Notes under the pieces: model-generated
The model's database searches: none
Told to the model about the DNA's origin: nothing
The model's input: only the letters and a program-made list of their open reading frames with translations
In this document: in pieces, positions 1 to 45,112 of the stretch
Layout: each line of letters starts with the position of its first letter
Position numbering within the stretch: position 1 is the first letter of the stretch
Source: Opitutaceae bacterium
Lineage (GTDB): Bacteria; Verrucomicrobiota; Verrucomicrobiia; Opitutales; Opitutaceae
Reading direction: 5' to 3'
DNA length: 45,112 nucleotides
NCBI GenBank assembly: GCA_024711005.1
Contig: JANJTQ010000281.1
Location: 1-45,112 of the forward strand
Position numbers and translations under genes: made by a program

Positions 1-1
1 C

Positions 2-808
2 GATATCTACACCGCCGGAAAATCCGAGGAGATCTTCGGTCGCATCCTCAAAACCACGCCCGGCCTGCGCGACCGCATCGTCCTTCAATCCAAGGTGGGC
101 ATCCGCTTCGCCAATGACGCCCAGCACAGCGGCGAACCCGCCCGCTACGACTTCAGTTACGAGAACATCACCCGCTCCACCGAGGGCATTCTCCGCCGCC
201 TCGGCGTCGCCCATCTCGACCTGCTGTTGCTCCATCGCCCCGATCCACTCGTCGAACCCGCCGAGGTCGCCCGGGCCTTCGATGAATTGCATCGCTTCGG
301 CAAGGTCCGCCATTTCGGCGTGAGCAACCACACGCCGGGCCAGATCGAACTGCTCCGCCACCACGTGCGCCAGCCGCTCGTCGTCAACCAACTCGAATTC
401 TCTCTCGCCCAGCCCGCGCTCGTCGTCGAGGGGTTCCTCGCCAACCGCGCCGGCGCCACCGCCGAGGCCAACCTCGCAGCCGGCACCCTCGACTACTGCC
501 GCCTCCACGAGATTTCCGTGCAAGCCTGGTCCCCCGTCGGTGGAGGAAAACTCCTGCGCGCCGCCACCGAGGCGAACCCGCTGCACCCCGCCGCACCGTT
601 GGTCGCCGAATTCGCCAAGGCCAAAAACACCACCCCTGAAGCCATTCTCCTCGCGTGGATCCTCCGCCACCCCGCCGGCATCCAACCGATCATCGGCACC
701 ACCCAGGCCGACCGCGTCCGCGCCAGCGCCCAAGCCGACGAGATAACGCTCACCCGCGAAGAATGGTATTCACTGCTCGCCGCCGCCCGCGGCCAGAAGG
801 TGCCTTGA
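2..808 (+). CDS. Aldo/keto reductase, 3' part (start lies before the window)
   Basis: NADPH-dependent oxidoreductase of the aldo/keto reductase superfamily, YdhF-like by overall pattern; substrate unknown, probably cytoplasmic. The open frame enters at base 2, so the N-terminus is missing. The first visible residues, DIY, fit the catalytic Asp and Tyr of the family; the catalytic Lys follows in SKVGIRF and the His in LLLLHRP. The C-terminal IIGTTQ segment matches the family's nucleotide-binding region. Codon use is like its neighbours. An internal ATG at 95 is open but starting there would remove the Asp, Tyr and Lys, so it is not the start. The gene stands alone: everything after it up to 16 kb is on the other strand. 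Family assignment is firm, substrate is not. Confidence 0.9.
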   Translation, partial: DIYTAGKSEEIFGRILKTTPGLRDRIVLQSKVGIRFANDAQHSGEPARYDFSYENITRSTEGILRRLGVAHLDLLLLHRPDPLVEPAEVARAFDELHRFGKVRHFGVSNHTPGQIELLRHHVRQPLVVNQLEFSLAQPALVVEGFLANRAGATAEANLAAGTLDYCRLHEISVQAWSPVGGGKLLRAATEANPLHPAAPLVAEFAKAKNTTPEAILLAWILRHPAGIQPIIGTTQADRVRASAQADEITLTREEWYSLLAAARGQKVP

Positions 809-840
809 TCGTCGTCCTACAACTCGGAACGCCCGGAGAG

Positions 841-1005
841 ATTGCCACAAAAAGCACAATAATGGCCTGTCTGCGTAGGATTGCCTCCCGCGCGCCTATA
901 GGCGCAACGCAGGGTTACGAAAACCGGACGGCCCTTTGTGCTTTTTGTGGCAATTCCTCCGATGCTTTGCCGGCTCGCTACACCGCGCAAGGTCCGTCAC
1001 TTGAT
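841..1005. repeat. Intergenic repeat copy A with 19-bp inverted ends
   Basis: Bases 841-859 and 936-954 are perfect 19-bp inverted repeats (core GCCACAAAAAGCACAA). Inside is the 14-bp palindrome GCGCCTATAGGCGC (892-905). The same sequence recurs at 4561-4718 in the same orientation. Similarity continues past the right inverted repeat for about 50 bp and includes the TGA stop and the last two codons (Ile-Lys) of the minus-strand gene ending at 997. There is no open frame of interest, so it may be a non-autonomous mobile element, a REP-like hairpin or a shared 3' processing/termination element. Confidence 0.85.
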
Positions 1006-3945
1006 TCCTCGCCCGCCCCTCGCCGCCCGCCACCGACGAAACCCGAGCCACGCGCCAAAGCCCGCGATCAGCCACAGCGCGGGCGGCGCGGGGGCTTCCT
1101 TGAAATCGAGCGCCGCGTTTTGATCGAGCTTCTTGCGCTCGCTCACGTCGAGCATCCGCCACTGCGCGGCGTTCTCCACCACGATGTAACTGGTCGAGGC
1201 GATCATCACCCCGCTCTCGCGGCTCGCCTTCACAAGGGTCTTCAAACCCATGCCTTCGTCACCCGGTGTGCGATCGTGATCCTGCTGCTTCAGCTGCAAC
1301 GCCGTCGCCCTCGCCCACGGCTCGTCCGTGGAGACAACCTCCGGGTTCTCCACCACGCGCCACGACGCCGTATTCGGATCCCAATACATCAACGGCTCGT
1401 CGGCCTTCGCTGCCTCAAAGCGCACGACGCGCCCGCCCACCAGCGGCCGGATGGAGTTCCCCAGGCGCACGACCGGCGCCTCGGCGTCGACGAGTTCGCG
1501 CAACAGCATACCCGTCGCCCCGATGTGATGAACCTCCACCCCCGGCAGCAGATCCCGCCAGGCGGCGGCGATCTCCAGCTTGGGCGCGACCGCCGGGCTT
1601 TCCCCGCTGAGGATCACAAACACCGGCTGCGGTGGCGGGCGTCCGCCCTTGGCTGTCGCATCCAGATCCCGGTCGCGATGCAGGCGAATCGCCCGGGCCA
1701 GCGCCAGATCGGGCAAAAATCCCCCGCGTAATGGCAACACATCGAGTGACTCCGTCTCCGACTTCAGGTCCACCACTTCGTAATTCGCCAAGGAGACCCT
1801 CACCTCGCGTGCGTCACCAAACTCCGCCCGCAACGCTTTCACCGCCTTCGGGATGTCTCCCGTAAACCCGTTTTTATCGGAGCGATCAACGATCAGATGG
1901 AAGTACCGCTCGCGGCGCACTTGCGGCAGCGCAAGACCTTCAAGTCCGCTTACGACCACGTTGCCGCGTCCATCTTCGGTCATGCGGGGACGAAGCAGTT
2001 CGCCCACTTTCGTCAGCACCACCGCGGCGTCGGTCGTTCCCATTAACCGGCTCGCATCCGGCAGCTCCGCCGGCACGAGGAAATCAATCTCCACGATGCT
2101 CGGCGTCTTCGCGACGACCGGAAACACCCGCAGTTCCAACTCGTCCGGGGCGTTGTAGAACAGCAGCCCGGGATCCCGACGCTCGCTGTCACGAATCATC
2201 GTGTAGACCCACAGCGCGGTCTTCTTTTCGGTGATGCGGCCAGGCACAGGTCGTCCATCGATGTGCAGGCGAAACCCGCTCACATAAACGCCCGCCGGCA
2301 GCGGCAGTGTCTTGATGTATTCGGCGTTCAGTTCCCCCGTGTTGCGCAAGGTCAGCGTCAGCGAGACCACCGTCGCGCCTCCATCGGCGGCCTTCGTGGT
2401 CACATCGAGTTTCTCCACTTCCACCGTGCGCGGGACCGGCGCCGAGCGCGGCATGCGATTTCGGTCGCGATTACTGCTTCCGCGAGAACCGCCCCAGATA
2501 TCGCCCCGATTTTTCGCCACCCGGTCGCTGTTTTCCGTCGAGCCCGCCGTGCCGAAGAACGCGGTTTCGAGACGCGCCAGTTTGTCGTCGGGAAGCACGA
2601 GATGATCAAATACCAGCCACGCGTAATAATCCGAAAGCAGCGGATAATAGATGCCGTTTTTGTAGCTGTGGTGATTCGACAGCGCGCGCCGAAGATTCGC
2701 GCGACTCGCCGGATACTCTATCGGCCCATCCCCGATCACCGGCGAATAGACATGGTCGAGCGCGGCATTCAACGCGGCTTTGTCGGCGAGTCCGCGCACC
2801 GTAAAGAATCCGGGCAGCAGCGAAAAACACAACACGCCGACGATCAGCCTTCGGCCGCGCGATCCACGACGGGCTTTGTTCAAAAGCCCCAGATGCAGGA
2901 TCAGCAGCACCGTCGGCGTCAGCACAAGAAAACCCGCCCCCATCAACACCACCGCGAGGATCGAAAGCGGCAGGAATGGCAAAAACACCACGAAGAAATA
3001 CAATGTGAACGGCAGCGTGGAGCACAGCAGGCCGAGGCTCAGCAAGGGCCGTCGCGCGTGTTGCCACGAGGCGAGCATGAGAAATGCGGCGTTGGCGGCG
3101 GTGAGCGCGTAGACCTCCCACGCCTGGAAATCGTTGGGAAAGGGGATTTCGCGATTGAGCAGCAATCCCCCGACGGGCATCGCGAGCGCGAAGAGAACGA
3201 TCGCGATGCGTTCCCCGGTGGCGCTCCACGCATCGACATTGCGCAGACCCAGCGCGAGTCCGCGAATGAGCCCGACGAACATCGCCAGCCCGAGCAGGAT
3301 CACGACGATGGCCATGACCACCTCTCCCAACTTCGACCAGCCGTTCATGTGCCGCAGCACTTGGAACACGGCATAGAGCATCACCGGCGCGCCGATCGCG
3401 AGGCCCAGGTTAAACAAGAGGGCCCGTCCGCGACCCTTCGCCGGGCGCACACACGCCAGCCGCGTCATCCCCCAAAACAGCGGCAGCATCGCAAAGGCGA
3501 ACTGGTTGTAGAGAAACCGCTGCGGCGGATAGATCCAGTCGGTCACCGTGCGAGGCAGCAGCTCGTTATCCATGCTCATCGCCAACCACAGATACCCGAC
3601 TTGCACCGCCAGCGCCGGCACGCCCCACCACGCGGACTGCGTTCCCGCTGACTCCGGATTTCGAAGTGAAAGACGCCTCACCGCGATGCAGAGTCCGATT
3701 CCAATCAACGCGTTCAACAACCCGGCGATCCCGAGGAGGTGTGCATTGCCGCGCTCCCCAGGGTTCATGTTTCCCTCGATCAGCCAGTAGCCCTGAAAAT
3801 TGAGCGCCAGCAACACGACGATGGGCAGCACCCAAAGCCACAGTATCGCGGCGGACCCAAGCAGCACCGGAGGGAGCAACGGTGCCGGCTTCGTTTTCGG
3901 TTCAATCGTGGGAGGGAGTGCGACAGGAGCGTCCATGGATTTCAA
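997..3945 (-). CDS. MSEP-CTERM-like giant membrane protein, predicted exosortase K substrate
   Basis: Protein of 982 residues. The first ~400 residues hold about ten hydrophobic segments. A VIT-like beta domain follows (roughly 510-650; TLTLRNTGELNAEY, LPLPAGVYVSGF). Then comes a von Willebrand A-like region beginning FHLIVDRSDKN, a possible degenerate MIDAS. The C-terminus has a sorting-signal layout: a short motif (APAPPALWL), a hydrophobic stretch, then the basic tail FRRWRAARGGRG. The MSEP-CTERM family is known as 900+ residue proteins that are the only recognisable target of exosortase K, and the exosortase gene lies immediately upstream with overlapping ends. The literal MSEP tetrapeptide is replaced by APAPP here. 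An alternative ATG at 3936 (MDAPVALPP) is equally possible. Membrane location and sorting are inferred. Confidence 0.8.
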   Translation of the reverse strand: MKSMDAPVALPPTIEPKTKPAPLLPPVLLGSAAILWLWVLPIVVLLALNFQGYWLIEGNMNPGERGNAHLLGIAGLLNALIGIGLCIAVRRLSLRNPESAGTQSAWWGVPALAVQVGYLWLAMSMDNELLPRTVTDWIYPPQRFLYNQFAFAMLPLFWGMTRLACVRPAKGRGRALLFNLGLAIGAPVMLYAVFQVLRHMNGWSKLGEVVMAIVVILLGLAMFVGLIRGLALGLRNVDAWSATGERIAIVLFALAMPVGGLLLNREIPFPNDFQAWEVYALTAANAAFLMLASWQHARRPLLSLGLLCSTLPFTLYFFVVFLPFLPLSILAVVLMGAGFLVLTPTVLLILHLGLLNKARRGSRGRRLIVGVLCFSLLPGFFTVRGLADKAALNAALDHVYSPVIGDGPIEYPASRANLRRALSNHHSYKNGIYYPLLSDYYAWLVFDHLVLPDDKLARLETAFFGTAGSTENSDRVAKNRGDIWGGSRGSSNRDRNRMPRSAPVPRTVEVEKLDVTTKAADGGATVVSLTLTLRNTGELNAEYIKTLPLPAGVYVSGFRLHIDGRPVPGRITEKKTALWVYTMIRDSERRDPGLLFYNAPDELELRVFPVVAKTPSIVEIDFLVPAELPDASRLMGTTDAAVVLTKVGELLRPRMTEDGRGNVVVSGLEGLALPQVRRERYFHLIVDRSDKNGFTGDIPKAVKALRAEFGDAREVRVSLANYEVVDLKSETESLDVLPLRGGFLPDLALARAIRLHRDRDLDATAKGGRPPPQPVFVILSGESPAVAPKLEIAAAWRDLLPGVEVHHIGATGMLLRELVDAEAPVVRLGNSIRPLVGGRVVRFEAAKADEPLMYWDPNTASWRVVENPEVVSTDEPWARATALQLKQQDHDRTPGDEGMGLKTLVKASRESGVMIASTSYIVVENAAQWRMLDVSERKKLDQNAALDFKEAPAPPALWLIAGFGAWLGFRRWRAARGGRGIK

Positions 3946-4486
3946 AGAGGAGATTGAGCGCGATCAGTGCGGGCAGAAAAACCGCCACGCCCGTGAGCAT
4001 GTGCAGGAAGGCGTCGTAAACCTCCGGCATCCGCGGGATGACCCAGCGATGCGCGTGCGCGACGGCCACCAAGCGGAGCGCATTGACAAAAAGTGTGAGC
4101 GGCACCGCGGCGAGAATCGCACCCGCCATCGCCAGCGGCAGCAACCCGACCGACGGCGCCCGGCGCGCGAAATGCCAGCCAAGCAGCGCGGTCACCATCA
4201 AGAAGAAATCCGTCGCGCCGCACAGCGAGGTCACCAGCACCGGCTGACCGGAAAACAACAATTCCCACCCCGCCTCGGTGCGAACGGTCGCGGCACCCGA
4301 GAACAAACTCGCCAACCCGGCCGAGCCACCAACGAAGACATCTTCCTTCAGCCAAGGCACCGCTTTCAATACGCCCGCCCCACCGGCCACCGCGGCCAGT
4401 GCCACCAAACCAGCCCCAACCGGGAGAGTATTCAGCTTACGAATCATCAGTGGGTTGTGCGCGAGAGTGAGACTTCCTGCTTTCAT
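3902..4486 (-). CDS. xrtK: Exosortase K (XrtK)
   Basis: Integral-membrane cysteine transpeptidase of the exosortase/archaeosortase superfamily, which cleaves C-terminal sorting signals at the inner membrane. Using the ATG at 4486 the product is 194 residues, in the short range expected for the K type. The triad is visible: Cys89 in SLCGATDFF, Arg138 in VNALRLVAV and His162 in AFLHMLTGV, each next to hydrophobic helices. Its 3' end overlaps the start of the MSEP-CTERM-like gene by about 35-44 bases, which suggests translational coupling of enzyme and substrate. The frame is open up to 4570, but the extra residues (RRLHPHF) do not look like an exosortase N-terminus. ATG 4447 is another possible start. 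No strong Shine-Dalgarno separates these options. Confidence 0.85.
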   Translation of the reverse strand: MKAGSLTLAHNPLMIRKLNTLPVGAGLVALAAVAGGAGVLKAVPWLKEDVFVGGSAGLASLFSGAATVRTEAGWELLFSGQPVLVTSLCGATDFFLMVTALLGWHFARRAPSVGLLPLAMAGAILAAVPLTLFVNALRLVAVAHAHRWVIPRMPEVYDAFLHMLTGVAVFLPALIALNLLFEIHGRSCRTPSHD

Positions 4487-4560
4487 GAGCACAACGCTAC
4501 ACTTCCCGTAAGAAGCCCGTATGAAGTGAGGATGAAGTCTTCGTGAAATCACCCGGAGCG

Positions 4561-4718
4561 AGTGCCACAAAAATGGCCTGTCTGCGTAGGCTTGCCTCCC
4601 ACGCGCCTATAGGCGCAACGCAAGGTCACGAAAACCGGACGGCCCTTTGTGATTTTTTGTGGCGATCCCTCCGAGTCTTTGTCGGCTCGCTACACCGCAC
4701 GAAGCCTCTCACTTGATC
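4561..4718. repeat. Intergenic repeat copy B
   Basis: Second copy of the 841-1005 element, same orientation. It lacks about 8 bases beside the left inverted repeat, so the terminal repeats are shorter here (GCCACAAAAA at 4564-4573 against 4653-4663, with one extra T). The internal palindrome GCGCCTATAGGCGC is intact at 4603-4616. As in copy A, similarity runs through the stop codon and the Ile-Lys codons of the minus-strand gene ending at 4709. It lies between the exosortase K start and the permease 3' end, so it separates two transcription units. Confidence 0.85.
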
Positions 4719-5608
4719 CCCGCTCGTGCGTCGGTTGCGACGACGTAGCGTTGGAACCAGCGGAAGAACAGCATCACCGGCAGTGTCGCCAGCACGGCAC
4801 AAGCGAGGATGTCTCCCCACTGCACCGGCGGCTGCGTGAACAGGTTCGCCAAACTCAACTGCACCGTGCGCGTCTCCTCGCGCGTCGCGATCATCAGCGG
4901 CCAGAGGAAGTCGCCCCAGTGCGTCAACAGATCGAGCACCACCACCGTCGCCAACGCGGGCTTTATCGACGGCAGCGCCACGTTCCAAAACAGCCGCCAC
5001 GGACCCGCCCCATCCATCACCGCCGCTTCCTCCAGCGCCGCGGGCACCGTCAGGAAATGCTGACGCAGAAAATAGATATTAAACGCCTTCGCCAAAAACG
5101 GCACCGTCAGCCCCGCCATCGCCGCCCCGTAGCCACCCGTCAGCCCGAGATCGCGCACGGTAAAAAACATCGGCACCGCCAGCACTTCGACCGGCAAAAC
5201 GATCAACATGACGACCGCCGCGAACAACCACTCGCGTCCGCGAAATTCCAACCGGGCAAACGCATAGGCCGCCATCGCGTTGACCAATAGCCCGCCTCCG
5301 CCGATCACCAGCACTTGCAAAGCCGAGTTGAGCAACGCCCGACCGAGCGCCGCCCGCCGCCAGGCATCGGCATAGTTCTGCAACGTCCAACCGTCCGCCC
5401 CCAGCCAGCCACCCTGAAAAATCGACGCCTCCTCGCGCAGCGACGCCGCGAGCATCCAGAGCAACGGCGATAAAAATACCACCGCCACGCCCATGCTCAC
5501 GATCCACGCCCCGTAGCCGCGAGCACCGGCGAGTGGTCCGCCCTTCTCCCGCAATTCCTGCCCATCCGGGCGATCCGTGGTCACAAATTTCGTCCCGTTC
5601 CTCTTCAT
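4709..5608 (-). CDS. Sugar ABC transporter permease, MalG type
   Basis: Inner-membrane permease of a carbohydrate uptake ABC transporter (CUT1 type), 299 residues with about six hydrophobic segments. The cytoplasmic EAA loop that docks the ATPase is clear: LEEAAVMDGAGPWRLFWNVA followed by LP and IKP. The start at 5608 is supported by GGAGG nine bases upstream and by an ATGA overlap with the preceding permease stop (5605-5608). A much longer open frame covers the same bases up to 6487, but its upstream part is antisense noise in another frame of the MalF gene. No ATPase gene is present nearby, so a shared MsmX/UgpC-type ATPase elsewhere is expected. The last codons fall inside repeat copy B. 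Confidence 0.93.
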   Translation of the reverse strand: MKRNGTKFVTTDRPDGQELREKGGPLAGARGYGAWIVSMGVAVVFLSPLLWMLAASLREEASIFQGGWLGADGWTLQNYADAWRRAALGRALLNSALQVLVIGGGGLLVNAMAAYAFARLEFRGREWLFAAVVMLIVLPVEVLAVPMFFTVRDLGLTGGYGAAMAGLTVPFLAKAFNIYFLRQHFLTVPAALEEAAVMDGAGPWRLFWNVALPSIKPALATVVVLDLLTHWGDFLWPLMIATREETRTVQLSLANLFTQPPVQWGDILACAVLATLPVMLFFRWFQRYVVATDARAGIK

Positions 5609-6495
5609 TCGCGTTCCTCCTTCAGCAACCGTCGTTGCAACCACGTAAGCCCGCCTACCAGCAGCAAAAACGCCATCGCCGCCGCGCAGGCGCGTCCGAG
5701 GTCCTGGCTGATGAACGTCATCTCGTACACCGACTGGATGAGCGATAGCGTACTGTTGCCCGGCCCTCCGCGGGTCATCAGGTAGGGCTGCACAAAAATC
5801 CGGAACGCCAGAATCGTCGTCACCGTGACCACGAAGATGATCGTGTTGCGCATCGCCGGGATCACCACGTTCCACACGCGTTGCCACGCCCCCGCACCGT
5901 CGATGCGCGCCGCGTCGAGCAGTTCTTTCGACACGCCTTGCAGACCCGCGAGGAACACCATCATCTGCAACCCCACGCCTTGCCAGATCGACATGAACGC
6001 GATCGCCGGCAACGCCAGCGTCGGGTCCCGCAACCACGCTTGCGGCGGCACACCGAAGACCGCCAGCGCCGCATTGACCGGCCCCATCTCGCCGCCTTGC
6101 GCCGGCTGATAGAGGAGCGTCCACAACACCGCGAGCACCGGCATCGCCACCACCACCGGAACGAAGAACACCGCGCGCAACCAGCGCCAGGCCGGCTCCG
6201 GTCGGTTGACCCACAACGCCAGAAAAAACGCCCCGACCGTCTGCAAGGGCACGACCAGCAGCGCAAACAACCACGTGTTGCCGAACGCCCGCCGGAAACG
6301 TCCGTCGCCCGCCAGATCCGCATAATTGGCCAACCCCACGCCTTGGCTGCGTTCCGGCGAAAGCAGGTCCGCGTTGGTGAAGCTCCACCAGCCCGCGCGC
6401 AGCAGCGGCCACACGACAAACACCGCCAGCAACGCCAGCGCCGGCAGCAAAAACCATGGCGCGGAGCGCCCGCGTGCCCGTTGCCAAACCGTCAT
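5605..6495 (-). CDS. Sugar ABC transporter permease, MalF type
   Basis: Partner inner-membrane permease of the same CUT1-type importer, 296 residues. It starts with a short basic N-terminus (WQRARGR) and a first membrane helix (FLLPALALLAVFVVWPLL). The EAA loop reads LLDAARIDGAGAWQRVWNVV followed by IPAMR. GGAGGGG lies just before the ATG at 6495. It overlaps the binding-protein stop by ATGA (6492-6495) and the MalG start by ATGA, so the three genes form one operon with coupled translation. Substrate cannot be read from the sequence. Confidence 0.93.
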   Translation of the reverse strand: MTVWQRARGRSAPWFLLPALALLAVFVVWPLLRAGWWSFTNADLLSPERSQGVGLANYADLAGDGRFRRAFGNTWLFALLVVPLQTVGAFFLALWVNRPEPAWRWLRAVFFVPVVVAMPVLAVLWTLLYQPAQGGEMGPVNAALAVFGVPPQAWLRDPTLALPAIAFMSIWQGVGLQMMVFLAGLQGVSKELLDAARIDGAGAWQRVWNVVIPAMRNTIIFVVTVTTILAFRIFVQPYLMTRGGPGNSTLSLIQSVYEMTFISQDLGRACAAAMAFLLLVGGLTWLQRRLLKEERE

Positions 6496-7871
6496 GGTCG
6501 CCCCTCCTGTTCCGCCGCCTCTTTCTCTTCCCTCTTTATCTTTCCCCCGCCCACCCGACGATCGATCACCGACTGCACTTCATCTTCCGCCTGCTTCAGG
6601 CGCGCCTCGACGTCCGCACCGCGCGCGATGTCGCGCAGCGCCGCCGCAAACCGGCCGGTCAGCGTGGCGTAGAAGGGTGTGCGCGGACGCGGGCGCGCCG
6701 TCGTCTCCAACTGTTCGCGAAAGAGGCGGTAGGGATTCTCCGAATACTCCGGAAATGCCGCGAATGCCGACCGTCGCGCCGGCACCGCTCCATTGGCCCG
6801 CACGAGTGGTTCCACGCCGGTCTTTGCGTCGGTCACCCAGCGAACCCACAACGCCGCCAGCTCCGGATCGCCGGCCTGCGTCGACACGCCCCAACACCAG
6901 CTGCCGCACGGCGCGACCGGTTTTTCTCCCATGCGCGGCAATCGCATCGCGCCGAGGCGGTCGCCTTTTTTCTCCAGATGCGCGCGGGCCATCCAGTGCC
7001 CCGTCCAATCCATCGCCACCTTGCCGTTGCCGAACGGATTGGGATCGACCGGGTCGGTCGCCGCGAACTTGCGGGTAAACACATCCTGCCAGGCCCGCAG
7101 GCTGCGCAGGTTTTCCTTGCTCGCCAACACCCCGCGCACCCGCGGCGCGTCGGACGCGATCAGGTGACCTCCACCGCTCCAAACAACCGGGCTGAACGCG
7201 TAGGTGAACCATTCGTCCGCACTGTCGTCCATGTGCATCGCGAGCGGCTCGATCCCGGCCGCCTGGAGTCGCTCGCACGCCTGCACAAACTCGTCCCAGG
7301 TCCAGCCCTCGTCGTCCGTCGACGGTTTCACGCCCGCCTTCGCCAGCAGGTCCCGATCGTAGTAAAGCACCACCGCGGAATCGAAGGCGCCGAGCGCATA
7401 CAGTTTTCCGTCCACCGTCCCTTGCGCGATGATGGTCGGCAAAAAGTCATCCCGCTCCGCGCGATCGAAATACGCGTCCAGTTGAGCGAGCAGTCCGGCA
7501 TCGACCAGCCGTGCCACCGCCGGACCGTCCAGTTCGAAGGCATCCGGCAGATCTCTCGCCGCCGCGGCGATCGCGAGTTTTTCGGCGTATTGAAAATCAG
7601 GAAAGAATGACAGGTCCACGCGCAGGCCGCGCTCCGCGTGCGCCTGATTGAACGCCTTGGCGATTCCGCGCATTGCACGGTTCTCGGCCTCCTGCCCCTG
7701 GTGGGACCAGACGCGGATAACCTTTTTCCCACCGTCATCCGTCGGCGCACGCCGACATCCCGCCCCGCAGCTTAAAAGCAAAACGACACTCAATACGCCC
7801 GTCAGGACACGAAACCCGGGATAACCGCACAACACCGACATGCCTCGGTTATGAAAACGTAATCCACGCAT
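6492..7871 (-). CDS. Extracellular sugar-binding lipoprotein of ABC importer
   Basis: Solute-binding protein of family 1 (MalE/UgpB-like), 459 residues, first gene of the binding protein-MalF-MalG operon. The N-terminus has a hydrophobic stretch ending in SCGAGC, a plausible lipobox, so the protein is probably membrane-anchored on the outside. Typical features include IRVWSHQGQEAENRA near the N-terminus, YYDRDLL after ~150 residues and WTWDEFVQACERL. A GAGG six bases before the ATG at 7871 supports that start; the internal ATG at 7841 gives a more usual signal-peptide length but has its GAGG only one base away. The 143 bases upstream (7872-8014) must hold the promoter. I could not define an operator there. 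Confidence 0.9.
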   Translation of the reverse strand: MRGLRFHNRGMSVLCGYPGFRVLTGVLSVVLLLSCGAGCRRAPTDDGGKKVIRVWSHQGQEAENRAMRGIAKAFNQAHAERGLRVDLSFFPDFQYAEKLAIAAAARDLPDAFELDGPAVARLVDAGLLAQLDAYFDRAERDDFLPTIIAQGTVDGKLYALGAFDSAVVLYYDRDLLAKAGVKPSTDDEGWTWDEFVQACERLQAAGIEPLAMHMDDSADEWFTYAFSPVVWSGGGHLIASDAPRVRGVLASKENLRSLRAWQDVFTRKFAATDPVDPNPFGNGKVAMDWTGHWMARAHLEKKGDRLGAMRLPRMGEKPVAPCGSWCWGVSTQAGDPELAALWVRWVTDAKTGVEPLVRANGAVPARRSAFAAFPEYSENPYRLFREQLETTARPRPRTPFYATLTGRFAAALRDIARGADVEARLKQAEDEVQSVIDRRVGGGKIKREEKEAAEQEGRP

Positions 7872-8014
7872 GCAAAGCCTCGATTCACGCCTCGACCAAT
7901 TTCGCTGCGGGCGCCGCCGGACCCCCGCATCGGGCGGCGACCCGATGCCGCAATCTTCGCCCGACGCTCGTATCCGTTCTAAAACTACAATTTACCCGAT
8001 CAAGTGCCGGTCAG

Positions 8015-9091
8015 TTACCTCATCTCCTCCAACGCCGAGGCCAACGCCAACGCGGCCCGTTCGCGCGCGGGAGTCTCGGGGAGCGAGGCGAGAAACGCCG
8101 ATGCAGCCGCCGAATTGCGCCGCGACCAGGTGCCCACCAGCGTATCGAGCGCCCTCGACATTTGTTCACCACTAGGAAGCGCCATCACCCATGCGGCGGC
8201 CCCGGACGGATCGGTCTCCGCCCATTTGCCGGCGACAGTCGCGACCAGTTCCGGGTCGTGATGCCTTGCAACGAAAGCCGCCGCAAGAGCGGGCTCGGCC
8301 TCCGTCCAGCGATAAGCCATCTGCTCAAGCGCCCGCTCCTTGGCCGGCCCCTCGGGCAGGGCTTTCATCCAACCGACCGCTTGCTTCACCTCTCTGCCGG
8401 ACCACACCGACGACACCTGCCCGAGCAAATCAACCATGTCGGCATCGGCCTGCGAGCCACCCGGGCTCGTCTGCACCAACAACACCAGAAGCCCGGCGGC
8501 CGTCGCGGGATCCCGGTCCGCCCACGCGCGAAAAAATGGACCATAGATCTCCTTGCGGCTGTTTTCCGGGAGGTGCCGCTCGGCCCACAGGAGCATGTCC
8601 TCGGGCTTCCGGGCGGCCATCGCCCGCGCAAGGATATCGCGAGCCGCCTGCTGGAGCGGATCGGACACGTTGCGACTTCCAAACCAGGTCAGTGCGGCGA
8701 TGAGGTCTTTCGCCGCCCATTCTTTCAACAGCGCCTCGCGAGCCGCCGCTCGGCGATCCTCCGCCCACAGCGCATCAATCTGGCCAAGCATCGCGGCAAT
8801 CTCGGCGATCTTGACGCCCGAGGCCCATGCTCCCGGCGTCGGCTCAACGGACGCTTCGGACAAACCGCGAGCGCCGGCATCGCCAGGGCGTCCGGCGCTC
8901 GCGGCTGGAATCAAACGCCCGGACGGTTCGACAAAGTGCGGGATAGCGGGGTGTTCAGAGTTGCGATGAAGAGTCAAACGCCACCCGCATAGCAGCGCCG
9001 CCGGAAGGGCGACCCATGGGAGGGCTTTGCCGAGAACCCGCCGCCCGGGAGCGGCGACGACCAATCCGACGGATGCTTTGCGAAGTCTCAT
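8015..9091 (-). CDS. Predicted exported protein with degenerate W..DP..A repeats
   Basis: Not assigned to a named family. With the ATG at 9091 the product is 358 residues, with a basic N-terminus and a hydrophobic segment (WVALPAALLCGW) that could be a signal or anchor. The body contains repeats of about 30 residues with a tryptophan, a D-P and a short L-P-G segment: WADRDPATAAGLL, WMKALPEGPAKERALEQ, WAETDPSGAAAWVMALPSG. This is consistent with an alpha-helical solenoid. Similar repeat proteins occur in Verrucomicrobiota, often near sigma/anti-sigma genes, but none is visible here. The frame is open to 9190; the upstream part overlaps an inverted repeat and looks non-coding. Function unknown. 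Confidence 0.75.
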   Translation of the reverse strand: MRLRKASVGLVVAAPGRRVLGKALPWVALPAALLCGWRLTLHRNSEHPAIPHFVEPSGRLIPAASAGRPGDAGARGLSEASVEPTPGAWASGVKIAEIAAMLGQIDALWAEDRRAAAREALLKEWAAKDLIAALTWFGSRNVSDPLQQAARDILARAMAARKPEDMLLWAERHLPENSRKEIYGPFFRAWADRDPATAAGLLVLLVQTSPGGSQADADMVDLLGQVSSVWSGREVKQAVGWMKALPEGPAKERALEQMAYRWTEAEPALAAAFVARHHDPELVATVAGKWAETDPSGAAAWVMALPSGEQMSRALDTLVGTWSRRNSAAASAFLASLPETPARERAALALASALEEMR

Positions 9092-9132
9092 GGTGGAAGA
9101 AAGAAAAGTCCTCGGGCGATCCGAACTCCAAT

Positions 9133-9209
9133 CGTAGGGCCGTCGCTTGCGGCGTGCCTCCGTGGCACCTTGCGACCCAAATCGGCACACCGCGTGCGGC
9201 GGCCCTACG
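9133..9209. repeat. Intergenic inverted repeat (CGTAGGGCCG ends)
   Basis: Bases 9133-9146 (CGTAGGGCCGTCGC) and 9196-9209 (GCGGCGGCCCTACG) are inverted with 13 of 14 matches. A smaller inner hairpin pairs GTGCC at 9154-9158 with GGCAC at 9164-9168. It lies between the GH16 gene ending at 9292 and the repeat-protein start at 9091. It differs in sequence from the 841/4561 repeat, so it belongs to another family, possibly a REP-like dispersed hairpin. Confidence 0.7.
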
Positions 9210-9291
9210 GTTCGAAACAGAACTTAAAAAAACCGCCGGTGACCGGGCCGGATCGCGAATCGCGCTCCGACCAGGTCGCCGACGAGGAGGA

Positions 9292-12200
9292 TCACGGGGT
9301 GATCGTGAGATTGTCGAAGGTGGCCGTACAGAGCTGCGTCGTGTCGCGGCTGGTCACCGCGAGACCGATGAGCGTCGATGAGTTCATCGTAAACTCCTGC
9401 GGGACGTCCACCTGCGTCCAGTTGACTCCGTCCACCGAGGTGTACCCGGTGAACACGTTGCCCACTCGAGTGACCCGCACCCAGTTGTTCGGCGCGGTGT
9501 TCAACGAGCCGCCCGCGTAGGTGGTGTGCCACGCGCCTTGCGTGATTCGTTTCTGCAGACGGAAGCCATTCCCCGGAGTGACCATCATCATCACATAGCG
9601 TGCTCCGGTGGAGGTGCTCTCACGGACCATGACGCCCGCCTTCGCCCATGCGTTGGTGTTCTCCTGCGAGGTCACCCGCACTCGGATGTCGCAGTCACCG
9701 CTGGCGGCCATCCGCGCGAAGTGAAACGAATCCGTGCCGCCGGAAATGTCCGCGCCCGCCGCCTGGATGCTATACAGGCCACCCGAGTGGCTGGTCGTCC
9801 CGGCGAGCCCCACCGAGCCGATGTCACCCGACGTGAGGCTGTAGGTCGGAACGAATACCGGGAACGCGCTGGCCGCGACCTCGGCGTTGGTGATGCGCAC
9901 CTCGTCGATCAAGCCGCGCAATTCATACCGGAACGGGAATCGCGTCGTCGTGCCGGCTCCAAGCTTGTTGGAAACGCTTCCGCTCAGATCGGCGGCCACG
10001 GTGGCCGTGCCGATCTGGTTGGCCGACGAGGCGCCGGCGCCGAGCTTCGTCCAGTAGAGCTTCAGATTCCCCGTGGTCCCGCCCGAACCGTTGTAGGCCA
10101 CCGCCACGTGATACCAGTTGTTGGCCACGAACGCGTGCGTCCCGGTCGTAGGGATCGGCGCGGAGAACGAAGCCGTCCCGTCGTAGAACGACAACGTACC
10201 GGCGTTGACTCGGAAGAGAAAACCCCGCGTGACGTCTCCGTCGTGCGACAGGATATTCTGCTCGCCGGCCGTAGTGCTGATCGAGATCAGCGCCTCGTAG
10301 GTGAACGCGCCGTCGGAGCCCTGCAGCGCGGACTGCGCCACGTTGGACGCGGTGAGCGCGCCACCGCCAATCGACGAGGTTGCGGTGTGGTAGGTGTTGT
10401 CTCCGGAAGCCAGCACGTCGAACGCCGTGCCGTATCCCGAATACCCGGTCGCGCCGTAGCCGCCCGATCCGGTGCCGTCGCGGCCGGCCGCGCCGCCAGT
10501 GTTGGTGAGGTTCAACGCGGTGCCGCCGGAGCCTTGGTTAACGAAGGTACCGGATGCCACGTCGAAGTTGTAGTGCGCCAGCAACGGACCGGACGGCGCC
10601 GTGATCGGGGCCACGGTGACGTTGTCGAAGAGCGCGCGTGACAGAGACCCCGTCACGTTGCTGCTCGACGCCAGGCCCACGTAGACGCTGGACCCCATGG
10701 AGATCGTCGTGGGCGACCCGACTTGCGACCACGTCGTTCCGTTGGACGACTTGAATGCGGTCAACGTGTTGCCGACGCGTTGCAGCCGCACCCAGTTGTT
10801 GGGCGCGGTATAGAGACTCGAACCAGTGGAGACCGCGGCGGCATCCACCGCGGTCCGCGTGCTGAAGCGGAAGCCGTTGGTCGCGGGCGTCGCCGCCATC
10901 AATGCGTAACGCGAGCCCGGCGTCAGATCCTCGCGAACCATCACGCCCGCCTTGGCCATGCCGTTGGTGTTGGTCTGGAAGGTCACACGGGCGGAGATGT
11001 CGAAGTCGCCCGAGATCGACTGCCGCACAAACCGGAAGGCGTCCGCCGTGCCGGCGATGTCGTTGCCCGATCCGTGCACGCTGAACACGCCCGCCGAATG
11101 CATCGCCAGACCTCCGGCCGACACCGCACCGAGGTCGGCGGTCGTCCACGGCGATGGCACGCTGCTGACAGGGGCCGTACGCGTGCCGTTCCAGGCGCGG
11201 ACGTAATCGACTTCAACGGTCTGGTTGTGCACCTGCGAACCCGGAGTATTGCCGTCCCACCCGCCGAGTTGCAGCGAGAGGATGAAATACGCCGGGACGT
11301 TCATCACCCGGGAGCTCACGTATTCGCCGGTCTGCACGCCGTCGATGTAGAAGACCAGCCGGCCCGCCTCCCAATACACGCCGTAGGTGTGGAAGTCCCC
11401 CGCGATCGCAGGGAAGGGAATCTTGCCCCAGCCGGTCGTCTTGTGATCGGTACCATACCCGTCCCAGTGCAGAGTGTGGCTGTTCACGTTGTCGCCCCAG
11501 ATTCCGAGAGTCTCCATCACGTCAATCTCCATGCCGCCGTTGTAGGTGGTCGACGTGTTGCCCCAGTCGTCCTTCACGTCGAGCGTCGCGGCGGAACCGT
11601 GGTTGACTCCCTCATACGACGAGCCCCACCGCACGGAAGAGTCCTCGGTCGCGGTGTAGGCCACGCCGTTGATAATCAGCTGCGGCCGATCCGCCGCGTT
11701 GACCGCCTCCCGACTATGGAAGCTGATCAACTTCGTTCGCATGAACGTGTCCGCCAGGGCGAAACCAATGCGCTTGTCGCCGGCCATCTCTTGCGCGACG
11801 TAGCCCGTGACGTCGAACGTGACCTCTGAGCCGACCGTGTAGGGCTGATTGTAACGCTGGCCCAGCCAGACGGGATCGGGGGTGGGCTTGTTGTTCCAGG
11901 TGATCGTCGACTCGGTCCACGAGTCGTCGGCGACCTTCATGAGCACCACGTTGTTTTCACCGCCGGACTCGAACGACGAAACCTTCAGCTTCAGCGAGGC
12001 GCTGGAGATCGTCCCGGGGTTAACTCCCGTGAGGTCGAATTTCAGGAAGGAACGGCGATACGCGCCCCCCCAACCATAATCGCCGCGATCCGGCATCAGC
12101 CAAAACGCGGGCCAAAGACCCTTTACGGCGGGATACTTTATCCGCGCCTCCATGTAACCGTATTGCTGACGGTAGTTGAAGAAGGTGCTGACCTCGCCGG

Positions 12201-12546
12201 TGGCGTAGCTGAAGGCTTTGCCGCCATACGAGACGGCACGCTGCTCCGACTTCAGTTTCAAGGTGCCGGCCGAGGCCGTGATGTTCCCAGGGGCGTTTCC
12301 GCCGCTCCCGGCGATGCCCACATGGTGCGTTCCCATGCGCCACTTGGTTCCGTCCAGCGTGGTTCCGTTGAACTCGTCCTGAAACGTCAACGTCCAGTTG
12401 CCAGGGACGCCGACCGGAGTCTGCGCGACGCCGCCGGAGGTCAAAGCCATCATTCCAAACAAAGCGGCCGCCATCTTTGGCGATCGGCCACGCGGCAGCG
12501 AACGGACACGACGCCGCGAATCCAATCCAACAGAGGATAGTTTCAT
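9292..12546 (-). CDS. Secreted GH16 glycoside hydrolase with inserted, permuted DNRLRE/CBM96-like module and three C-terminal lectin-like modules
   Basis: Protein of 1084 residues from the ATG at 12546. A signal peptide (MMALTSGGVAQ) ends near residue 42. GH16 starts at WTLTFQDEFNG (51) and runs to about 455; the catalytic motif is EIDVME, with nucleophile Glu340, Asp342 and acid/base Glu345. Between WPAFWLMPDR and GGMEIDVME there is an extra ~170-residue insert (about 161-330) made of DNRLRE/CBM96-like segments in permuted order: FLKFDLTG, TITWNNKP and RPQLIING come before TATEDSSVRWG and LDVKDDWG. Then follow a DUF1349-like sandwich (~470-645), a LamG-like domain (~655-870) and a second DUF1349-like sandwich (~900-1084). 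GH16 enzymes cleave beta-1,3 or beta-1,4 glucans and galactans; given the neighbours agar- or carrageenan-like galactans are plausible. The frame stays open to 12852, but the signal peptide fixes the start. Confidence 0.92.
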   Translation of the reverse strand: MKLSSVGLDSRRRVRSLPRGRSPKMAAALFGMMALTSGGVAQTPVGVPGNWTLTFQDEFNGTTLDGTKWRMGTHHVGIAGSGGNAPGNITASAGTLKLKSEQRAVSYGGKAFSYATGEVSTFFNYRQQYGYMEARIKYPAVKGLWPAFWLMPDRGDYGWGGAYRRSFLKFDLTGVNPGTISSASLKLKVSSFESGGENNVVLMKVADDSWTESTITWNNKPTPDPVWLGQRYNQPYTVGSEVTFDVTGYVAQEMAGDKRIGFALADTFMRTKLISFHSREAVNAADRPQLIINGVAYTATEDSSVRWGSSYEGVNHGSAATLDVKDDWGNTSTTYNGGMEIDVMETLGIWGDNVNSHTLHWDGYGTDHKTTGWGKIPFPAIAGDFHTYGVYWEAGRLVFYIDGVQTGEYVSSRVMNVPAYFILSLQLGGWDGNTPGSQVHNQTVEVDYVRAWNGTRTAPVSSVPSPWTTADLGAVSAGGLAMHSAGVFSVHGSGNDIAGTADAFRFVRQSISGDFDISARVTFQTNTNGMAKAGVMVREDLTPGSRYALMAATPATNGFRFSTRTAVDAAAVSTGSSLYTAPNNWVRLQRVGNTLTAFKSSNGTTWSQVGSPTTISMGSSVYVGLASSSNVTGSLSRALFDNVTVAPITAPSGPLLAHYNFDVASGTFVNQGSGGTALNLTNTGGAAGRDGTGSGGYGATGYSGYGTAFDVLASGDNTYHTATSSIGGGALTASNVAQSALQGSDGAFTYEALISISTTAGEQNILSHDGDVTRGFLFRVNAGTLSFYDGTASFSAPIPTTGTHAFVANNWYHVAVAYNGSGGTTGNLKLYWTKLGAGASSANQIGTATVAADLSGSVSNKLGAGTTTRFPFRYELRGLIDEVRITNAEVAASAFPVFVPTYSLTSGDIGSVGLAGTTSHSGGLYSIQAAGADISGGTDSFHFARMAASGDCDIRVRVTSQENTNAWAKAGVMVRESTSTGARYVMMMVTPGNGFRLQKRITQGAWHTTYAGGSLNTAPNNWVRVTRVGNVFTGYTSVDGVNWTQVDVPQEFTMNSSTLIGLAVTSRDTTQLCTATFDNLTITP
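11557..12066 (-). other. Inserted circularly permuted DNRLRE/CBM96-like module in GH16 copy A
   Basis: Codes for about residues 161-330 of the GH16 protein. In ordinary DNRLRE/CBM96 modules the N-terminal part (AtaDayVr...NyG...LxVk) precedes the RRxYLKFDL segment, and the domain ends in a strand like PQLVVTY. Here the order is RRSFLKFDL, TITWNNKP, RPQLIING, then directly TATEDSSVRWG and LDVKDDWG. The old N- and C-termini are joined and new termini open in the loop before FLKFDL, exactly where the GH16 chain enters and leaves. Confidence 0.75.
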
Positions 12547-12602
12547 TTTGGGGGGTATGGGTTGAGGGGTGAGCCTGCACTCTACCGGAACGCCACCGCG
12601 AC

Positions 12603-12642
12603 GTGTTAGCGTTTCGCTGATCCCAAATATGGCGATTCCTGA
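12603..12642 (-). promoter_or_regulatory. Conserved 40-bp element upstream of GH16 copy A
   Basis: These 40 bases match 15297-15336, upstream of the other GH16 gene, at about 33 positions without gaps. They lie 56 bases before the start codon. Read on the minus strand the conserved core is TCAGGAAT-GCCA-ATTTG, followed by an AGCG-AAA-CGCT palindrome and CTAACAC. The surrounding non-coding sequence is not similar, so the block is probably a promoter or operator. The palindrome with a central A-rich spacer would fit a LacI-type or similar regulator, but this is inference. Confidence 0.6.
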
Positions 12643-12969
12643 CCGGGCGGGTTGATGCGATCCCGAACGCGCCCTCCGTATCCTTGCAATTGATACTACA
12701 TGCCGCTCCTCTTGCGGTTGCCAGGGGACAACGACGCGCGGTCGCATGAACCGGCGGAGTGAAGTCGCCAATGATGCGTTGTCGCGCACAACCAGGCGCC
12801 CCGGCGTATGCTCGACCAAGGTCACGTGCTCCGGCCCCGAATGCCAGGTCACCAGGTCCGGGCCTCACCGCCACCTTGAATCGGAGCCCAGGCGCTCCGA
12901 CCGCACCGACGTCAACGCTGCTCCACGGAGCTGGCAGATCCCGGGCAGCCGCGGTGATCGCCCCATCCG

Positions 12970-13009
12970 CGAAAAATCAGGGCGCGCCCCGATGGCGGGC
13001 GCGCCCTGA
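12970..13009 (-). terminator. Rho-independent terminator of GH16 copy B
   Basis: Perfect 13-bp inverted repeat, TCAGGGCGCGCCC at 12977-12989 and its complement at 12997-13009, with a 7-base loop. Read on the minus strand the GC-rich stem is followed directly by TTTTTCGC. It begins 37 bases after the stop codon of the GH16 gene at 13047, so the two tandem GH16 genes probably end separately and copy A uses its own promoter. Confidence 0.88.
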
Positions 13010-13046
13010 CATTTGTATCAGATTAAAAACTACCAATCGCCCCTCC

Positions 13047-15257
13047 TCACGGCGTTCCCGCGGGCACCACGCGCACGCCGTCGGCGATCACGTAGCCGTT
13101 GGTTCCCGTCGTGCGGAACTTCACCTCGGCGTTGGCCGGGGAAAGCGGAAACACGCCGAGCAGGGTCCAGGTGTTGCTGTTCTGTTGCTGGTTGACGGTC
13201 ACGGTCACGACCGAGCCGTCCGTTTTGACGATATCGACCGGCACGTTGTTGGCGCGGTTGGCATCGGCCGGCCAGCGCGCATAGACGAGGTGCTCGCCGG
13301 CGGCGGCAATCGCGGGCTTGAAGGAGAACGTCTTGGTGCCCTTGGCGGTGTTGCCGTCGTGCAGGTAGTTCGTCCCAAGATAACCCGGTGTGGAGGATGA
13401 AGCGGTCCAGGTGCCGGTGGCCACGACCGAGGCCGAGTCGGCATTGTCCACGTTGATGATGCCGGAGGTCGGCACGGGCTTGAAGCGCATCGCGTCGGCG
13501 ATCACGTAGCCGTTCGTACCGGTCGTGCGGATGGTCGCCTCCGCGGTAACCACGGCGAGATCATACACGCCGAGGAGGTTCCACTGCCCGCCATTCAACT
13601 GCTGGTTGACGGTCACCGTGGAGACCGGACCGTTGGCGGAGACAATGTCGATGGGCACGTTGGTGGCGCGGTTGGTGTAGGACGTCCAGCGGCCATAGAC
13701 GAGGTATTCTCCGTCCGCCTGCAATGCGGGCAGGTAGGTGAAGGTCTTGGCTCCCTTGGCGGTGTTGCCGTCGTGGGCGTAATTGGAGCCAAGGTAGCCC
13801 GAGTTGGTCGACGAGGTTGCCCAGGTGCCGGTCGTTTCGACATCGGCGCTGTCGGTGTTGTCCACCGTAACCGTGACCGGGGCGGCACGCGTGCCGCTCC
13901 ACGAACGCACCCAGTCCACCTCCATCACTTGGTTGTTCACCTGAGGACCCGGATTGTTGCCGCCCCAGCCGCCCATTTGCAGCGAGAGGAGGAAGTAGGC
14001 CGGCACGCTCATCACGCGCGAATTGGCGTATTCGACGGTCTTGATACCATCGATATAGAAGGCGAGCAGGCCGGGTTCCCAATAGACACCGTAGGTGTGG
14101 AAGCCGTCGGGGGTCGAAGCGTAGTCGATATCTCCCCAGCCGACGGACTTGTGCGAGGTGCCGTAGCCATCCCAGTGGAGAGCGTGCTGGGTGACGTCCG
14201 CACCCCAGATCCCGAGACTCTCCATGATGTCGACTTCCATGCCGCCGTTGAAGGTCGTGGCGGTGTCGCCCCAATCGTCCTTCACCGCGACGTCGACGGC
14301 GTTGCCATAGTTGTTATTCGCCAACGTTCCCCACCTCACCGTGGCGTCCTCGGTCGCAGTGTAAGCGACCCCGTTGATCACGAGTTGCGGGCGATCCGCG
14401 GCGTTGGCCGCCTCACTGCTGTGGAACGCGAGCAGCTTCGTGCGCATGAACGTATCGGCGAGGACGAGGCTGATGACCTTGTCGCCGGACATCTCCTGCG
14501 CGACGTAGCCGGTCACATCGACGGTGATCTCGCTGCCGACGGAAACCTGGTTGTTCCACTTCTGGGCAATCCAGATCGGATTGGGTGTCGGCTTGTTGTT
14601 CCAGGTGATCGTGGACTCGCTCCAGGTGTCGTCGCCGAGCTTCATGGCCACCATGTTGTTGGTACCGCCGGTTTCCATCGACGAGACCTTGAGCTTGAGC
14701 GTGGCGCTGGTGACCGTACCCGGATTCACACCGGTTAAATCAAACTTCAGGTAGGCGCGACGATAAGCGTCCCGCCAGCCATAGCTGGCGCGGTCGGGCA
14801 TGAGCCAGAAGGCCGGCCAGAGACCGGTGACGGCGGGATATTTGATACGCGCTTCGATGTAGCCGTACTGCTGACGATGATTGACGAATGTGCTCACCTC
14901 GCCGGCGGCATAATTGTAGTTCGTGCCGCTGTAGGTGACGGCGCGCTGCTCGCCTTTGATCTTCAACTTGCCATCGGCGACGGTGATGTTCTCCGGCGAG
15001 TTGCCCGCGGAGCCCGCGATGCCGCCGTAGTGTCCGCCGAGACGCCATTTCGTGCCGTCGACCGTGGTGCCGTCGAACTCATCTTGAAACTGCAACGTCC
15101 ATGTACCGGGTACGAACGGTTCAGGGTCAACCGCGTGCAGGGTTCCTCCAAGTGCCAGGGCGCCGATCAGTGCCGCCGTCGTTCGTCGCAGCCGGCACAA
15201 GGGCTGCAAACGGACACGACGTAGCGGTTCTACTCTAACAGGGGGTTTTGTTTTCAT
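13047..15257 (-). CDS. Secreted GH16 glycoside hydrolase with inserted, permuted DNRLRE/CBM96-like module and two golvesin-like C-terminal modules
   Basis: Protein of 736 residues. A basic N-terminus and hydrophobic stretch (ALIGALALGGTLHA) form a signal peptide ending near residue 42. GH16 starts at WTLQFQDEFDG (53); the catalytic motif is EVDIME with Glu341 and Glu346. As in copy A, a ~170-residue insert sits between PAFWLMPDR and GGMEVDIME, with FLKFDL-like (YLKFDLTG), TITWNNKP and RPQLVING before TATEDATVRWG and VAVKDDWG. After the GH16 domain there are two ~130-residue repeats starting VDNTDSADV and VDNADSASV, each with a GYLGxNYxHDGNTAKG motif and ending NGYVIADAxRxxP. These resemble the golvesin/xanthan-lyase C-terminal domain, a probable carbohydrate- or surface-binding module. 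The catalytic parts of copies A and B are close paralogues, but their C-terminal modules are unrelated. Confidence 0.92.
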   Translation of the reverse strand: MKTKPPVRVEPLRRVRLQPLCRLRRTTAALIGALALGGTLHAVDPEPFVPGTWTLQFQDEFDGTTVDGTKWRLGGHYGGIAGSAGNSPENITVADGKLKIKGEQRAVTYSGTNYNYAAGEVSTFVNHRQQYGYIEARIKYPAVTGLWPAFWLMPDRASYGWRDAYRRAYLKFDLTGVNPGTVTSATLKLKVSSMETGGTNNMVAMKLGDDTWSESTITWNNKPTPNPIWIAQKWNNQVSVGSEITVDVTGYVAQEMSGDKVISLVLADTFMRTKLLAFHSSEAANAADRPQLVINGVAYTATEDATVRWGTLANNNYGNAVDVAVKDDWGDTATTFNGGMEVDIMESLGIWGADVTQHALHWDGYGTSHKSVGWGDIDYASTPDGFHTYGVYWEPGLLAFYIDGIKTVEYANSRVMSVPAYFLLSLQMGGWGGNNPGPQVNNQVMEVDWVRSWSGTRAAPVTVTVDNTDSADVETTGTWATSSTNSGYLGSNYAHDGNTAKGAKTFTYLPALQADGEYLVYGRWTSYTNRATNVPIDIVSANGPVSTVTVNQQLNGGQWNLLGVYDLAVVTAEATIRTTGTNGYVIADAMRFKPVPTSGIINVDNADSASVVATGTWTASSSTPGYLGTNYLHDGNTAKGTKTFSFKPAIAAAGEHLVYARWPADANRANNVPVDIVKTDGSVVTVTVNQQQNSNTWTLLGVFPLSPANAEVKFRTTGTNGYVIADGVRVVPAGTP
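14265..14771 (-). other. Inserted circularly permuted DNRLRE/CBM96-like module in GH16 copy B
   Basis: Codes for about residues 163-331 of the GH16 protein. Segment order is the same as in copy A: RRAYLKFDLTG, TITWNNKP, then the C-terminal-type strand RPQLVING followed at once by the N-terminal-type segment TATEDATVRWG, NNYGNAVDV and VKDDWG. Insert boundaries and internal order are identical in both paralogues, so the permutation predates their duplication. Confidence 0.75.
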
Positions 15258-15296
15258 GGGGGTGCGGAAGGAACCCTACTCCGATTCGTGTCGGAA

Positions 15297-15336
15297 GTGT
15301 TAGCGCATCGCCGACCGCAAATGTGGCTATTCCTGA
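15297..15336 (-). promoter_or_regulatory. Conserved 40-bp element upstream of GH16 copy B
   Basis: Counterpart of 12603-12642, about 33 of 40 identical, 39 bases before the ATG at 15257. On the minus strand it reads TCAGGAATAGCCACATTTG, then a GCG-ATG-CGC core and CTAACAC. Between it and the gene is a short leader ending in CACCCCC directly before ATG. Confidence 0.6.
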
Positions 15337-15372
15337 TGTCGCCAGCCGCGATCACGCCGGAAACTCCGCCGC

Positions 15373-16104
15373 TCACCCGCCCGTGTGCACCCGGGCATTC
15401 TCCGTGCGTTCGCGCAGCAACGCACTGAAAGCCGCCTTCTCTTCCGGCGACTGCGGGTGCATGCGTGCGATCACTTCGGGCATCGCCTCGCGCAGCGGAG
15501 ACGTCGCCAGAAAATCCGCCGCCAGCGCCGAATGCCCGCGCGTGCGCAGTCCCGCATACACGTGCAACTCGAACTGCACGCGCAAGGCGTCGTGTTCTTT
15601 TTTCAAGCCCAGCGCATCCAATAGAAACAGGAGCGCCTCCACTGTTGAAAATTGTCCTTCGCCTTGCTGGGTCCGCAGCCAATAGCGGCTCTTGCCCGTC
15701 ATCGGCAGGCTCACCCGCCGCCCCCAGCCTTCGACGGCTTTCTTCATATCCGCCGCCTCGCCCCAACTGCCGTCGAGGAGCAACACCTGCACGTTCTCCG
15801 GCACGGGACCGGCCGGCATCGGCTCACCCAGCGGATGCAAAACCCACACGTCCTTTCCCGGTCGCACCACACTCTCGCGTGTCGGCACGACGTCATGCCG
15901 GTAAACATGAGTCCGAGCGCCCGCAACCACCCGCTGGATGAGATGCCCGGTGCTGCTCGGACGGAAAAATTCCCGCGAATGCATCATCACATCGACAGCC
16001 ACCGGACAGTCCACCGTTCGCAAACCTTCGCACACGCACCAGCGCGGAATCTGCTGGCAACGCGTACAACGCAAAGTGGGATTGTTAACGACGCTTCGGC
16101 CCAT
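15373..16104 (-). CDS. tRNA-uridine aminocarboxypropyltransferase (DTW domain)
   Basis: DTW-domain enzymes transfer the aminocarboxypropyl group of S-adenosylmethionine to uridine in tRNA (acp3U). With the ATG at 16104 the product is 243 residues. A zinc-type cysteine cluster is near the N-terminus (Cys13, 16, 23, 25; CTRCQQIPRWCVCEGL). The DTW signature reads LLLDGSWGEA (Asp111, Trp114), with Ser where Thr is common. The downstream motif RTQQGEGQFSTVEAL is typical of the family. The frame is open to 16305, but the additional 67 residues carry no conserved feature, so the start just before the Cys cluster is preferred. Divergent from the L,D-transpeptidase gene. Confidence 0.88.
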   Translation of the reverse strand: MGRSVVNNPTLRCTRCQQIPRWCVCEGLRTVDCPVAVDVMMHSREFFRPSSTGHLIQRVVAGARTHVYRHDVVPTRESVVRPGKDVWVLHPLGEPMPAGPVPENVQVLLLDGSWGEAADMKKAVEGWGRRVSLPMTGKSRYWLRTQQGEGQFSTVEALLFLLDALGLKKEHDALRVQFELHVYAGLRTRGHSALAADFLATSPLREAMPEVIARMHPQSPEEKAAFSALLRERTENARVHTGG

Positions 16105-16418
16105 GTGGATGGTTATCCGGAGCGGCAAACCCGAAGCGGTCAACACGGACGTGGCGCGGTGGCACGATTCTCTCACCTGCGCAGAGACGCCATTGCGGAG
16201 CTGTCTCCAAAGACCGACGGAGTCGGGAGGCGGCGAGGTAATACGCTCCGGCCTCTCGTTAGATTCGGTGATACAGGCCAAACCGATGAAAACCATTCGC
16301 ATCACACCTTCGATGGCGGGATAACCGGGCGCAGGCGAAAACCGGTCTGGTGCACACCCGACTCGACGTCACCCGGCTCGCGCCAGATGCTTCGCACGTC
16401 TCTGTTCAATCTCCCATC
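16105..16418. other. Divergent intergenic region with no recognised element
   Basis: 314 bases between the DTW gene and the L,D-transpeptidase gene. Open frames from both genes extend into it (to 16305 on the minus strand and from 16350 on the plus strand) but neither extension is protein-like. I see no clear promoter box, hairpin or repeat. Confidence 0.5.
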
Positions 16419-17411
16419 GTGGCTCCTCCTCGCTTCACCCGATTCCTGCTCGTCCTCGCGCTTGTCCATGGCGCAGGCGCGTTGATCGCGCAACCGTCCC
16501 CGGCGTACCACGTTCCCTCCATCGAGTTTAAACCCATCGCCCCGCGCACCTATCCGCGTCCCGTGGAATCCGCGCTGGAAGCACAGATCGCCCTCGCCCG
16601 TCGTGGTCTCTCCTGTGGCCCCATCGATGGCATCGCCGGCGCCCAAACCGCCTCGGCGCTTCGCGCATTTCAACAATCAACCGGCCTCCGCGTCACCGGT
16701 TCGCTCGACGACGCCACTCGCGCTGCGCTCCTGCTCGACACCCCGCCGCTCATCCAGTTGGCGCTCACGGCCGAGAATTTTGAGCGCCTTCATCCCCTCG
16801 ATAAAACCTGGCTCGGCAAATCCCAACAGGCCGCCCTCGCCCACGAAACCATTCTCGAATTCGTCGCCGAACTCACCCACGCCAGCCCCCGGTTCATCCA
16901 GGCGCTCAATCCATCCACCGACTGGAACACGCTTGCCGCAGGCAGGCATCTCACCGTTCCCTCAATCGCGCTCGCGCCGTTCTCCTCCCAAGCCGCGCGC
17001 CTGGAAGTCCGCCTCGCGGAACACGTCCTTCAGGCATTCGATACCGGCGGCAAACTCCTCGCGCATTTCCCCGTGAGCATCGCCCGCAACGTCGAAAAAC
17101 GCCCCGTCGGCGAACTCCATGTCACCGTGGTGATCGCCGACCCCAACTACACCTTCAACCCCGAGACCTTTTCCGAATCCGCCGAAGCCCGTGAACTCGG
17201 TCGCAAGCTCATCCTCGCCCCCGGTCCCAACAACCCGGTGGGCGTCGCCTGGATCGGTCTGGATCGGCCGGGCTACGGTATTCACGGAACCCCTACGCCC
17301 GAGCACGTCGGTCGCACCGAGTCGCACGGCTGCTTCCGTCTCGCGAATTGGGATGCGCGAACCCTGCTCAACCTCGCTTGGACCGGACTCCCGGTGACCG
17401 TGCTGCCCTAA
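16419..17411 (+). CDS. L,D-transpeptidase with peptidoglycan-binding domain
   Basis: Periplasmic YkuD-fold enzyme that makes 3-3 crosslinks in peptidoglycan or anchors proteins to it; 330 residues from a GTG start. The GTG at 16419 gives a clean signal peptide (RFTRFLLVLALVHGAGALIAQ). The ATG at 16350 would add 23 unstructured residues before it. Residues ~50-115 are a PG_binding_1 domain (AQIALARRGLSCGPIDGIAG, ALRAFQQSTGL). A LysM-like segment follows (FIQALNPSTDWNTLAAGRHL), then the YkuD domain with HGTP and the catalytic SHGCFRL (Cys305). Phe replaces the usual Ile or Val after Cys. Single gene; followed by one copy of the 23-bp palindrome. Confidence 0.9.
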   Translation: MAPPRFTRFLLVLALVHGAGALIAQPSPAYHVPSIEFKPIAPRTYPRPVESALEAQIALARRGLSCGPIDGIAGAQTASALRAFQQSTGLRVTGSLDDATRAALLLDTPPLIQLALTAENFERLHPLDKTWLGKSQQAALAHETILEFVAELTHASPRFIQALNPSTDWNTLAAGRHLTVPSIALAPFSSQAARLEVRLAEHVLQAFDTGGKLLAHFPVSIARNVEKRPVGELHVTVVIADPNYTFNPETFSESAEARELGRKLILAPGPNNPVGVAWIGLDRPGYGIHGTPTPEHVGRTESHGCFRLANWDARTLLNLAWTGLPVTVLP

Positions 17412-17493
17412 AACGGACGGCATCCGTAAGCTCCTCCCACCGACGGCCGACCGCCAACCAAAGTCACCACGCGACCCGCTCCCGGCCCGGCAA

Positions 17494-17516
17494 AGAGTAA
17501 CCCAATAGGTTACTCT
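17494..17516. promoter_or_regulatory. 23-bp palindrome, site 1
   Basis: Perfect 9-bp arms AGAGTAACC and GGTTACTCT around CAATA. It lies downstream of both converging genes (the L,D-transpeptidase ending at 17411 and the HTH gene ending at 17644). There is no T-run on either side, so it is not an ordinary terminator. Confidence 0.8.
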
Positions 17517-17643
17517 GTGTGCGCCCGTCACCGGCTTGGGTTTGGCGATCCAAGCGAGCGTGGTGCGGTTCGTCGAACGTCGCGACCACGCTCGTCTCCA
17601 CCGTTCGATGTCTTGTGCGGGTATTTGCGGACCGGCGGATGTC

Positions 17644-18000
17644 TTATAGCGACAAGTCGCGATCGGCCTGTTTTTGCGCAAGCCAGTTCAGGATCTGCAG
17701 CAACGTCTCGGCCTCGGGCATGCGACTGCCGTTTTTGAGAAAATCGCTCAAGCGCTGCTTGGGGATGCCGAGAAACCGCGCGAGCCGAACCTTCGATCCG
17801 TACGGTGTCAGCTCGCTGCGCAGCAGGGCCGCGCACGCATTCCACATCGGCGTATCCGCTCCGGGCCTACGCGTAAGATACGACCCGCGCCGCCGGGGCT
17901 TCAGTTGTTTCCTTACCTCCTTCGCCCCCGCCTCCGCGGCATCCGCCAGCAATCCGCCCAAGTCCATCCAAAGTTTCAACCGAGGGTGTATAGGAACCAT
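17644..18000 (-). CDS. Small HTH (XRE/Cro-like) DNA-binding protein, predicted autoregulator
   Basis: Protein of 118 residues. The N-terminal ~60 residues are helical and basic (KQLKPRRRGS). The C-terminal part, about 70-108, has a Cro/XRE-like helix-turn-helix: SKVRLARFLGIPKQRLSDFL, then KNGSRMPEAETLLQILNWLA. There is no second domain for ligand binding or catalysis. A degenerate copy of the 23-bp palindrome lies at 18003-18025, three bases before the start codon; two perfect copies lie further upstream and one lies downstream of the gene. The protein is therefore probably the one that binds the palindromes and represses itself. The divergent secreted-protein gene shares the same control region. 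Family membership is visible; target and role are inferred. Confidence 0.8.
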   Translation of the reverse strand: MVPIHPRLKLWMDLGGLLADAAEAGAKEVRKQLKPRRRGSYLTRRPGADTPMWNACAALLRSELTPYGSKVRLARFLGIPKQRLSDFLKNGSRMPEAETLLQILNWLAQKQADRDLSL

Positions 18001-18002
18001 AG

Positions 18003-18025
18003 GAAGTCACCCAATAGGTTACAGA
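18003..18025. promoter_or_regulatory. 23-bp palindrome, site 2 (degenerate, over the HTH gene start)
   Basis: Right arm GGTTAC and spacer CAATA are conserved, but the left arm is altered (GAAGTCACC instead of AGAGTAACC) and the right end is ACAGA. It begins three bases from the HTH start codon, so bound protein would cover the ribosome-binding region or the early transcribed region. A weaker site at one's own gene is common in autoregulation. Confidence 0.7.
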
Positions 18026-18069
18026 ATCCCCGGACAAGCAGACTTTCTCCACCGAGTTGCAACCGGCAA

Positions 18070-18092
18070 AGAGTAACCCAATAGGTTACTCT
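18070..18092. promoter_or_regulatory. 23-bp palindrome, site 3
   Basis: Perfect arms AGAGTAACC and GGTTACTCT with spacer CAATA, same orientation as sites 1 and 2. It lies in the region between the divergent HTH gene and the secreted-protein gene; its centre is 67 bases from that of site 2. Confidence 0.8.
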
Positions 18093-18126
18093 CTCTTCCG
18101 CCCCAGGTTTCGTCCACCCGGACCCA

Positions 18127-18149
18127 AGAGTAACCTATTGGGTTACTCT
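18127..18149. promoter_or_regulatory. 23-bp palindrome, site 4 (inverted)
   Basis: Perfect arms with the spacer reversed (TATTG), so the whole site is turned relative to site 3; its centre is 57 bases from that of site 3. An AT-rich stretch (GATATTAAAAAAAGG) follows at 18164 and could hold the plus-strand promoter for the gene at 18248, which would place site 4 where a repressor or activator acts. Confidence 0.8.
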
Positions 18150-18247
18150 GGCTCGGGTGGTTGGATATTAAAAAAAGGTTATTGAAAAGCGGCGTGGCCG
18201 AAGACGCGACGTCGCCAACCGGGAAAAGTCTGTTTGGCATCGATGCC

Positions 18248-20011
18248 ATGTTGTTACCTTTGCGTCGTCGTCCGTCCTTCGTGTTCGTCGTTGCGCTTCC
18301 GGCGCTCGCTTTCGCGTTCACCTCGGCCGTCACCGCGTTCTCGCAACCGCCCGCAAATCCCGTCGCGTTTTCCTCCCTCGTCGCCGAATCCGTTCTCGAC
18401 CACGCAATCAAAGAGGCCATCGCCACGGGCAATGGAACGCGTCTAAACGAGCTCGCGCAGTTTCATCGCGAGCCTCGCACGGGGGCTGCCCATGCGGTGC
18501 TCAACACCACGCTTGCCCGCGCCTGGTTGTTCTTGGGCGACTCCGCTCTCGCCGTGACGTTCGCCCGGGCCGCGTACGCGGATTCAGCCGATCCCGTTCC
18601 TCGCTGGCTCGCCGCCGAACTGCTCTACGCCCGCGGCAACTGGCCCGCCGCCGACAAACTCGCTGTCGCTCTAAGAAACCGCGACGCGTCCAGTCCGATC
18701 ATTCCCTACCTCGAAGCCCGCAACATCCTCGCCCGCTTTGCCGACGTCGACGCCGGTTTCACCCAGCCGGCGATGATCGACGCCAAGCGCGACCTGCTCA
18801 CCGCCACCGCGGCCTGCACCTCCGTCGATGCCCGCGGCCATCCCGACTTCGATCCTCGTTTTCTCTCCCTCGGAATCGATGTCGGATTGTTCGATCTCAA
18901 CTACGAATCCGCCGCCTCCCACGCGGTGCAACTCACGGCCTTGCGTCCGCGTAACCTCTCACTCGCACGTCTCGCACTCGCGCTGGCCTTCGACTCGCCC
19001 GCGTCGCGCGACGACCTGCTCGCCGCCCTGCACGCTCGCGCCACCTTGCCTGCGGCCGAACTCGCGCGGTGGGAGTTGCATGCCCGCCTCATCGATCTCG
19101 CGCCGGAAAACCACCGCGCCTCCGCCTGGCTCACCCTCGCCGAGGTCGCCCAAGACGACCCGCACCTCGCGCCCGTCCATGTCCACTTCATCGCGCGCGC
19201 CGCCTCCTCGATGCCCAGGGACGACGACCGTTTCGCTTTGGTGGCAGACACGTACATGGATGCCGCCCTGCGCGCCCGTTCCGCGCCGCATGCGCGGGCC
19301 GCACTCCGGGTGCGCTTGCCCGATCCGGCCGACACGCCCGAGGTCCGCGAACGTCGCATCGACCTCGCCTCCCTCGCCACCCGGTACGACCTCGCCGCCT
19401 CGCTCGCGATTACCGAAGCCGCGTTGCACGCCGACGACTTCGACTGGCTGCTGCGCTACCGACCCATCGTCGCGCGCAGCCAATCCCACGGCGCCTACAT
19501 TCGGTATCTCCACACCCTGGAACGCAACCGCCCCGACGATCCCCGCGTGTTGATCGAACTCGCCCGGGTCCATGAACAACACACGATGCCCCGCGCGTTG
19601 ATCTACTATGATCGGGTGTTCGCCTTGACTCCGTCGAAGATCCGCCCCTCGGTGAAAGACTGGTTCGCCTACCGCAGCCTACTTCAAGCGGCCGCGCAAC
19701 GTGGTCAGCCCGACGATGCGCTCGAACAATTCGATGCCACCATTGAGCGCATCCACATCGCCGCGCCGGACGACGTGCCTGCCGCGCATTTTTACGCCGA
19801 TCTGCTGAACCGCCGCGCCCATCGTTCCCGGAAGCCCGCCGATTACGAGGCCGCCGAGGCGGCGAGAAAACACGCCATCGAACTCGATCCCGACGTCCGG
19901 GACCTCTTCCAAGGCGTGCGCGCGACGCCTTCAATCTGGATCGGGTTTAACCGCGTCTCCCTCCCATCGCCCGCCGGTCTGTTGGTGAGAAACCAGCGGT
20001 CTCTGCTGTGA
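18248..20011 (+). CDS. Predicted exported helical-repeat (TPR-like) protein
   Basis: Not assigned to a named family. From the ATG at 18248 the product is 587 residues with a basic N-terminus and hydrophobic signal (FVFVVALPALAFAFTSAVTAFS). The rest is rich in Ala, Leu and Arg with TPR-like helix pairs: AWLFLGDSALAVTFARAAYA, WLAAELLYARGNWPAADKLA, VLIELARVHEQHTMPRALIY and EAAEAARKHAIELDPD near the end. Such proteins are usually periplasmic scaffolds. The frame also opens at a TTG (18161), but that start has no signal peptide at its N-terminus. It diverges from the HTH gene, with palindrome sites 2-4 between them, so it may be that protein's target. Confidence 0.75.
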   Translation: MLLPLRRRPSFVFVVALPALAFAFTSAVTAFSQPPANPVAFSSLVAESVLDHAIKEAIATGNGTRLNELAQFHREPRTGAAHAVLNTTLARAWLFLGDSALAVTFARAAYADSADPVPRWLAAELLYARGNWPAADKLAVALRNRDASSPIIPYLEARNILARFADVDAGFTQPAMIDAKRDLLTATAACTSVDARGHPDFDPRFLSLGIDVGLFDLNYESAASHAVQLTALRPRNLSLARLALALAFDSPASRDDLLAALHARATLPAAELARWELHARLIDLAPENHRASAWLTLAEVAQDDPHLAPVHVHFIARAASSMPRDDDRFALVADTYMDAALRARSAPHARAALRVRLPDPADTPEVRERRIDLASLATRYDLAASLAITEAALHADDFDWLLRYRPIVARSQSHGAYIRYLHTLERNRPDDPRVLIELARVHEQHTMPRALIYYDRVFALTPSKIRPSVKDWFAYRSLLQAAAQRGQPDDALEQFDATIERIHIAAPDDVPAAHFYADLLNRRAHRSRKPADYEAAEAARKHAIELDPDVRDLFQGVRATPSIWIGFNRVSLPSPAGLLVRNQRSLL

Positions 20012-20025
20012 CAGACGCCGCGAAA

Positions 20026-20048
20026 GCATGGTGCACGGAACACCATGC
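20026..20048. terminator. Hairpin after the TPR-like gene
   Basis: Eight-base arms GCATGGTG (20026-20033) and CACCATGC (20041-20048) with a 7-base loop, 14 bases after the stop at 20011. There is no T-run, so it may be a weak or Rho-assisted terminator. It suggests that cydA is not in the same transcription unit. Confidence 0.5.
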
Positions 20049-20151
20049 CCAGTCTGAATAATGATGCGGCTCGCCCGTTCTACTACCCATCGCCGGCGCG
20101 TCGCCCCACGCTTGCGGAAAGACTCGAGCGAGCTTCCTTGAACTCCTCGTT

Positions 20152-21456
20152 ATGGATAACCTGATCGCCGCTCGCGCCACCATGGGTTTTTCCCTGGGGT
20201 TCCACATCATCTTTGCGGCGATCGGCATGGTGATGCCGCTCCTGATGTCGGCCGCCCACTACCTCTTTCTCAAAAAAAAGGACCCCGCCTACCTCGAACT
20301 CACCAAGATGTGGTTGAAGGGCGTCGCCATCTTCTTCGCGGTTGGCGCCGTCTCCGGCACCGTGTTGTCGTTCGAACTCGGATTGCTCTGGCCGGGGTTC
20401 ATGAAACACGCCGGCCCGATCATCGGCATGCCGTTCTCCTGGGAAGGCACCGCCTTCTTCCTCGAAGCGGTCGCCATCGGGCTTTTCCTCTACGGATGGA
20501 AACGGATGAAACCATGGGTGCATTGGTGCACCGGTCTCACGGTCGGCATTTCGGGATTCGTCTCCGGCATCTTTGTCGTCGCCGCCAACGGATGGATGAA
20601 CGCGCCCGCCGGCTTCGACTGGATCGACGGCGCCGCACACAACGTCGACCCGGTAAAAGCCATGTTCAACCGCGCCTGGCTGCACGAGACGATCCACATG
20701 CAACTCGCCGCCTTGCAGGCCGTGGGTTTCGCGGTGGCCGGCATTCATGCGTTCCTTTACCTCCGCGGACGAGCCCAGGCGCTCAATCTGAAAGCCATCA
20801 AGATCGCCCTCGTCTTCGGCGCGTCAGCCGCCATCGCCCAACCGTTCGCCGGCCACTTCGCCGGGCAGCGCGTGGCCGAACTCCAGCCGGCAAAGCTCGC
20901 CGCGCTCGAGGGACACTTCAAAACCGGTCCGCGCGCCCCTTTGTATATCGGCGGTATCCCCGATGAGGATACGCAGACGATGCGCTGGGGCATTCCCCTT
21001 CCCGGAATGTTGAGCTTCATCGCCTTCAACGACGTCGACGCCGTGGTCGCCGGGCTGGACCAGGTTCCCCGCGAAGACTGGCCGCACGTCGCGATCGTCC
21101 ATGTCTCGTTCCAAATCATGGTTGCGATCGGCATGGTCATGGCGCTCTCGGGCGTGTTGTTCTTCGTTTTCCTGAAACGCCGGATTTTCCCCCACTGGTA
21201 CCTGTGTCTGCTCGTGCTGTTTATTCCGCTGGGCATGATTGCCATCGAGGCGGGCTGGATCGTCACCGAAGTCGGCCGGCAACCTTGGATCATCCACGGC
21301 ATCATGCGCACGAAGGACGCGGTCACCCCGGTGCCCGGCATGGTGTATCACTTCTATCTCTTCCTCGTGCTCTACCTCCTGCTGTGGTGCGTCACGGGCT
21401 GGTTGTTCCATCGCCAGATCCAGGCGGTTCAGAAGAAATTCGAGGACGTGCCATGA
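20152..21456 (+). CDS. cydA: Cytochrome bd-type ubiquinol oxidase subunit I
   Basis: Haem-carrying subunit of the membrane quinol oxidase that reduces oxygen to water with high affinity. 434 residues, with about nine hydrophobic helices. Haem ligands fit the family: His18 (GFHIIF), His182 (LHETIHMQ) and Met323 (SFQIMVAIG). The GRQPW motif is at 375-379 and the proton-path acidic residues are in SFELGLLWPGF and WEGTAFFLEA. It is shorter than the ~520-residue Escherichia coli protein because the quinol-binding Q-loop is short, which is the CioA-like type and may be less cyanide-sensitive. It overlaps cydB by ATGA. Confidence 0.95.
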   Translation: MDNLIAARATMGFSLGFHIIFAAIGMVMPLLMSAAHYLFLKKKDPAYLELTKMWLKGVAIFFAVGAVSGTVLSFELGLLWPGFMKHAGPIIGMPFSWEGTAFFLEAVAIGLFLYGWKRMKPWVHWCTGLTVGISGFVSGIFVVAANGWMNAPAGFDWIDGAAHNVDPVKAMFNRAWLHETIHMQLAALQAVGFAVAGIHAFLYLRGRAQALNLKAIKIALVFGASAAIAQPFAGHFAGQRVAELQPAKLAALEGHFKTGPRAPLYIGGIPDEDTQTMRWGIPLPGMLSFIAFNDVDAVVAGLDQVPREDWPHVAIVHVSFQIMVAIGMVMALSGVLFFVFLKRRIFPHWYLCLLVLFIPLGMIAIEAGWIVTEVGRQPWIIHGIMRTKDAVTPVPGMVYHFYLFLVLYLLLWCVTGWLFHRQIQAVQKKFEDVP

Positions 21457-22469
21457 CCGACATCATTGTTTTTTTCATCGGTGCCTCGCTCCTGCTTTAC
21501 GTGCTGTTGGGCGGTTCCGACTACGGTGCGGGCATCATCGAACTGCTGCCCGCCGGGACGTTTCGCGAGAAGCAGAAACACGTGATCAACGAGGCGATGG
21601 GGCCGGTCTGGGAGGCCAACCACATGTGGCTGATTCTGATTGTGGTGATCCTCTTCGTCGCATTCCCGACGATCTTCACCACTCTAATGATCGCGCTGCA
21701 CCTGCCGATGCTGGCTCTGCTGGTGGGCATCGTCGTGCGAGGGACGGCGTTCACGTTTCGCCACTACGACGCGATCCAGGAGCCGCGTTCGCAACGCGCC
21801 TACACGCTGCTTTTTGGTGTATCCAGTTTATGGACCTCCTTCTGGCTCGGCATCATCGTCGCGAGCCTCAACCGCGGGACCATCAACCTTGAAGCGGCCA
21901 CTTTTTGGGATGCCTACATCGCGCCGTGGTGGGGCGTATATCCGCTTTCCGTGGGGCTGTTTGTCGCGAGCATTTTTGCGTTTCTCGCCGGCGTTTACCT
22001 GATCAGCGAGACGGATGACGCGGCGTTGCAGCGTCGCTTCACGCGCCATGCCGCGGTCTTCAACGCTTTGGTGATCGTCTCCGGCGGGCTGGTGTTTGCC
22101 GCTTCGTTTATCGAGCGCGAAAGCCTGCCCTCCCGGTTCTTTCGCACTCCCTCGACGATCGCGGCGATGGCGCTGGCCACGTTGCTCTTCGTGGTGCTGT
22201 GGAGGGTGATCCCCAAGCGCAACGCGCTGCTCACCCGCGTCGTGGCGGGCGGACAGGTCGCGTTGATCCTGCTGGGTTGGTGGCTGCTCTACGCGCCCGA
22301 TGCCGTCCACACCGTCCAAGGCCCGCTGAACTTTTACCAAGAGGCCGCCCCGCATGCGACGATGCTGCAACTGGTCATCGCCCTCCTCGTCGGCAGCCTC
22401 TTCATCTTCCCGAGCCTGTTTTTCCTGCTGCGGGTGTTTAAGTCGAAACAGCACCCGTCAGGAGACTGA
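21453..22469 (+). CDS. cydB: Cytochrome bd-type ubiquinol oxidase subunit II
   Basis: Partner subunit of the bd oxidase, 338 residues with about eight hydrophobic helices. The N-terminus MTDIIVFFIGASLLLYVLLGG with SDYGAGI is typical, as is GPVWEANHMWLI, the conserved W-E-x-N-H region. The start at 21453 is set by the ATGA overlap with the cydA stop. No cydX-like small subunit or cydCD assembly transporter is seen; 22470-22611 holds nothing recognisable, and the next gene is convergent. Confidence 0.95.
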   Translation: MTDIIVFFIGASLLLYVLLGGSDYGAGIIELLPAGTFREKQKHVINEAMGPVWEANHMWLILIVVILFVAFPTIFTTLMIALHLPMLALLVGIVVRGTAFTFRHYDAIQEPRSQRAYTLLFGVSSLWTSFWLGIIVASLNRGTINLEAATFWDAYIAPWWGVYPLSVGLFVASIFAFLAGVYLISETDDAALQRRFTRHAAVFNALVIVSGGLVFAASFIERESLPSRFFRTPSTIAAMALATLLFVVLWRVIPKRNALLTRVVAGGQVALILLGWWLLYAPDAVHTVQGPLNFYQEAAPHATMLQLVIALLVGSLFIFPSLFFLLRVFKSKQHPSGD

Positions 22470-22611
22470 CCGCCTGCGGTTGAGTGGTTACGGATTATGG
22501 CATTTCAAATAAAGCCGCGTGGCCCGAAATTCGCGAATCCCGGAGCACGCCCGGCACCGTTGCTACACACTGCACTGGGACGGCCATGATTTTTCGCGCA
22601 TCGCCACGGCC

Positions 22612-24207
22612 TCAGGGCGTGGCGTCGAGTTCGTGCATGACCCAGGCCCGGCGGAGTTCCTGCAACGTCTGAGCCTCAAAAAGCTCGCTCTCCTTGCGCT
22701 CGAGTTCGGTCACGTCCGGCCGACGCTCACGGAGGACCGCCTGTGCGGCGGCGAGCGTGTCCTGGCGGGCGATGTTAAGCACGAACTGCCGGAGCGTGCG
22801 GCCAAGATCGTTCCGCACGGCGCGAGGCAACTCGGCATTGAGAATGTCCTGGAGTTTCGAGACGTCCGAGTTGGCATCGAAGAGCGTCCCCAGATTCGCG
22901 GCGATGACGCGGCGGGCATTCGCCCCTCCTCCCATCTCCAACCCGATCCCGTTGACGTAGCCATCGAGAATCGGCTCGAAGGGCTTCACCAGCGCCGGCA
23001 GTTCCACGTCGACCACGGAAGGAAGCCAGCCGCTGACATTGGAGAAGGTGCTGTTGCCTTGCTTCGAGGTGATAAAGCGCAGGAAGTCGATGGCCTGTTC
23101 CGGGACGCGGGAGGCGCGGGTGAGACCGAAGGCGCCGCTGGTGGGCGTGTCGGCCTCGGACGAAAGACCATAGGTGCCGGCGCCAAAGCGCGGATGGTCC
23201 GGAAAGGGTTTGGGGAAGCGGAAGGCGCTCACTTCAAAAGGCGCGAGGGCCCGAAAACTGGGGGCGTCCCAACTGCCCGTGACAATCATGAGGGCGCGGC
23301 CTTGGACAAAATAGAACGTCGCATCATCCCGACTCGATTGAACGAACCCGGGTTGGGCGAAACGGCCGATCTGCCTGGCCAGATGAAGGCCGTTGACGAA
23401 GTCCGGTTCGTCGAGGGTCCATCGGCCCGTGACAAACTGCAGGGCGACTTCGGTGGCGTGGGGCTTGATCACCAAAATGTCGTCCAGACGCTGGGTGAGC
23501 CGCTGGGTCTGGCCTCCGATGAGCGAAGAGGCAAACCACGGCGTTCCGTAGTGGGAGCCGGCGATGGGCACGATGTTTTCGCCGGTGGCGGCGGCGTGAC
23601 GTTGGACACGTTCACAGATGTCCACGAATGCGTCATAGTCCTCGGGCGGAGGCGTGTCGCCGAGGATGCGTTTCCACTCGGTGACGTTGTAATACATGCG
23701 TGCCGTGAACATCGACAGCGGGACCCCATAGTATTCGAGCAGGTTGGCCTTGTAGCAGTCGCCGCCTGCGAGGCCGTCGACGAAGGTGTCGCGCCAGCGC
23801 AGATCGGCGATCGAGGTGCCGGCGTTGTAGGGATTCGGTTGCTCGACGTAGTCGGTGAGCGGGAGGAAAAACCGGGCGAGCGTCTCGTCGTCGGAGCCCT
23901 TGCCGATCTCGATCAAATCGGGAGCGGTGCCGCCGACGAGCTGGGTTCGCAGCCAGCTCGGAAAGATCCGCTCGGGAATGGGATTCTGCGCGATGCGGAC
24001 CCCGGGGTGCCCGCGTTCGTATTCTCGCGCAAGCGTGTCGATCGCGCTGCGAAGGCCCGACTCAAGTTGCCAGTGGGCGATGCGGATGACGACCTCGTTG
24101 GGATTCGACTCGGCACGATGCCGGCTGAAGACGCGAACAAGCGCGATGCCGAAGCAGATCAGCAGCAAGCTGAAGCCGACGAGTGGAAGAAGTTTTTCGC
24201 GCTTCAT
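22612..24207 (-). CDS. Membrane-anchored extracellular solute-binding protein, orphan
   Basis: Family 1 sugar-binding fold, 531 residues from the ATG at 24207. Residues 7-28 are a single hydrophobic helix (LLPLVGFSLLLICFGIALVRVF) with no lipobox, so it is probably a membrane anchor and not a cleaved signal. The core is typical: IRIAHWQLESG, TAPDLIEIG, YYNVTEWKRI, ALMIVTGSWDAPSF, AIDFLRFITSKQGN. After the usual end of the fold there is an ~80-residue charged helical tail (LGRTLRQFVLN to MHELDATP). No permease or ATPase follows: the next gene is cydB on the other strand. ATGA overlap with the helical-repeat gene couples it to that gene. It may serve a transporter elsewhere or act as a sugar sensor. 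Confidence 0.85.
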   Translation of the reverse strand: MKREKLLPLVGFSLLLICFGIALVRVFSRHRAESNPNEVVIRIAHWQLESGLRSAIDTLAREYERGHPGVRIAQNPIPERIFPSWLRTQLVGGTAPDLIEIGKGSDDETLARFFLPLTDYVEQPNPYNAGTSIADLRWRDTFVDGLAGGDCYKANLLEYYGVPLSMFTARMYYNVTEWKRILGDTPPPEDYDAFVDICERVQRHAAATGENIVPIAGSHYGTPWFASSLIGGQTQRLTQRLDDILVIKPHATEVALQFVTGRWTLDEPDFVNGLHLARQIGRFAQPGFVQSSRDDATFYFVQGRALMIVTGSWDAPSFRALAPFEVSAFRFPKPFPDHPRFGAGTYGLSSEADTPTSGAFGLTRASRVPEQAIDFLRFITSKQGNSTFSNVSGWLPSVVDVELPALVKPFEPILDGYVNGIGLEMGGGANARRVIAANLGTLFDANSDVSKLQDILNAELPRAVRNDLGRTLRQFVLNIARQDTLAAAQAVLRERRPDVTELERKESELFEAQTLQELRRAWVMHELDATP

Positions 24208-25043
24208 CGGGCGACCTCCACGTGGCGGTTCGCACGACCATCTTCGGCCAGGATCGACGCGAGCCGTTCGGAAATCATCCGGCGGCGTGAGTCGCGGAGG
24301 AAGTTTTCCAGAAAGCGCCGATAATAGGCGATGGCGACGTCGTTGCGACCGGTGCGCCGACCGAGTTCGGCGATGCGCACCCACGTATCTCGCTGCGTCG
24401 TGGCGCGGACAATACCCGCGCGCTCCGCCGCAAGGAGATGATCCAAGGCGGTCGCGTCGCCCAGCTTGAAGCGGAGCGCGGCGTCACCCATCACGAGATG
24501 AAAATCACGGACGACGGACGGATCGGAGAGCCCGGCGCCGAGTTCCGACAGATGATCGAAGCGGGTGCGAACCTCGGCGGAATCGATCCCGGATGCGAAG
24601 ATTTCCAACAGGGCGAGTTGAACGACCGCGCGCTGGGCGAGTGGATGAGGCGAGGAAAGGCCGGCGAGCTCCCGGTAAAGGCGAACCGCGGTCGAGGGGT
24701 CGGGCGAAGCCCGGTGTATCTGCGCGATGCGGGCAAGATAGTAGCGGGCCCCAATGCCGGGCAGGTCGGTGGAGTCGGTCGCGATGATCTCGTTCAATAA
24801 CGAAGCCGCCCGGTCGAGGTTGGCATCGGTCTTCGGTTGCAGGTTGATCAGTGTGACGGCTTCGCCGAAACGGGTTTCACGATCCGGGTTCTTGTGCCGG
24901 GCGAAGGCGGCATGCGCATCCGCGAACAGGCCGAGCGCGGCATCATCCCAAGGTGACGTGTCGCCAACGGGATCGGAGGCGAGAAGCGGGGCCGTGAGAA
25001 TGGCAAGGATGGAGACGAGGCGTGGCGAAATCGGAGGAGGCAT
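24204..25043 (-). CDS. Predicted exported helical-repeat protein, middle gene of trio
   Basis: No named family recognised. 279 residues with an N-terminal signal peptide (LVSILAILTAPLLA). The rest has TPR-like helix pairs: LDRAASLLNEIIATD, RYYLARIAQIHRASPDPSTA, VQLALLEIFA, DVAIAYYRRFLENFL. The start codon shares one base with the preceding stop (TAATG) and the stop overlaps the binding-protein start (ATGA), so all three are translated together. The role is probably as a periplasmic adaptor. Confidence 0.78.
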   Translation of the reverse strand: MPPPISPRLVSILAILTAPLLASDPVGDTSPWDDAALGLFADAHAAFARHKNPDRETRFGEAVTLINLQPKTDANLDRAASLLNEIIATDSTDLPGIGARYYLARIAQIHRASPDPSTAVRLYRELAGLSSPHPLAQRAVVQLALLEIFASGIDSAEVRTRFDHLSELGAGLSDPSVVRDFHLVMGDAALRFKLGDATALDHLLAAERAGIVRATTQRDTWVRIAELGRRTGRNDVAIAYYRRFLENFLRDSRRRMISERLASILAEDGRANRHVEVAR

Positions 25044-25840
25044 TATTTACGAATCTGCGAGAGGTGAAGTGTCGGCGCCCGAACAAGCCCGACCGTCCGG
25101 TCCGACTCATGCGGAGCGGGATCGGATCGTGGCACAAGGTCACGAAGCGAGGCCTCGTTGATCTCGACGGCGGCGGATGCGCACAGCGCTTTTATCATCC
25201 GGTCGGCCGCACGCGCTTGCAGCGCCTTGATGATGTTCGGTCGGAAATTCGCCAAAGGCTTTTCCTCAAAGAGGCCTTTGTTCTCCTCGTAAAAAGCGGC
25301 GATCTCCGGCTCGCCGATTGTCGCCGATACCTCCCGGCCGAGGGCCTGCTTGAGCTGAAAGGACAGTTCCTTGAAACGAATGTAGTAGAAGGCGGATTCA
25401 GGGTATTGTCGCGGACCGTAGATGATCTGTTTTCCCGCGACCGCCACCGCCCGACGTTCGTTTTCCCGGGCCAGCTCCGCCGTGAAGGCCGCATAGGTGA
25501 TGTCCTTCACCAAGCCCTTCTGTTTGGCCAGACCTTGCTGCACCTTGATTTGAACCAACTCGTCCAGGACCACCTGTCGCAGTCTCGCGAGCGGCGATGG
25601 CGGTGTGGCGTCTTCGCTCCAATAGCCGGGATGATCGTCCAGATCGTGGTGCTCTTTAAAAAACGCAAACACCGAGGCCTTCTGCCGGTCCATCACGAGC
25701 CGATATTCGCGCTTGGAGACCGGTTCGCCATTGACGGTGATCACCACCGGGTCCTCGACAATACTCGCAGAGACCGGCGTCTCCGCGAGTATTGTGACGC
25801 GGCCGATCAGCATGAGGACGATTGCAGCGATGAACTTCAT
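25043..25840 (-). CDS. SurA/PrsA-like periplasmic foldase N-terminal domain protein
   Basis: Protein of 265 residues with a signal peptide (MKFIAAIVLMLIGRVTILA). Near residue 33 the motif VVITVNGEPVSKREYRLVM is the usual opening of SurA_N domains (V-N-G-x-x-I/V-x-x-x-E/D). Long helices follow (LARLRQVVLDELVQIKVQQG), then EPEIAAFYEENKGLFEE, which in SurA/PpiD proteins joins the chaperone and the rotamase. No full parvulin domain is visible, so it is probably chaperone-only. First gene of the trio with the TPR-like protein and the binding protein, and 31 bases after the beta-helix protein. Confidence 0.75.
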   Translation of the reverse strand: MKFIAAIVLMLIGRVTILAETPVSASIVEDPVVITVNGEPVSKREYRLVMDRQKASVFAFFKEHHDLDDHPGYWSEDATPPSPLARLRQVVLDELVQIKVQQGLAKQKGLVKDITYAAFTAELARENERRAVAVAGKQIIYGPRQYPESAFYYIRFKELSFQLKQALGREVSATIGEPEIAAFYEENKGLFEEKPLANFRPNIIKALQARAADRMIKALCASAAVEINEASLRDLVPRSDPAPHESDRTVGLVRAPTLHLSQIRK

Positions 25841-25870
25841 GATGATAGTGCCGAGGCCGGACTACGTTCG

Positions 25871-28624
25871 TCAGGGTTGATACTCGAAGTAATCGATGCC
25901 GATCCAATGATCCGACGAGGCACTGCTTTTCCAGATGATCTCGGCGTTGAGCGTGTGGGAGCCGTGGTTGAGCCCGGAGTATTCATGGATCTTGAACTGC
26001 GAGACGACGGTCGGCGAGTAGCAGTCCACCGTCGTAACCGGGCCGCCATCGATGGAGAGATTCAGGCGCCCGAGGTTCGGGCCCTTCTTCACGTAGAGGC
26101 TGGTTCCCGTTCCGGTAAACGTGAACTGGACCGATGAACCGATGGTCTTGGATGTCGACTTGGTGGAGTTGTAGAAGATCGGGTCGTTCGTCGCGTGATT
26201 CCACGTGCCCGAATAGGTCACGACGCTGCTCGCCGGGTTGTCGACAATGATCGGGTTTGCCGAAACGGCGCCCACCAACGATTGGAAGAAATCGATGGCG
26301 ACAGCGCTCCCCGTCGAGTCCGGGTCTTTGGTTGCGACGGTCGCGCGCAACGTGTGGCTACCCGAGGAGAGGCCCTGTACTTCGTAGAGCTTAACGAGGT
26401 AGTCGGACGCGGTCGTGTTGTAGCAATTCACGAGCGTCGGAGCGCCTCCATCAATGCTGACGTTCAACTTCCCGAGACTGGACGCTTTCGCCCCGAACAG
26501 CCGGGCGCCGGTCCCCGTGAAGCTGAACTCGACATACGATCCCACGGTGCTGGAGTTCGACCGGGTCTTCGCATAAAAGTTGGCGTCGTTCGTCGGATGA
26601 GTCCACGAACCGCTATAGCTCACGGATGAACCGGCCGGATTATCGACCGTGGTCACCACCGGAGGAACCGGAGGGTTGCCGGGCAATACTTGAAAGTAGT
26701 CGATCCCGATACCGTTGCCGCTGGACGCACCGTTCTTGGTCGTGATCGTTGCCAAGATGGTGTGCGTGCCGGTGGCGAGTCCGCCGATCCGGAAGATTTC
26801 CGCCTTGGTGATGTCCTCGGGCCAATAGCAATCGGCAAGTATGGCCGTCCCCCCGTCGATCTGGATGTTTAGCCGGCCGTTCCCCGTTCCTTTTTTTCCG
26901 TACAGGGCGATATTCGTGCCGGAGAAGGTAAACTGGACGGAGCTCCCGATGGTGGTGGAGGCGGATTTGGTCGAGTTATAGTAGAGGGGATCGGCCGTAT
27001 GTGACCAGCTGCCGCCGTAAGACACCGCTCCCGCCGCGTCGTCGGTGAAGGTAACCGTGCCCGGAGGCGGATTGCTGCCGCCCACCACCTCGTGCATGCC
27101 GATGTCCGCGTAGCCGCCGGCATACAAGGGGTTGTTCCAGAAATCGCGTCCGCCGTTGTTGGCGATCGTCCGACCGTGGTTAATGAGCGGCGACGTGGAC
27201 TGCAGCTTGAACTTGTCGGTGTTGGCGGCGAGGTAGCCATCGGCTCCCGCCCCGGTGGGGACCGGGCCGACAAACTGCGGGTTCGCGACGACCTTGTAGG
27301 GGTCGTTCACGTCGGGCGTGTGACGATGATACGCGTTGTTGGAGAAGGTCGGAAGACTCGGATAAATCGCGGCCGGAACATCGAAGATGTTGTTATAATA
27401 ATAGCTGGCCTGCTTGTCCTTCACTTTGAATCCCTCCTGCAGGTTGGAATAAAACACGTTGTTATACACCAGCACCGAGTTGACCCCGAATACCGGGTTC
27501 AAATTGAACTGGCTGCCGCTGAAGGTGTCCCGGCCGTCGTTCACGCTGAGATTGTAGCGATAGATGATCGTTTTCACCAACGGGTTTTCAGAAGGATCGG
27601 GCATCGTGAGGAGAATGCCGCCCACGTTGTCGTGCGTATAGTTGTACTGGAAAATGTGGGTGCCCAGCGTGCTGATATCCACATCGAAGGCCTGGCTGTC
27701 TCCGCCATTGGTCAGGGCGAGTTCATTGTGCGTGCGAGCGACCTCGTTGAACTGAAAGGTGGCTCCATCGCATTTCCACGTCCACATGCCGGCCATGTAC
27801 CCGTAGCCTTGGCCGTTGATTCCGGCGTCGTATCCCGCGTTGTATTCAACCAGTGGATCCGTCGCTCCGCCGATCACGATGTGGTCGGCCCCGGTGTCAT
27901 AGAACAGGTTGTCTCGGATAACCAGATTGGTGGTCCATAATTCGGGATACAGGGAGTGATAGCTGGCGGGTTTGGTGTAGAGGCCGATACACGTGATATC
28001 GTAGACGTTGTTCCCTTCCACCAGCAGATCATCGAACCCCGCCATGCTTCCGTTGTCCACCGTCACGATGTAGATCGCCGCGTTGTCATAGAGTCCACCG
28101 TTTCGTTGCGAGCGGCCGCGGACATCGTGGATATCGTTTTCGAGAATTCTGATGCCACGACAGATTGAGTTTTGGGCGGTGATCCGAATGCCGTCCCGGA
28201 TGCCGTCCGACGCGGCGTCGTTGGTGATCTCAAAATCGCGAATCGTGATATAAGAGTTGTCCCATAACGCGATCGCCTGGGTGCCGCCTCCTCCGTTGAT
28301 GACGGGTTTCGCACCCGTGCCATAGGCGCCGAAAACAAGTTGGCTGGAGCTGGTGCCGGAGCCTTTCGGAGTAAGGCGTCCGGTCCAAACCGAGCCGCGT
28401 TTAAAGAGCACCTGATCGCCCGGAAGGAAGACGTTTCCGTTCACCTTGGGAATGGTCTGCCAAGGCGCGGAGGTGCTCGTGCCGGTATTCGAGTCCGATC
28501 CTGCGACGGAATCGACGTAGTAGTTGGTCGCCCGCGCCCCGGAGAACGCCAGGGCCATGGCGAAGAGTGACACGAGGCATTTACGACCGCGGGGGAGAGC
28601 TATGCTGAGGGGTAGTGTTTTCAT
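25871..28624 (-). CDS. Secreted right-handed beta-helix protein with three C-terminal jelly-roll-like repeats
   Basis: 917 residues with a signal peptide to about Ala32. NYYVDSVAGSDSNTGTS and PWQTIPKVNG are the usual opening of polysaccharide-lyase-like beta-helix proteins. Repeated turns follow (ITIRDFEITND, RGIRILENDIHDV, DDLLVEGNNVYDI, NLVIRDNLFYDTG), ending near SPLINHG, YADIGMHEV. From about residue 537 there are three repeats of ~125 residues, each with SYxGSWxH, FYNSTKS or similar, GSSVQFTFSGT, GRLNxxIDGG, GTHT and a final IDYF, as in carbohydrate-binding jelly rolls. It could be a lyase or glycosidase of pectate-lyase fold. Catalytic residues cannot be assigned. A C-rich leader precedes the ATG at 28624; an in-frame ATG at 28657 is less likely. 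It lies 59 bases after the sulfatase. Confidence 0.85.
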   Translation of the reverse strand: MKTLPLSIALPRGRKCLVSLFAMALAFSGARATNYYVDSVAGSDSNTGTSTSAPWQTIPKVNGNVFLPGDQVLFKRGSVWTGRLTPKGSGTSSSQLVFGAYGTGAKPVINGGGGTQAIALWDNSYITIRDFEITNDAASDGIRDGIRITAQNSICRGIRILENDIHDVRGRSQRNGGLYDNAAIYIVTVDNGSMAGFDDLLVEGNNVYDITCIGLYTKPASYHSLYPELWTTNLVIRDNLFYDTGADHIVIGGATDPLVEYNAGYDAGINGQGYGYMAGMWTWKCDGATFQFNEVARTHNELALTNGGDSQAFDVDISTLGTHIFQYNYTHDNVGGILLTMPDPSENPLVKTIIYRYNLSVNDGRDTFSGSQFNLNPVFGVNSVLVYNNVFYSNLQEGFKVKDKQASYYYNNIFDVPAAIYPSLPTFSNNAYHRHTPDVNDPYKVVANPQFVGPVPTGAGADGYLAANTDKFKLQSTSPLINHGRTIANNGGRDFWNNPLYAGGYADIGMHEVVGGSNPPPGTVTFTDDAAGAVSYGGSWSHTADPLYYNSTKSASTTIGSSVQFTFSGTNIALYGKKGTGNGRLNIQIDGGTAILADCYWPEDITKAEIFRIGGLATGTHTILATITTKNGASSGNGIGIDYFQVLPGNPPVPPVVTTVDNPAGSSVSYSGSWTHPTNDANFYAKTRSNSSTVGSYVEFSFTGTGARLFGAKASSLGKLNVSIDGGAPTLVNCYNTTASDYLVKLYEVQGLSSGSHTLRATVATKDPDSTGSAVAIDFFQSLVGAVSANPIIVDNPASSVVTYSGTWNHATNDPIFYNSTKSTSKTIGSSVQFTFTGTGTSLYVKKGPNLGRLNLSIDGGPVTTVDCYSPTVVSQFKIHEYSGLNHGSHTLNAEIIWKSSASSDHWIGIDYFEYQP

Positions 28625-28683
28625 GTTTTGGGGTGGGATAACAAAATCAGTCGACACACGGACGTACCGCGCGTGGCTCCGCC

Positions 28684-30126
28684 TCAGCGGAGCAAGCCGC
28701 GATCCTCGCCAAGGATCGTTTCGAGGCGCTCTTTCAGCTCGCGGACCAACGCCGGTTTCTCGTCGTAAAGATTGACGCTTTCGGACGGGTCGGCCTTGAG
28801 ATCGTAGAGCTCACGGACGGGTTCGCCGGTCTTATAGTTGCCTCCCGTAACGAACTTCCACTCCGCCCGACGGAGACCAAACGTGTAGCCCGCGTTCTGC
28901 ACCACCGTTTCCTCGCGAATCGGCTTGCCGTCGTCTTTGCCAAGCCAGGCGGGGAGCATGTTGCAACTGTCCTCGCCGGCGTTCGCGGGCAGTTCCTGAC
29001 CGGTCAGTGCGGCGCAGGCGGCCAACACATCGTTTAGCGCCATGACCTGACCACTGACCGCACCCGCCGGGACGCGACCCGGCCAGCGGACGATGAAGGG
29101 CGTTCTCACGCCTCCCTCCCAAACGGTATGTTTGGTGCCGCGAAGTTTTCCGTTGGGACGATGACCGTCGCCGGTTTCCTCAAAGTGCGAGCCGTTGTCG
29201 CTCGCGAAGATCACCAAGGTCTTCTCCGCGAGGCCGCGGCGTTCGAGCTCGTCAAGAAAGCGGCCGACATAGTGATCGAGCTCGTGAACGTAGTCGCCGT
29301 AGTCGCCCGCGTTGGTCTTGCCGCGAAACCCCTCCTCGACCGCCAGCGGCAGGTGCGGCACATAGGGGGTCATATAAAGAAAGAACGGCTTGTCCTTCGG
29401 TCTCCGGTCCAGATAGGCGATGCTCTTCTCCGTGATCAGCGGCAGGTAGGACGAGACCGGCGTCCGGGACAGCTTGTCCACGCCGGGCGCGGCCGGCGGC
29501 TTGTAGTTCTCGTTGTCGAGCAGGCCGACCGCCCGGTTCCCTTCAAAGATGATCTGCTCGCTGGCGCACACGAACCCATACCACTCGTCAAAACCACGAT
29601 CCAGCGGACCTCCGGTGATCGGCCTCGTCAGATCGATGTTGGCCCCACTGTTTTCGCTTTTGAACTTCCCGAGTCCGACGGGCGGTTCTCCATCCGTGGT
29701 CGTGTAGTTGGCGCCCAGATGCCATTTGCCAAACCCCGCCGTCGTATAGCCGGCCTGCTTGAGGAGCGTCGGCAAAGTCAGTCGCCCCTCCTCGATCATC
29801 GGCGGATGCCAATTCGCCAACACCCCGGCTTTCTTCCACGTCCGCCACGGGTAGCGTCCGGTCAGCAGCGCGTAGCGGGAAGGCGAGCACACCGCCACGG
29901 GACAATAGGCGTCGGTGAAACGAGTTCCTCCCGCGGCGAGCCGGTCGATGTTGGGCGTCGGCACCTTGGATTCGGCGCCGTAACAACCGAGGTCGCCGTA
30001 ACCGAGATCGTCGGCGAGAATCAGCACGATGTTCGGTTGCTCCGACATCGCGGGCATTTCGGCGTGCAACAGCGAGGCTGCAAACAGTCCGGCGACCGGA
30101 GCGAGTCCTGGAAGGAGTGTCTTCAT
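28684..30126 (-). CDS. Secreted sulfatase (type I, formylglycine)
   Basis: Hydrolyses sulfate esters, here probably from a polysaccharide. 480 residues, signal peptide ending at LLHA (22). NIVLILADDLGYGDLGCYG provides metal-binding aspartates. The active-site Cys80 lies in CSPSRYALLTGRYP, the CxPSR motif that is converted to formylglycine. GKWHLG and HLPLAVEEGF are also present. The C-terminal part has LYDLKADPSESVNLYDE, as usual in family S1. The maturation enzyme is not in the window. The frame is open to 30183, but the signal peptide sets the start at 30126. A strong hairpin lies between this gene and the SGNH gene before it. Confidence 0.93.
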   Translation of the reverse strand: MKTLLPGLAPVAGLFAASLLHAEMPAMSEQPNIVLILADDLGYGDLGCYGAESKVPTPNIDRLAAGGTRFTDAYCPVAVCSPSRYALLTGRYPWRTWKKAGVLANWHPPMIEEGRLTLPTLLKQAGYTTAGFGKWHLGANYTTTDGEPPVGLGKFKSENSGANIDLTRPITGGPLDRGFDEWYGFVCASEQIIFEGNRAVGLLDNENYKPPAAPGVDKLSRTPVSSYLPLITEKSIAYLDRRPKDKPFFLYMTPYVPHLPLAVEEGFRGKTNAGDYGDYVHELDHYVGRFLDELERRGLAEKTLVIFASDNGSHFEETGDGHRPNGKLRGTKHTVWEGGVRTPFIVRWPGRVPAGAVSGQVMALNDVLAACAALTGQELPANAGEDSCNMLPAWLGKDDGKPIREETVVQNAGYTFGLRRAEWKFVTGGNYKTGEPVRELYDLKADPSESVNLYDEKPALVRELKERLETILGEDRGLLR

Positions 30127-30146
30127 TTTTACAGACGATGATCGGT

Positions 30147-30180
30147 CCTGAGGTCCCGGAAAAAATTCCGGGACCGCAGG
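30147..30180. promoter_or_regulatory. Hairpin between the SGNH and sulfatase genes
   Basis: Perfect 10-bp arms GGTCCCGGAA (30152-30161) and TTCCGGGACC (30166-30175) with an AAAA loop (UUUU in the minus-strand RNA). One mismatch further out, CCTG/CAGG extends the stem to about 15 bp. There is no T-run after the stem. It could be an RNA-processing or stability hairpin, or a partial terminator that lowers sulfatase expression relative to the esterase. Confidence 0.75.
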
Positions 30181-30195
30181 CACAGAAGAAGTCGT

Positions 30196-30957
30196 TTACT
30201 TGTTCGCGGCGACGTCGGGGCCCTGATCAAGCGAGGCCAGCACCGGGGCAAGCAACTCGCCCCAACGCTGATGGCCGGCCGGAGAGGGATGGATGAGATC
30301 GGTCCGGAAGTATCCGGGCTCGGGACTTCCGTCCGGAGCCGCCAGCGCGGCGAAGAGATCGAAGACGACCACGTTGTCCCGGCCTTGGGCGAGTTGAACA
30401 ATGAGGGCGTTCAGTTCGGCAAGCGCCTGCGGTTTCCTGAGGGGCGCCTTGGGACTGGCGCGCGGAGGGATCGTACAAAGGACGACGGGCAGCGAAGGGT
30501 TGCGATCCCGGGCTTGGTCGAGCAGCAGTCCGATGTTGCCCGCAATGACCTCGGGCTTTGCGTGTGCGCTCAGGTCGTTTGTGCCAATGCAGACCACCAC
30601 CGCCCGTGGATCGAGATCCAGCACATCCTCCTTGAAACGGAAAAGCAGGCCGCGGGATACGTCGCCACCGATACCACGATTCGCGACCTTAAGGGCCGGA
30701 AACGCGGCTCTCATCGCCGGAAGTTTCCACCCGCCGGTGATTGAATCGCCCACGAAGACCACGGCACCCCGGTCCTGCGCGCGTTTTTTCCAAAAGGAGG
30801 CACGGTTATCGTGCATCCAGTCGAAGGCGCGGACCGGCCCCTGGCCGGGCCAGAGAGCGCTGTCTTTGGAATCCGGATACGGCGTGGGGCCGTCCTGCGC
30901 GTGCAGGACGCCACACGCCAACAGGACGGTGATTAACGGAAGAAGAACGGATCTCAT
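30196..30957 (-). CDS. Secreted SGNH/GDSL esterase
   Basis: Protein of 253 residues with a signal peptide (VLLPLITVLLACGVLHA). All four SGNH blocks are present: GDSITGGW (Ser72), RGIGGD, GTNDLS (Asn127) and DLIHPSPAGH (Asp220, His223). This type is related to PAF-acetylhydrolase-like and acetylxylan-esterase-like enzymes that remove acyl groups from glycans or lipids. Next to a sulfatase and a glycoside hydrolase, a deacylase for the same polysaccharide is likely. Between the PEP-CTERM gene and the sulfatase, all minus strand with short gaps. Confidence 0.9.
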   Translation of the reverse strand: MRSVLLPLITVLLACGVLHAQDGPTPYPDSKDSALWPGQGPVRAFDWMHDNRASFWKKRAQDRGAVVFVGDSITGGWKLPAMRAAFPALKVANRGIGGDVSRGLLFRFKEDVLDLDPRAVVVCIGTNDLSAHAKPEVIAGNIGLLLDQARDRNPSLPVVLCTIPPRASPKAPLRKPQALAELNALIVQLAQGRDNVVVFDLFAALAAPDGSPEPGYFRTDLIHPSPAGHQRWGELLAPVLASLDQGPDVAANK

Positions 30958-30993
30958 CGATCTTTTGCGAAGGGTCGGAAATGAAACGCGCGG

Positions 30994-31998
30994 TCAGGCG
31001 CGACGACGGCGGACAGTCACGCCGGCGAGGGCCAGCCCGCCGAGGATCGAGGCATAGGTGGACGGCTCGGGAATCGTCGAGAGGATGCCAGTCGACTCAT
31101 CGAATGAATAGAGACCGTTGCTCCAGACGTTGCCGGTCGCCGAAAAGCCCACGATGTCGAAGGTGTCCGAAAAGGAAGTGGCGATGCTCAACGAGCCAAG
31201 ATCGACGAGCGTCCAGGACGAGCCGCCCGCGGTGTCGGCGTTCGTGAGATCCAATACGAAGGAACCGTCAAACGTCGCGGTGCCGACTCCGGAAACGGAA
31301 TTGTTCACACCGGACGCGCCAATGTTGAACGTCAGGCTGCCGGTTTCGGCGAGGATCAAGGTGCCGGCGTTAACCACCGTGTTGCCGCTGTAGGTGTTGG
31401 CGCCGGCCAGGATCGCCGAACCATTCGAACCCTTGGTGACCGACAGGCTGCCACCCTGAGCCCCGTCGGAGATGCTGCCGGTAACCTCCACGGCCGCGAC
31501 GGACGTGGAAGCGGTGGCAAGGTTCAGCGTGGTGTCAAACGCTCCTGCGGTGACGGATCCCGTGACGAGGAGTCTCCGGCCGGAAGCTCCGCCGTTGCCG
31601 GTGAACGTGTGGATGCCGCCGTTCCCCGCCAACGTGATGTCCGAGAAGATTCGGATGGATCGCGCGCCGCCGGCGTTGATGTTGCCGTCCTGGCTCAGGA
31701 TCAGCGAACCGCCGTCAAGCGTGTACTGTTCGGTTTCGACAAAGGTGATTCCGCCGATGTTACGGTTGCTATCCACAGTGATGGTGCGGTTGGCGTTGAT
31801 GACGCTGCCGAACGTCGCGATATCCGCATTGGTCGTGCCGGAGGTGGCGCCGGGGACGCCGGCCGACCAGTTGCCTGCATCGGCCCAGTTGCCGGCCGCG
31901 TTGACGTTCCAGGAAGAGTCGGCCGCGTGCAGCGAAGGAGCCATCAACAAGGCGACGAAGGCGGACGAAGACAGGATCGAACGAGGTATGTTTTTCAT
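30994..31998 (-). CDS. PEP-CTERM sorted protein with autotransporter-like strand repeats
   Basis: Protein of 334 residues with a signal peptide (SSAFVALLMAPSLHAA). WNVNAAGNWADAGNWSAG is the usual opening of autotransporter-associated beta-strand proteins, and ANTYSGNTVVNAGTLIL is their repeat unit. The C-terminus is a full PEP-CTERM signal: IPEPSTYASILGG, a hydrophobic stretch and RRRR. It would be processed by a broad exosortase elsewhere in the genome and not by the exosortase K at 3.9 kb. A C-rich leader (CCCCTCCCAC) stands before the ATG instead of a purine-rich ribosome-binding site. It may be a surface or matrix protein expressed with the glycan enzymes. Confidence 0.92.
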   Translation of the reverse strand: MKNIPRSILSSSAFVALLMAPSLHAADSSWNVNAAGNWADAGNWSAGVPGATSGTTNADIATFGSVINANRTITVDSNRNIGGITFVETEQYTLDGGSLILSQDGNINAGGARSIRIFSDITLAGNGGIHTFTGNGGASGRRLLVTGSVTAGAFDTTLNLATASTSVAAVEVTGSISDGAQGGSLSVTKGSNGSAILAGANTYSGNTVVNAGTLILAETGSLTFNIGASGVNNSVSGVGTATFDGSFVLDLTNADTAGGSSWTLVDLGSLSIATSFSDTFDIVGFSATGNVWSNGLYSFDESTGILSTIPEPSTYASILGGLALAGVTVRRRRA

Positions 31999-32080
31999 GA
32001 TGTAGTGGGAGGGGAAATAGATTTTGTAGACTACGAAAAGGATCGTGAGCGGACAGCCGGGTGAGTGTTGGACGAGTGGG

Positions 32081-34882
32081 TTAATTGTCGCTGATCAGGG
32101 CCGTGCCCCACACCGATCGGTCGCCGGAGTTTTTAGACGTGCCGTTCCAGACGAATTGCTGGAGCCGGTGGATGCCATTGTCGCTGTTGTTGATCGCAAC
32201 ATCGAAGAGGAGTTCGAGGTCGTGCTTCGGCGTGATCCCGAGGATCGACCAAGGGATCGATACCTGGACGACGTAGCCGTCGCCCGTCACGTCCTTGGTG
32301 ACGATAAACGCACAGGCTTTTTCTTCCTCGGGGTGGTCCGCGATGTGGAGACCCGGAGTCCGGCCGACGCCGATAATGATCTGTCGATCGCTGAACAACA
32401 TCGCGCCCGACTCGCCCAGATTTCTGCCGCCGATGAAGAGCTCCACGCTGTCGCCGCTCCAGTAGGATCGGGGCGCCTTCTCGTTCATGAACGGCGTCGC
32501 GTCGGCGACCTGGATGAGGAAGTGGAGATTCCGCTCGTCCCAGCAAAGGCGGAAATCGCCGCGCAAATCGGGATTCGGGTTACCCTGCACAAGGCTCGCC
32601 GCGCCGATCGGTTCGGCGGGCCGGGTGGGCCAGTTTGTCGTGAGTCCATCAAGCGCGATCTCCGCCTGCGCCCGCGGAACAGACACGGTTTTCCGGCCGC
32701 CCTTCCCTCCCTTTCCGGTGAAGCGAGGATCGTCGAAGACGAAGGGTTTCACCCGGCCGAGAATCACGTCGTAGACGCGGTCGTTGCTTTGTTTCGCCGC
32801 GGCGACCAGGGCCGGATACGGGCGGTCGGTCACGTCGACCAGGCCCGTGTTGTTGCCTTCGCCGTTGAAGCCTTGAAAAAAGCGTCCGGTGATCGACTGG
32901 TCCGTGTAGATGAACCACTGGGTGCCGACGACAAAGGGAAGCGCCGCCGCCTGCTCCGTGTAGTTGCGATAGGCCGCGGCGCGTTCGTCCTGGTTGCGCA
33001 CCTTGCCGCCGCTCAACCCCTGCTCCATCGAGCTGTAATACCATTCGCTGAGAATGATCGGCTTGCCGCCGCTCCATTCGTGAATTCGCCGAAGGAAATC
33101 GGCGTCGATCCCGTAGGTGTAGTAGTTGACGCTGACCACGTCCACGTGACGTCCGCCCACGGCGACGATCCCCTCGTTGGTCGCGGTGTTCGGGGTCCAG
33201 CGGGAACCGATGAGCAGATGATTCGGATCGTTCCGGCGGAAGACGCGGCGGACCATCGCGTAATAGGTTTCCAAATACAGATTGGCGAACGCCTTCATGT
33301 CGGCCGCGCCCTCGTCGGTGCGAACGAACAGGACGGCCTCCTTCAACTCGTCGAAACCGCCGAAGGGCGTCGCGGGTTTCCACGCCTGGTTGAACCGGGC
33401 GATGTCGCGATATTTTTCCCGCAGTTCTTCAACCAGCCGGGCCTTGGCCGCGACCTTGCTCGCCTTGTAGGCGGGAATGAGCCGGGGCAGGAGTTCGAGA
33501 TGCTGTTCGTTGCCGAGGAAATAGCCGATGAGAAGAGGATCGTCGGCGCGGGAGGCCACGCCGGCGAAGGCGCGGTCGAGCGCTTCCTCGACGCCGGGCG
33601 CGAAGGGATCGAAGAGTTTGTCGGCGCCGAGCTTGTCGGGGAGCAACGCAAGCCCCTTCGCCTTGAGCGGCAGCATCCCGACATACGGAAAGCTCCGCGT
33701 CCGCATGGACTCCGAATAACGCGTGAACGCCCCGGCGCTGTTGAAACCCCACGCGCGCAGGCGATCGACCACCTGGCCCGACCACTCCTCGTAGTCGAAA
33801 GGACGGTCGAATTTGCGAATCCAGTTCGCGATGTAGAACGAGAAAATTCCGGAGCCGGGGTTCCCGTCACGCCACGCGGTCGCATACTTCTCGTCCTTCC
33901 GCGCCGGCAGCCATTCGTAGATGTTCTCCCGGCCCTTCACCAAGGTGAAGTCGTCGGTGTTCGCGATTCCGCACACGCCGAGTTGGAAAAACAGGTTGCC
34001 CTCCGGCGTGACCAGCACCTGCCGGCCCCCGTCGATTTCTTCGACGTGGAAGAACCCGTTCTTCTTCAGTCCAAGCTTCTCCCCGCTTCCGGCCAGGCCG
34101 CCAAACCCGTCCTTGGCCGGCCCGCCATCCGTGGCGAGCGAAGCCTGGTGGACGAGCCCGTCCCGCCTCAGTTCGTCCTCGGTCTTCACCTTGCCCGGAT
34201 ACTCCTTGCGGGCGGACTGGCCGAAGCGGTCCACGAGAAACTTCGGCGAGGGCGTGGAATCGCCCGCCAGCGCCGCGGCCGGGGCCGCGTCCACGCTCAT
34301 GGTGATGGTCTTGGCGGACCGCTTCTTGAGCCGGTGAAAGTAGGCCCACGAAAAACTCTTCGTTCCCCAGGTCCGGTTGTCCTGCAACTGATAGAGGCCC
34401 TTGGGCGTGTGGAAGACGAGGCGTTCGCCCAGCGGGTGAATTAACGTGATTTGCCCGGCGTTGCCTTCGCCGATGATCTGCTTGGAGAACACCTCGGGAA
34501 ACGCGCCCGGCTCGTCGTCGCCGATGACGAACCGCCCCCCCTGGGTGAGCATGATCGGCAAGGTGGTGCTGAACTTCAGGCTGACGACGTCGTCCGGCAG
34601 ATGGTCGAAGCGATAGACGAGATCCTTGCCCGTGCCGGACACGGCGATCTTCAGCACAAAGCCGTTGGAGTACCTGGCGACGGCGCCGCCATCTTCCTCG
34701 CGCTCATAGACCGCCTTCAGCGATTTTTTATTGGCGAGCGAGACGGTGGGCGGCGTAAGCGTCAAACGCCCGAACGCGCTCCCGTTGATCACCGCGCCTT
34801 TATCGCCGATCTCCAGCCTGAGATTCTGCCCCGAAAGCGTGGTGGCGCACAAAAAAACGAGAAAAAGAATACGTGTGAACAT
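32081..34882 (-). CDS. Secreted GH50-like (agarase-type) glycoside hydrolase with C-terminal CBM9-like domain
   Basis: Protein of 933 residues from the ATG at 34882, with signal peptide MFTRILFLVFLCATTLSGQ. The N-terminal ~220 residues are beta-rich. DRFGQSARKEYPGKVKTEDE is the linker typical of GH50 agarases and precedes the (beta/alpha)8 domain. In that domain the acid/base is Glu459 (GYFLGNEQH) and the nucleophile Glu613 (IILSEWYY). About residues 750-933 are a CBM9-like domain (FRLCWDERNLHFLIQVADATP, YWSGDSVELFIGG). GH50 enzymes cut agar-type galactans; this one may have a related substrate. The frame extends to 35308, antisense to the repressor's C-terminus in another frame, and is not used. 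LacI-type repressor gene 101 bases upstream. Confidence 0.88.
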   Translation of the reverse strand: MFTRILFLVFLCATTLSGQNLRLEIGDKGAVINGSAFGRLTLTPPTVSLANKKSLKAVYEREEDGGAVARYSNGFVLKIAVSGTGKDLVYRFDHLPDDVVSLKFSTTLPIMLTQGGRFVIGDDEPGAFPEVFSKQIIGEGNAGQITLIHPLGERLVFHTPKGLYQLQDNRTWGTKSFSWAYFHRLKKRSAKTITMSVDAAPAAALAGDSTPSPKFLVDRFGQSARKEYPGKVKTEDELRRDGLVHQASLATDGGPAKDGFGGLAGSGEKLGLKKNGFFHVEEIDGGRQVLVTPEGNLFFQLGVCGIANTDDFTLVKGRENIYEWLPARKDEKYATAWRDGNPGSGIFSFYIANWIRKFDRPFDYEEWSGQVVDRLRAWGFNSAGAFTRYSESMRTRSFPYVGMLPLKAKGLALLPDKLGADKLFDPFAPGVEEALDRAFAGVASRADDPLLIGYFLGNEQHLELLPRLIPAYKASKVAAKARLVEELREKYRDIARFNQAWKPATPFGGFDELKEAVLFVRTDEGAADMKAFANLYLETYYAMVRRVFRRNDPNHLLIGSRWTPNTATNEGIVAVGGRHVDVVSVNYYTYGIDADFLRRIHEWSGGKPIILSEWYYSSMEQGLSGGKVRNQDERAAAYRNYTEQAAALPFVVGTQWFIYTDQSITGRFFQGFNGEGNNTGLVDVTDRPYPALVAAAKQSNDRVYDVILGRVKPFVFDDPRFTGKGGKGGRKTVSVPRAQAEIALDGLTTNWPTRPAEPIGAASLVQGNPNPDLRGDFRLCWDERNLHFLIQVADATPFMNEKAPRSYWSGDSVELFIGGRNLGESGAMLFSDRQIIIGVGRTPGLHIADHPEEEKACAFIVTKDVTGDGYVVQVSIPWSILGITPKHDLELLFDVAINNSDNGIHRLQQFVWNGTSKNSGDRSVWGTALISDN

Positions 34883-34983
34883 GAGGCGGAGACCGGGGGT
34901 AAATCGTGAAGCTGAAAAGCCAAAATCACATCCCCGTCGCCTCCGCCAGAAGCGCAGCGGTTTACAGATGACCTGCGCCGTCT

Positions 34984-36009
34984 CTACCCGGATTGCGCCT
35001 TCAACGTGCGACCGTCGCACCACACTCCCTCGATGTTCACGATCTTCGGGTGGGCGGGCAGGCCGAGCTCGTTGTTTTGCAATTGCTCGACCACAAGATC
35101 CACGGTCTTGGCCCCGACCTCGCCGCGCAGCAGGTCGACACCGGCGCAGGTGTCGATCGAGGGCAGGCAGTCGAGACTCGCGAACCCGATGTCCGCCGGG
35201 ACACGGAGGCCGATTTCGCCGAGCAGGTCGAGCACCGTATGCATGTTGCTCACAACCGCCTGGATTTTGTGGCGCTCGATCCACTCCGCGAGCTTCGCCC
35301 TGTCCCATTCGGCCGTGAGGAGCGGAGGAATGACTTCCTGCGGCCTCACCCGAAATTGATATCCCATGTAGGCGGACAACGCGGTGTTGTTGTTCATGTC
35401 GTCCTGCTCGATCAAGGTCACATAGCCGACACGGGCGTAACCGAGGCGCTTGAGATTACGCAAGGTCAGGACCATCGCGTGAAAGAACCCGTGGGCCGCA
35501 TGGTGCAGACCCGGCTTGAGGATGGTATGCCCCACCGCCGCGACCGCAAAATGTTTCCAGTTCAGCGACACGCGCCCCCGGGCGTGCAGCATCGACATGA
35601 AGATGAGTCCACGAATGGAGCGCGCGTGCAGAATGCGACTCAGACGGGAAAGTGTCATTCGGGGTTCCCGCGCCCAGAACTCCTCGATCTCGTAACCGAG
35701 CTGATGGGCACGCGCGCAAATACCGTCATGCAGCGCAATGCCGCGAGGATTGTGACGCGCCCCGGGTGTGTCCCACCAAGTGAGCATGGCAAGTTTCTCG
35801 ACAGTGCGGGCCTTTCGCGAGGAACGCAGTTGTGTCATCAGCGTGGATACCAGCGGATCGCGCGTGTAGCCGGCCTTGCGGGCGATCGCGAGAATCCTGT
35901 CTCGCGTGACGGGGGATATGCGCGGGTGGTTGCGCAATGCCAGCGACACGGTGGTCTGCGAACATTTGGCGAGCGCGGCGAGTTCGCGCATGGTCGGGGT
36001 CGGGCTCAT
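34984..36009 (-). CDS. LacI-family transcriptional regulator
   Basis: Protein of 341 residues. The N-terminal helix-turn-helix (about 6-26) reads TMRELAALAKCSQTTVSLAL, followed by the hinge RNHPRISPVTRDRILAIARKAGY. The rest is a periplasmic-binding-protein-like effector domain (WYDTPG-like WWDTPGARHN, DIGFASLDCLPSIDTCAGV, LVVEQLQNNELGLP). It most likely senses a sugar released from the polysaccharide and controls the GH50-sulfatase group downstream and perhaps the divergent SGNH gene. The ATG at 36009 has GAAGG twelve bases upstream; the frame is open to 36129 but starts without conserved residues. Confidence 0.92.
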   Translation of the reverse strand: MSPTPTMRELAALAKCSQTTVSLALRNHPRISPVTRDRILAIARKAGYTRDPLVSTLMTQLRSSRKARTVEKLAMLTWWDTPGARHNPRGIALHDGICARAHQLGYEIEEFWAREPRMTLSRLSRILHARSIRGLIFMSMLHARGRVSLNWKHFAVAAVGHTILKPGLHHAAHGFFHAMVLTLRNLKRLGYARVGYVTLIEQDDMNNNTALSAYMGYQFRVRPQEVIPPLLTAEWDRAKLAEWIERHKIQAVVSNMHTVLDLLGEIGLRVPADIGFASLDCLPSIDTCAGVDLLRGEVGAKTVDLVVEQLQNNELGLPAHPKIVNIEGVWCDGRTLKAQSG

Positions 36010-36258
36010 CGATGTACCTTCATTTTTGAAAAAGAAACCCCGGTGGAGCTCTGTCAACGAGCGTGTTGTTGGCCGCGAAGAACGGATGCTGAAGGAAAGT
36101 GACGTCACGGCCGCGGACCTCCGTGACATGCCCCCGCCGTCTCGCCCCCACGGGGGGCGCTTCGTGTTTCTCCGGACGGTCGGAACCGTCGCCAGTTAAC
36201 CGTAAACCGGCCCGGCGGTCGCCGAGTTCGCGTCGCATGATCTTGATCGGGCATCCGC
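36010..36258. promoter_or_regulatory. Divergent control region between LacI regulator and SGNH hydrolase
   Basis: Holds a perfect 10-bp palindrome GTGACGTCAC (36099-36108), a wider inverted pair GTCACGG (36104-36110) and CCGTGAC (36121-36127) around CCGCGG, and the AGTTAAC motif at 36194-36207. The palindromes are candidates for binding of the LacI-type regulator to its own promoter; no second copy was found to confirm this. Confidence 0.5.
36194..36207 (+). promoter_or_regulatory. AGTTAAC motif upstream of SGNH hydrolase
   Basis: AGTTAACCGTAAAC ends 51 bases before the start codon at 36259. A near-identical 14-mer (AGTTAACTGAAAAC, 12 of 14) lies at the same distance before the gene at 37474. 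Confidence 0.4.
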
Positions 36259-37356
36259 ATGAGCTCCCTTGTCTCAATCCCTCCGGCAGATCCCCGTCTT
36301 TCCTGGTCCGGAGTCATCTCGCTCGAAAAAACGGCCGACAGCCACGTCGTGCCCTGGCGGCTTCCCCATACGCGGCTCTCGCTTTTTCCTTCGTACGAGA
36401 CGTGGGGCGACCTGTCCTACGTTTCGTCGCTCATGACCGGCGCCCGGATCGTGTTCATGAGCGACACCCGGTCTCTCGCGCTACGACAGGTTCCGGTCGA
36501 AACACCGCGTCCGCTCGATGTCTGCTGCGACGGACGACTCATCGCCTCGATTTGTCCCGATGCCCGGGGCTGGTTCCGCTGCGACGACCTTCCCGCGGGA
36601 ACCAAACACATCGAGTTGTGGCTCCCCCATGGTGTTCGTTTCGAGCTGTGCGAACTACTGCTCTCGGCCGGCTCGAGCCTGCGTCAAACCCGCGACTCGC
36701 GACCGCGTTGGATCGCCTACGGAAGCTCCATCACCCAGTCGGCCGGGGCGCCTTCGCCGACGCAGACATGGGCGGCGGTCGTCGCCCGAACGCACGACGT
36801 GAACCTCACCAACCTGGGATTCTCGGGCCATTGCCAACTGGAGCCCATGGTCGCGCGTCTGATCCGCGATCAACCGCTCGACGCACTTTCCATCTGCGCG
36901 GGCGCCAACAGTTACACCGGAGCGCTCACAATCCGGACGTTTCGGGCCGCGATCATCGGCTTCGTTCAGATCGTACGGGAGAAACACCCCGGCATTCCCA
37001 TCGCGTTGATTTCCACGATCGTTTCGACTCCGGGGGAAACCCGGGCCAACGCCGCGGGCTGGACACTCCCGCTGCTGCGTTCGGAGGTGTCGGCCGCGGC
37101 GCTGGCCCTGCAGGAGCACGGGGACAAGTCCCTGTTCTATGTGAACGGACTCGATCTGATCGGCCCAGACGATGCGGTGCTGCTGCCCGACAACATCCAT
37201 CCCAACGCCGAGGGTTACGGTTTGCTGGCCACGCGCTTCAACACGCTCGTCGCCCCACGCTTGTTCGCGGGGCGACACCGGCCACCGTCCGCGAACGAAC
37301 GATCACCCGAGCGCCCTCCCTGCCTCGCGAACGAAGGCACGACCATCTATAGCTAA
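36259..37356 (+). CDS. SGNH hydrolase with N-terminal beta domain (GxDLY-like)
   Basis: Protein of 365 residues without a clear signal peptide. Residues 1-~140 form a beta-rich domain (WGDLSYVSSLMTGARIVFMSD). The esterase part has AYGSSITQSAG (Ser157), NLGFSGH, CAGANSY (Asn217) and LLPDNIHPNAEGY (Asp311, His314). This layout fits the GDSL-like families found beside glycan-degradation genes, which deacylate sugars. It diverges from the LacI regulator and is probably cytoplasmic, acting on imported acylated sugars. The last ~25 residues are unconserved. Confidence 0.85.
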   Translation: MSSLVSIPPADPRLSWSGVISLEKTADSHVVPWRLPHTRLSLFPSYETWGDLSYVSSLMTGARIVFMSDTRSLALRQVPVETPRPLDVCCDGRLIASICPDARGWFRCDDLPAGTKHIELWLPHGVRFELCELLLSAGSSLRQTRDSRPRWIAYGSSITQSAGAPSPTQTWAAVVARTHDVNLTNLGFSGHCQLEPMVARLIRDQPLDALSICAGANSYTGALTIRTFRAAIIGFVQIVREKHPGIPIALISTIVSTPGETRANAAGWTLPLLRSEVSAAALALQEHGDKSLFYVNGLDLIGPDDAVLLPDNIHPNAEGYGLLATRFNTLVAPRLFAGRHRPPSANERSPERPPCLANEGTTIYS

Positions 37357-37407
37357 CCGAGAATACAAATGACGCCGGCCGGCCCGGTGTCTCTCGCCCC
37401 CCGTCCG

Positions 37408-37421
37408 AGTTAACTGAAAAC
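37408..37421 (+). promoter_or_regulatory. AGTTAAC motif upstream of PilX-like gene
   Basis: AGTTAACTGAAAAC ends 52 bases before the ATG at 37474, matching the SGNH motif in sequence and position. The rest of the 117-base gap shows nothing else recognisable. Confidence 0.4.
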
Positions 37422-37473
37422 TTCCGACGCGCTGGCGACGCGACAACTCCCGATTTCACGTTTTGGCCTCCTC

Positions 37474-40400
37474 ATGTCCTCTCCGCGTCCCCGCCCCAAG
37501 GATCGCCGCTCGGGCTTTGCGCTGCTCATCACGATCACGCTCCTGGCCTTCCTTGTGCTCCTGCTCGTTTCACTCGCCGCGCTCACCCGCGTCGAAACCC
37601 AGGTCGCGTCCAACAACCAGCACCTTTCGCAGGCGCGCCAGAACGCGCTGATGGCGCTCAACGTCGCGCTGGGCCGCCTGCAGGCGACCGCCGGGCCCGA
37701 CACCCGCGTCACCGCGACGGCGGACATCATTGCCGGCCGTCACACCGACAAGAAAAACTGGACCGGCGTCTGGAACGCCGACGCCCCCGGCGCCGACAAA
37801 AACATCGCGTGGCTGGTCTCCGGCGCCCCCGCTCCGGGAGCCGCGACCATCGTCACTGCGCTTGCCTCCACCGATGTAATCACACTCGTCGGCGAAAAGA
37901 CCGTGGACACCTCGGTGGCGGAAAACGAGGTCAAGGTCCGGACCGAGCCCATCATAGCCACCTCCGCCCCCGGTCATTCCGGGCCCCAAACAATCGGAAA
38001 CTTCGCCTACTGGATCGGGGACGAGGGCGTGAAGGCAAAAGTCTCGATTTCAAATCCATGGGAAACGCCCGCTGACGAAACGCTTGCAACGTCCTTTCCC
38101 GAGTCCTTCTCCGAGTCCGAAAAACTCATTCAAGCGGACCGCTACCGGTTGATGACCGCCCAGCGCATGGGCATCGAAGGCGTGTCGATCGACGATCTCG
38201 GCGACACCCAACTCGACACCCATTACTTCGCGCAAGACACCACGTTCAAAGCATCGCTCCAAAACCTCGTCTCCCTCCCCCAACTGTCTCTCGCGGGTCT
38301 CAACGCCGCCGACCGCACCGCCCTCGCCGCCGCGCGGCGCAACCGCTTCCACGACCTCACGGCGAACTCTCTCGGCCTCATCACCGACGTCGTAAACGGC
38401 GGGTGGAAACAAGACCTCACCGCCTGGATGGCCAATGACGCTCCCGCGTCCCCCGCTCCGGATGATTATATGTTCACGGGGGCGGGCTCTCAGTTTGGCA
38501 TTCCCAAATGGGGCATGCTTCACGACTACGCGAGATACCCGGCTTACTCCGGAGCGGTCCCTCCCCGTCAACAAACCGACACACGACAGGGCATTCACCC
38601 CGTTCTCACGTATGCACGTATCGGATACAACATAAGCTGTGCGGCCGCGGGACAGCCCCTGCGAGTCAACATCATGCCGGTGGTGGCGTTGTGGAACCCC
38701 TTCAATGTCCCCATCGCGAACAGCACCTATGAGGTTTGTTTTTCCTACGTCTCGAAACACACCGGCGGGGACGCTCTCACCAACACCAACAAGATACTTC
38801 GACTCGGGCTTTTCTTCCAAGACATGCCCTTTCCTAATCAAACGGGGACCTTTTTTCCGGAAATACTCAGGGCGGGATCGTCGGACTACCACGGCACCGG
38901 CGACGGCCAACACCGGGAATTCTTTCGATTCAGGCTGGTGACCACTCGCGTTTTGCAACCCGGCGAAAGCCGTCTCTACACGATCGTGGATACGCCGGAC
39001 GACCTGCCTTACGAAAGCGGCGTCTCCACCTTAAGCGACGCCATCGTCGCCCCGGACAACGCGGTGTATATCGACACGCAACCATTAACCCAGACCCATC
39101 TCGATCATCCCACGACCTACTGGTTTACTTATCCGGAACTGGCGGGTTCGATCCCTCAAACGGCGCGCATGGAAATCCTCCTCACCGTCCCTCCGCCCGC
39201 CGGGCTTGACGTTCCCGCGACCAACGCAGCCCTGAGAGGCAACGCCTACCAACGCGTTCTGGGCACGGGTATGTTTTGGATGCCCAACACTCAACCCATT
39301 ACCATCCCGCCCGCGAACAATGGGCAGCCGCTCTTCTATCAGAGCATTGAACTCACGATGTCCACCCTTCCGGTGACGGAAGCTCACCAGTATTACCGGA
39401 GCGGACAAAGCACCCCGCGCTGGCTCGCGATGATCAACCCGCAGGCCAAGATCGCGCTCAGAAAACCTTTTCCCGAAGGATCCACCACTCAGCAGCAGTC
39501 CAACTTCAACCTCTCGCACCTGACCGACAACTACATCCTGGCGAACAGCCCGGCCGTCGTTTACCACGAACCGCCGCAGACCGACAACGGCTTCGTCTCC
39601 GCCGGCACCCGCGTCTCCACCACCGGCGCCGCCCAGAAACTGGTCGTCCGCGAGTTCCCGCCCGAAAACACCCCGATCTTCTCCCTGGCTCAGCTGCAAC
39701 ATGTGAACGTCTCGTCGCTCAACGTTAATCCGACTTACGCGATAGGAAACTCCCTGGCTAATATCTATGTGGATCGCACCGCCACCGAGACGCCCGCGCT
39801 CCCCGACGACGCGTTTGTCGCGAGCCCCGACTCAGGTTTCCCCGACAGCTCCACCTTCAACCGCATCTACGATCTGTCCTATCATCTCAACAGGGTCCTT
39901 TGGGACGGATATTTTTTCTCGACGATCCCGTCCGGCCTTACATCCCAGCAGGCGGGTAGCCCCCACTTCCGACTGCCCAACGCTCGTCATCAAATTTTTT
40001 GGAAAAACGGTTCTCCCACCGTTTCCGAATACAACGGGCTCTTGGTTCAGGATGAGGCCGCTTCTCATTTGCTCGTAAACGGCGCCTTCAACGTCAACTC
40101 GACCTCCGAGCAGGCTTGGCGCGCGCTCCTCCACAGCCACAACGTTCCGGCCGGCTCGCAGGAAAAGCACCGCTACTCGCGCTACGCCGTTCCTCACGAC
40201 AACGCCGTTCCCAACGCCACGTGGCTCGGCTACCGGGTACTCACCGATTCCGAAATCAAAGCCCTCGCCTCCGCGATCGTGCAAGAGGTCCGCCTCCGGG
40301 GACCGTTCCTCTCGATGGCCAGCTTTGTGAACCGGCGCCTGATTGCCGACGTGACGGGTCTCAAGGGTACACTTCAAGCCGCGATTGACACCGCCTCCCT

Positions 40401-40878
40401 CGCCAGCCCGGGAGAACTTAACAACAAGGCCCCCTTCACCGACCCCGCCTTCGCTGCAAACAACTACCCTCGCGACATCCTCGACAGCATGGGCTACAAC
40501 TACCCGCACTCGGGCGATCCCGAGCAACAAGCGATCTACATGGGCGGAACCAACCCCGCCCACCCTTCAAGTTCCCGCGCCGCCTTCGCCCCGGGCTACC
40601 TCACCCAGGCGGACCTTTTGAGCGCGATCGGCCCCTCGCTCACCGCCCGCTCCGACACGTTTCGTATTCGCACCTATGGCAACACCGTCAACCCGACGAC
40701 CGGTGCCGTCGACGGACAGGCGTGGTGCGAAGCGATCGTTCAACGCCAGCCCGATTACGTCGACCCTGACGCCAACACCGCCATAACCCCGCCCTCCGCA
40801 CTTGGCCCGACGAACCGGGAGTTCGGTCGTCGCTTCAAAATCGTATCCTTCCGCTGGCTCACCGCTCATGACCTCTAA
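37474..40878 (+). CDS. Giant PilX-like/prepilin-type protein (Verrucomicrobial cassette protein A-like)
   Basis: Protein of 1134 residues. The N-terminus is prepilin-like: a basic leader (PRPKDRRSG), FALLITITLLAFLVLLLVSLAAL as one long helix, then RVETQVASNNQHLSQARQNALMALNVALGRLQ. The glutamate at position +5 of classical prepilins is absent, as in several PilX-type proteins. The remainder is a large, Thr- and Pro-rich extracellular domain without a known enzyme motif. It resembles Verru_Chthon cassette protein A and similar large proteins in Verrucomicrobiota, which go with other pseudopilins, but cassette proteins B-D are not seen here. It overlaps the next gene by 11 bases, so the two are coupled. 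Possibly part of a type II-like secretion or attachment machine. Confidence 0.7.
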   Translation: MSSPRPRPKDRRSGFALLITITLLAFLVLLLVSLAALTRVETQVASNNQHLSQARQNALMALNVALGRLQATAGPDTRVTATADIIAGRHTDKKNWTGVWNADAPGADKNIAWLVSGAPAPGAATIVTALASTDVITLVGEKTVDTSVAENEVKVRTEPIIATSAPGHSGPQTIGNFAYWIGDEGVKAKVSISNPWETPADETLATSFPESFSESEKLIQADRYRLMTAQRMGIEGVSIDDLGDTQLDTHYFAQDTTFKASLQNLVSLPQLSLAGLNAADRTALAAARRNRFHDLTANSLGLITDVVNGGWKQDLTAWMANDAPASPAPDDYMFTGAGSQFGIPKWGMLHDYARYPAYSGAVPPRQQTDTRQGIHPVLTYARIGYNISCAAAGQPLRVNIMPVVALWNPFNVPIANSTYEVCFSYVSKHTGGDALTNTNKILRLGLFFQDMPFPNQTGTFFPEILRAGSSDYHGTGDGQHREFFRFRLVTTRVLQPGESRLYTIVDTPDDLPYESGVSTLSDAIVAPDNAVYIDTQPLTQTHLDHPTTYWFTYPELAGSIPQTARMEILLTVPPPAGLDVPATNAALRGNAYQRVLGTGMFWMPNTQPITIPPANNGQPLFYQSIELTMSTLPVTEAHQYYRSGQSTPRWLAMINPQAKIALRKPFPEGSTTQQQSNFNLSHLTDNYILANSPAVVYHEPPQTDNGFVSAGTRVSTTGAAQKLVVREFPPENTPIFSLAQLQHVNVSSLNVNPTYAIGNSLANIYVDRTATETPALPDDAFVASPDSGFPDSSTFNRIYDLSYHLNRVLWDGYFFSTIPSGLTSQQAGSPHFRLPNARHQIFWKNGSPTVSEYNGLLVQDEAASHLLVNGAFNVNSTSEQAWRALLHSHNVPAGSQEKHRYSRYAVPHDNAVPNATWLGYRVLTDSEIKALASAIVQEVRLRGPFLSMASFVNRRLIADVTGLKGTLQAAIDTASLASPGELNNKAPFTDPAFAANNYPRDILDSMGYNYPHSGDPEQQAIYMGGTNPAHPSSSRAAFAPGYLTQADLLSAIGPSLTARSDTFRIRTYGNTVNPTTGAVDGQAWCEAIVQRQPDYVDPDANTAITPPSALGPTNREFGRRFKIVSFRWLTAHDL

Positions 40879-41653
40879 ACTCAATTCCCATTGGAGCATT
40901 GCCCTTCTGGTATGCTTGTTCGCGAGCGCCTCCGTCGCGCACGCCGTGCAGTTTCGTGTACTTGGGTGGACCACCCCCGATACATCCCTTCAATTCGGTC
41001 AAAAACCCACGCCCATCGTGGTCGCAACGACACACTTTTCCCCGGAATACGAAACGCAGGGAGAGGGTCCGCTCATCTTCTATAAGATGGTCGAAAAGGA
41101 CGGTACGCCCCACCGACAGACGGCCTGCACGATCGCTCTTCCCGAAGACCTTAAAAAGGCGTTGATCATCCTTTATCCCGGCGACGATTCCACTGCGCCT
41201 TATCGCAATGTCATCCCTACCGGTGAAGGTCCCGGCACGCCGAACGCCCCGCTCGTCTACGACTACATGGTCCTCGATGACTCCCTGGAGGCGCGCCCGG
41301 CCGGCATGATCGAGTTCCGCAATTTTTCCACGCTCCCGGTGGCCCTCATGGTAGACTCCCGACAACTCCTTCTTCCGCCCAAAGCGAAGGCTCAGGTGCC
41401 CATCGTGCCCGGAGCCAAACGTCTTTCTTTTCGAGCCGCCGCCCAGGTGAACGGTGAATGGAAGGTCTTCCTCACCAATCCGCTCCCCACCCGGGGCCAA
41501 CCCGATCGCATGATGGTTTTACTGCGTGACGGCCCCTCCTCTTCCGCGCAGACCCGCGGGAGTCACGAACCCAACATCAAAATGGTTTCGTTTTCCGACT
41601 TTCCTCCACGATCCAAAACACCTCCGCAAGGTGACCTGGCCTCGATCCGCTGA
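40868..41653 (+). CDS. Exported protein of unknown function, partner of the PilX-like gene
   Basis: Protein of 261 residues with a signal peptide (WSIALLVCLFASASVAHA). The mature part is beta-rich with no recognised domain (VQFRVLGWTTPDTSLQFGQ, LPPKAKAQVPIVPGAKRLSF). Its start overlaps the stop of the PilX-like gene by 11 bases, which argues for production of both in one complex. The ATG at 40802 is open but leaves the signal peptide internal. Function unknown. Confidence 0.78.
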   Translation: MTSKLNSHWSIALLVCLFASASVAHAVQFRVLGWTTPDTSLQFGQKPTPIVVATTHFSPEYETQGEGPLIFYKMVEKDGTPHRQTACTIALPEDLKKALIILYPGDDSTAPYRNVIPTGEGPGTPNAPLVYDYMVLDDSLEARPAGMIEFRNFSTLPVALMVDSRQLLLPPKAKAQVPIVPGAKRLSFRAAAQVNGEWKVFLTNPLPTRGQPDRMMVLLRDGPSSSAQTRGSHEPNIKMVSFSDFPPRSKTPPQGDLASIR

Positions 41654-41735
41654 CCGGGCCCCGCTTTGTCACCGAGGGGTAATCAGCCCGGCATGAGTGA
41701 GCGTATCGCGGGCCTGCCGGCGGCCGGCGTCGGGG

Positions 41736-42506
41736 CTAGGCCACCACCAGGCGCACGCCGTGCCGCCGCAGTTCGGCGACGATCCCGGACGGCGGAGGCG
41801 CGTCCGTCACCACCGCGTGCAACCGCGCGGGATGAAGCGTCACGCTTGACGAGGCTCGGCCAAACTTGCCCGCGTCGAGAAGCAGCACCACGCGTCTCGC
41901 CCCCGCGGCCAGCGCGCGCTTGGCCTCGATCTCCAGCGGGTTTGGATCCATCGGCCCGCGCCCCGCGACATAGCCCGTCGCGCTGATGAAACACACCGTG
42001 CTCTTCACCCGTCCCAGCCGTCGCACCGCGTCCGGGCCGCACAGATTGCCCGACACCGGGCTCATCCACCCGCCCGGCAATGTCACCGGCACGCGCGGAC
42101 GCATGGTCCTCAGGCGCAGCGCCACCGGAAGGCTGTTTGTCACCACCGAAATCTGATCGTGCGGCAACGCGTCCGCCAGCGCCGCCACCGTCGTGCCACC
42201 TTCCATGGCCAGCACATCGCCGGCGCGCGCAAAGAGCCGCGCCGCACAGGCCGCAATCCGCACCTTGGCCGCCCCCGCCGACTTCGCCTTCATCTCGAAA
42301 TCCGGCTCGCCGCCCGTCGCCCCCACCGCCGCCACGCCACCGCGAACCCGCCTCGCCAGGCCCTGCTCCACCAGCGCCGCGAGGTCCCGCCACACCGTCA
42401 TCGGAGTCACACCAAGTTCCTTCGCCAGCTCCGCCGAACGCACCCCTCCCGCGTCCCGCAAATGACGAAGGATCTCTTGATGACGAACCGTGGCTGGCAG
42501 AGACAT
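41736..42506 (-). CDS. DeoR-family transcriptional repressor
   Basis: Protein of 256 residues. The N-terminal winged helix-turn-helix (about 5-60) reads RHQEILRHLRDAGGVRSAEL, then AKELGVTPMTVWRDLAAL and GLARRVRGG. The C-terminal DeoR sensor domain has MEGGTTVAALADAL, VVTNSLPVALRL and LLDAGKFGR, which bind a phosphorylated sugar. It diverges from the kinase-isomerase-hydrolase operon; direct repeats lie in between. Sugar phosphates made by the kinase are plausible inducers. The 82 bases after its stop to the end of the previous gene hold nothing clear. Confidence 0.92.
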   Translation of the reverse strand: MSLPATVRHQEILRHLRDAGGVRSAELAKELGVTPMTVWRDLAALVEQGLARRVRGGVAAVGATGGEPDFEMKAKSAGAAKVRIAACAARLFARAGDVLAMEGGTTVAALADALPHDQISVVTNSLPVALRLRTMRPRVPVTLPGGWMSPVSGNLCGPDAVRRLGRVKSTVCFISATGYVAGRGPMDPNPLEIEAKRALAAGARRVVLLLDAGKFGRASSSVTLHPARLHAVVTDAPPPSGIVAELRRHGVRLVVA

Positions 42507-42508
42507 GA

Positions 42509-42546
42509 TGTTATAAAAACAGGTTCGTGTTATGTTTTGTTATAAA
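42509..42546. promoter_or_regulatory. Probable DeoR operator, TGTTATAAA direct repeats
   Basis: TGTTATAAA occurs at 42509-42517 and 42538-42546, and a shorter TGTTATG at 42528-42534. Direct repeats of this kind are usual for DeoR-family operators. The AT-rich block is striking in an otherwise GC-rich region and lies between the repressor (start 42506) and the kinase (start 42586). Confidence 0.65.
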
Positions 42547-42585
42547 GCTTGTCGAGCCCCGCCCCGGACGGCCATCCCCGGGGGC

Positions 42586-43569
42586 ATGAAGCTTTATCTC
42601 GGCATCGACGGCGGCGGTACCCACACCCGGGCCATCTTGGTGGACGCCCGCGGTCGCGTGCGCGGCGAGGGCGAGAGCGGACCGGCCAACTACCACAACG
42701 TCGGCCTTGATCGCGCCGCCGCCAGCCTGCGCGCCGCCGCCGGCGGTGCCTGGGCCGCCGCCGGACAGAAGGCCGGAGTGCCCGCCCGGGTCTTCATCGG
42801 TTGTGCGGGCATCAAATCCGCCACCGACGCCGCCCGCCTTGCCCGCGCGGCGGAGAACGCCGGCCTGGCCGAAGCCGGCACGATCACGGTCGGGAACGAC
42901 CTGCACAATGCCCTCGCCGGCGGCCTCGGCGGCCGGCCGGGCATCGCCTTGATCGCCGGCACCGGCACCCACTGCCTGGGACGCGATGCCGGCGGACGCA
43001 CCGCCTTTTGCGGCGGCTGGGGGTGGCTGCTCGACGACGAGGGCGGCGGCATGGGTCTCGCCCTCGCCGGGCTGCGCCACGCCGTGCGGGTCGCCGACGG
43101 ACGCGCGCCCGAGTCGGACCTGCTGCCAGCCGCCCTCGCTTTTTTAGGACTGAGCGAGGCGGAGGACATCCTCGCCCGTCTCCACACCGAGCCCGGAATG
43201 CCCGGCAACGTCGCGGACTTCGCCCCGGTGGTGACGCGTCTCGCCGCCGAGGGCGACGCCGCCGCCCTTGCCGTGTTGAAACAGGGGGCGGCCGCCCTTG
43301 CGGGTCTCGTCGCCGGCTGCGCGCGCAAGCTCGTGTGGAAGGGCGCTTGCGACGTGGTCATTCTCGGGGGCTCCGCGCGATCCGGACCGCCGTACCAGCC
43401 GCTGATCGAGGCCGCGATCACCCAGGTCGTTCCCCGCGCCCGCCTCGTCGCGCCCTCCGGCACCTCTCTCCACGGCGCGGCCTTCAACGTCCTGCGCCTC
43501 GCCGGCCATGAAGTGCCACCGCCCCTTCTCTTTCCTTCCTCCGTCAAAGCCAAACGCGCCTCCCGATGA
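42586..43569 (+). CDS. BadF/BadG-type ATPase, N-acetylglucosamine kinase-like
   Basis: Cytoplasmic sugar kinase of the ASKHA fold, 327 residues. The phosphate-1 motif is LYLGIDGGGTHTRAILVDARG, the middle has FIGCAGI, and the second phosphate motif is IALIAGTGTHCLGRD. WGWLLDDEGGGMGLALAGLR is typical of eukaryotic-like GlcNAc kinases. The ATG at 42586 starts directly before LYLGIDGGG; the frame is open to 42532, through the operator, so an earlier start is unlikely. ATGA overlap with the isomerase gene. Substrate unproven. Confidence 0.88.
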   Translation: MKLYLGIDGGGTHTRAILVDARGRVRGEGESGPANYHNVGLDRAAASLRAAAGGAWAAAGQKAGVPARVFIGCAGIKSATDAARLARAAENAGLAEAGTITVGNDLHNALAGGLGGRPGIALIAGTGTHCLGRDAGGRTAFCGGWGWLLDDEGGGMGLALAGLRHAVRVADGRAPESDLLPAALAFLGLSEAEDILARLHTEPGMPGNVADFAPVVTRLAAEGDAAALAVLKQGAAALAGLVAGCARKLVWKGACDVVILGGSARSGPPYQPLIEAAITQVVPRARLVAPSGTSLHGAAFNVLRLAGHEVPPPLLFPSSVKAKRASR

Positions 43570-44171
43570 GTCCTCTCCTCCAAATCAAACCCGAAGATCT
43601 CTTTGTTGATTACTCCCTCGACAGCGCCGCCCTCGGTGCGCGCCCGATGGTGAAGCGCCATCTCGCCGACTTGCGCGGTTCGTTCAGCGACGGCTCCGCC
43701 TACGAAGCCGCCTTGGCCCAAGGCAACCCGTTGATCTACGAAGTCACCGCGGTCGAACCCGCGAACGGCGATGGCCAGCTCCACTATGGTCTCGGCATTA
43801 TCCAGCCCGGCCGCATCGGCGACGAATACCACCTCACCAAGGGCCACTACCACTCGCACCGCGCCGCCGCCGAGATCTACATCGGCCTTCGCGGCGAGGG
43901 CGCGATGGTTCTGGAAGACGAAACCACCGGCGAAACCCGCCTCGTCCCCCTCGTGGCCAACTCCGTCGTCTATGTCCCCGGCCACACCGCCCATCGCACG
44001 GTTAACACCGGCGCTGAGCCGCTGGTCTATCTCGGCGTCTACCCGAGCAACGCCGGCCACGACTACGGAGCCATCGCCGAAAAAAATTTCCGCAACGTCG
44101 TCATCGCCACCGCCTCCGGGCCGGCCTTGGTCGAGCGCAGCGCCCACCTCGCCGGCCGTCCAACTCGATGA
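43566..44171 (+). CDS. Cupin-type glucose-6-phosphate isomerase
   Basis: Metal-dependent phosphoglucose isomerase of the archaeal/cupin family, unrelated to the usual PGI. 201 residues. Metal ligands fit the family: His94 and His96 in LTKGHYHSH, Glu103 in AEIYIG and His143 in AHRTVNTG. It overlaps the kinase stop and the next start, each by ATGA (43566 and 44168), so the operon works as a unit: phosphorylate, isomerise and feed into glycolysis. Confidence 0.9.
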   Translation: MSPLLQIKPEDLFVDYSLDSAALGARPMVKRHLADLRGSFSDGSAYEAALAQGNPLIYEVTAVEPANGDGQLHYGLGIIQPGRIGDEYHLTKGHYHSHRAAAEIYIGLRGEGAMVLEDETTGETRLVPLVANSVVYVPGHTAHRTVNTGAEPLVYLGVYPSNAGHDYGAIAEKNFRNVVIATASGPALVERSAHLAGRPTR

Positions 44172-45112
44172 GGCCCACGCCGATGAACCTATTCAACGAC
44201 CGCATCGGGCGCACCCGCGCCATCACCATGTGGGATTTTTCCTGGCTCGAACGCCGTTGGTCCGGCGCCGGTTATGCCGACATTCCTCGCGCCCTCGATG
44301 AACTCATCGAACGCGGGTACGACGCCATCCGCATCGACGCGTACCCTCATCTCGTCTCCGCGGATGCCCACCGCGAATGGGAACTGCCGCCCTGCTGGAA
44401 TCAGCAGGATTGGGGCAGCCCCGCCCTCACGCGCGTCCGCATCCAACCGCACCTCGACGCGTTTCTCGCCGCATGCGCCGAGCGCGACATCGGCGTCGGT
44501 CTCTCCACGTGGTATCGCGAGGACCGCACCCAGCGCCGCACGCACATCCTCACTCCCGAGCAACAGGCCGACCAGTGGGTCGCCACCTTGCGCGCCATCG
44601 ATCCCGCGCTTCACAAGACCATCCTTTACGTGGATCTCTGCAACGAATGGCCCCTCGATTGCTGGGCGCCTTTCTTTCGCCCGACGCACGATCACACCTC
44701 CGGCAACTGGGCCTCGCCCGCTTCCCTCGACTGGCTCCGACGCGCCACCGACCGTTTCCGCGCGGCCTTCCCCTCGATGCCGGTCACGTTCTCCACGTGC
44801 ACCGTGCCCGAGCGCTACCTGGACACCCCGCTCCCCTCCGTGGACCTCCTCGAACCCCACCTCTGGCTGGCCAACAACTCCGACTTCTACGCCCGCGTCG
44901 GCTACAACTACGAGCGCTTCTCCTCCGTCGGCTACGAAAACGTGGCCGCCCGCGCCGAACCGCTCTACCGCGCCGACCCCGCCCATTGGCAGACGATTCT
45001 TCGCGAACGCATCGACCTGCTCGCCCGCTGCGGGCGCACGCACAAGCTTCCTCTCGTCACCACCGAATGCTGGGCGATCGTGGACTACAAGGATGGCCCC
45101 CTGCTCGACTGG
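44168..45112 (+). CDS. Cellulase-like glycoside hydrolase, 5' part (runs off the window)
   Basis: The first 315 codons of a (beta/alpha)8 clan-A-type hydrolase, resembling the cellulase-like family of sugar-acting proteins. Early residues read AITMWDFSWLERR and YDAIRIDAYPHL. The proposed acid/base is Glu160 (YVDLCNEWPLD) and the nucleophile Glu300 (LVTTECWAI). No signal peptide is seen, so it probably acts in the cytoplasm on oligosaccharides. The start is set by ATGA overlap with the isomerase; another ATG six codons later is possible. The stop lies outside the window. Confidence 0.8.
   Translation, partial: MRPTPMNLFNDRIGRTRAITMWDFSWLERRWSGAGYADIPRALDELIERGYDAIRIDAYPHLVSADAHREWELPPCWNQQDWGSPALTRVRIQPHLDAFLAACAERDIGVGLSTWYREDRTQRRTHILTPEQQADQWVATLRAIDPALHKTILYVDLCNEWPLDCWAPFFRPTHDHTSGNWASPASLDWLRRATDRFRAAFPSMPVTFSTCTVPERYLDTPLPSVDLLEPHLWLANNSDFYARVGYNYERFSSVGYENVAARAEPLYRADPAHWQTILRERIDLLARCGRTHKLPLVTTECWAIVDYKDGPLLDW

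Follow-up and report, generated by a model that had tools for sequence, protein, structure and literature searches.

In the window, that is the whole stretch of 45,112 nucleotides that was analysed, two neighbouring paralogous genes on the minus strand (copies A and B; Table 1) encode GH16 enzymes whose catalytic domain is split by a circularly permuted CBM96/DNRLRE domain, an architecture that leaves hardly any room for doubt. In copy A, the C-terminal part of the module comes first and the N-terminal part second, and rotation of the segment restores a contiguous profile match. A sequence-only reading had already proposed this arrangement for copy A, and the range that it gave for the module (11557-12066) falls within the insert at 11539-12084. 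Copy B and one cross-phylum clade of GH16 proteins, which follow the same permuted order, are additional to that reading, and so is a second permutant in GH74 proteins.

Copies A and B are 70% identical across the 410-residue catalytic region. Judging from their hydrophobic N-termini, both proteins are probably secreted, and the true start of copy A probably lies inside the ORF, ahead of a hydrophobic stretch resembling a signal peptide. The C-terminal modules of the two proteins differ, with two DUF1349 stretches in copy A and two Golvesin_C stretches in copy B. Carbohydrate-related genes are also found elsewhere in the window, coding for large CBM9-like and CE2 N-terminal-like proteins.

Table 1. 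Positions of the two split GH16 genes, of their parts and of other carbohydrate-related genes in the window
Feature	Position	Strand	Content or basis
Copy A gene	9292..12852	-	1186-aa ORF (P0001): GH16 split by permuted CBM96, then two DUF1349 stretches
Copy A GH16 catalytic domain, first half, up to WPAFWLMPDR	12085..12405	-	within GH16 match 11173-12405
Copy A insert, 182 residues	11539..12084	-	between WPAFWLMPDR and GGMEIDVME
Copy A CBM96 C-terminal four fifths, profile 35-163, first in order	11668..12072	-	six-frame genome scan, E 2.5e-26
Copy A CBM96 N-terminal part, profile 4-41, second in order	11548..11661	-	weak alone, E 0.046; supported by rotation and shuffle tests
Copy A NGVAY hairpin joining old last and old first strands	11653..11667	-	rotation test; junction comparison
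Copy A GH16 second half, starting GGM	11173..11538	-	Pfam match; homology match
Copy A catalytic motif EIDVME (ExDxxE)	11512..11529	-	sequence; alignment columns
Copy B gene, 736 aa	13047..15257	-	GH16 split by permuted CBM96, then two Golvesin_C stretches
Copy B GH16 first half	14790..15110	-	homology match
Copy B insert, 181 residues	14247..14789	-	between WPAFWLMPDR and GGMEVDIME; homologue comparison
Copy B CBM96 profile 35-163, first in order	14373..14777	-	six-frame genome scan
Copy B CBM96 profile 4-37, second in order	14265..14366	-	six-frame genome scan, E 2.4e-4
Copy B GH16 second half	13881..14246	-	Pfam match; homology match
Copy B catalytic motif EVDIME (ExDxxE)	14220..14237	-	sequence GGMEVDIME; alignment columns
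Large protein with CE2 N-terminal-like domain	25874..28810	-	
Large protein with CBM9-like domain	32084..35455	-	

Sequence Evidence for the Permuted Order

The Pfam CBM96 profile matches both proteins in two stretches each, scoring 101.8 bits in copy A and 97.8 bits in copy B (cut-off 26), and the NCBIfam CBM96/DNRLRE profile scores 84.5 and 81.3 bits, respectively (cut-off 34). A third GH16 copy of the same genome (G000:C336) shows CBM96 profile positions 38-163 first and 4-36 second. When the segment is rotated, the two Pfam stretches merge into a single contiguous match and the score rises from 108.6 to 111 bits in copy A and from 112.1 to 116.1 bits in copy B; the NCBIfam score on rotation, for copy A only, passes from 89.5 to 92.3 bits.

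The permutation was further analysed with a local CBM96 profile made of 31 full-length canonical domains, scoring every possible rotation point of each insert. These domains were picked for matching a canonical seed over the full length, and are thus canonical by construction and no proof of the usual order. The test set consisted of 24 GH16 inserts (class I), namely the two of the window and 22 from 21 other loci, trimmed of host-loop residues. Rotation restored a full-span CBM96 match in all 24, with a gain of 14.6-41.0 bits, and the best rotation point coincided in every case with the R/W-P-x-L-x-x|N/D junction. By comparison, shuffling of the displaced piece (1200 draws) gave a mean gain of 2.64 bits and a maximum of 12.0, below the real minimum of 14.5. 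Without trimming, a full-span match was obtained for just 3 of the 24 class I inserts and for 6 of 8 inserts of a second class described below, the low number in class I being due to leftover host residues that behave as an insertion. Of the 31 canonical domains, 12 were rotated as well, and the native order was never beaten.

That the usual order is the reverse of the one found here, as the sequence-only reading had stated, is borne out by the Pfam and NCBIfam profiles and by the solved structure 8wab; on this comparison with the family, the order of the insert is not the normal one. Specifically, a profile of the inserts in their native order matches 8wab in two significant, out-of-order pieces, with positions 140-173 aligned to chain residues 15-48 and positions 10-141 to residues 53-186. 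Against 7vbo the large piece is significant, and the displaced piece aligns at the predicted position with 5.7 bits, a score that is not significant alone. In other words, six-frame scan, rotation and comparison with 8wab all place the strands of the insert outside the canonical CBM96 order, and since the strand order is permuted the insert is described as a permuted derivative of CBM96/DNRLRE.

Predicted Structure of the Insert and of Its Host

AlphaFold returned a confident two-domain model for GH16 together with its insert (mean pLDDT 94.4, pTM 0.91), and a model of the insert alone with pLDDT 88.6 and pTM 0.86. In the models, the insert has the beta-sandwich fold of CBM96/DNRLRE and the host part has the beta-jelly-roll catalytic fold of GH16. 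In particular, the closest structures to the insert-alone model are 8wab (Z 15.2, 135 aligned residues, 1.9 A, with residues 6-143 onto 47-186) and 7vbo (Z 13.0, 133 aligned residues, 2.2 A, with residues 6-141 onto 30-179), followed by matches with Z of 9.1 or lower. The ends that remain unaligned are C-terminal in the insert model and N-terminal in the two crystal structures, and this placement on opposite termini fits the prediction of a permutation. The predicted structure hence agrees with the earlier expectation that the insert folds as one CBM96-like sandwich. The GH16 part of the model aligns either side of the insert with the laminarinase 2vy0_B (Z 27.5, rmsd 2.6, 235 residues).

An apparent inversion of the two pieces could also arise with no permutation at all, if they were what is left of two CBM96 domains side by side, the leading one having lost its start and the trailing one its end. 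Such a pair would be expected as an intermediate in evolution, and CBM96 domains do occur in tandem. In the copies scanned, however, the two pieces sum to one profile, broken near position 35 and overlapping little, the rotation optimum is identical in all 24 inserts, and AlphaFold closes both pieces into a single sandwich, all of which makes two remnants a very improbable explanation and leaves a circularly permuted single domain as the preferred one.

The Insertion Site in GH16

The Pfam GH16 profile detects the host domain in two stretches in each protein (59.3 bits in copy A and 61.2 bits in copy B; cut-off 22). The insertion point lies three residues ahead of the first catalytic glutamate of the ExDxxE motif, whose E, D and E residues are kept in all 24 inserted and all 29 un-inserted rows of the alignment. 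At the same site, close un-inserted GH16 paralogues read WPAFWLMPDRGAASGLNxWQRRxTxxGAMEIDIME. WPA and ExDxxE are 24-29 residues apart when the insert is missing (ten copies) and 194-210 apart when it is present (ten copies), in a comparison of genus copies recognised by a motif rule that misses some GH16 copies (e.g., L046 and L051), and from which the GH16 of L055 was dropped.

The junctions between host and guest are well conserved, with DRGxYG on one side and ST(Y/F)NGGM on the other. With respect to the canonical module, the sandwich is opened in the loop between the second strand (LxVKxD) and the third strand (RxxYLKFD), and it is closed by a two-residue turn between the old last and the old first strands, which is NG or DG in 22 of the 24 inserts, NA in one and NS in one. 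The new ends of the domain sit in one loop, as had been supposed, and are connected to the host loop that precedes the catalytic strand.

Distribution and Probable Single Origin of the GH16 Arrangement

A scan of species genomes yielded 76 loci, of which 21 carry the insert (22 copies) and 55 do not, among the best 80 of 354 candidates. At least 22 further inserted copies were found which, by their record titles, belong to five phyla: the Verrucomicrobiota and Planctomycetota, where the sequence-only reading had suggested looking for other permuted copies, and in addition the Kiritimatiellota, Bacteroidota and Myxococcota. Metagenome bins account for many of these copies, and others are from the isolates Hyalangium versicolor, Cerasicoccus frondis, C. 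maritimus and C. arenae. Full-length copies are present in 4 of 56 relatives, each belonging to the same genus, and in an even sample of the phylum a full-length match to the GH16 permutant occurs in 7 of 387 genomes, with counts per genome that may be low because scoring was limited, in most genomes, to the best 7 first-look candidates. The GH16 arrangement is rare and widely scattered. In viral contigs, none of the 14 loci classifiable by the motif rule, out of 19, carries the insert, the other 5 being unclassifiable by that rule.

These occurrences bear on the question of whether the architecture could reflect a chance resemblance or an assembly artefact, considering that the assembly is fragmented (351 contigs) and that the displaced piece of copy A is weak on its own. 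The shuffle control described above speaks against it, and the same architecture in the four named isolates refutes it for practical purposes, so that the probability left to this explanation is negligible.

In a tree of the host domain, built with the insert left out from 24 inserted and 29 chosen un-inserted rows, the inserted copies form one branch (99/99, recovered in 98% of 200 bootstraps). As all the inserted copies examined fall on this branch, the most economical account is a single insertion that was later inherited and transferred; that is, the GH16 arrangement probably arose once and then spread.

A Second Permutant in GH74-Type Proteins

Twelve CBM96 places were counted in the genome of the window, six of which are permuted: three belong to class I and three to a second class. 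In class II, CBM96 copies inside GH74 proteins are cut elsewhere, with about profile positions 100-163 first and then about 1-105. The cut follows the TWNNRP strand, and the domain is inserted in the C-terminal propeller of GH74-type beta-propeller proteins. Class II loci were found in the window's genome (L049, L169 and L170), in the same genus (L035, L168, L206 and L207) and in other families of the phylum (L208 and L238); in one of the three copies of the window's genome (C184), the six-frame scan misses the weak first piece, which was detected solely by the local profile. L049 aligns with the GH74 structure 6p2m (E 5e-56), and the alignment is broken at 483|484, which is the insert site. 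All eight class II copies examined have their first recognisable CBM96 residues 22-23 residues past the Asp of the S-DGG-W motif of GH74, an Asp that we take to be catalytic. Rotation after trimming regained the full-span profile in 7 of 8 copies, the exception being L208, and full-length class II matches occur in 4 of the 387 genomes of the phylum sample, where the counts per genome may again be low.

Among the matches listed, no clear further permutation class was seen in 10 stretches (one of which is a known GH74) and in L224. Two side observations concern other CBM96 sequences. In L211 (G137:C66), a canonical-order CBM96 at residues 680-1049 of a 1293-aa ORF is interrupted from profile position 103 to 111 by ~230 additional residues, close to where the GH74 permutant is cut. 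In L205 (G224:C198:1016-1306) and in G224:C199:191-553, the CBM96 matches contain one and two in-frame TGA codons, respectively, which may reflect decayed genes, sequence errors or recoding.

A Possible Origin from Tandem Arrays

In a tree of the binding domains, class I and class II each form one branch (100/95 each). The sister of class II, with support of 94/95 (below the starred support level), is a tandem pair of canonical CBM96 domains at the C-terminus of an un-inserted GH74 of the same genus (L226:2652-5909, minus strand), separated by a linker of 6 residues. The linkers of compact tandem CBM96 arrays measure 6-14 residues (5 junctions), with a looser one of 100, and the permuted junctions measure 4-7 residues (13 examined). 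A tandem canonical sister together with short junctions is what one would expect if the register had shifted within a tandem array. No tandem-array sister of the GH16 permutant was found in the same tree; the GH16 insert would nonetheless represent a CBM96 unit lifted in shifted register from a tandem repeat array. By extension, permutation and insertion might constitute a repeatable route to a longer substrate cleft, in which units of tandem CBM96 arrays are placed, register-shifted, beside the catalytic residues of unrelated glycosidases (GH16 or GH74), each cut point making the groove of the module continue that cleft. We put forward this generalization tentatively, as a possibility that is still somewhat doubtful.

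Ligand Residues and Proposed Function

The founding member of CBM96 is TM6-N4 of the alginate lyase Dp0100 (PDB 7VBO; PMC9971899), and 8WAB is described as a chondroitin-sulfate-binding module. In TM6-N4, according to PMC9971899, Lys25, Lys27, Lys31 and Arg36 influence alginate binding, with R36E abolishing it, and the loop equivalent to the cut carries ligand residues, with Lys27 before, Lys31 within and Arg36 after. Mapping of TM6-N4 numbering onto the inserts, through the alignment of the native-insert profile, places the class I cut after Lys27 and before Arg36, in the loop forming the wall of the glycan groove. The Lys27 position is K or R in 17 of the 24 inserts; the Arg36 position is Arg in 12, and in 20 inserts either this position or the one following it is basic. 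The positions of Lys10 and Lys22 hold lysine in none of the 24, that of Lys25 is K in four and R in one, and that of Tyr159 is Y in one. The alginate-contact residues of TM6-N4 are hence mostly missing from the inserts, an observation that bears on alginate binding and not on family membership. As the known alginate site is largely lost, with the positions of Lys10, Lys22, Lys25 and Tyr159 not conserved, alginate is an unlikely ligand and glycan binding by the insert is only putative.

The enzyme is predicted to be an active, secreted endo-beta-glycanase. Since in TM6-N4 ligand residues stand on either side of the cut loop, and here its ends are grafted next to the catalytic glutamates, the groove of the module is expected beside the catalytic cleft. 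Cut in the groove-lining loop, and with both ends joined to the GH16 loop entering the catalytic strand, the CBM96 module would lengthen that cleft. In such a mechanism, it would add glycan subsites that keep the chain in place at the active site, and would not be a tethered anchor. We consider this cleft extension more likely than not. The insert might also change substrate grip or processivity, as the sequence-only reading had suggested.

A different role can be envisaged for the same permuted fold, namely that of a buttress or lid that does not bind glycans, shapes the wall of the cleft and either narrows specificity or stabilises the enzyme. The non-conservation of the majority of alginate-contact positions, the conserved junctions between host and guest and a relative domain placement that looks rigid (pTM 0.91) are in line with it. 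The characterised CBM96 members, however, bind glycans (PMC9971899; 8wab), and a basic residue persists at the Lys27 position in most inserts. On these grounds, a purely structural role is unlikely, albeit to be taken seriously, and extension of the cleft by added subsites is the reading that we prefer.

Relation to Known Systems and Significance

The customary picture of binding modules is that of beads on a string. In the titles and abstract openings of the open-licence literature, no description was found of a permuted CBM96 or of a CBM inserted in GH16, and in the founding CBM96 paper (PMC9971899) neither the stem 'permut' nor GH16 occurs. The insert belongs to the same sequence family as the CBM96 modules 7VBO and 8WAB (Pfam PF24517, NCBIfam NF033679) and has their fold; these modules have the ordinary strand order and stand outside catalytic domains, whereas the inserts described here are permuted and lack most alginate contacts. 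GH16 laminarinase-type beta-glucanases (2vy0, 6xqh, 4crq and others) have the catalytic fold and the ExDxxE motif in common with copies A and B; the structures aligned lack the insert, because the model range spans it and yet only 200-235 residues are aligned. Insertion as such has parallels among carbohydrate-active enzymes: CE20 esterases likewise host an ancillary domain inside the catalytic domain (PMC12313940, in which no mention of permutation was found), and sialidases have inserted domains as well (PMC4747158). A circularly permuted binding module is also known from engineered RoCBM21, for which permutation is reported to have improved binding (PMC3511584), but this is a laboratory construct of another family and apparently not inserted in an enzyme. 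In the genome of the window itself, L051 (G000:C179:14500-19000, minus strand) combines GH16 and CBM96 too, but its CBM96 is canonical and C-terminal.

For genome annotation, the arrangement is a warning, in that domain tables report a split GH16 and an apparently truncated CBM96. Moreover, it is a case of circular permutation in which the probable relatives among tandem repeats survive. Within one genus, CBM96 occurs in canonical form at the C-terminus of both GH16 and GH74 enzymes and in permuted form inside both enzyme kinds, thus offering natural matched sets for testing the effects of permutation and insertion on substrate grip.
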